Shown here: positions 1 to 33,012 of the stretch, in pieces
Numbering within the stretch: position 1 is the stretch's first letter
How the letters are laid out: every line of letters begins with the position of its first letter
Source of the DNA: Alphaproteobacteria bacterium
GTDB lineage: Bacteria > Pseudomonadota > Alphaproteobacteria > CAAGCB01 > CAG-977
Assembly (NCBI GenBank): GCA_017539865.1
Contig: JAFYCE010000018.1
Coordinates: forward strand, 1 to 33,012
DNA length: 33,012 nt
Direction of reading: 5' to 3'
Notes under the pieces: model-generated
What the model was told of the DNA's origin: nothing
The model's input: only the letters and a program-made list of their open reading frames with translations
Database searches by the model: none
Program-made: the position numbers and the translations under genes

Positions 1-69
1 CACCCCGTCCGCGCCACGGAAAAAGAACTGAAAGCCGGTCATGAACCTTTTATGACAAGGGCGTCATAG
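1..69 (+). CDS. 3' end of an unidentified CDS (partial)
   Basis: From base 1 one plus frame runs open for 22 codons to a TAG at 67-69. The tail reads HPVRATEKELKAGHEPF followed by MTRAS. Codon choice (CTG, GTC, CGC, GCC) matches the real genes in this window, and the sequence turns sharply AT-rich just after the stop, as expected at a gene end. The piece is too short to name a family, and no terminator hairpin is visible directly behind it. It could also be a chance open frame. Confidence 0.45.
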   Translation, partial: HPVRATEKELKAGHEPFMTRAS

Positions 70-149
70 ACAATTCTTTTCGGTAAGTTTATATAATTTT
101 TCTTTTATTTTCAACAACTTAATTACCCCCCCCCATTGCCTTATTTTTC

Positions 150-179
150 TTGATTTTTTCTTATTTTTGTCTATACAAT
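150..179 (+). promoter_or_regulatory. Sigma-70-type promoter for the gene at 218
   Basis: TTGATT at 150-155 and TACAAT at 174-179 are separated by 18 bases, close to the -35/-10 consensus. Transcription would start near 186, leaving a leader of about 30 bases before the ATG at 218. A run of nine C residues (126-134) lies 15 bases upstream of the -35 box in an otherwise AT-rich stretch. Confidence 0.6.
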
Positions 180-217
180 ATCTCTATGTTAAACATTTAA
201 GTATAAAGGAGAAAACA

Positions 218-811
218 ATGGCTGAAATCGATTTGGGAACTTCCGGTTGGCATTCGGGAATATCCTATAAGGAAGAACAAAAAGTATTTAAAGATTTCCT
301 GAAGAAAATTGAAGATTTTCAGGAAAAGGAAGATAAAAAGATATTCAAACGGAAAGATACGATTGCGTGGACGCCCGAATTTGACGATATGATGTTGACT
401 TTTCTGACACCGAAAGAAATCAAACAATACGAGAACAACGGAAAAACGAAAAAGGAAATCCTGAAAATCGCTGAAAAGGAAATCAGAGAGCTCGGCTATT
501 ACACGGATAAATGGGGAAAGGAAAATCCGGGGTTGCATTTTGAAGCGGAAAAAAGAGCCTATGAAAAAAAGTTCGAGGAAAACAAGGTGCATGAAGTCGT
601 AAATGTTCTCAGACAAAAAACAACACTCCGCATGATACCTGCAGACGAATACGGATATCCGGACAAAGTGGCGGAAGCGGAGAAAAAAAATAAAAACACG
701 ATGAAAACGGAAACGGAAAAAAGAGCGCCTGTAAAGGACGCCGCTGAAACAAAGCCGAAAACGCTTTCACTGTCCGCTTTTATGGCGAAAATGAAACAAG
801 GGGGACGGTAA
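218..811 (+). CDS. Hypothetical Lys/Glu-rich protein
   Basis: This protein has 197 residues and I do not recognise it. The reading frame could begin at a TTG at 167, but that codon lies upstream of the predicted transcription start. The ATG at 218 has AAAGGAG (205-211) six bases before it, so I use that start. There is no signal peptide and no membrane segment. The protein is very rich in Lys and Glu, with long charged stretches (about residues 18-45 and 70-130) that look helical and possibly coiled-coil. An aromatic and acidic patch, WTPEFDDMMLTFLTPKE, lies near residues 49-65. The C-terminal 40 residues are low-complexity (Lys, Thr, Glu, Ala) and probably disordered, ending in a short Leu/Met segment. 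It is a single-gene unit with its own promoter and terminator. It is probably cytoplasmic, function unknown. Confidence 0.75.
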   Translation: MAEIDLGTSGWHSGISYKEEQKVFKDFLKKIEDFQEKEDKKIFKRKDTIAWTPEFDDMMLTFLTPKEIKQYENNGKTKKEILKIAEKEIRELGYYTDKWGKENPGLHFEAEKRAYEKKFEENKVHEVVNVLRQKTTLRMIPADEYGYPDKVAEAEKKNKNTMKTETEKRAPVKDAAETKPKTLSLSAFMAKMKQGGR

Positions 812-825
812 TCCCTTTTCTATTG

Positions 826-858
826 AAACGGCGGCTTTTTCGATGCCGCCGTTTTTCT
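826..858 (+). terminator. Rho-independent terminator
   Basis: A perfect 10-base stem, AAACGGCGGC (826-835) with GCCGCCGTTT (845-854), has a 9-base loop and a T-rich tail. It lies 14 bases after the stop of the plus-strand gene and immediately before the stop of the converging minus-strand gene. The T-rich tail is only on the plus side, so it mainly stops plus-strand transcription, though the hairpin may help in both directions. Confidence 0.85.
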
Positions 859-859
859 T

Positions 860-2368
860 TTACCGTTCCGCGTTTTTCGCCGCGATCGCTTTTTGCAGGG
901 CGACCGGATTTTCCTTAACGGAACGGGACAGGGATTTTCTTAAAACGGCCAATACTTTTTCATCGTCCTTTGTCAGCGGCTTTGTTCCCCGTTCCGGCGG
1001 ACGCGCCAACACCGTATTGTCAAAGCGAAGTTCCGCCTTCACGCCGTCCGACAGTTCCGGCAACGACAAGGCCTTTTCAACCAACGCCGGATTTTTTTCA
1101 CGGTTGTACTCGATGAAAGCCGCCACCGTCGCATAGTCGCGCATTTCATCGCCCGCCGCCGTTTTTTCATTAACGATTTTCAAACAGGCGGCCTTCTTTT
1201 CCTCTTTACCGGCGCAGCGGAAATCCAATTCGGCGGAGGAAACGTCGACAAGATTCTTAAAATAGCCGACAAACCTGTCCGCGATTTTTCCGCGACGGAA
1301 TGCGTCTTTTTCCTCCGCACTGAAGTTTTTAACGGTTTCCGCCTGCTTTTCAAGAGATTCTTTATATAAAGGGGCTATTTCCATTGGTCCCGACACGTTT
1401 AACGTTTTTTTCAAAATGCGGGCAGACTCTCTATAAACGCCGCCAACGGCGGAAATCGCGACATCATTGGCGTCTAAAAACGTCGTCAGCCTTCCGGCGA
1501 CGGGGAAATCTTCGATCCCCGTATCCAATCCCTGAACGGCGGAAGCGATCGAAAGAATGTCATGCGTCGTCTTGGTCAGCACTTTCACGGTATCACTTTG
1601 TAAAAACGCGTCATCGGCTTTCATATATTCGCCGCACGTCATTGCCGCCACCTGTTCCGTTGTCAAATGAACGGAACCGAAATTGCTTTTATCGACTTCC
1701 CCGCCCCGAATGCACCGAGCGATCACGGACAACGCCCGATTACTCATATAGATATTTTCATAGCCGGCCACACGGTCGCTTTCCTGAAAAAACGCTTTAA
1801 ACAGGACTTGTCGGGCTTCGTCCGTCCCGTTCTGAAAACCGAGCCGGCGTTGTTGCGCCCAATAATAATTATGCGTCAGCGGCGTCGATTTGTAAAATTC
1901 CTGAAAAGGCTTGGAATTTCCGGCAACACTCCATTCCCGAACGGCCTGATAAGCAAACACCTGCGCGTCGGCCTCCCTGAAACGGTCGATTTTGATTTGC
2001 GTTTCCAGATCGTAATCCGCCCGATCCGTTCTCTTGTCCGGCGCGCGCATGGTTTGCGTCGCATGGCGCACTTCATGGACAAGCGTTGAACACAGCTTGT
2101 CGTTCTTGGCTTCCGCCGATAAAGCAATCACATTTTTACCGAGATCGTAGGCTCCCCAAGCGTCGATTTTGCATAAACAGACCGTCGTCCCGTATTCCGC
2201 CAGATTTTCCAAAGCTTTCCGTCCGGTGGGGATTTTTTTCAGCTTGCCGATGATAAAAGACAGTTTCCGTTTTTCGGCGTCGCCGGCATAGCGCACTTTG
2301 ACGCCGCCGATAACACCCTCTTCCTTTCCGGCCTCGGGCGGTTTACGATCCAACGCCTCTTTCAGCAC
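860..2368 (-). CDS. Putative zinc metallopeptidase (HEVRH) coupled to glgX
   Basis: This is a 502-residue protein. Residues 98-102 read HEVRH, an HExxH zinc-peptidase motif, within a helical context (CSTLVHEVRHATQTMRAP). A Glu in the segment READAQVFAYQ, about 30 residues later, is a candidate third metal ligand, as in gluzincin-like families. The arrangement recalls the uncharacterised putative-metallopeptidase DUF families of alphaproteobacteria, but I cannot fix which one. No signal peptide or membrane segment is visible, so it is probably cytoplasmic, and the C-terminal 300 residues match nothing I know. The start is GTG at 2368 with GAGG seven bases before it. The glgX stop lies four bases upstream, so translation is likely coupled. 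An ATG at 2373 is out of frame and meets a stop after three codons. Protease activity is inferred from the motif alone. Confidence 0.75.
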   Translation of the reverse strand: MLKEALDRKPPEAGKEEGVIGGVKVRYAGDAEKRKLSFIIGKLKKIPTGRKALENLAEYGTTVCLCKIDAWGAYDLGKNVIALSAEAKNDKLCSTLVHEVRHATQTMRAPDKRTDRADYDLETQIKIDRFREADAQVFAYQAVREWSVAGNSKPFQEFYKSTPLTHNYYWAQQRRLGFQNGTDEARQVLFKAFFQESDRVAGYENIYMSNRALSVIARCIRGGEVDKSNFGSVHLTTEQVAAMTCGEYMKADDAFLQSDTVKVLTKTTHDILSIASAVQGLDTGIEDFPVAGRLTTFLDANDVAISAVGGVYRESARILKKTLNVSGPMEIAPLYKESLEKQAETVKNFSAEEKDAFRRGKIADRFVGYFKNLVDVSSAELDFRCAGKEEKKAACLKIVNEKTAAGDEMRDYATVAAFIEYNREKNPALVEKALSLPELSDGVKAELRFDNTVLARPPERGTKPLTKDDEKVLAVLRKSLSRSVKENPVALQKAIAAKNAER

Positions 2369-2372
2369 GCCA

Positions 2373-4559
2373 TTACCTCGAGAAGTGCTTTTTCTTCATC
2401 TGCGCCAGAACGCTTTCCTGAACGGCCGCGCGCTCCTTCGCGCGGTTTTCTTCACGAACAGCCTGCAAAACGACAACGGAATGAGCCTGCGCCTTATACG
2501 CTCCGTTTTTCACTTCGCGCTTGTCGGCAGGCAACTTTTCCATGCCCAACTGCGCGGTGTCGAAAGCGACCTGCCATTTCTGGCCGTTCGGCGCGGGAGG
2601 CATCTTGAATTCGATGTCGCCGTTATGGGCGTTCATGATCACCATAAAGTCGTCGTCGGCAGGCTTGCCGTCCTTCTTCGTTCTTTCACCGGCCAGAACG
2701 TAAGACAACGTCTTGGCATGGGGACCCCAGTCGGCTCCGGTCATTTCCTGACCGTCCGGACGAACCCAAGTAATGTCTTTCGTTCCCTTGTCGTCGACGG
2801 GCTGGCCGTTGAAATAGGAAACATTCGCCAAAGCCGGATGGTCGCGGCGCAGTTTCGTAATAAAGCCGACCATATCGGCGGACTTCACGTCGCGATCCGT
2901 CAGCTTGTCCCAGTTGACCCAGCTGGTTTCGTTATCCTGACAGTACGGGTTGTTGTTGCCGCCCTGCGTACGGTTGAATTCGTCACCGGCCAGACGCATC
3001 GGCACACCGGCGGCCATCATCAGCGTAGCTTCCAGATTGCGCACCATCTTGTTGCGGAATTCGTCCAACCCTTCGTCGCGGTAGCCTTCATGCCCCCAGT
3101 TCGTACCGTGGTTATCACCGCAACCGTCCGTATTGTTCCACGGATTGGCTTCGTTGTGTTTCCGGTCATAAGACCATAAATCTTTTGCCGTAAAACCGTC
3201 ATGCGCCGTCACAAAGTTGACGGACGGCGATTTTTCCGGCGCATCCCAGTTCCGCATATCGTCGGACGCCGTCATACGCTGTGCCATAGCGGCGGCCAGT
3301 CCCGCATTCCCGCACCAGAACCGGCGGGTGTCGTCGCGGAAACGGTCGTTCCACTGCATCCAGTTTTTCTGGAAGTTGCCGACCTGATAACCGTTGCAGT
3401 CCCACGGTTCGGCAATCAGCTTACACTTGGACAGGACGGGATCTTTTTTCAAATCCTCATAGAAAGCGTGATTCTTGTTATAGTCGCGGTTGGCGGGATC
3501 TTTTTCGTTTCCGCGTCCCATGACGGTCGCCAGATCGAAACGGAAACCGTCCACACCCATTTCTTCCGCCCAATAGCGCAGGGAATCGATCGCCAGACGG
3601 CGCGCCATCGGCTTGTTCATATCCAAAGCGTTGCCGCAGCCCGTTTCGTTGCGATACTTGGACTTGTCGTTCGGATCGTGCACAAAATAATATGCGCTGT
3701 CAAAACCTTTCAGCCCGATCATCTGGGAATGAGCATCACCTTCGCCGACATGGTTATAGACCACATCCATGATGACTTCCTTGCCCGCCGCATGGTAGGC
3801 GTTGACCATTTTCTTAAATTCGACGGGATTGCCGTAATCGGGGTGCGGTGCAAAATACGCGATCGGTTCATACCCCCAGAAATTGGACAAGCCCTTATCG
3901 GCCACGCCCTTATCCGTCGCAAACGCCTGAACGGGCAACAGTTCAACGGAAGAAATTCCCTGCTCGTCAATATACTTCATGACGTTCTGATTTGCCATGC
4001 CGGCAAATTTGCCTTTATCCGCTTCCGGAACATCGGGATGCTTTTTTGTAAAACCTTTAGTATGAGTTTCATAGACGACCGTCTGTTCCCAAGGCACATT
4101 CGGACGTTCCACCGTTCCGATGGCTTTCAAAGCCTCGGGATCCTGAATGATGGCTTTCGGGGCGATTTTACCCGTATCGACGGTATTCTTGGACTTCGGA
4201 TCGTCCGGATAGGAAGCCAGATAATCGTCGCTCCATTCAAATTCGCGATCCAGCTGACGCGCGTACGGATCGATCAGCAGCTTGTTCGGGTTGAAACGCA
4301 TTCCCCTGTCCGGATCATACGGCCCGTCCACGCGATAACCGTAGCGCATCCCCGGCTTTGCCGCCGGCAGATAGCCCGACCAGATGCCGTCTTCCGACCG
4401 ATTCGGCAATTCGATACGGGTTTCGTTGTCGTTTTCATCAAACAGACACAGCTCGACTTTTGTCGCGTTTTCTGAGAACACGGCGAAGTTCACGCCTTTG
4501 CCGTCATAGGTCGCGCCGAGTTTTTCAGTACTTCCGGGGAGAATTTTATTTTCAGCCAT
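2373..4559 (-). CDS. glgX: Glycogen debranching enzyme GlgX
   Basis: GlgX is a GH13 isoamylase-type enzyme that hydrolyses alpha-1,6 branches of glycogen limit dextrin in the cytoplasm. The 728-residue protein starts with a CBM48-type beta-sandwich (about 8-90: GATYDGKGVNFAVFSENAT, then YGYRVDGPYDP), followed by the (beta/alpha)8 barrel. Catalytic residues are visible: the nucleophile Asp near 342 (DGFRFDLA), the acid/base Glu near 384 (LIAEPWD) and the transition-state Asp near 454 (FVTAHDGF). E. coli GlgX is somewhat shorter, and the extra length here is spread over the domain linker and the C-terminus. A TTG at 4562 is possible, but the ATG at 4559 has AAAGGA seven bases upstream. It is the first gene of a two-gene unit with the putative peptidase. 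No other glycogen gene is in view. Confidence 0.93.
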   Translation of the reverse strand: MAENKILPGSTEKLGATYDGKGVNFAVFSENATKVELCLFDENDNETRIELPNRSEDGIWSGYLPAAKPGMRYGYRVDGPYDPDRGMRFNPNKLLIDPYARQLDREFEWSDDYLASYPDDPKSKNTVDTGKIAPKAIIQDPEALKAIGTVERPNVPWEQTVVYETHTKGFTKKHPDVPEADKGKFAGMANQNVMKYIDEQGISSVELLPVQAFATDKGVADKGLSNFWGYEPIAYFAPHPDYGNPVEFKKMVNAYHAAGKEVIMDVVYNHVGEGDAHSQMIGLKGFDSAYYFVHDPNDKSKYRNETGCGNALDMNKPMARRLAIDSLRYWAEEMGVDGFRFDLATVMGRGNEKDPANRDYNKNHAFYEDLKKDPVLSKCKLIAEPWDCNGYQVGNFQKNWMQWNDRFRDDTRRFWCGNAGLAAAMAQRMTASDDMRNWDAPEKSPSVNFVTAHDGFTAKDLWSYDRKHNEANPWNNTDGCGDNHGTNWGHEGYRDEGLDEFRNKMVRNLEATLMMAAGVPMRLAGDEFNRTQGGNNNPYCQDNETSWVNWDKLTDRDVKSADMVGFITKLRRDHPALANVSYFNGQPVDDKGTKDITWVRPDGQEMTGADWGPHAKTLSYVLAGERTKKDGKPADDDFMVIMNAHNGDIEFKMPPAPNGQKWQVAFDTAQLGMEKLPADKREVKNGAYKAQAHSVVVLQAVREENRAKERAAVQESVLAQMKKKHFSR

Positions 4560-4616
4560 CAAAGAATCCTTTCAAAAAACAGCCTAGAGCCGTAACCCGC
4601 TGTAAACTTTAGACAC

Positions 4617-4645
4617 ATTTTAGCGAAAACGGATAAAGCTGACAA
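4617..4645 (-). promoter_or_regulatory. Promoter of glgX
   Basis: On the minus strand TTGTCA (4645-4640) and TAAAAT (4622-4617) are separated by exactly 17 bases. The predicted leader is about 50 bases before the glgX ATG at 4559. This is the best sigma-70-like match in the gap. Confidence 0.6.
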
Positions 4646-4734
4646 GACATTTTTCATTCTTTTTTAATAAAATTTTTCTTACTATTTTTCAGGATTTCAG
4701 TTTTTATCAAGAAAAAAGCCGTTCTTTATTTTTT

Positions 4735-4757
4735 TGTCAATCAAACAACGATTGACA
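4735..4757. promoter_or_regulatory. Perfect 8-base dyad, possible operator
   Basis: TGTCAATC (4735-4742) and GATTGACA (4750-4757) are perfect inverted repeats around a 7-base spacer. Neither strand has a T-run placed as in a terminator (the flanking T-run is on the wrong side), so a protein-binding site is more plausible. It lies about 90 bases upstream of the glgX promoter -35 box and just beyond the terminator of the small lipoprotein gene. Which regulator would bind is unknown. Confidence 0.4.
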
Positions 4758-4771
4758 TTGTATCGGAATAC

Positions 4772-4802
4772 AAAAAAAGCCCCTGTTTCCAGAGGCTTTT
4801 TC
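4772..4802 (-). terminator. Terminator of the small lipoprotein gene
   Basis: The arms at 4774-4785 and 4790-4801 form a 12-base stem with one mismatch around a TTTC loop. On the minus strand the hairpin ends in a run of seven T. It starts 15 bases after the lipoprotein stop codon. The plus-strand copy also ends in a short T-run, so it could work in both directions. Confidence 0.75.
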
Positions 4803-4816
4803 GTTATCAACCAAGC

Positions 4817-4972
4817 TTATTTGGAGCAGGGTGAAATCAATTCAATGATGGAAATGCCCAAGAAAGAATCGTTTTCGCAAACTTTGTTGTTGCCTTCATA
4901 GCCACGGACGCCCGTGCAAGCAGACAGAGCCAACATACCCAACATCAATCCCAAGAAAGCTAATTTTTTCAT
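4817..4972 (-). CDS. Small lipoprotein, 51 residues
   Basis: A short frame of 51 codons begins MKKLAFLGLMLGMLALSAC, a textbook lipoprotein signal peptide: two lysines, a hydrophobic core and the lipobox LSAC with Cys19. The mature part is only 33 residues and holds two further cysteines (about residues 32 and 49), which could form a disulfide in the periplasm. AAGGA (4985-4981) lies eight bases before the ATG. A TATAAT box about 100 bases upstream and a hairpin terminator just downstream make it a self-contained transcript. I do not recognise a family. Small entericidin-like lipoproteins share the size and signal but not the visible sequence, so no function is assigned. Confidence 0.85.
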   Translation of the reverse strand: MKKLAFLGLMLGMLALSACTGVRGYEGNNKVCENDSFLGISIIELISPCSK

Positions 4973-5003
4973 ATCGTAAATCCTTAAGTTAAGTTTTCAC
5001 TAA

Positions 5004-5023
5004 AAGAGTTTAAAAAAACTCTT
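5004..5023 (-). repeat. Short hairpin in the lipoprotein mRNA leader
   Basis: AAGAGTTT (5004-5011) and AAACTCTT (5016-5023) form an 8-base perfect inverted repeat with an AAAA loop, inside the predicted 5' leader about 30 bases before the ATG of the small lipoprotein. It is AT-rich and modest in strength. It could affect RNA stability or translation, or be incidental. Confidence 0.35.
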
Positions 5024-5072
5024 GTAAAAGGGTGGCAAAAAATAGAACTAAAGTCAATATATAAAACTAACG

Positions 5073-5101
5073 ATTATATACTTTTGATTATTTTTCTTAA
5101 A
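5073..5101 (-). promoter_or_regulatory. Probable promoter of the small lipoprotein gene
   Basis: A perfect TATAAT lies at 5078-5073 on the minus strand, with a poor -35 candidate (TTTAAG, 5101-5096) 17 bases upstream. The -35 overlaps the T-tail of the rfb operon terminator. The leader would be close to 95 bases. The weak -35 suggests an activator or an alternative -35, so confidence is moderate. Confidence 0.45.
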
Positions 5102-5141
5102 AAAAAGGGAGACTCCTTGATTATAAAAAGAGCCTCCTTTT
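5100..5141 (-). terminator. Terminator of the rfb operon
   Basis: On the minus strand GGAGGCTC (5137-5130) pairs with GAGTCTCC (5115-5108), with one G-U wobble. The stem is flanked by an A-run on one side and a run of T on the other. It lies about 35 bases after the rfbB stop codon. Confidence 0.75.
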
Positions 5142-5174
5142 CTTTAACCTTCCGTTAAGCGCGTAACAATCCGC

Positions 5175-6188
5175 TCAACGTTTATTTTTCAGATACCATT
5201 CAACCGTTTTGACAATACCGGTGTCAAAATTTTCATCCGCTTTCCACCCCAATTCCGTTTCCAGCTTCGTCGCATCAATCGCGTAACGGCGGTCATGGCC
5301 GGCACGGTCTTTCACGAACGTGACCAGATCTTTGTATTTTCCTTCCTTGCGGGGAACTTCGCGGTCGAGAATCGAACAAATGGAATCGACGATCTGCAAA
5401 TTGTTGCGCTCGTTGCGTCCGCCGATATTGTACGTTTCGCCCGAGCGGCCTTTCCGCCAGATCAGATCAATCGCTTTGCAGTGATCCAACACATACAACC
5501 AGTCGCGGATGTTCTTGCCGTCGCCGTAAATGGGAATGTTTTCCCCGTTCAGACATTTGCGGATAATGGTCGGAATCAGCTTTTCCCCGTGTTGTTTCGG
5601 ACCGTAGTTATTCGAGCAGTTCGAGGTTGTCACGTTCATGCCGTAGGTATGATAATACGCGCGCACCAGCATGTCCGAAGACGCTTTGGACGCGGAATAC
5701 GGCGAGTTCGGCGCATACGGCGTCGTTTCCGTGAAGAACCCCGTTTCGCCCAAAGTCCCGTAAACTTCATCGGTGGAAATGTGATGGAATCGGCATTTTT
5801 CATAACCGGCTTTGACGACCCCCGGAGCGTCCATCCAATGACGGCGGGCGGTTTCCAACAAGGTGAACGTTCCCAATACGTTCGTTTTCACAAAGATTTC
5901 AGGCCCTTTGATCGAATTGTCGACATGACTTTCGGCCGCGAAATGAATGACGCCGCGAATATCGTGTTCAGCAAAGATCTTTTCGACCAGTTCCTTGTCC
6001 GTAATATCCCCTTTAACGAAGATATAATTCGGATTGCCCTGCACTTCCGCCAGATTGCGTTCGTCGGCCGCATAGGTCATCTTGTCCAGATTGACCAGAA
6101 CGATGTCGGGATGAGCCGCCAGAAAATACGGAACGAAGTTAGAGCCGATAAATCCGGCACCGCCGGTCACTAAAATTTTTTCAGACAT
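5175..6188 (-). CDS. rfbB: dTDP-glucose 4,6-dehydratase RfbB
   Basis: RfbB is an extended short-chain dehydrogenase/reductase that converts dTDP-D-glucose to dTDP-4-keto-6-deoxyglucose, step 2 of dTDP-L-rhamnose synthesis. Visible features are the Rossmann motif GGAGFIGSN near the N-terminus, HFAAESHVD, the active-site STDEVYG, and the YSASK pair (YxxxK). The length (337 residues) fits the family. A longer frame starts at a TTG at 6209, but family members begin right at the Rossmann strand, so I use the ATG at 6188 (MSEKILVTGG). AGGA lies about 12 bases before it. This start overlaps the end of rfbD by 19 bases, so translation is probably coupled. It is the last gene of the operon, and the hairpin downstream ends it. 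Confidence 0.95.
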   Translation of the reverse strand: MSEKILVTGGAGFIGSNFVPYFLAAHPDIVLVNLDKMTYAADERNLAEVQGNPNYIFVKGDITDKELVEKIFAEHDIRGVIHFAAESHVDNSIKGPEIFVKTNVLGTFTLLETARRHWMDAPGVVKAGYEKCRFHHISTDEVYGTLGETGFFTETTPYAPNSPYSASKASSDMLVRAYYHTYGMNVTTSNCSNNYGPKQHGEKLIPTIIRKCLNGENIPIYGDGKNIRDWLYVLDHCKAIDLIWRKGRSGETYNIGGRNERNNLQIVDSICSILDREVPRKEGKYKDLVTFVKDRAGHDRRYAIDATKLETELGWKADENFDTGIVKTVEWYLKNKR

Positions 6189-6988
6189 TTTTCCAAACTT
6201 TCCTGCCAATGAGAGATTTCAATTCCCAAAGATTTGATTTTAGACTTGTTTAAAACAGAATAAAAAGGCCGTTTCGCCTTTGTCGGATATTGTGCCGTTT
6301 CAATCGGATTGACACGGCATTCCAAACCGGACAGCTTCATGATTTCGCGCGAGAAGTCGTACCAACTGCATACGCCTTCGTTTGAATAGTGATATATTTC
6401 TTTTGCCCCGTCTTTCATCTGCGGCAACAAATCGACAATCGCTTTTGCCAAATCGGCCGCGTACGTCGGCGTACCGATTTGATCGAAAACAACGGATATT
6501 TCCTCTTTTTCCGCCCCAAGCCGGCGCATCGTTTTTACAAAGTTCGCACCATAGGGACTATACAGCCACGCCGTTCTGACGATCAAGGCCGTTTCGGCGT
6601 TTTCCAAAACGGCTTTTTCGGCATCCAGCTTCGACTGCCCGTAAACGCTGACCGGATTAGCCTGATCCGTTTCGACATACGGCCGGCTGCCTGTGCCGTC
6701 AAAAACATAATCCGTCGAAATATGAACGATCTTTACACCGGTCAAAGCCAGATTTTTTACGCCGTCCACATTGATTTTCCGGCATTTTTCAGGCTCGTCT
6801 TCCGCCTTGTCGACGGCGGTGTACGCGGCACAATTGATAATCGTATCGATATCGTTTTCCTTGACGAAAGTCCGAACCGCCGCCCGATCGGTAATATCCA
6901 AACCGGTCACATCCACGGCCAAAGCCTGCGGCAAAAGAGTCCGCAACTCCGTTCCCAACTGACCGTTGCATCCCGTGATTAAAAGCAT
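6170..6988 (-). CDS. rfbD: dTDP-4-dehydrorhamnose reductase RfbD
   Basis: RfbD is an NAD(P)H-dependent reductase that makes dTDP-L-rhamnose from dTDP-4-keto-L-rhamnose, step 4 of the pathway. The 272 residues match the family length. Visible motifs are the nucleotide-binding ITGCNGQLG at the N-terminus, NCAAYTAVDKAE, the HISTDYVFDG segment and YGQSKLDAE (YxxxK). The rfbC stop lies ten bases inside its start, and rfbB starts within its own end. Confidence 0.94.
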   Translation of the reverse strand: MLLITGCNGQLGTELRTLLPQALAVDVTGLDITDRAAVRTFVKENDIDTIINCAAYTAVDKAEDEPEKCRKINVDGVKNLALTGVKIVHISTDYVFDGTGSRPYVETDQANPVSVYGQSKLDAEKAVLENAETALIVRTAWLYSPYGANFVKTMRRLGAEKEEISVVFDQIGTPTYAADLAKAIVDLLPQMKDGAKEIYHYSNEGVCSWYDFSREIMKLSGLECRVNPIETAQYPTKAKRPFYSVLNKSKIKSLGIEISHWQESLEKCLKKF

Positions 6989-7518
6989 TCTTTCAGCCTC
7001 GGCAAAACTTTATCTTTTTCGGACAACAGAGCGTCTTCAACGGGAATCTGCCAATCGATTTCCAAATCGGGATCGGCGCAGCTGATGCCGCCTTCAGCTT
7101 CCTTGCAATAAACGTTATCGCATTTATAAGCGAAAACCGCCGTTTTTGAAAGCACGGAAAAGCCATGGGCAAAGCCGCGCGGAATGAACAGCTGCAGATT
7201 ATTGACATCACTTAATTCAACCGCGACGTGCTTTCCGAACGTCGGGGATCCTTTGCGTAAATCGACAGCCACATCCAGAACGGAACCTTGCAGCACACGC
7301 ACCAGTTTGGCCTGTGCATGTTCGCCTTTTTGAAAATGCAGCCCGCGAATCACGCCGTAAGAAGACTTGGACTGGTTATCCTGAACGAAATTGACATCGA
7401 TTCCCGCTTCTTTGAAAACTTTTTCGTTATATGTTTCAAAGAAATAGCCGCGATCGTCCGTAAAAATGCGCGGTTCGAAAATGACAACTCCCGAAATCTT
7501 CGTTTCGATAAACGGCAT
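6979..7518 (-). CDS. rfbC: dTDP-4-dehydrorhamnose 3,5-epimerase RfbC
   Basis: RfbC is a cupin-fold epimerase acting at C3 and C5 of dTDP-4-keto-6-deoxyglucose, step 3 of the pathway. The 179 residues match the usual size. Visible signature parts are DDRGYFFETYN, QDNQSKSSYGVIRGLHFQ with the catalytic His, VDLRKGSPTFGKH with its conserved Asp, and FIPRGFAHGF. It follows rfbA by three bases and overlaps rfbD by ten. Confidence 0.95.
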   Translation of the reverse strand: MPFIETKISGVVIFEPRIFTDDRGYFFETYNEKVFKEAGIDVNFVQDNQSKSSYGVIRGLHFQKGEHAQAKLVRVLQGSVLDVAVDLRKGSPTFGKHVAVELSDVNNLQLFIPRGFAHGFSVLSKTAVFAYKCDNVYCKEAEGGISCADPDLEIDWQIPVEDALLSEKDKVLPRLKECF

Positions 7519-7521
7519 TGC

Positions 7522-8409
7522 TTAAATCTCCGGCGTCGAAATTTCACCGGCGGCCAGTTTCAGCAAATACTGTCCGTAACCGGTCTTGGCCATGATATTC
7601 CCCTGTTCGCGCAGCTGTTCTTTGGAAATGAAGCCCTTCAGATAAGCGATTTCCTCCAGACAGGCGATTTTAATGCCTTTGCGCTTTTCGATCGCTTCAA
7701 CGTAAGAGCTGGCCTGAATCAGACTGTCATGCGTTCCGGTGTCGAACCAGTCGATATCGCGGCTTAATACGTTGACCTTCAGCTTGCCCCGGCGCAGATA
7801 TTCTTTGTTCACGTCGGTGATTTCATATTCCCCGCGGGCGGACGGCTTTAAGTTTTTGGCGATTTCAACAACTTCGTTATCATAGAAATACAGTCCCGGA
7901 ACGGCATAATTAGACTTCGGATGCGCCGGTTTTTCTTCAATGCTGACGGCATTGAAATTCTTGTCGAACTCAACGACGCCGTAGCGTTCCGGATCCTGAA
8001 CGTAGCACCCGAAAACGATTGCACCGTCCGTGATTTTCGCAGCGCTTTCCAGTTGCTGCGTCAAGGCGTGACCGTGGAAAATGTTATCCCCCAACACCAA
8101 TGCCGCCGGTTCGCCGCCGATAAAATCGGCTCCGATGACGAAAGCCTGCGCCAATCCGTTCGGTACGGCCTGTTCCGCATAAGAGATATTCATTCCCAAA
8201 TGCGTTCCGTCACGGAACAAACGTTTGAACCCCGGCAAATCCGTCGGTGTGGAAATCACCAGTACATCCTTGATGCCCGCCCGCATCAACAAAGACATCG
8301 GGTAATAAATCATCGGCTTGTCATAAACCGGAATCATCTGCTTTGACAAAGCGATTGTCGCCGGATAAAGCCTGGTTCCCGAACCGCCGGCTAAAATAAT
8401 ACCTTTCAT
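7522..8409 (-). CDS. rfbA: Glucose-1-phosphate thymidylyltransferase RfbA
   Basis: RfbA makes dTDP-glucose from dTTP and glucose-1-phosphate, the first and usually feedback-inhibited step of dTDP-rhamnose synthesis. The 295-residue protein shows the nucleotidyltransferase signature GGSGTRLYP near the N-terminus, the substrate-binding segment [23 protein letters not shown] with the metal-binding Asp, and the C-terminal [12 protein letters not shown]. It is the first gene of rfbACDB. AGGA lies seven bases upstream of the ATG, and a TTGAAC/TATTTT promoter sits about 45-70 bases upstream. The rhamnose is probably used in surface polysaccharide, but no glycosyltransferase is in view. Confidence 0.96.
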
Positions 8410-8434
8410 ATATCCTTCCTCTTAAAAAATTTTC

Positions 8435-8500
8435 TTAACCGTACCACAGAGGAAAATAAAAGAAAACCCCCATCTGTTCAAAAATCGAAACTTTTTCCAT
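8435..8500 (-). CDS. Possible 21-residue leader ORF upstream of rfbA
   Basis: A 21-codon frame starts with ATG at 8500 after a good AAGGA eight bases upstream (8513-8509) and ends 25 bases before rfbA. The peptide (MEKVSIFEQ...PLWYG) is aromatic-rich, with three Phe, two Tyr and one Trp in its second half. The frame overlaps the predicted rfbA promoter, so it would need a transcript starting further upstream. It may be chance. Confidence 0.2.
   Translation of the reverse strand: MEKVSIFEQMGVFFYFPLWYG
8453..8481 (-). promoter_or_regulatory. Promoter of the rfbACDB operon
   Basis: On the minus strand TTGAAC (8481-8476) and TATTTT (8458-8453) are separated by 17 bases. The leader to the rfbA ATG would be about 40 bases. 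The 182-base divergent gap between rfbA and the helicase gene must also hold the helicase promoter, for which I see only weak candidates (for example TTTCCA at 8494 with TTAAAT at 8517). Confidence 0.5.
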
Positions 8501-8574
8501 ACGGCTCATCCTTTTTTTAAATGTACCTTATTTGTTCTTGAATTCTTTTCTCTTTTCGGAGTAAAAAAGATGAA

Positions 8575-8595
8575 ATGAAGAAAGCGAATATATGA
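8575..8595 (+). CDS. Possible 6-residue leader ORF overlapping the helicase start
   Basis: A six-codon frame (Met-Lys-Lys-Ala-Asn-Ile) starts at 8575, and its TGA overlaps the ATG of the helicase gene (ATGA arrangement). A strong GGAG lies at 8558-8561, but it is best spaced for yet another ATG at 8570, which ends after two codons. The helicase start at 8592 itself has only a weak ribosome site. The pattern could mean coupled re-initiation that limits helicase translation. Evidence is positional only. Confidence 0.25.
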   Translation: MKKANI

Positions 8596-10775
8596 CCGAC
8601 ACCTATTTTGATCTCAACCGTTTGAATCCCGAACAACGCCAAGCCGTCGAAACAACCGAAGGCCCCGTTCTGGTGCTGTCCGGCGCAGGAACAGGCAAAA
8701 CGACCGTTCTGACGACAAGACTGGCTTACATCATCCGAACAGGCAAAGCCCTGCCCTTTCAATGTCTGGCCGTGACGTTTACAAACAAGGCCGCCAAAGA
8801 AATGCAGGAACGGCTGGACGTGATGATCGGCGGGGACTGTCATGTTTCGTGGCTGGGCACTTTTCATAAAATCGGATTGAAGATTTTGCGCAACCACCCC
8901 AAAAAAGTTGGTTTGTCTTCGGGTTTCGGAATATTGGACGCTTCGGATCAGGAACGTCTGCTCAAGCAGATCATGACCGACCGGCACCTTGACCTGAAAA
9001 ATAATCCGCCGTCATACCTGATAGATCGGATCCAACGGCTGAAAGACAAGGGACTGACACCGGAACAGGCCGAAAAACGCGGCGAAGAGGATCCTTTGGT
9101 TTTACGACTGTACAAATTGTATCAGGAACGGCTGGTCGCCATGAACACGGTCGATTTCGGCGATCTGTTGCTGTACTGCCTTGAACTGTTTCACAAACAT
9201 CCGGAAATTCTGACGGCTTTGCGCAAGCAGTTCAAATACATTCTGGTTGACGAATACCAAGACACGAACATCGTCCAGTATTTATGGCTGCGGCTGCTGA
9301 CGAATCCCGAACACAACAACATCTGTTGCGTCGGCGACGACGACCAGTCGATTTATTCGTGGCGCGGAGCGGAAATCGGCAACATCCTGAAATTCGAACA
9401 GGATTTCCCGAATGCGACCATCATCCGTCTGGAAAGCAATTACCGTTCGACCGCCCCCATTCTGGCGGGGGCGTCAGGGCTGATCGCCCACAACCGGAAC
9501 AGATTGGGAAAAACGCTTCATCCCGCCCCCGATCGCGACGGAAGCGGCGATAAAATCAACGTCATCGGTACATGGAACGGCAACAGCGAAGCGGAAACGA
9601 TCTGCAATTTGATTGAGCGGGAACAACGACACGGCACAAGCTTGCCGGAAATGGCGGTTTTGGTACGCGCCGGCTTTCAGACCCGCGCGTTTGAAGATGC
9701 TTTGCTGAATCACGGTCTCCCTTACAAAGTCATCGGCGGAATGAGGTTTTACGAACGCGAGGAAATCAGGGATATAACAGCTTATATCCGCTTGCTTGTC
9801 CAGCCGAAAGACGATATGGCGTTCGTCCGCATCGTCAATAAACCGCGTCGGGGCGTCGGCGATGCCGCTTTACAGACGATCCGGCAGCGGGCGACGGAAA
9901 ATCATATTTCCCTCTACGAAGCGGCCCAAACCCTTTTAGATGAAAAAGCGATAAAAGGCGCGGCAAAAACGAGATTGGAACGTTTCTTTAACCTGTACGA
10001 CTCTTGGCGCAAAGAAATGAAAGAAACGCCGGCATATGACGTTTTATCCCGCATGCTGGAGGAAAGCGGCTATCTGGATATGCGCCGCGCCGAAAAAACG
10101 CCCGAAACGGAAGGACGGTTGGAAAACATCAAGGAATTGACCGGACAATTTAAAAATTCTTTCGACACGTTTGAAGACTATTTGGAACATACCAGCCTGA
10201 GCATGGACAACGACAACGCGACGCTGACGGGAGATTACATCAGCGTGATGACGCTCCACGCCGCAAAGGGGCTGGAATTTGAAACGGTATTTCTTCCGGG
10301 GTGGGAGGAAGGCATTTTCCCGCATCAAAAATCGCTGAACGAAGGCGGTTCCAAAGCGTTGGAGGAAGAACGCCGTCTGGCCTACGTCGGCATTACACGG
10401 GCGAAAAAGCACGTTTACATCAGTTTTGCCGGATCACGGTTCATGTATAACCACCAATGGCAAAACAACCCGCCGTCCCGTTTCATTTCCGAAATTCCCG
10501 AAGAAAATATGGAAATGGTTACTATTTCTTCCGACTATAATTACGGGGACGGATACGATAGGGGCTATACAAACGCGTCATATTCTTATAAAAAGAAGAA
10601 AAGCGCCGGTTATTTCGGATCGTCTTTTGCACCGGCCTTTGCAGTCGGAGCGGAAGTCCGTCACGAAAAATACGGATACGGAACGGTCATTGCCGCCAAC
10701 GGCGACCGCATACAGGTCGTTTTCGAAGACGGCGCGACGAAAACTTTGATGGCAGATTATTTGGAAAGTGTTTAA
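8592..10775 (+). CDS. uvrD: UvrD/PcrA-family DNA helicase
   Basis: This is a superfamily 1A 3'-5' DNA helicase, used in nucleotide-excision and mismatch repair and in clearing RecA or stalled forks. The 727 residues match the family. Motifs in order: Q-motif region LNPEQRQAVE (11-20), Walker A GAGTGKTT (31-38), TFTNKAAKEM, Walker B VDEYQDTN (219-226), GDDDQSIYSWRGA (248-260), SNYRST, VMTLHAAKGLEF, and EERRLAYVGITRAK. The last 40 residues (VRHEKYGYGTVI ... VFEDGATK) form the Tudor-like C-terminal domain typical of PcrA/UvrD, which contacts RNA polymerase in studied members. UvrD and PcrA cannot be told apart by eye. It is the first gene of a four-gene plus-strand run, and its stop overlaps the prmA start (TAATG). 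Confidence 0.95.
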   Translation: MTDTYFDLNRLNPEQRQAVETTEGPVLVLSGAGTGKTTVLTTRLAYIIRTGKALPFQCLAVTFTNKAAKEMQERLDVMIGGDCHVSWLGTFHKIGLKILRNHPKKVGLSSGFGILDASDQERLLKQIMTDRHLDLKNNPPSYLIDRIQRLKDKGLTPEQAEKRGEEDPLVLRLYKLYQERLVAMNTVDFGDLLLYCLELFHKHPEILTALRKQFKYILVDEYQDTNIVQYLWLRLLTNPEHNNICCVGDDDQSIYSWRGAEIGNILKFEQDFPNATIIRLESNYRSTAPILAGASGLIAHNRNRLGKTLHPAPDRDGSGDKINVIGTWNGNSEAETICNLIEREQRHGTSLPEMAVLVRAGFQTRAFEDALLNHGLPYKVIGGMRFYEREEIRDITAYIRLLVQPKDDMAFVRIVNKPRRGVGDAALQTIRQRATENHISLYEAAQTLLDEKAIKGAAKTRLERFFNLYDSWRKEMKETPAYDVLSRMLEESGYLDMRRAEKTPETEGRLENIKELTGQFKNSFDTFEDYLEHTSLSMDNDNATLTGDYISVMTLHAAKGLEFETVFLPGWEEGIFPHQKSLNEGGSKALEEERRLAYVGITRAKKHVYISFAGSRFMYNHQWQNNPPSRFISEIPEENMEMVTISSDYNYGDGYDRGYTNASYSYKKKKSAGYFGSSFAPAFAVGAEVRHEKYGYGTVIAANGDRIQVVFEDGATKTLMADYLESV

Positions 10776-11665
10776 TGGATACGCAACCCGCAAGCAACTG
10801 GCAGATTTCTTTTGTTTTACCCCCTGACGCCCTGCCGTTTTTCGAACGCGCTCTGGACGGCGACGATACTGCTTTACTGGCGTCCGAAATCGAAACCGGC
10901 GCGGATAAAGGCAAATGGAAGTTGGACGCAATCTTTCAGAATCACCCAGACGAAGCGTTATTGAACACGTCTTTAACGCTGGCGGCGCAGGCGGCCGGCA
11001 TTCCCCTGCCCCCGTATCAGCTGAGCGAACTGGCGCAGCGGGATTGGCTGCGGGAAAATTTAATCAGCTTCGCCCCCGTTTCCGTCGGCCGGTATTACAT
11101 TTACGGCTCGCACATTCAGGAACCGCCGCCGAAAACGAAACTTTCTTTGAAAATCGACGCGGCAACGGCTTTCGGCTCGGGCGAACACTTCACAACAAAG
11201 GGCTGTTTGATGGCGATGGAGGAAATTTCGCGTTACCGCCGGCCGAAAAACATTCTGGATATGGGATGCGGCTCGGGTATTCTGGGATTGGCGGCCGCAT
11301 TGACGTTCAGAACAAATGTCATGGCTGCGGACATTGATCCGGAATCCGTCCGCGTTACGAAACAAAACGCCAAGAACAACCACCTTGCCCGCTATATCAC
11401 GGCGCGCGCCGGCAACGGCTATAAACCGGTCATCATCCGGTCGAAAGCGCCGTACGACTTGGTTTTTTCGAACATTCTGGCACGTCCTTTGACCCTGATG
11501 GCCAAAGATTTGGCATCCGTATTGGCGCCTGACGGTCTGGCCGTGTTGTCCGGCCTGCTGAACCGGCAGGAGGAATGGGTGCTGAGCGCCCATCGCCGCG
11601 CCGGACTGCATTTGAAAAAACGGTATCGTCTGGAAGGGTGGAGCACCCTGATTGTCGGCCGTTAA
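10775..11665 (+). CDS. prmA: Ribosomal protein L11 methyltransferase PrmA
   Basis: PrmA is a SAM-dependent methyltransferase that trimethylates ribosomal protein L11 in the cytoplasm. The 296-residue protein has a divergent N-terminal substrate-recognition part (about 1-100) followed by the class I methyltransferase domain: the AFGSGEHFTTKGCL segment typical of PrmA, the SAM loop LDMGCGSGILGLAA, the acidic ribose-binding ADIDPESV and the FSNILARPL segment (the N-[I/P]-L motif that replaces NPPY). The ATG overlaps the helicase stop by one base, so translation is coupled. Aminopeptidase P follows 12 bases later. Confidence 0.93.
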   Translation: MDTQPASNWQISFVLPPDALPFFERALDGDDTALLASEIETGADKGKWKLDAIFQNHPDEALLNTSLTLAAQAAGIPLPPYQLSELAQRDWLRENLISFAPVSVGRYYIYGSHIQEPPPKTKLSLKIDAATAFGSGEHFTTKGCLMAMEEISRYRRPKNILDMGCGSGILGLAAALTFRTNVMAADIDPESVRVTKQNAKNNHLARYITARAGNGYKPVIIRSKAPYDLVFSNILARPLTLMAKDLASVLAPDGLAVLSGLLNRQEEWVLSAHRRAGLHLKKRYRLEGWSTLIVGR

Positions 11666-11677
11666 AAGGAGAAGCTC

Positions 11678-13453
11678 ATGGATAAACTGACCGCACTGAG
11701 AGAATGGATGCTGACAAACGGCTTTTTCGGCCTGCTTGTTCCGATGACCGACGAATATCAAGGCGAATATGTCGCGCCATCCGCCAGACGTCTGGAATGG
11801 CTGACGGGTTTTTCCGGCTCGGCGGGGGAAGCCGTCATCCTGCTTGACCGTGCTTTTCTGTTTGTTGACGGCCGCTATATCCTTCAGGCGCAAAAGGAAA
11901 CAAACGCAGAGCAGATCACCGTTATTCAAACACCGAACGCCCGCGCAGGGGACTGGTTGTTCGCCGCTTTGCCGAACGGAGCCAGAATCGGATACGATTC
12001 ATGGCTGCATACACCGGATGAAATCAAGAAAATGGCCTCCGCCTGCGCCAAAAACGGGGCTAAAATCGTTCCCCTGCCCTGCAATCCGATCGATTTGATG
12101 TGGACGGACAGACCTCAAAACGAAACGCAATGGGCGGTGTTCCTGCCAGAAACCTATACCGGACTGGACAGCACATCCAAAATCGCGGACGTTACGTCAA
12201 CACTGGGCATAGATCAAGACGACGCGCTTGTTTTGACATCGCCGGAATCGATTTGCTGGCTGTTGAACGTACGCGGTCGGGACATTCCTTACATTCCTGC
12301 CGTCCAATCGTTTGCCGTCTTGTATAAGAACGGAACACTCGACTGGTTTGTCAATCCCGAAAAAGTCAAAGATCACGTTCGTTCAAAACTCAGCCCTCTG
12401 GTTGAAATCAAAGATCCGGAATTCATGGCGTTGACACTGGATGCTTTAGGCATTCAAAGAGCCCGTGTCCAGTTGGACATGGCGCATTCGCCGGCATGGA
12501 TTTACGAACGTTTGTCTGCGGCAGGGGCGCTTGTTCATTCCAAAGAAGACCCCTGCCTGATTCGCAAAGCCTGCAAAAACACGACGGAACGCAACGGCGC
12601 CGTCAACGCCCACGTTAAAGACGGCATTGCAATGTGCCGCTTTCTGGCTTGGTTTGACAGGGAAGCACCGAAAGGCGAACTTACGGAAATGGATGCCGTA
12701 CGAAAAATTGCCGGTTTCCGCGAAGACAATCCGTTATACCGCGGCGAAAGCTTTGCGACAATCGCCGCCAGCGGAGAAAATGCGGCTTTTATCCACTATC
12801 ATACGAATGAAACGAACAACGCGCCGATCAAAAACAACGCGATGTTTTTGATTGACACAGGGGCGCAATATCTGGACGGCACGACGGATATCACGCGTAC
12901 AATTGCCGTCGGCAATGTATCTGCGTTGGAAAAGAAGCGCTATACACAAGTATTGAAAGGTCATATCGCGATTGCAACCATCGCTTTTCCCGAAGGTACG
13001 ACGGGAGCGCAGCTGGACATTCTGGCACGGCAGTTTTTATGGCGTGACGGTGTGGATTACGCACACGGTACGGGACACGGCGTCAGCAGCTATTTAAGCG
13101 TCCACGAAGGCCCTCAGCGCATAGCCCGCGGCAACGACCGGATCGGTTTAATGCCGGGGATGTTGATTTCAAACGAACCGGGGTATTACAAGGCCGGCGC
13201 ATTCGGCATTCGTTTGGAAAACGTTGTCATGGTCGAACCTCTTCCGCCGACGGAAGGCTCCGAAATCAAAATATTGGGGCTGTCCACCCTCAGCCTTGCG
13301 CCGTTTGACAGACGACTGATCGATAAAACGCAGTTGACACCGCGCGAAAAAGCGTGGGTGGACGGTTATCACGCGCGCATACGGCGGATCATTTCTCCTT
13401 TTGTGGATAAAGAAACAGCGAATTGGCTGGCGGAAGCCTGCGCCCCGTTATAA
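11678..13453 (+). CDS. pepP: Xaa-Pro aminopeptidase (aminopeptidase P, M24B)
   Basis: This enzyme removes an N-terminal residue ahead of proline, using two metal ions in a pita-bread fold. At 591 residues it is the long three-domain form (two creatinase-like N-terminal domains plus the catalytic domain), as in eukaryotic cytosolic aminopeptidase P1 and many alphaproteobacteria, not the roughly 440-residue E. coli form. The expected metal ligands are all present: Asp393 (FLIDTG), Asp404 (GTTDITRT), His467 (HGTGHGV), Glu500 (ISNEPGYY) and Glu514 (IRLENVV). There is no signal peptide, so it is cytoplasmic. AAAGGAG lies six bases before the ATG. It probably recycles proline-containing peptides. 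The gene symbol is by family, not orthology to E. coli pepP. Confidence 0.93.
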   Translation: MDKLTALREWMLTNGFFGLLVPMTDEYQGEYVAPSARRLEWLTGFSGSAGEAVILLDRAFLFVDGRYILQAQKETNAEQITVIQTPNARAGDWLFAALPNGARIGYDSWLHTPDEIKKMASACAKNGAKIVPLPCNPIDLMWTDRPQNETQWAVFLPETYTGLDSTSKIADVTSTLGIDQDDALVLTSPESICWLLNVRGRDIPYIPAVQSFAVLYKNGTLDWFVNPEKVKDHVRSKLSPLVEIKDPEFMALTLDALGIQRARVQLDMAHSPAWIYERLSAAGALVHSKEDPCLIRKACKNTTERNGAVNAHVKDGIAMCRFLAWFDREAPKGELTEMDAVRKIAGFREDNPLYRGESFATIAASGENAAFIHYHTNETNNAPIKNNAMFLIDTGAQYLDGTTDITRTIAVGNVSALEKKRYTQVLKGHIAIATIAFPEGTTGAQLDILARQFLWRDGVDYAHGTGHGVSSYLSVHEGPQRIARGNDRIGLMPGMLISNEPGYYKAGAFGIRLENVVMVEPLPPTEGSEIKILGLSTLSLAPFDRRLIDKTQLTPREKAWVDGYHARIRRIISPFVDKETANWLAEACAPL

Positions 13454-13462
13454 GGATTTTTG

Positions 13463-14938
13463 ATGAGAGCGGGTATTACTTTTTTTGTTTCCGGCTGCAT
13501 TCTGATCATCTTCGGTCTGGTGATGATGATTCCCGGATTTTTGGATTTTTCGGACAGAAACATCGGTTCGGCCAAAGCGTTCTGGCAAGCCGGCGGGGTT
13601 ACCACTTTTTTCGGCGCTTTATTCGTCACAACCTTTTACAACAAATATGAAAAACTAAGCGTTCGGGAAATGTATCTGACAACATCCTTGGTCTGGCTGT
13701 TTGTCTGCGCTTTTTGCGCCCTGCCGTTTTTCTTCGGTCCCAACGCGCTGAATTATACGGATTCCTTTTTCGAAGCCATGTCCGGACTGACAACGATGGG
13801 AGCGACAATGATTCGCGATCTGTCCGCCCAACCGCGCGGAATTTTATTATGGCGGGGAATGCTCCAATGGTTCGGCGGCGTCGGAATTATTTTTATCGCA
13901 TTAGGCATCCTGCCTTTGCTGCGCATTGGCGGAATGCAACTGTATGCGACGGAATCTTCGGACAAGTCGGACAAAACGCTGCCTAAAACGTCGCAAATCA
14001 TCGGGATGATCATGATCATCTATGTAATATTCACCGTTATTTGCACCATTCTTCTTCATTTGTCGGAACTGGATTGGTTTGAAGCCATGACTTATACTTT
14101 ATGCACCATTCCTACCGGCGGATTCGCCCCCAGAAATTCATCGGCGATGGAACTGAATGCTTTTTCGCAATGGATTATGACCTTTTTTATGTTTGTCTGC
14201 GGCATGCCGCTAATGGTTTCCTATTTCCTTTTTAAAAAGAATTGGAATTACGTTAAAAACGATATGCAAATCCGGACGTATACTTATTTCTTTTTATGCA
14301 GTACGGCCATATTGACGCTCTATCTGATATTGACACAAGATATTTCTTTGTTCACAGCCATTCGGTATTCGGCGTTCAATTTCATTTCCGTCGTCACCTC
14401 ATCGGGATTTTTGAACAGCGACATTGAATCATGGGGAAGCTTTGCCGTGATGTTTTTCACGTTTTTGCTGCCAATCGGCGCGTGCAGCGGATCGACATCC
14501 GGCGGCATCAAAATTTTCCGTTTTAATATCATGTATCTGTCTTCCATGCAGTATCTGAGGCGCAAGATTTTACCGCATGGCATTTTTATTGCAAAATACA
14601 ACGGAAAACCGTTGACGGAAGAAATTTCATCCGGCGTTTTCGTGTTCATGGCGATTTTTTTGCTGTCGTTTTTACTTTCCGTTCTTGTGTTGGCATTAAT
14701 CGGATTGGATTTCATTACGTCTGTCAGCGCGACATTATCCAGTCTGGGCAACACAGGCATCGCGTTCGGCTCCGTCATCGGTTCGAAAGGCAGCTTTGCC
14801 AATCTGCCGGACAGTGCGAAATGGTTTTTATCTTATAATATGATGCTAGGCCGCTTGGAGTACATGACCGTCTTTGTTCTGTTGTTGCCGCTTGCTTGGC
14901 GCAAAGAGAAAAAGAACACGGGGTCTACTGCGTTTTAA
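13463..14938 (+). CDS. trkH: Trk-type potassium uptake protein TrkH
   Basis: TrkH is the membrane channel subunit of the Trk K+ uptake system and works with the cytoplasmic NAD-binding subunit TrkA, which is not in this window. The 491-residue protein has many hydrophobic helices and the four pore loops with selectivity-filter Gly: SGLTTMGAT (loop 1), TIPTGGFAP (loop 2), TSSGF (loop 3) and LGNTGIAFG (loop 4). SGSTSGGIKIFR and the C-terminal MMLGRLE are family landmarks. An upstream TTG at 13460 is possible, but AAGGA is well placed (six bases) for the ATG at 13463. It lies nine bases after the peptidase gene and is the last gene of the run. Its last 14 bases overlap the converging gene, and no terminator hairpin is visible. 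Confidence 0.94.
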   Translation: MRAGITFFVSGCILIIFGLVMMIPGFLDFSDRNIGSAKAFWQAGGVTTFFGALFVTTFYNKYEKLSVREMYLTTSLVWLFVCAFCALPFFFGPNALNYTDSFFEAMSGLTTMGATMIRDLSAQPRGILLWRGMLQWFGGVGIIFIALGILPLLRIGGMQLYATESSDKSDKTLPKTSQIIGMIMIIYVIFTVICTILLHLSELDWFEAMTYTLCTIPTGGFAPRNSSAMELNAFSQWIMTFFMFVCGMPLMVSYFLFKKNWNYVKNDMQIRTYTYFFLCSTAILTLYLILTQDISLFTAIRYSAFNFISVVTSSGFLNSDIESWGSFAVMFFTFLLPIGACSGSTSGGIKIFRFNIMYLSSMQYLRRKILPHGIFIAKYNGKPLTEEISSGVFVFMAIFLLSFLLSVLVLALIGLDFITSVSATLSSLGNTGIAFGSVIGSKGSFANLPDSAKWFLSYNMMLGRLEYMTVFVLLLPLAWRKEKKNTGSTAF

Positions 14939-15479
14939 TGTCACTTGACGAGGACGGATTTCCCGCTGTCGGAGAAGAAACAGATGGAATTTTTGCGTCG
15001 GCGACATCTGCGGCGACAACATTCCCCCATTTAGCCACCAACTTAGTTTGAGCCTCACGCAAAGCGATGACACGTCGCTGATCGGCCGTTTCCAAAAAGC
15101 TTAAAACGACCGGCGGAACGCTCCGATACAGCAAAAAGCCGACAAAAGCCGTTAAATAAACGATAATGAAGCAGGCATTGTTCAAAAACATTTCAACAGC
15201 GCCGCTCCAAGTGTTATTACCGAACCATAAACGGAAAAGAAACGGCAAAGCTCCCGAGAAATTCAAACCGCCGACACATAACCATTTATATTTTAATTTC
15301 GATTTTGAGCCGGCATCAATGACTAAGGCAACGATTGTCGGCAACATCGCCAGAAACAGAAAAATCACCGTCGGCAACATCAAATACATCATCGGGAACA
15401 GGATTAAAAAAGCAAAGCCCGTCGTCAGAATTGAATCTTTACTTTTTTTCGTTTTTCTTGCATTTTCGTTTTCCGGCAT
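14925..15479 (-). CDS. Four-helix membrane protein next to the kinase-like gene
   Basis: This is a 184-residue protein I cannot name. It has a Lys-rich N-terminus (residues 8-15), then two closely spaced hydrophobic helices (about 18-56), a third (about 64-87) and a fourth (about 93-117). The C-terminal tail of about 65 residues is hydrophilic and ends in a Ser/Pro/Thr-rich stretch. The positive N-terminus suggests that both ends face the cytoplasm. The tail starts with ETADQRRVIALREAQTK, an amphipathic helix that could bind a partner. It starts three bases after the stop of the kinase-like gene, so the two are co-transcribed and probably work together at the inner membrane. Its 3' end overlaps trkH on the other strand by 14 bases. 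Confidence 0.8.
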   Translation of the reverse strand: MPENENARKTKKSKDSILTTGFAFLILFPMMYLMLPTVIFLFLAMLPTIVALVIDAGSKSKLKYKWLCVGGLNFSGALPFLFRLWFGNNTWSGAVEMFLNNACFIIVYLTAFVGFLLYRSVPPVVLSFLETADQRRVIALREAQTKLVAKWGNVVAADVADAKIPSVSSPTAGNPSSSSDIKTQ

Positions 15480-15482
15480 TGC

Positions 15483-17567
15483 CTACCCCTTTAGCAACTG
15501 CATCAACAATAAAAAGAACATCGTTAAAACCGCAATACCGAAGGAAATGATTGCTGCGACCTTATTTCCCAAAATCAAACTTTCTTCATTTCTCTGTTCA
15601 CGATTGCCGGTAAGAAATTCTATTTCTTCAGACAGTTTGGCATACTCCCTTTTAGCCTGTTCAAAATAGTTGATGTCGCGCAAACGTTCCTGCTTGTTAT
15701 CTAAAAAAGAGTAAATATCCGGAAAAAATCCTTTTCTGACGACCTTAGGCAAATTTTTTTCCAGTTGTTTGCGTTTTTCCATATTATGGTAGCTGTTAAT
15801 CACAGGAGCAACCTTGCCGCCGACCCAGCTGGCCAAAGCATAAAGCCGTTCCGGTCCGAATGTTTTTTGCAGCACGGAAAAAATGCTCAATACGCCTTGA
15901 ATGACAACATTTTCTTTAGACGAATTCAACCATAACAGTTCTTCGGAAACTTTTTTGCCAAATCTGGAGGAAATAAAAGCGGCGATATGTCTGTCAATCG
16001 GATCCGCATCCGGATGAATTCTCTTTGCAAATTCATCCAGAGCGGACAACAAATCCCTTATTTCATCAACATAATCTTTAACGATCAGCGGACTTTGACA
16101 CGGGAAACCTTCATTCAAATCATACAACAGCCGTTCAATTCCCATTCCGAGCCCCGGCTTTTGAAGTTTCAACTGCATTTCCTTGATAATTTGTCCGGAA
16201 ACTATATCCTTATGCAATTCATACCAGCTTTCGACATAGCCGGTGGCAATCAAACCAATCAATGTTTTCGTCTTTTTATCATCATTGACGCTCATTGCCA
16301 AAACCGTCCCCAAAGCATCCGGCAGGAAAGAGCAATCCCGCATTCTCAACGGCGCGGACGGATCCAACAACATACACGTTCTGGCAATGAAATAATCGTC
16401 TTGTTTTTCTTTGGTTGAAAAATTGACCAATGCCATATCTATGGATTTTTTGATGGCGTCCGCCGTATTTTTATCATCAAAGCCGCGTTCAAGCCACGAC
16501 AAAAATTTTTCGGAACGGATTACTTCCGCGGCAATATCCCAATTTTTCGAAAACGCGTACGCCAACGTTCGATAAGAAAAATATTCAACATTGTTAAACA
16601 AGAAAGGACGTTGAGAACTTTTGATGATTTTCGGCTGAACCGGCGTCAGGCGACGGCCGTCAGCCCACAATGTCGTTGAAGAAATATCCCAGCGTTGCTC
16701 GACATTATCGGCTAAAAGTCCGCGATACAGCTCAATCAAAGCCAACGGAACGCGTTCCTCGCCGATAAGAGTGGCATAAGACCCTTTATAAATCTTCATT
16801 TCCAGCAATTCTTCAGCTGACAAATGTTCGACCGGATTATACCCGCACCCCAGACAAATCAAAGTAACGCCGAAAGCGTATAAATCATCCGACGTACTGC
16901 CGTTTCCTTTACCGTCTTGCTGGCACATGGATGTTTCAATTGTTTCGAAAACGACCGATTGATCATATCCGGGAGGAGATGAAATACAATCACCCCATAC
17001 GACGCTTGTTTTTTCCGCATCCATATAGAACAGATTTTCCGGACAGATGTTGCGATGCGTCAAACCGCGCACAGACAGATTACTGATGCCCAACAATAAC
17101 GGCTTAATCCATTTTGTAATTTTTTCGTTTTCTTCATCAGGCTGTATTTTACCATAGGCTTTAGATGTAACGACACGCCCGCCCAGCGGCATTTCATACA
17201 ACAGAATCATTGTTTTTTGACCGGCCGGCTGCCAAAAAGCGACGCCGGCGTCCACCAAAGGCAACAATCCGTCGGCTTTTACACCGCTGCGTGCCTTGAT
17301 ATGATCTTTTCTGACCGGCAATTCCGGTTTGCAGGCCAAAGCGAAAATCTTATGTTCGGGTGCGGCGATATCCTCAGCCTGATACGCTTTGGCATTCGGC
17401 ATATCCAACAGTGTCAATGGCAAATTCGGAAAAACTTTATATTTACCGCGAACAAGAGAAAAAACCTCTTTTTTTGACACATAGGAGTCAAACGAAGAGG
17501 AGCGCCCCTGCGAAGAATCCTGCTTTGCTTTAGAATCGGTTCCGGTTTTGTTTTCTGTCTCTGTCAT
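15483..17567 (-). CDS. Membrane-anchored protein-kinase-fold protein, probable pseudokinase
   Basis: This 694-residue protein has a kinase-like domain (about 45-300), an unrecognised helical region (about 300-600), a charged coiled-coil-like segment (about 600-665) and one C-terminal membrane helix (about 669-691). The kinase call rests on ordered landmarks: HRNICPENLF (171-180) in place of HRDLKPENLL, GDC (192-194) where DFG should be, DDLYAFGVTL (227-236) matching the subdomain IX pattern, and a late RWD (292-294). The catalytic-loop Asp is Asn and the Lys is Cys, no glycine-rich loop is evident, and Phe-Gly of DFG is lost. The Asn and the Asp193 metal position might still bind a nucleotide. 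AAGGA lies five bases before the ATG, only a few bases after the purA terminator. I infer a scaffold or signalling role with the following membrane protein. A weak or atypical active kinase cannot be excluded. Confidence 0.75.
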   Translation of the reverse strand: MTETENKTGTDSKAKQDSSQGRSSSFDSYVSKKEVFSLVRGKYKVFPNLPLTLLDMPNAKAYQAEDIAAPEHKIFALACKPELPVRKDHIKARSGVKADGLLPLVDAGVAFWQPAGQKTMILLYEMPLGGRVVTSKAYGKIQPDEENEKITKWIKPLLLGISNLSVRGLTHRNICPENLFYMDAEKTSVVWGDCISSPPGYDQSVVFETIETSMCQQDGKGNGSTSDDLYAFGVTLICLGCGYNPVEHLSAEELLEMKIYKGSYATLIGEERVPLALIELYRGLLADNVEQRWDISSTTLWADGRRLTPVQPKIIKSSQRPFLFNNVEYFSYRTLAYAFSKNWDIAAEVIRSEKFLSWLERGFDDKNTADAIKKSIDMALVNFSTKEKQDDYFIARTCMLLDPSAPLRMRDCSFLPDALGTVLAMSVNDDKKTKTLIGLIATGYVESWYELHKDIVSGQIIKEMQLKLQKPGLGMGIERLLYDLNEGFPCQSPLIVKDYVDEIRDLLSALDEFAKRIHPDADPIDRHIAAFISSRFGKKVSEELLWLNSSKENVVIQGVLSIFSVLQKTFGPERLYALASWVGGKVAPVINSYHNMEKRKQLEKNLPKVVRKGFFPDIYSFLDNKQERLRDINYFEQAKREYAKLSEEIEFLTGNREQRNEESLILGNKVAAIISFGIAVLTMFFLLLMQLLKG

Positions 17568-17581
17568 TTTTTCCTTCTGGT

Positions 17582-17622
17582 AAAAAAAACAAGGGGAAAA
17601 GCTTTCTGCTTTCTTTCCCCTT
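17582..17622 (-). terminator. purA terminator, possible attenuator for the kinase-like gene
   Basis: On the minus strand AAGGGGAAA (17622-17614) pairs perfectly with TTTCCCCTT (17599-17591), followed by G and eight T (17589-17582). It lies about 35 bases after the purA stop. The kinase-like gene starts just 15 bases after the T-run, leaving no room for a promoter in between, so that gene must be read by leak-through or by regulated antitermination. Confidence 0.85.
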
Positions 17623-17656
17623 ATTTTACATGATTTATTCCAAATAAAAAGTTTTT

Positions 17657-18949
17657 TTATTGCTTTTCATACGGATTCATCCGGATAATCGTATCTTCAC
17701 GTTCGGGACTGGTCGAAATCATGCCGATCTGAACCCCCAGAAGCTCTTCCAAACGAGCCAGATACTTTTTGGCGTTTTCCGGCAGTTTGTTATAGTCGCG
17801 GATGCCGAATGTCGAACTTTTCCACCCCGGCAAGGTTTCGTAAACCGGCTTGACTTCCGCCTGCGCATTCAGTTGCATCGGATAATAATCCAGTTTTTGA
17901 CCTTTGTATTCATAACCGACGCAAACTTTGATTTCATCAAACTGATCCAGAATATCCAACTTCATCACCGCCAGATTCTGAACGCCATTGACCAAAATCG
18001 CCTGACGCACCAAAACAGCGTCAAACCACCCGCAACGACGCGGACGTCCGGTCACCGTCCCGAATTCGCGGCCGACTTCACGAATGCGGTCGCCGTCCGC
18101 ATCAAACAATTCCGTCGGAAACGGCCCCGAACCGACGCGTGTCGTATAGGCTTTAACGACACCAATGACCTTATCGATATCTTTCATGCCGACACCGGAG
18201 CCGACAGCCGCTTGTCCCGCAATCGTATTGGAAGACGTTACAAACGGATATGTACCGAAATCGTTGTCAAGCATAGTGGCTTGCGCCCCCTCAAACAACA
18301 GCGTTTTTCCTTGTTTAAGCTGTTCCGACAGAATTTTCCAAGCCGGAACGGCATAAGGCAGGATAAAACCGGCGATTTCATCCAGCTTTCTCATCAGATC
18401 CGCCTTATCGACTTCGGGCTTACCCCATCCTTTGCGTAAAGCGTTATGAAACAAAAGCAAGTTATCGACTTTGGCTTCCAGTGTTTCCTTTTCCGCCAGA
18501 TCGCCGACACGAATGGCACGACGGGCGACTTTATCCTGATAAGCGGGACCGATGCCGCGGCCGGTCGTACCGATTTTTCCTTTGCCGGCGGCTTCTTCGC
18601 TTAAATGATCCAGCTCACGGTGCAACGGCAAAATCAAGGTCGCCTGATCGGAAATTTTCAACACATCGGGGGATATTTTCGTTCCCAAATCGATAATTCT
18701 CTTCATTTCCTCCTGCAGAGCCCACGGATCAACGACGACACCGTTGCCGACGACCGACAGCTTTCCGCGAACAATACCGGAAGGCAACAAAGAAAGTTTA
18801 TACGTCACGCCGTCCACCACCAAAGTGTGTCCCGCATTGTTGCCGCCTTGAAACCGGACGACGACATCGGCGCGTTCACTCATCAGGTCAACGATTTTTC
18901 CCTTGCCTTCATCGCCCCACTGAGCGCCGATGATTACGATATTGGTCAT
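17657..18949 (-). CDS. purA: Adenylosuccinate synthase PurA
   Basis: PurA makes adenylosuccinate from IMP, aspartate and GTP, the first committed step from IMP to AMP. The 430-residue protein matches the family: the P-loop-like [11 protein letters not shown] (8-18), [10 protein letters not shown] with the catalytic His, [11 protein letters not shown], the VGSGPFPTE region, [11 protein letters not shown] and the LDILD guanine-binding segment. GGAG lies about ten bases before the ATG. It follows hisZ by 27 bases, an arrangement I associate with alphaproteobacteria, and is closed by a strong terminator. Confidence 0.97.
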
Positions 18950-18976
18950 ATATTCTGCTCCTTTAAATGAACCAAA

Positions 18977-20140
18977 CTAAAGCGGCACGATCCGTCCGCC
19001 CGTATAAATACAGCTGCAGTTTTGCCGCAGCGCCTCTTCCCGTCCGCCGCCGTTCAATCCGCGGACGGTCACATATCCTTTTGCGCGTAAATCCGCCGCT
19101 TCTTTAAAAGAAACATCAAAAGGCACATAAACCCGTTCTTTTTCCTCCCTTTTTTCCAGAAGGGACAGGATATCTTCCAAAAACAACGTAATGCCGACAG
19201 CCGGTTCGGAGTATTCGCCGTCAATGCCGGCAAAATAGCGACCGCCGCGTCCCAACTCTTTTCCGCACTGTTTTGAAAAAACGGAAAATCCGATACCGCT
19301 GTGATATTCAAACCCGCGGTTTTCAAAAACATCAACCGTCAAAGGCAGAGCCGGTTTTTCTTTTTGCAACAAAGAAACGACCTCTTTCAAACGGCGGCAT
19401 TCCGCCGCAGCCTCCGACGGCAAAGAAAGAGAACGCAAGATATCCGACACGCGTTCGCAATTTCCGAACGCCTGAAACAAAGACAGAAAAACATCTTTAT
19501 TTTCCCGTACTTTTTTATTCGTCCCGTTCAACACCGTCCATGCGGCCGAAAAATCTTTTTGATTGAGTAATATTCCGATTTTTTTGCCGTCTTCACGGTC
19601 GATATCGTACGCCTTGCACAAAGCCGGAAACAATGTGGGAAGATTCAAATCGAATACAAAATGCGGCAGCCCTGTTCTTTCCAAAGCTTCCGCCGCCGCC
19701 AAAATGATTTCGGCGTCCGCTTTCGCACAATCGGCACCGATCAGCTCCGCACCAACCTGCAAAATCTGACGGGACGGATTCAACTGTGTCGGAAACATCC
19801 GGACGACTTGCCCCGCATAAGCCAGACGCAAAGGTCTCGGTTCCCGTTTCAATCGCGTTACGGCAATCCGGCCGATTTGAGGCGTCATATCCGCCCGAAC
19901 CCCCATAATCTTACCGGAAACGGCGTCCGTCACACGGAAAGTTTGTTCCGACAAATCGCCATATTTTTCAGAAAGAAGGGTTTCTTCATATTCCAAAAGC
20001 GGTGGAGAGACCCGCTGATAGCCATTATTCCGGAACACGTTCATCATTGAAGAAACGGCTTCGGCTTCGCATTCGACAAATGGCGGCAACGTATCCGTCA
20101 TACCGACGGGCAACAAACCGCTGCGGACGGAATTTTTCAT
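18977..20140 (-). CDS. hisZ: ATP phosphoribosyltransferase regulatory subunit HisZ
   Basis: HisZ is a catalytically inactive paralogue of histidyl-tRNA synthetase that binds the short-form HisG and makes the first step of histidine synthesis active and feedback-sensitive. Visible parts are the N-terminal LLPVGMTDTLP, PPLLEYEETLLSE, the motif-2-like RLAYAGQVVR, QVGAELIG, and the late GGRYFAGI with AVGITLFLEDI. There is no C-terminal anticodon-binding domain of normal size, which separates it from HisRS. The frame extends back to a TTG at 20209, but family members begin near the ATG at 20140, giving 387 residues. That ATG has only a distant AAGGA (12 bases). No hisG is in the window. It heads the hisZ-purA pair. 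Confidence 0.88.
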   Translation of the reverse strand: MKNSVRSGLLPVGMTDTLPPFVECEAEAVSSMMNVFRNNGYQRVSPPLLEYEETLLSEKYGDLSEQTFRVTDAVSGKIMGVRADMTPQIGRIAVTRLKREPRPLRLAYAGQVVRMFPTQLNPSRQILQVGAELIGADCAKADAEIILAAAEALERTGLPHFVFDLNLPTLFPALCKAYDIDREDGKKIGILLNQKDFSAAWTVLNGTNKKVRENKDVFLSLFQAFGNCERVSDILRSLSLPSEAAAECRRLKEVVSLLQKEKPALPLTVDVFENRGFEYHSGIGFSVFSKQCGKELGRGGRYFAGIDGEYSEPAVGITLFLEDILSLLEKREEKERVYVPFDVSFKEAADLRAKGYVTVRGLNGGGREEALRQNCSCIYTGGRIVPL

Positions 20141-20215
20141 TTCAGGAACAAATCCTTGATCAAACAAATCTGCTTTTGTTTTACTCTGAATCCGTTCCAA
20201 AAGAAACAAAAAAAA

Positions 20216-20572
20216 TCACCGTCTTTTTTTCCTTTTCGAAAAAGAATCGGCATCTTTCCAACGGATGCTTTCACGATAAGCGTCTTCCAGCCGTTTCGAA
20301 TATGTTTCCGTTTCAATATTCAGCAGAAAGTCATAAATGCCCTCGGCCACATCTTCAATCATTTTTTCGCGTTCATGACTGAACACACGGCAAACATTGC
20401 ACCAAGCCATCCGGCGTCCTTTGGCATCCGTAATCATCACGTCCGTATAATCGCCCGTATGGGAAACGGGATTGTGTCCGCTGTTCAGCGGCTGTTTAAA
20501 ATGGTCGTTCAAACACATAAAAGCCAAAGCTCTGGCCATTTTTCTGGCGACATGATTTTCTTCGACAGGCAT
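20216..20572 (-). CDS. Hypothetical CxxC protein, 118 residues
   Basis: This is a small soluble protein that I cannot name. An ATG at 20593 has no ribosome site, whereas AAAAGGAGG (20586-20578) lies five bases before the ATG at 20572, so I use the inner start. Visible features are a His/Asn-rich middle (HFKQPLNSGHNPVSHTGDY), a strand-like VMITDAKGRRMAW followed directly by CNVC, and a long acidic helix (SHEREKMIEDVAEGIYDFL). The C-terminus is strongly basic (FSKRKKRR). One CxxC pair alone could serve metal binding or redox. It lies 75 bases before hisZ and 91 bases after the M32 peptidase and may be the first gene of a hisZ-purA transcript. Confidence 0.75.
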   Translation of the reverse strand: MPVEENHVARKMARALAFMCLNDHFKQPLNSGHNPVSHTGDYTDVMITDAKGRRMAWCNVCRVFSHEREKMIEDVAEGIYDFLLNIETETYSKRLEDAYRESIRWKDADSFSKRKKRR

Positions 20573-20663
20573 AGCGACCTCCTTTTCACGCATTTATCAA
20601 ATAATAAAATAGGCTTGAAAAGAAGGCTTTCCATCGGACTTTAGGCTATTCCGCCCGAAAGAT

Positions 20664-22223
20664 TTATCTGTCCTGCACCGATTTTGCCTGCAAAGCGGCC
20701 GCCTGACGGACGGAGGCTTTTTCCTTTCCGCCCAGATAGCGTTCGCGCAGACTGTTTTTGAAAGCTTCGGTAGACAGTTCTTTTCCGGTCGCCTGCTTGA
20801 TCAGGTCGTTAAAGGACAGTTTGGACGCCTGAGAATGGACGTTTTTGTTCAGCCATCCTTTCAAGCTTGAAAAGTCGCCTTTTTCCAATTGCTGCGGAAT
20901 TTCCGGATGTTCTTTTTTTGCCGCTTCGAAGAACTGCGCCGCGGCAATCGCACCGACCGTATAATCGGGAAAATAGCCGAAATCGCCGCCCGCCCAGTGA
21001 ATATCCTGCAAACAGCCTTCCTTGTCGTTTTTCGGCTCGACACCCAGATATTCTTTCATTTTACCGTTCCACGCCTTGGGCAGATCCTTGACTTCCAGAT
21101 CGCCGTTAATCAGGTCTTTTTCCAGTTCGTAGCGCATGATGACGTGCAACGGATACGTCACGTCATCGGCGTTGATCCGGATTAAAGACGGCTTGACACT
21201 GTGCATATGGCGTTCCAGATTGTCGAAAGAAAACTCGTCCGTTTTATAGAAGTCATTCATTTCCTTTGACAGATAACGGATGAACTCGTTGCTTTTCATG
21301 ACGGGCATCTGCATCAGCAATGACTGGCTTTCATGCAAAGCCATGCCGCGCGGCTTGCCGACGGGCTGGTGCATATATTCTTTCGGCAGTCCCTGCTCGT
21401 ACATACCGTGTCCCGTTTCGTGCATCACTGCAGAAACGGAGCGCAACGGATCGTCCAAATCGTAACGACCGACCACGCGCATATCATCCTTGCCACACGT
21501 GGTCTGGAAAGCGGACGTCGACATATCCATCCGGCCGCGATTGAAATCGAACCCCATTGTTTTCATCAGCTTTTTGGCGAATTCCGTTTGCTTTTCCAGA
21601 GGATATTCGCCTTTGAAGGGCTTCGGTTCCTCTTTGCGTTCAGCCTGAGCCCGCTTGATGAAATCGGGCAGAAAAGATTTCAAATCGTAAAACAGGACGT
21701 CCAGTTTTTCCGATGTCATCCCCGGCTGATACAAATCCAGCAAAGCGTCATACGGTTTCAGTCCCGTTTCAGCACTGATAGCGGCAGCCTTTTCCCGTGC
21801 GATGGCAACGAGTTTCTGCAAATGCGGTGCAAAAGACTTGAAATTGCTTTCCGCTTTGGCTTTTCCCCAAGCGTTCTGTCCCGCGCTGGCGGCTTTAGCA
21901 CTCTGCTCGACCAAAGCGTCCGGCAAAGCGTTTTCGTTCTGCCATTCTTTTTTGGCTTCGCGGACGTTCGCCTGCTGCCAATCATTCAGATCGGTTCTTT
22001 TTTCCAAACGATCGAACATTTCCTTCCAATCCGGACGGGTGATGATTTCATGCTGTTTCATCGACAGATAAGCCATTTGATCACCTTGCCCGTCACCGGC
22101 GGCTTCCGGCGCGTTCACTCTGGCATCCCATCCGATCAAGGCGGAAATGTAGCCCAGCTTGCCGATTTCTTCAAAACGGTTTTCCAATTCCTGATAATCG
22201 TCTTTTTTCTTATCTTTGATCAT
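20664..22223 (-). CDS. M32 family (Taq-type) metallocarboxypeptidase
   Basis: This is a zinc carboxypeptidase of family M32 that trims C-terminal residues in the cytoplasm. The 519-residue, mostly helical protein shows HETGH (268-272) with the catalytic Glu269, the third ligand in HESQS (Glu298), and the late GDFGYFPDYTVGA segment typical of M32. The usual HPF signature ahead of the HExxH is here SAF (MDMSTSAFQTT), so its His is missing. A 20-residue Lys/Ala/Gln tail follows the normal end. The gene starts one base after the Fic-like gene and is the last of the long minus-strand run. About 90 bases to the next gene hold no clear terminator. Confidence 0.93.
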   Translation of the reverse strand: MIKDKKKDDYQELENRFEEIGKLGYISALIGWDARVNAPEAAGDGQGDQMAYLSMKQHEIITRPDWKEMFDRLEKRTDLNDWQQANVREAKKEWQNENALPDALVEQSAKAASAGQNAWGKAKAESNFKSFAPHLQKLVAIAREKAAAISAETGLKPYDALLDLYQPGMTSEKLDVLFYDLKSFLPDFIKRAQAERKEEPKPFKGEYPLEKQTEFAKKLMKTMGFDFNRGRMDMSTSAFQTTCGKDDMRVVGRYDLDDPLRSVSAVMHETGHGMYEQGLPKEYMHQPVGKPRGMALHESQSLLMQMPVMKSNEFIRYLSKEMNDFYKTDEFSFDNLERHMHSVKPSLIRINADDVTYPLHVIMRYELEKDLINGDLEVKDLPKAWNGKMKEYLGVEPKNDKEGCLQDIHWAGGDFGYFPDYTVGAIAAAQFFEAAKKEHPEIPQQLEKGDFSSLKGWLNKNVHSQASKLSFNDLIKQATGKELSTEAFKNSLRERYLGGKEKASVRQAAALQAKSVQDR

Positions 22224-22224
22224 T

Positions 22225-23208
22225 TTATCGTTCCTGCAATTTTGTCCGTATTTCGTCCAAAGTATAGCGCTGTTCTTTCAGTTCTTTCAACTGTTTTATT
22301 CTGGGCAGGATGTCCGAAGAATAAAGCGTATAATCGGCCGATGTTTTTCCCGCCGTTTCCAACAACCCCAGACTTGTCCAATAGCGGATGGTCGAAACGC
22401 GTTCTCCGCATTCCTTGGCCAACTGACCGATACGCAGAAAATAAGGATCCTGTTCGACATCTTCAACCGTTGACGTTTGCGCCGCCTTCAAATACATTTC
22501 CAGCGACCGGTTCACCGCCCGACAAATCAGCTTATCATACCCTTCGCGATCATTATTGAAAATCGCTTTTTCCAGTGTATTCCAGTACTCGGCTTTTTCG
22601 CGTCTGGAAAACAATACCGGCGGATAACCGTGACGCATTAAAATCAAATTCATCAATGATCTGGCGACGCAAGCGTTTCCTTTGCCGAAAGGCTGAATGG
22701 ACATCAGTTTTAAATGCGCTTCCGCCGCGATAGCCGCAGGATGAAGCGTTCCGGCGGCAAACAACCACATACCGAAATCATTCATCATCCGTTGGACGCG
22801 TACGGAATTCGGCAGATCATGCGTTCCGACCTGAAATTTCAATGGAAAACCGCGATACATTCCGCCATTGTTATCGTCCAGATTGCGTACGACAAGACGA
22901 TGTATTTCCCTTACGTCGGCATCATCCATCTGATGATTGACTTTCCGCGCCAGAGAGGAAATCATCTCAAACGCCTTTGCCGCGTTCAGCACTTGAATAT
23001 GTTCCGTTAAAGAATGTTTTTCGACCGCTTTGTCTTCATACAAAATGGCGGCCGTTTCCTTACAAGTCAGGCTGGAACCGTCGAAACAGCCGCCGACATA
23101 AGCCAGCTCCAATTCGATTTTTTTTCGCAATTCCTCCAAAATATCAGCAGATAAAGCCGGCTGCTTGTCCAACTCGCTTTTTTTGGTGTTCAAATCATCA
23201 TAAATCAT
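22225..23208 (-). CDS. Degenerate Fic-domain protein with C-terminal MerR-type DNA-binding domain
   Basis: This 327-residue protein combines a Fic fold (about 30-245) with a MerR-like helix-turn-helix (about 257-325). The Fic N-terminal helix is recognisable at FDGSSLTCKET (42-52), as is the later MYRGFPLKFQVGTH (117-130). The catalytic loop reads QPFGKGNACVAR (172-183) instead of HPFxDGNGRxxR: the catalytic His is Gln, the metal-binding acidic residue is Lys and the phosphate-binding Arg is Cys. AMP transfer is therefore not expected. The C-terminus reads IGQLAKECGERVSTIRYWTSLGLL in two parts (260-279 and onward), then a Tyr/Asp-Ile/Leu-rich helix pattern as in MerR regulators. GGAGA lies seven bases before the ATG. 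Its place 24 bases after gltA and one base before the peptidase suggests a ligand-sensing transcription regulator, possibly of this operon. That role is inference. Confidence 0.85.
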   Translation of the reverse strand: MIYDDLNTKKSELDKQPALSADILEELRKKIELELAYVGGCFDGSSLTCKETAAILYEDKAVEKHSLTEHIQVLNAAKAFEMISSLARKVNHQMDDADVREIHRLVVRNLDDNNGGMYRGFPLKFQVGTHDLPNSVRVQRMMNDFGMWLFAAGTLHPAAIAAEAHLKLMSIQPFGKGNACVARSLMNLILMRHGYPPVLFSRREKAEYWNTLEKAIFNNDREGYDKLICRAVNRSLEMYLKAAQTSTVEDVEQDPYFLRIGQLAKECGERVSTIRYWTSLGLLETAGKTSADYTLYSSDILPRIKQLKELKEQRYTLDEIRTKLQER

Positions 23209-23232
23209 CCGGATTCTCCCTAGCTGGCCGTT

Positions 23233-24513
23233 TTATCGCAATTCCAAGGGCAGGAACGGAGTTTCGACCGGCCCCGAATACAGCTGGCGCGGACGGACCA
23301 AACGACGCTGTTCCATATTGTTTTCGCGCCAATGCGCAATCCACCCCGGCATCCGCCCGATTGCGAACATCACCGTGTACATATTCAGCGGTATCCTCAA
23401 CGCCCGCAAAATCATCCCCGAATAGAAATCAACGTTCGGATACAGATTGCGTTCTTTAAAGTAGTCGTCATTCAGTGCTTTTTCTTCCAACTTCAAAGCG
23501 ATGTCTATCAACGGATCGCTGACCCGTTCCGTTTCCAACAAATCAAAGACCGCCTTTTTCAAAATCTTCGCGCGCGGATCGAAAGTCTTATACACTCTGT
23601 GACCGAAGCCCATCAGGCGGACTTCTTTTCGTTTGACGCGTTCGACAAACCCGTCGACGTTTTCATCGCCTTTGGCCAGACGGGACAGCATTTCGAATAC
23701 GGCGACGTTCGCCCCGCCGTGCAGCTTCCCCCATAACGCGCAAATACCGGAAGCGACGGAAGAAAACAGGTTCGTTTCGGCAGACCCGACGATGCGCACG
23801 GTTGACGTTGAACAGTTCTGTTCGTGGTCGGCATGCAGCATCAAAAACAGATTCAGCGCCTTAATCGCCTCCTGCGTCGGCTGATGAGGCTTATTCGGAA
23901 TGGAAAACATCATATGCAGAAAGTTGTCGCAATAGCTTCGGGCGGGATCGGGATACACAAACGGCAACCCCATCGCTTTGCGGTAAGAGAAGGCGGCAAT
24001 CGTACGCACCTTGGAAATAATAGCCGCCACCGCGTTGCGCATGGCTTCCTCGTCTGTCGTATCCATGATTTCCGGCGAATAGCAAATCAGCGAATTGACG
24101 ACCGCCGACAAAATCGACATCGGCTGACCGTTCGGCGGGAAAGCGTCAAAATGATGCAACAAACCTTCATGCAGCAATTCGTTGTTTGTCAGCCGCGTAC
24201 TGAACGTCCGCATTTCCGCCATCGTCGGCAAACGGCCGTAAATCAACAGCCACGCCGTTTCAACGAACGTCATCTTTTCCGCCACCGTTTCGATCGGAAT
24301 GCCACGATAGCGCAAAATGCCTTTTTCCCCGTTGACATAAGTGATTTTGCTGATGCAGGACGCCGTATTGCCGAATCCGGGGTCCAGTGTCGTCAATCCC
24401 GTTTCGGCTCTGAGTTTGGAAATATCGATACAGCCTTCCCCCGTCGTCGAATACAGTACGGGGAATTCATATTCTTTGCCGTCATATTGCAATTTAACCG
24501 TTTTTTCCGTCAT
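23233..24513 (-). CDS. gltA: Citrate synthase GltA
   Basis: GltA condenses oxaloacetate and acetyl-CoA to citrate, the entry step of the TCA cycle. At 426 residues it matches the hexameric bacterial type, with a small N-terminal beta domain (about 1-45: VKLQYDGKEYEFPV). The catalytic triad is in place: His in LHADHEQNCSTSTVR, His in GFGHRVYK and Asp in NVDFYSG. The ATG overlaps the stop of the upstream isocitrate-dehydrogenase-like gene (ATGA), so translation is coupled. The Fic/MerR gene follows 24 bases later. Confidence 0.97.
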   Translation of the reverse strand: MTEKTVKLQYDGKEYEFPVLYSTTGEGCIDISKLRAETGLTTLDPGFGNTASCISKITYVNGEKGILRYRGIPIETVAEKMTFVETAWLLIYGRLPTMAEMRTFSTRLTNNELLHEGLLHHFDAFPPNGQPMSILSAVVNSLICYSPEIMDTTDEEAMRNAVAAIISKVRTIAAFSYRKAMGLPFVYPDPARSYCDNFLHMMFSIPNKPHQPTQEAIKALNLFLMLHADHEQNCSTSTVRIVGSAETNLFSSVASGICALWGKLHGGANVAVFEMLSRLAKGDENVDGFVERVKRKEVRLMGFGHRVYKTFDPRAKILKKAVFDLLETERVSDPLIDIALKLEEKALNDDYFKERNLYPNVDFYSGMILRALRIPLNMYTVMFAIGRMPGWIAHWRENNMEQRRLVRPRQLYSGPVETPFLPLELR

Positions 24514-26291
24514 CTGATTTCTTTCATTGTCCGATTTAATTCCAACGCCTGTTTTTGCGCCTCCTCTTTCAATCCCAGCAGTTTTGCCAAAGCCACTCTG
24601 ACCGCTTTGACAAATGAAAGAGTATCAACACCCGTTTTTTGAGAAGCCTTTAACTTCCCGACCAAATCAGGCGTCGCGATTCCGTTTTTCAAGACAAGAA
24701 CATAAGCGTCATGCAGAGATTGAGCATAAAGCTTCAGCCGCTCATTTTCCGGTTCTTTCAAAGCCGCCTGATGAAAACCGATTGCCAAACCTTCAATAAC
24801 CGGAATCGGATCGTAACGCCAAAAGCCTTCTTTTTTATACGCTTCGACCAAATCGGAAGCCGTCCCCGCGCCGCCCATTTCAGGCCATATCCGTCCGTCC
24901 GCCAACAATATGACCGAATTGATCGAAGCTATACTCGCCCCCAGATCCATTGCGTCCGAAACAATATCCCCCCACAGATTGTCATAAGCGTAACACGTCC
25001 CTCCCGGCAGAGGCGCCGTAAACATCATCACGGCGGCGGCGGCCGGTTTCATAATGATAAAATCCTGCCCTTCGACTTTTTTCAGTTTCCGCGCTTCTTT
25101 GCGTATCGCTTTAACAACGGGAACGTCATACATATCCGTTTCATCAAAGGCGAAAACGACGCGATCGTAATTTTTGACCGCCGTCTGATGGAACGCCTGT
25201 TTAACATAGCATTCCGCATCCCGATAATCATAGTTCATCGCTTCGAACATATCGCCCTTTTGAACGGGGATGCGGACTTCTTTAGCCCCGATATACAACC
25301 GGTACTCCCCGTCTTCCTTAGCAACCTGATTCAACCCGCCGTATTCGCTTTTTCCGGCGGAAAAACGGCAAACGGAAAATTCACCCAAAGGCTTTTTCAC
25401 CCCCGAAGTATAAACCGCGTTTAATACGGCGGCGATTTTCGGACCGTAAGACGGATCGGGAACAAGCACCGTCAAATTTCGAGCTTCGGGTTTTGCCAGC
25501 AATCGCGCAAAAGCCGCATCGACAATATCGCCTTGATTGCCTTCGCGACGTTCCAAACCGAACTTTTCCCGCCGGTCGTTATAAATTTTCTTCTTTTCAC
25601 CGTCCAATTCGGGACGAACCGTATATTTTGACATAAAGACGATTTCATCGCCTTTTTCGATTGCCAGATCACACAAATCGACAACATCCCTGCGACGGGT
25701 GACTTTTGCATACAAAGCGGAACCGGCCGATAATCTTTCCGGCTCCCTGACGGTTTGACGATTGAAATTGATTCGGACGTCCACGTCATTTTCCGGCACG
25801 AAAAAGTATCCGTCCTTCTCCCGTCCGCCATCCAAATACATGACATCAAGCTTGCCCGCCTTGTCATATTCCGGCAAAGACGTTTCCAGCAAATCCGACA
25901 ACCCCGGATTTTCGTAACGTTCCAAATTTCCTTTGACCAGCCAGTGTCCCCGCAAATAACCGTTCGGCGTCCCCGTCACCAGCTTTCCCAATTTTTCCGG
26001 TTTACGTTCATCTTCCAATTCGATCAAAGCAGCCTGTGTCTGTTCTTTTGTCGGCGTAATGCCGGGGCCTTTGACCAGAACGGCATTCGGGTCGCCGCCC
26101 GCCATTTCGATCGTTTCGCGGATCACCTCCCCGTTCGTCTGGATTCTGCCTTTCAAACTCCAGTCATGCTCGCGCAAACGTTTTTTGCCGATAAAGTCTT
26201 CAAACGGTATTATCAATTCCTGTTTGACGATTTTATAGGCTTCTCCGGCCGCTTCTTCGGGCAAAGCCACATCAATAAAAGCCTTAACCAT
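24510..26291 (-). CDS. Divergent isocitrate-dehydrogenase-like protein with a large insertion
   Basis: By eye this 593-residue protein follows the eukaryotic-type homodimeric NADP isocitrate dehydrogenase: GPGITPTKEQ (75-84) fits the ATITPDE segment, GTPNGYLRG (107-115) fits the isocitrate-binding SPNGTIRN, MSKYTV (220-225) fits STKNTI with the catalytic Lys (Lys222), and GDIVSD (441-446) fits GDVQSD with two metal Asp. The usual enzyme is about 400-420 residues. Here about 220 residues separate Lys222 from those Asp instead of about 63, so there is an insertion of roughly 150. LIDDMVA, which gives the third metal Asp, reads IIMKPAAAAV, and HGTVTRH, which holds the NADP phosphate, reads AGTASDL. 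It overlaps acnB by eight bases and gltA by four, so isocitrate to 2-oxoglutarate is the obvious role. Activity and cofactor (NAD is possible) are unproven. Confidence 0.8.
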   Translation of the reverse strand: MVKAFIDVALPEEAAGEAYKIVKQELIIPFEDFIGKKRLREHDWSLKGRIQTNGEVIRETIEMAGGDPNAVLVKGPGITPTKEQTQAALIELEDERKPEKLGKLVTGTPNGYLRGHWLVKGNLERYENPGLSDLLETSLPEYDKAGKLDVMYLDGGREKDGYFFVPENDVDVRINFNRQTVREPERLSAGSALYAKVTRRRDVVDLCDLAIEKGDEIVFMSKYTVRPELDGEKKKIYNDRREKFGLERREGNQGDIVDAAFARLLAKPEARNLTVLVPDPSYGPKIAAVLNAVYTSGVKKPLGEFSVCRFSAGKSEYGGLNQVAKEDGEYRLYIGAKEVRIPVQKGDMFEAMNYDYRDAECYVKQAFHQTAVKNYDRVVFAFDETDMYDVPVVKAIRKEARKLKKVEGQDFIIMKPAAAAVMMFTAPLPGGTCYAYDNLWGDIVSDAMDLGASIASINSVILLADGRIWPEMGGAGTASDLVEAYKKEGFWRYDPIPVIEGLAIGFHQAALKEPENERLKLYAQSLHDAYVLVLKNGIATPDLVGKLKASQKTGVDTLSFVKAVRVALAKLLGLKEEAQKQALELNRTMKEIR

Positions 26292-28803
26292 TATTCACCG
26301 CCTTAAAATACGTTTCGACATCGGGGAAAGCACCTGTCTTTGCCGCGACCGCTTCCAATTCCGCCGACACCAGATAAACGGAAGCCTCATCCCCCATCCT
26401 CGCCTTGAAATTCCTCGTGGAAGTCGTCAGCACGTTACGCTTTCCCCGCACACGTTCCTGATTGCCCATGCACAGGGAACAACCCGCGACTTCGACACGA
26501 ACGCCGCGCATTCTCAAAGCACTCAAAACATCGGCCAATTCCGCTTCGATCAGACGCGTCGGCGGCGTCGCCCACGTTTCGACAGCCAGACGATCCGTTC
26601 CCCGTGTGATCCGTTCAAACGCCTCGAAATCCTTTTTGCCGGACATGCACGATCCGATAAAGCAGAACTCCACCGGCGTTCCGGCCAATTCGGCCAAAGG
26701 CTTGACATTGTCCGGCGTATGCGGGCAAGCAATATACGGTTGGTCGATTTCAGCCAAATCAATATCCAGAGTATAAGCGTATTCCGCCTTGTCATCCGCC
26801 GTTACCGTCTGCGGATTTTCAACGTATTCCGACAGCGTCTTTTTCCTGTTTTCCAAAGCACAGTTATTGTCATACCCTTCCCGAATCAATCTCTCTATTA
26901 TCGGCAGAGAATGCCTTTTCACATAATCCGCCACCGTTTGATCGTCCTGCTCGAAATAAGCCGCCGCGGCAGAGCGTTCCGCCGAAGCGTTTGTCATTTT
27001 GAAAACGTCAATCATGTCAAACGGCTCTCCGATCCGGCGAAACTCGATGATTGAGCCCTCAAAGACGTTCTTTCCGAAAAGCTTTTGCGCTTTATACGGA
27101 ATATAGTTGACCAGATCGCGCACGGTAATTCCTTGTCTGAACTCGCCCGTCAGACGCACCAGAACGCTGTCCGGCACGGTGATTTCCGTCACACCCGTCG
27201 CCGCCGCTTCGGCAACGCCGCCGGAACCCAAAGGAAAACTTAAAGCGGTCGGCGTTCTGGTGTGCGAATCCCCGCCGACGACGATGGTATCCGGAACGAC
27301 CAGTTCATTCAACCATGAATGAATGATGCCGTCCCCCATGTTCAGCGTGATTCCGCCGATTGAACGCATATAATCGACCAACTTTTTATTTGCTGCAACG
27401 ACCGCCTCCGTCCGGAAACCCATGGCCGCGTTATGGCATTGGGATTGAAGCAGCAACGGAACGGCCAGCTTCATCGCCGCCAGCGTCCCCTGCAATTCCT
27501 GAACGGTCATGCCGCCCGTCGTATCCTGAGAAGCGACCGTATCGACTTTGGCGTAAACGGTTTGCCCTGAAGCGACACTTTTCACGCCGGCGGCCTTGGC
27601 GATAATCTTCTGCGCCGCCGTCATCGGACGGTTTTGCGCTTCAATCCGGCTTTCCGCATACGGCAGAGGAAATGTTTTTCCTAAAATCTTTTGCGCTGTC
27701 GTCGTCAATATCCGTCCCATACGGAACACCGTCGCCCCGCCCGCGCGCAACATATCCAGATTGCTTTGCGTCAACGGTTCAAAACGGGCGATTTCCGAAC
27801 CGTCTTCGGACAGAATCAGCCCTTTTCGCCATACGGCGCGGACAATCATGCCCGTTTTCAGTGCGTCCGTATCCGTTCTGACGATGATCGATCCCATATC
27901 CTCGGCGGTCTTGGCGAAGATGGGACCCAACACACGGCCGGCGAAAATCACGGCGCGTGTTTTTTTATCGGGAAGAAAACGCGTGTCTTCGTTTTCAATA
28001 CCGATATTCCATTCGACATTGTTCATGCCCGATTTTCGGGAGGAACTTGTTCCGATTTTATCCGCCGCCAAAACGACCGGAATATCCGGATGAGCCGCCT
28101 TTAAAGCGTTCAGAGCGTCCAACAGATCCCCGTTCATAAAGTAGTGTTTGCCATGAAAAGGAATATCCGTGCGCGTATGCCCGCCTTTGGAATGGGAAAG
28201 AAAGTCGGTCGACGCTTCGATTTCGTCGGGAATTTTAAAGACAACCAGTTTTGTTTCGGTTTCAAATTCGGGACGGTTCGAGAACCAGTCCGCCTTTGCC
28301 CATGACTCCAGCAGTTTTGCAGCCGGTTTGTTTCCCGTTCGATATAACCGCGCGACATCGGTCACCGCCTGATGGATCAGCACCAGACGGGATAAAACTT
28401 CGACCGCTTTATCTGCGGTTTTCCGCTTTGTCAGCAAATCAAGCAGAACGGGAATGTTCTGTCCGCCTTTCATATATCCCAGATATTCGATCGCCCGTCC
28501 GGACGTCAATCTGTCAACGACAACTTTTCCTGAAGCGACGCGCCCCAAAAATTCCGCTTTGACTTTGGCGGCTTCATCCGTTCCGGCGGGAACGCGATTT
28601 AACAGCAAAGCTAAAGCTTTCTCCGTTTGTTTGTTTTTTTCCAGCAATTCGACACAAGCCGCCGTTTGTTCCGCATTCAACGGCAGCGGCGGCAAACCGT
28701 CCTGTTTGCGGGACGAAGTACCGTCTTCGACATGTTTCGGATCGAAAGGACGAGGCTGTTCGTACGCGGCTTCATACGCCTGTAAAATTTTTTCGGCCGT
28801 CAT
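26284..28803 (-). CDS. acnB: Aconitate hydratase B AcnB
   Basis: AcnB isomerises citrate to isocitrate with a 4Fe-4S cluster. The 839-residue protein has the AcnB order: an N-terminal helical HEAT-like domain (about 1-160), the swivelling domain (about 165-380, with SSSRKSGMNN), then the catalytic domains with SQDTTGGMT, HSWLNELVVPDTIVVGGDSH, and TGVTEITVPDSVLVR. The cluster cysteines are visible in IGSCMSGKKDF (one) and GCSLCMGNQERV (two). TSTRNF is the late substrate-binding segment. E. coli AcnB is 865 residues, and the difference is mainly a missing C-terminal tail of about 30. SCMTNIGHF of E. coli is SCMSGKKDF here. It starts 16 bases after a lipoprotein gene and leads the acnB-icd-gltA block. 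Confidence 0.95.
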   Translation of the reverse strand: MTAEKILQAYEAAYEQPRPFDPKHVEDGTSSRKQDGLPPLPLNAEQTAACVELLEKNKQTEKALALLLNRVPAGTDEAAKVKAEFLGRVASGKVVVDRLTSGRAIEYLGYMKGGQNIPVLLDLLTKRKTADKAVEVLSRLVLIHQAVTDVARLYRTGNKPAAKLLESWAKADWFSNRPEFETETKLVVFKIPDEIEASTDFLSHSKGGHTRTDIPFHGKHYFMNGDLLDALNALKAAHPDIPVVLAADKIGTSSSRKSGMNNVEWNIGIENEDTRFLPDKKTRAVIFAGRVLGPIFAKTAEDMGSIIVRTDTDALKTGMIVRAVWRKGLILSEDGSEIARFEPLTQSNLDMLRAGGATVFRMGRILTTTAQKILGKTFPLPYAESRIEAQNRPMTAAQKIIAKAAGVKSVASGQTVYAKVDTVASQDTTGGMTVQELQGTLAAMKLAVPLLLQSQCHNAAMGFRTEAVVAANKKLVDYMRSIGGITLNMGDGIIHSWLNELVVPDTIVVGGDSHTRTPTALSFPLGSGGVAEAAATGVTEITVPDSVLVRLTGEFRQGITVRDLVNYIPYKAQKLFGKNVFEGSIIEFRRIGEPFDMIDVFKMTNASAERSAAAAYFEQDDQTVADYVKRHSLPIIERLIREGYDNNCALENRKKTLSEYVENPQTVTADDKAEYAYTLDIDLAEIDQPYIACPHTPDNVKPLAELAGTPVEFCFIGSCMSGKKDFEAFERITRGTDRLAVETWATPPTRLIEAELADVLSALRMRGVRVEVAGCSLCMGNQERVRGKRNVLTTSTRNFKARMGDEASVYLVSAELEAVAAKTGAFPDVETYFKAVNNG

Positions 28804-28819
28804 GAAAAATCTTCTTTTT

Positions 28820-29245
28820 TTAAGGAACGATCAAACCGTATAAGGGCGGATCGGGCATTTTGAGCAATTTCAATCCGTTTTCGCCTTTGAAAAAAGTCAA
28901 AACCGTTTCGCCGTTTTGGTTGTCAATGCCGTAGCGGAACGACCGAACCGTCCGGACGAAATAAACGGACGACCGATAAATACCGGTTTCTTTATCAACC
29001 GTTGTCCGAAAAACGGAAGTTCTGTAATCCACATCCTGAAATCCGGCAAAATCGTTTTCAACGGCGATTTTCAAATTATCCCGATTTCCCTGATAATTTT
29101 TATCGACCAACCCCATAAAGGCGTCCAAATCTTTTTCTTTATAAGCCTGATTCATCCGGCTCAGTGTTTGTCCGACCTCTGCCGAAGGATCAAAAAGAGT
29201 ACACCCGGACAAAAACAGAAAAAGAAACAGCGTCAGACGTTTCAT
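28820..29245 (-). CDS. Small lipoprotein with possible NTF2-like domain
   Basis: This 141-residue protein has a lipoprotein signal (MKRLTLFLFLFLSGC, lipobox LSGC, Cys15). The mature part begins with a helix (AEVGQTLSRMNQAYKEKDLDAFMGLVDKNY in two parts), followed by several strand-like segments (IAVENDFAGFQDVDY, TSVFRTTVD, YRSSVYFVR, GETVLTFFKGE). That helix-then-strands layout, with the phrase 'Ala-Tyr-x-x-Lys-Asp-Leu-Asp-Ala-Phe', resembles SnoaL/NTF2-like domains, but this is only a by-eye resemblance. GGAG lies about five bases before the ATG. It sits 12 bases after another lipoprotein gene and 16 before acnB. It is probably anchored in the outer or inner membrane, facing the periplasm. 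Confidence 0.82.
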   Translation of the reverse strand: MKRLTLFLFLFLSGCTLFDPSAEVGQTLSRMNQAYKEKDLDAFMGLVDKNYQGNRDNLKIAVENDFAGFQDVDYRTSVFRTTVDKETGIYRSSVYFVRTVRSFRYGIDNQNGETVLTFFKGENGLKLLKMPDPPLYGLIVP

Positions 29246-29257
29246 AAACGCTCCTTT

Positions 29258-29917
29258 CTACTCAGATTTCTGTGCCGCGGCGAAATCGTGCAGGGCAACC
29301 ATCACCGTACGAGTGAAGACCGGTTGTTTTTTATTCATATCCGATTCTCTTTTCACCGGATACGTATAACGGATTCTGACATATGACATCAAATCCTTAT
29401 TCGCGCCCAAAACCAGAAAAGAAACTTTATTTTCTTCATTTTGAGAAAACCGCGCTTCCGCCTCCGTCACTTGATATTTAACCGATTTCCAACGAAATTC
29501 CCTCGGTTTTACCGTTCCGATATCGACATTCGCATACAGTCCGGAATCCTGAAGCGCCTGAAATTCCTGCAAATGCTTGTTCATCAATGCTTCCAAGACC
29601 GGATCGATTTCCTCGGCAACGCCGAAGTTCTGGTTATTGTAAACAAAAACAGTCGCCATCATATCTTCATAGGCATAGACACGGACAAAGCCCGCCCCTC
29701 GCTGATTTTTTTCACGATCGGCGACGGCTTCAACGGATTTGAATCCGGCGATTTCTTCCGGCAACGATTCAGTCGCTTTTCTTTGAGTATCGGCAACAGC
29801 CGCCTGCACCCGCTCTGTCAAAGACATTTTCGCCGACGCCGTCTTTTCCAAAGAATCCGTCGCCGCACAAGCCGACAGTAAAAAGATTGCGGTGCAAACT
29901 TTAAAAACCGTTTTCAT
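29258..29917 (-). CDS. Lipoprotein, 219 residues
   Basis: The longer frame begins at an ATG at 29941 that has no ribosome site. The ATG at 29917 gives a standard lipoprotein signal (MKTVFKVCTAIFLLSACA, lipobox LSAC, Cys18) and has a purine-rich GGGGAAAA upstream, so I use it. The mature protein starts with a Ser/Thr/Ala linker and a helix, then mixed strands (GFVRVYAYEDMMATVFVYN, REFRWKSVKYQVTEAEARFS) and a final basic strand region. I recognise no family. It is the first gene after the predicted promoter at 29951-29978 and is followed 12 bases later by the second lipoprotein. Both are periplasmic-facing, and their link to the TCA genes behind them is unexplained. Confidence 0.8.
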   Translation of the reverse strand: MKTVFKVCTAIFLLSACAATDSLEKTASAKMSLTERVQAAVADTQRKATESLPEEIAGFKSVEAVADREKNQRGAGFVRVYAYEDMMATVFVYNNQNFGVAEEIDPVLEALMNKHLQEFQALQDSGLYANVDIGTVKPREFRWKSVKYQVTEAEARFSQNEENKVSFLVLGANKDLMSYVRIRYTYPVKRESDMNKKQPVFTRTVMVALHDFAAAQKSE

Positions 29918-29950
29918 GGTGATTTTCCCCGACTGTTTCATCTTGTCAGC

Positions 29951-29978
29951 ATTTTAACAAAAAAACAGCGGGAATCAA
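29951..29978 (-). promoter_or_regulatory. Promoter ahead of the lipoprotein-TCA gene run
   Basis: On the minus strand TTGATT (29978-29973) and TAAAAT (29956-29951) are separated by 16 bases, in the 70-base gap between the U32 gene and the first lipoprotein. The leader would be about 25 bases. The genes downstream to 20664 have gaps of 24 bases or less, so this could drive lipoproteins, acnB, icd, gltA, fic-merR and the M32 peptidase. Confidence 0.5.
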
Positions 29979-29987
29979 GCCGTTCTT

Positions 29988-31241
29988 TCAACTTTCCGGT
30001 TTTACGCGCGCGACTGTGAAAACAGGCAGGTTTTCAGGCTTCAAAGCTTTGAAAAAATCTTTCGGAATAAAGACGCTCTGCCCGATGCGGCCGGGGGAAA
30101 GAGCCGGCACTTCCTTTTTCGTAAAGCCGTCAATAAGCCACGGCAAAACGACCGGCACGCTTTCAAAGCGGTCGGGCGGCAGGAAATAAAGCGTGTCGCC
30201 CGCTTTGATTTTCTGATAAACAATCATATCCGCCCCTTCCGGCGTCCAACCGGAAATCACGCCCGCGTTGCGCCACGGGCTAAGGCTTTGAGTCGTTTCG
30301 TAATTCTGCGCCGCCGCATCCGGAAGGCCGTTGAAAAAGGCGGTCGTATAGCCTCTGTTTTGCAACGTGTCCAACTCCGCCTGATATTTTTCCGAACGCC
30401 ACTCCTCGGGATTATTGAACCAATCGTCAATCGCGCGGCGATAAGCCCGTGCCGTCTGGGCGACATAATACGGGGTTTTGTTGCGCCCTTCGACTTTCAG
30501 CAAATCGATTCCGGCGCTTAAAATCCTGTCCAGATACGGCATCAGACATAAATCTTTGGAATTAAGGATATACGTTCCGCGATCGTCTTCCTCGACCGGC
30601 AGAAATTCCCCCGGACGCTGTTCCTCTTCCAGATAAAATTTGTATTTCCAACGGCAGGCGTGCGCGCATTTGCCGCGGTTGGCACTGCGTCCCGTCATAA
30701 ACGAAGACAGCAGACACCGCCCCGAATAGCTCATGCACATCGCGCCGTGAATGAACATTTCTATTTTCATATCGGGGATTTTGCGCTTGATTTCGCAGAT
30801 GTCCTCAAACGGCGTTTCGCGGGAAAGCACGCAGACTTTCGCCCCCAAAGACCGCCAAAAATCAACGGTCAGCCATGATCCGACATTGGCTTGGGTAGAA
30901 ACATGCAGAGGGATTTCCGGCGCGTGTTCCTTCATAAACATGAACACGCCGGGGTCGGAAATGATCAGCCCGTCGGGACGCAGTTTATTTACCGTACCGG
31001 CGAATTCCTCCAACCGTTCGACATCGCCGTTTCGGGAAAACAGGTTTAAGGTCAGATAGACTTTTTTGCCCTGCCCGTGCGCCTGTAAAATCGCCTGAGC
31101 CAACGTATCCGCATCAAATCCTTTCCCCGCCCGCAGGGACAAGGACGGCAGACCGCAATAGACGGCATCCGCCCCATATAAAAAAGCCGTTTGCATCGCT
31201 TCGGGGGATCCCGCGGGCAAAAGCAGTTCGGGTTTCTTCAT
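29988..31241 (-). CDS. trhP: U32 family tRNA hydroxylation protein TrhP (YegQ)
   Basis: Despite the family name peptidase U32, studied members of this branch (YegQ, renamed TrhP) take part in prephenate-dependent 5-hydroxylation of tRNA uridine 34. The 417-residue protein shows a TIM-barrel N-terminal part (ELLLPAGSPEAM, YGADAVYCG, SDPGVFMFM), the U32 signature EMFIHGAMCMSYSGRCLLSS, the cysteine-rich RGKCAHACRWKY, and QRPGEFLP and YILNSKDLC, which match the YegQ branch. The C-terminal small beta domain follows (about 320-417). It starts 12 bases after the pbpC stop with AAAGGA seven bases before the ATG. The exact substrate is by analogy. Confidence 0.9.
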   Translation of the reverse strand: MKKPELLLPAGSPEAMQTAFLYGADAVYCGLPSLSLRAGKGFDADTLAQAILQAHGQGKKVYLTLNLFSRNGDVERLEEFAGTVNKLRPDGLIISDPGVFMFMKEHAPEIPLHVSTQANVGSWLTVDFWRSLGAKVCVLSRETPFEDICEIKRKIPDMKIEMFIHGAMCMSYSGRCLLSSFMTGRSANRGKCAHACRWKYKFYLEEEQRPGEFLPVEEDDRGTYILNSKDLCLMPYLDRILSAGIDLLKVEGRNKTPYYVAQTARAYRRAIDDWFNNPEEWRSEKYQAELDTLQNRGYTTAFFNGLPDAAAQNYETTQSLSPWRNAGVISGWTPEGADMIVYQKIKAGDTLYFLPPDRFESVPVVLPWLIDGFTKKEVPALSPGRIGQSVFIPKDFFKALKPENLPVFTVARVKPES

Positions 31242-31252
31242 CTCATTTTCCT

Positions 31253-33012
31253 TTATTGCACGACCAACGTTCGTTCGGGCAGGTTTTGCGTTTCAAAACC
31301 GTCACCGGCGAATACGGCGTTTACTGTATGACTTCCGCGCCCGATCCGCCACAGAAAAGTACCGTCCCGTCCTCTATAGACCTCTTTTCCGTCCACGTTC
31401 CAGATAACGGACCGCCCCTCCGGCACGCAGGAAACGGAGAACGGATAGCGCTGATATTCCAAAGGGATACGGGGATCGATCGCCAGCATCACCCCGTTTT
31501 CGGGTGATGTGATTACACAATCGACGGCTTCGGGTCGATAGGTTTCCGTCACGGCCGGATCAAAGTATTCCGTCTTGCCGTCAACGGTTCTTTTTTCCAA
31601 AGCGGACGACAGTTCCAACGCCCCCGTTGTCCTGATTTTGTTCAATTCCGTAAAAATCGAGCGAAGCAACAAAGCGGATCCCGCCGCGCCGGTCACGTCG
31701 CTCATCGGTTCGTAGTTCAGATTTCCCGTCCAGACGCCGGCGACAAAGTCCCTGTTATACCCCATCGCCCAAGCGTCCCTGTATCCGGTCGACGTCCCTG
31801 TTTTCACCGCCGTCTGCACGGGAAAATTCAACACACTGTCCGTACCGAACTCCAGCTGGCGCGCCAAAGGGTCGGACAGGATATGCCCGATCAGGCTTGC
31901 CGCCGTTTCCGGCAGGACGCGCCTTCCGGCAACGGTTTCCTCCGTTTTATACGCCCTTAACGGCTTCATCATCCCGTTACCGGCCAACATCAGATAGGCT
32001 TGCGTCAGTTCGAACAAGGTCACTTCCGCATTGCCCAAAGCCAGTCCCTCGCGATAGAACTCCGCCGGCTTGTCGAAATGCGAAAAGCCCAAGTTTTTTA
32101 AAAAATCGTAATACGTTTGAACTCCGATGAACTCGATCGTTTTCAAAGCGGGAATGTTCAGCGAATTGCCCAAAGCCTGCCTTAACGTCACATCGCCGTA
32201 ATGCGTCCGGCTGTAATTTTTAAAGTGGTGAACGCCCTGCCCGACGGCTCTGGCAAACGGCGCGTCCTTGATTTTCGTCGCCGCCGTCATGCCCTTGGTC
32301 AACGCCAGTCCGTACAACAACGGCTTTTGCGCGGAAGCCGGTTGACGCGGTATCAGGACGGCGTTGATCGCTTTTGTGTCTGGATCAAGCGTTTCCGATA
32401 CCCACGCCAGAATATCCCCCGTGCGGCGTTCGGCAACCAGAACGGCGGCGTTTGAAACGTGACGGTGAGTTAAATCCTTCAGCCGCCGACGGGTCAGTTC
32501 CGCCGTCTTTTTTTGCAGAAAAGCGTCCAAAGTCGTTTCGACCGCTTTGCCGGCTTCCGGATTCAAAGAACGGACGTATTCCAGAAAATGCGGTGCTTGA
32601 ATCGTTAAAGACGGCGGGGCAAGCGTCATTTTTTCGTTCAAGGCCGCATTCAATTCCGCTTCGGTAATCAAGCCCCGATCGAAAAACAGCCGCAGCTGCC
32701 GGTCTATGGACGTATCGATTTTCTTTTTCGACCGGTAGAGATCGAACAACGTCGGCGCGCGCACCAAAACGATCAAAGCCGTCATCTCTCTGACGCTCAG
32801 CCGGTCGGGGGTTTTGGAAAAATAATACCGCGCCGCCTGCTTTATCCCGCGCCTGTTCGCCGCATAAGGGACTTGATTTAAGTAAAACTCCAGAATGTCG
32901 TTTTTCGAAAAACGCCGTTCCAGCCGCCAAGCGTCAAAAGTTTCCGACAGTTTTGAAAAAAACGTGCGCTTTCTGGGAACGATCATCCTCACGACCTGTT
33001 CGCTTAAAGAGC
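31253..33012 (-). CDS. pbpC: Penicillin-binding protein 1C (5' end outside window)
   Basis: This is a bifunctional cell-wall synthase: the C-terminal part of the glycosyltransferase domain, then a transpeptidase domain and a short C-terminal beta domain typical of PBP1C. The frame is open to the window edge, so the start, the membrane anchor and the first glycosyltransferase motifs are missing. In the visible 585 or so residues: a glycosyltransferase end segment (LERRFSKNDILEFYLNQVPY), transpeptidase SxxK (SAQK in RQPASAQKPLLYG), SxN (GNSLN), and KTGTS. The tail (about the last 90 residues, CVITSPENGVMLAIDP) is the BiPBP-C-like domain. It acts in the inner membrane facing the periplasm and is followed closely by trhP. 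Confidence 0.92.
   Translation of the reverse strand, partial: SLSEQVVRMIVPRKRTFFSKLSETFDAWRLERRFSKNDILEFYLNQVPYAANRRGIKQAARYYFSKTPDRLSVREMTALIVLVRAPTLFDLYRSKKKIDTSIDRQLRLFFDRGLITEAELNAALNEKMTLAPPSLTIQAPHFLEYVRSLNPEAGKAVETTLDAFLQKKTAELTRRRLKDLTHRHVSNAAVLVAERRTGDILAWVSETLDPDTKAINAVLIPRQPASAQKPLLYGLALTKGMTAATKIKDAPFARAVGQGVHHFKNYSRTHYGDVTLRQALGNSLNIPALKTIEFIGVQTYYDFLKNLGFSHFDKPAEFYREGLALGNAEVTLFELTQAYLMLAGNGMMKPLRAYKTEETVAGRRVLPETAASLIGHILSDPLARQLEFGTDSVLNFPVQTAVKTGTSTGYRDAWAMGYNRDFVAGVWTGNLNYEPMSDVTGAAGSALLLRSIFTELNKIRTTGALELSSALEKRTVDGKTEYFDPAVTETYRPEAVDCVITSPENGVMLAIDPRIPLEYQRYPFSVSCVPEGRSVIWNVDGKEVYRGRDGTFLWRIGRGSHTVNAVFAGDGFETQNLPERTLVVQ

Follow-up and report, generated by a model that had tools for sequence, protein, structure and literature searches.

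A predicted Fic-MerR pseudoenzyme retained behind a citrate-cycle gene run in rumen Alphaproteobacteria

The locus and its conservation

The analysed window, a 33,012-nucleotide stretch of contig JAFYCE010000018.1, carries on its reverse strand a run of citrate-cycle (TCA) genes that is headed by two predicted lipoprotein genes and closed by fic-merR (Table 1). An initial annotation had placed fic-merR 24 bases behind gltA, and the open reading frame coordinates bear this out, with the fic-merR start lying 24 bases downstream of the gltA stop.

Table 1. Coordinates of genes, protein domains and the promoter in the window
Feature	Position	Strand	Description
fic-merR gene	22225..23208	-	327 aa pseudo-Fic/MerR fusion; ORF call, Pfam, phmmer, orthologues in 11/12 family genomes
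MerR-type helix-turn-helix domain	22231..22434	-	residues 259-326; Pfam PF13411 and PF00376
second HTH helix, putative recognition helix	22372..22398	-	residues 271-279, VSTIRYWTS; model helix 271-279
Fic core	22639..22926	-	residues 95-190; Pfam PF02661; model pLDDT 88.5; FICD Z ~32
degenerate Fic loop QPFGKGNACVAR	22660..22695	-	residues 172-183; read from sequence
inhibitory-helix motif position	23068..23103	-	residues 36-47, AYVGGCFDGSSL; intact relatives TSNAIEGNTL
gltA (citrate synthase)	23233..24513	-	24 bp upstream of fic-merR; constant neighbour
unusual isocitrate dehydrogenase, 593 aa	24510..26291	-	overlaps gltA by 4 bp
acnB (aconitate hydratase B)	26284..28803	-	
small predicted lipoprotein, conserved second gene of run	28820..29245	-	no Pfam match; lipobox-like start; synteny
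predicted lipoprotein, conserved first gene of run	29258..29941	-	no Pfam match above cut-off; lipobox-like start; synteny
sigma-70-like promoter of run, TTGATT-16-TAAAAT	29951..29978	-	not MerR-type operator

The source lineage is a taxonomic family of rumen Alphaproteobacteria with 12 genomes, and the order comprises the same 12. Orthologues of fic-merR were found in 11 of them (54-84 % identity), all with intact reading frames. In each of these carrier genomes the order lipoprotein-lipoprotein-acnB-icd-gltA-ficmerR is kept, fic-merR is the last gene and the gap between gltA and fic-merR measures 10-30 bp. This recurrence at the same place excludes chance. Genome G001 has about 2.9 kb between the two lipoprotein genes, and the 3' neighbours of fic-merR vary: an M32 carboxypeptidase gene follows in the window genome, G002 and G004 and is absent in the other genus members. 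A cognate antitoxin, as in a FicTA module, does not adjoin fic-merR in the window, where its neighbours are gltA and the M32 carboxypeptidase gene. As to the other genes of the run, both Pfam-less predicted lipoproteins are conserved at its head throughout the family, and the isocitrate dehydrogenase is weakly similar to the monomeric (E 6e-13) and homodimeric types and possibly belongs to an unusual class of this enzyme.

Between genus members, dN/dS (Nei-Gojobori) was about 0.06-0.13 over the full gene (Fic part 0.04-0.12, MerR part 0.03-0.09), values that are approximate because synonymous sites are near or at saturation. Conservation is highest in the HTH; 44 % of the MerR residues are invariant among the 11 orthologues, all of which share GERVST.RYWT at the HTH in the alignment. 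Genome G005, which belongs to the same genus and is 98 % complete, has the operon without fic-merR, and no remnant of the gene was detected in the 0.7 kb behind gltA. Since fic-merR was lost here without loss of the operon, the gene is dispensable.

Domain architecture and the degenerate active site

Pfam recognised a Fic domain at residues 95-190 (41.6 bits, cut-off 24) and MerR_1 (PF13411) at residues 259-326 (45.6 bits, cut-off 21.6), and NCBIfam profiles also detected a MerR-type HTH. The best sequence match in the PDB was FICD (phmmer, 4.8e-26, residues 39-244). An AlphaFold2 model built with 24 aligned homologues reached a mean pLDDT of 88.5, compared with 45 for a model from three close sequences, and its residues 1-247 matched FICD structures with Z ~32 and an rmsd below 2 Å. 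Foldseek and VIA matches span the Fic part (residues 1-248), and the HTH assignment comes from the profiles and the whole-protein model. The protein therefore has a Fic (Fido) fold by profile and fold and carries a MerR-type DNA-binding domain by HTH profile, in agreement with the fusion described in the initial annotation; a C-terminal fold other than an HTH, which would have spoken against it, was not what the profiles found.

The class II enzyme FICD/HYPE is both the nearest solved Fic fold and the best sequence match, but it has TPR repeats and a membrane segment in place of the HTH, and its active site and inhibitory Glu are intact. Fic2 of Coxiella burnetii, also of class II, resembles the window protein in combining Fic with a C-terminal HTH, and both its activity and its oligomeric state are switched when it binds DNA (PMC10628234, PDB 8cil). 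The two differ in that the HTH of Fic2 is a DeoR-type winged HTH and its motif, HPFDDGNGRIGR, is canonical; the match of our model to 8cil (Z 22) covers the Fic part only. By profile, the HTH type is shared with the MerR regulators MtaN, CueR and ZntR. In contrast to these, the HTH is C-terminal and the canonical MerR architecture is absent: the HTH is followed immediately by the chain end (residue 327), with neither a long C-terminal dimerisation helix nor an effector-binding domain.

The loop of the window protein, QPFGKGNACVAR, deviates from the AMP-transferase motif HxFx(D/E)GNGRxxR by exchange of His for Gln, Asp/Glu for Lys, the first Arg for Cys and the second Gly for Ala, while the last Arg is retained. 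The reported loss of the catalytic His, acid and Arg is thus evident in this loop. Besides QPFGKGNACVAR, the loops of the 11 orthologues read QPFGQGNAGVAR, QPFGQGNACVAR, QPFGMGNACTAR, QPFATGNACTAR, MPFGTGNAETAR, HPFGKGNGKTAR, WPFAEGNVRTAR, HPFAMGNGAVAR, QPFAESNGDVAR and QPFNKGNGSVAR; in the alignment none of the 11 has the complete triad of H, D/E and R, nor did an intact HPFxxGNGR loop, as recent decay or a sequencing error would imply, occur among them. The catalytic defect is therefore common to the whole set, but the His-to-Gln exchange itself, whose sharing the initial annotation had raised, is not uniform (Q in seven, H in two, M and W in one each). Eight residues are found at the first Arg position (C, G, E, K, R, A, D and S) and five at the acidic position (K, Q, M, T and E), in contrast to P173, F174, N178, A182 and R183, which are invariant. 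A further Fic protein, encoded at locus L016 (G004:C3), likewise has Gln where the catalytic His would be, but its loop (IQPFEDGNKRTSR) is otherwise near-canonical.

The inhibitory motif [S/T]xxxE[G/N] is altered to GGCFDG in the window protein, which hence lacks the intact N-terminal inhibitory helix of class II Fic proteins. Among the 11 orthologues the acid of this helix is always D or E and the Ser/Thr position is Gly in eight. It is possible that this acid, together with the invariant last Arg of the loop, still locks the loop.

An unusual residual Fic activity with altered residues, either another transfer or AMP removal, appears very unlikely to us. The His is kept in two of the 11 orthologues, and a deAMPylase function has been proposed for BepFIC motifs that are degenerate and carry Glu in place of the second Gly (PMC8401265), but the first Arg and acidic positions are so variable that they do not resemble an active site under selection. 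It is even less probable, to the point of being negligible, that fic-merR is a decaying passenger from an integrated element. The degenerate loop and the clean loss in G005 would fit such an origin; contrary to it are the low dN/dS, the fixed position and the reading frames, which are intact in all 11 orthologues even at 54 % identity. Judged by its sequence, fic-merR is an old, maintained pseudoenzyme and not a product of decay or a sequencing error, as indicated by its presence in 11 of 12 genomes, its fixed place behind gltA, purifying selection and the lack of a complete catalytic motif.

Intact relatives and a predicted autoregulatory operator

Five other alphaproteobacterial families, in a class-wide sample of 385 genomes, contain full-length Fic-MerR proteins whose HPFxDGNGRxxR motif is intact (L036-L040, with L038 truncated at its start), in unrelated neighbourhoods. 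These relatives align across residues 1-326 of the window protein, with Fic and C-terminal MerR in one chain, and their inhibitory helix is intact (TSNAIEGN). Their occurrence is sporadic, with the gene in one of three and one of five genomes of two orders searched. Fusions of Fic to HTH domains were already known, mostly of the ArsR type (Kinch, 2009, PMC2686095), and no earlier account of Fic-MerR proteins as a family turned up in the papers searched. The MerR partner had been regarded as unusual in the initial annotation; as intact Fic-MerR proteins exist elsewhere, it is not unique.

A scan of viral contigs yielded further intact Fic-MerR genes (L074-L078), the viral status being the IMG/VR call together with our examination of the nearest genes; L074 is surrounded by genes for a Sak4-like protein, a sigma factor, a recombinase and an integrase. 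L014 (G001) and L080 are also intact but constitute a separate, second branch whose MerR match is shorter; L080 adjoins phage head genes. The plasmid search returned Fic relatives, and among the 20 matches listed none extended beyond query residue 272, so that no complete Fic-MerR was among them. On the contig of L079, classed as viral, an intact-loop Fic is fused to HTH_17 and not to MerR (1974-2918).

In the tree, the 11 TCA-linked proteins are monophyletic with 100/100 support and a long stem (1.2), and the Fic proteins around them have nearly all canonical loops. L044/L072 from the 1.1 Mb genome G325 combines a MerR domain with a Fic part so degenerate (IQPFEGRTTDLAQW) that Pfam misses it; its very long branch is placed near L038 and L074, outside the TCA clade, and in this protein Fic catalysis was likely lost a second time, independently.

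In all seven independent intact genes with the start covered, a palindromic element of 29 bp lies across the promoter, immediately 5' of the ATG (element loci L036, L037, L039, L040 and L074-L078). It has the consensus AAA[CG][CT][AG]TnAnGTnAYACTTTAT[AG][CG]TTTAT or a close variant, overlaps TTGnAA-17-TATACT-like hexamers in most intact genes and forms a 27-bp palindrome in L037. Left-one-out scores of the seven independent sites were 25-36 bits, compared with 16-24 bits for the best of 200 Markov-resampled loci each. With up to three mismatches allowed, the pattern occurred at a single place per genome, before the Fic-MerR gene, in the four bacterial genomes with the gene start covered. In two of these genomes it matched both strands, which is expected of a palindrome, and a reversed control pattern had no match in any of the four. 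Among 2.9 million viral contigs it was found on seven, in five of them 5' of a Fic-MerR gene; because the pattern was built from the sites it recovers, the genome and viral counts test its specificity and not its discovery. The other two viral contigs, L162 (1112-1139) and L163 (168-195), are identical at the site and contain an operator-like match without a Fic gene, which we took as chance or unrelated. Upstream of the second-branch genes L014 and L080, five copies of a half-site, AAACTATRAAGT, were found (expected <0.01). These half-sites partly form everted pairs, at about 2421-2491 in L014 and at 1876-1968 in L080.

An experimentally established precedent is CccR of Yersinia pseudotuberculosis, which represses its own promoter via palindromes near the -35 and -10 hexamers (PMC9755527). 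CccR is similar to the intact Fic-MerR relatives in its N-terminal Fic, its C-terminal HTH and the palindromes on its own promoter, which in the relatives are predicted here. Given the promoter palindrome and this precedent, the element is probably an autoregulatory operator, and the intact Fic-MerR proteins are predicted to be self-repressing. CccR differs from the window protein, however, by an active Fic motif, another HTH type and secretion by a T6SS, whereas the window protein is catalytically dead by its motif and has no such operator.

The 29-bp element was detected in none of the 12 family genomes, the window included, and the TCA-linked clade has, by this pattern search, lost the ancestral element. 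Fixed changes in its HTH comprise Arg270 (T, N, S or P in intact relatives) and Asp292 in place of the wing Gly. Together with the missing operator site, these changes suggest that the TCA-linked proteins bind a changed site or bind elsewhere.

The promoter of the run and the role of the protein

It had been proposed that fic-merR regulates acnB-icd-gltA through the promoter at 29951-29978. A promoter, TTGATT-16-TAAAAT, is indeed present there, but it is a plain sigma-70 promoter. Across the genus its conservation is limited to the two hexamers, TTGATT and TAAAAT-like, with a spacer of 15-17 bp, and no dyad is shared upstream of the first lipoprotein gene. Candidate MerR dyads in this region occur in single genomes only, inside the coding end of a U32 peptidase gene, and were discarded as not shared. 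The classical MerR mechanism requires a dyad within a long spacer. In contrast to the targets of MtaN, CueR and ZntR, no dyad in a 19-20 bp spacer was found at the operon promoter, which also lacks the 29-bp family operator, and G005 retains this promoter unchanged despite lacking fic-merR.

A feedback loop, with the Fic pocket as sensor of a TCA metabolite or nucleotide and the operon promoter as the MerR domain's site of action, is therefore doubtful. It would agree with the position of fic-merR as last gene of the run in all 11 carriers, the strongly conserved HTH and the common location of regulators next to their pathway genes. The ordinary spacer, the lack of a conserved dyad or family operator and the promoter kept in the gene-less G005 leave the regulatory claim unsupported at the operon promoter, where control by other modes is possible. 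Control of the TCA operon by fic-merR as such is possible, but adjacency is the only thing that speaks for it.

The protein might instead act at the protein level: its dead Fic domain would bind a partner, such as an enzyme of the TCA cycle or a protein once targeted by Fic, and its HTH would be a remnant. The sequence LFSRREK.EYW is nearly invariant in the TCA-linked clade, unlike in intact relatives, and the Fic protein BepC, whose motif is non-canonical and for which no activity has been detected, acts by binding (PMC8401265). The non-canonical Fic domains of the Bartonella Beps are similar to the window protein in a retained fold with a degenerate signature motif, but the Beps are secreted effectors with BID domains and without a DNA-binding domain. 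A remnant would not be expected to exceed the rest of the protein in conservation, as the HTH does, and we consider this explanation unlikely.

Our preferred interpretation, which we hold with moderate confidence, is that the TCA-linked protein is a domesticated, catalytically dead member of the Fic-MerR family that acts as a DNA-binding regulator, is co-expressed with the TCA genes and uses its Fic fold as a scaffold. Ancestral-type members would have been self-repressing Fic AMP-transferases, partly carried by phages. One copy would then have become fixed behind the lipoprotein-lipoprotein-acnB-icd-gltA run and shed its operator and catalytic residues and, in most orthologues, the inhibitory-motif Ser/Thr, with the HTH kept under purifying selection. 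Intact cousins in phages and scattered genomes, behind an apparent self-repression switch, point to such a taming of a mobile-element gene into a fixed cellular one. Expressed along with the TCA genes, the protein would act, to judge from its domain, at sites other than those examined or at changed ones, and the Fic fold may act as a scaffold for dimerisation and perhaps also provide a ligand pocket. What counts against the preferred interpretation is that DNA binding of the TCA-linked clade is deduced from the domain, and that neither the search of the 12 genomes with the family operator pattern nor the operon promoter yielded a target site; the loss of the gene in G005, where the operon persists, also weighs against it. 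A bolder version, which we put forward as speculative, is that an ancestor of the family acquired a phage-borne, self-repressing Fic-MerR AMP-transferase behind gltA, which then lost catalysis and operator and became a ligand-sensing transcription factor that couples expression of the TCA operon to a new regulon.

What is new here are intact Fic-MerR proteins in scattered families and on phage contigs together with a predicted autoregulatory operator, which makes self-repression of one-gene Fic enzymes on phages readily testable. The TCA-linked clade would represent an enzyme-regulator fusion in which the enzymatic half has been switched off while the DNA-binding half is still under selection.
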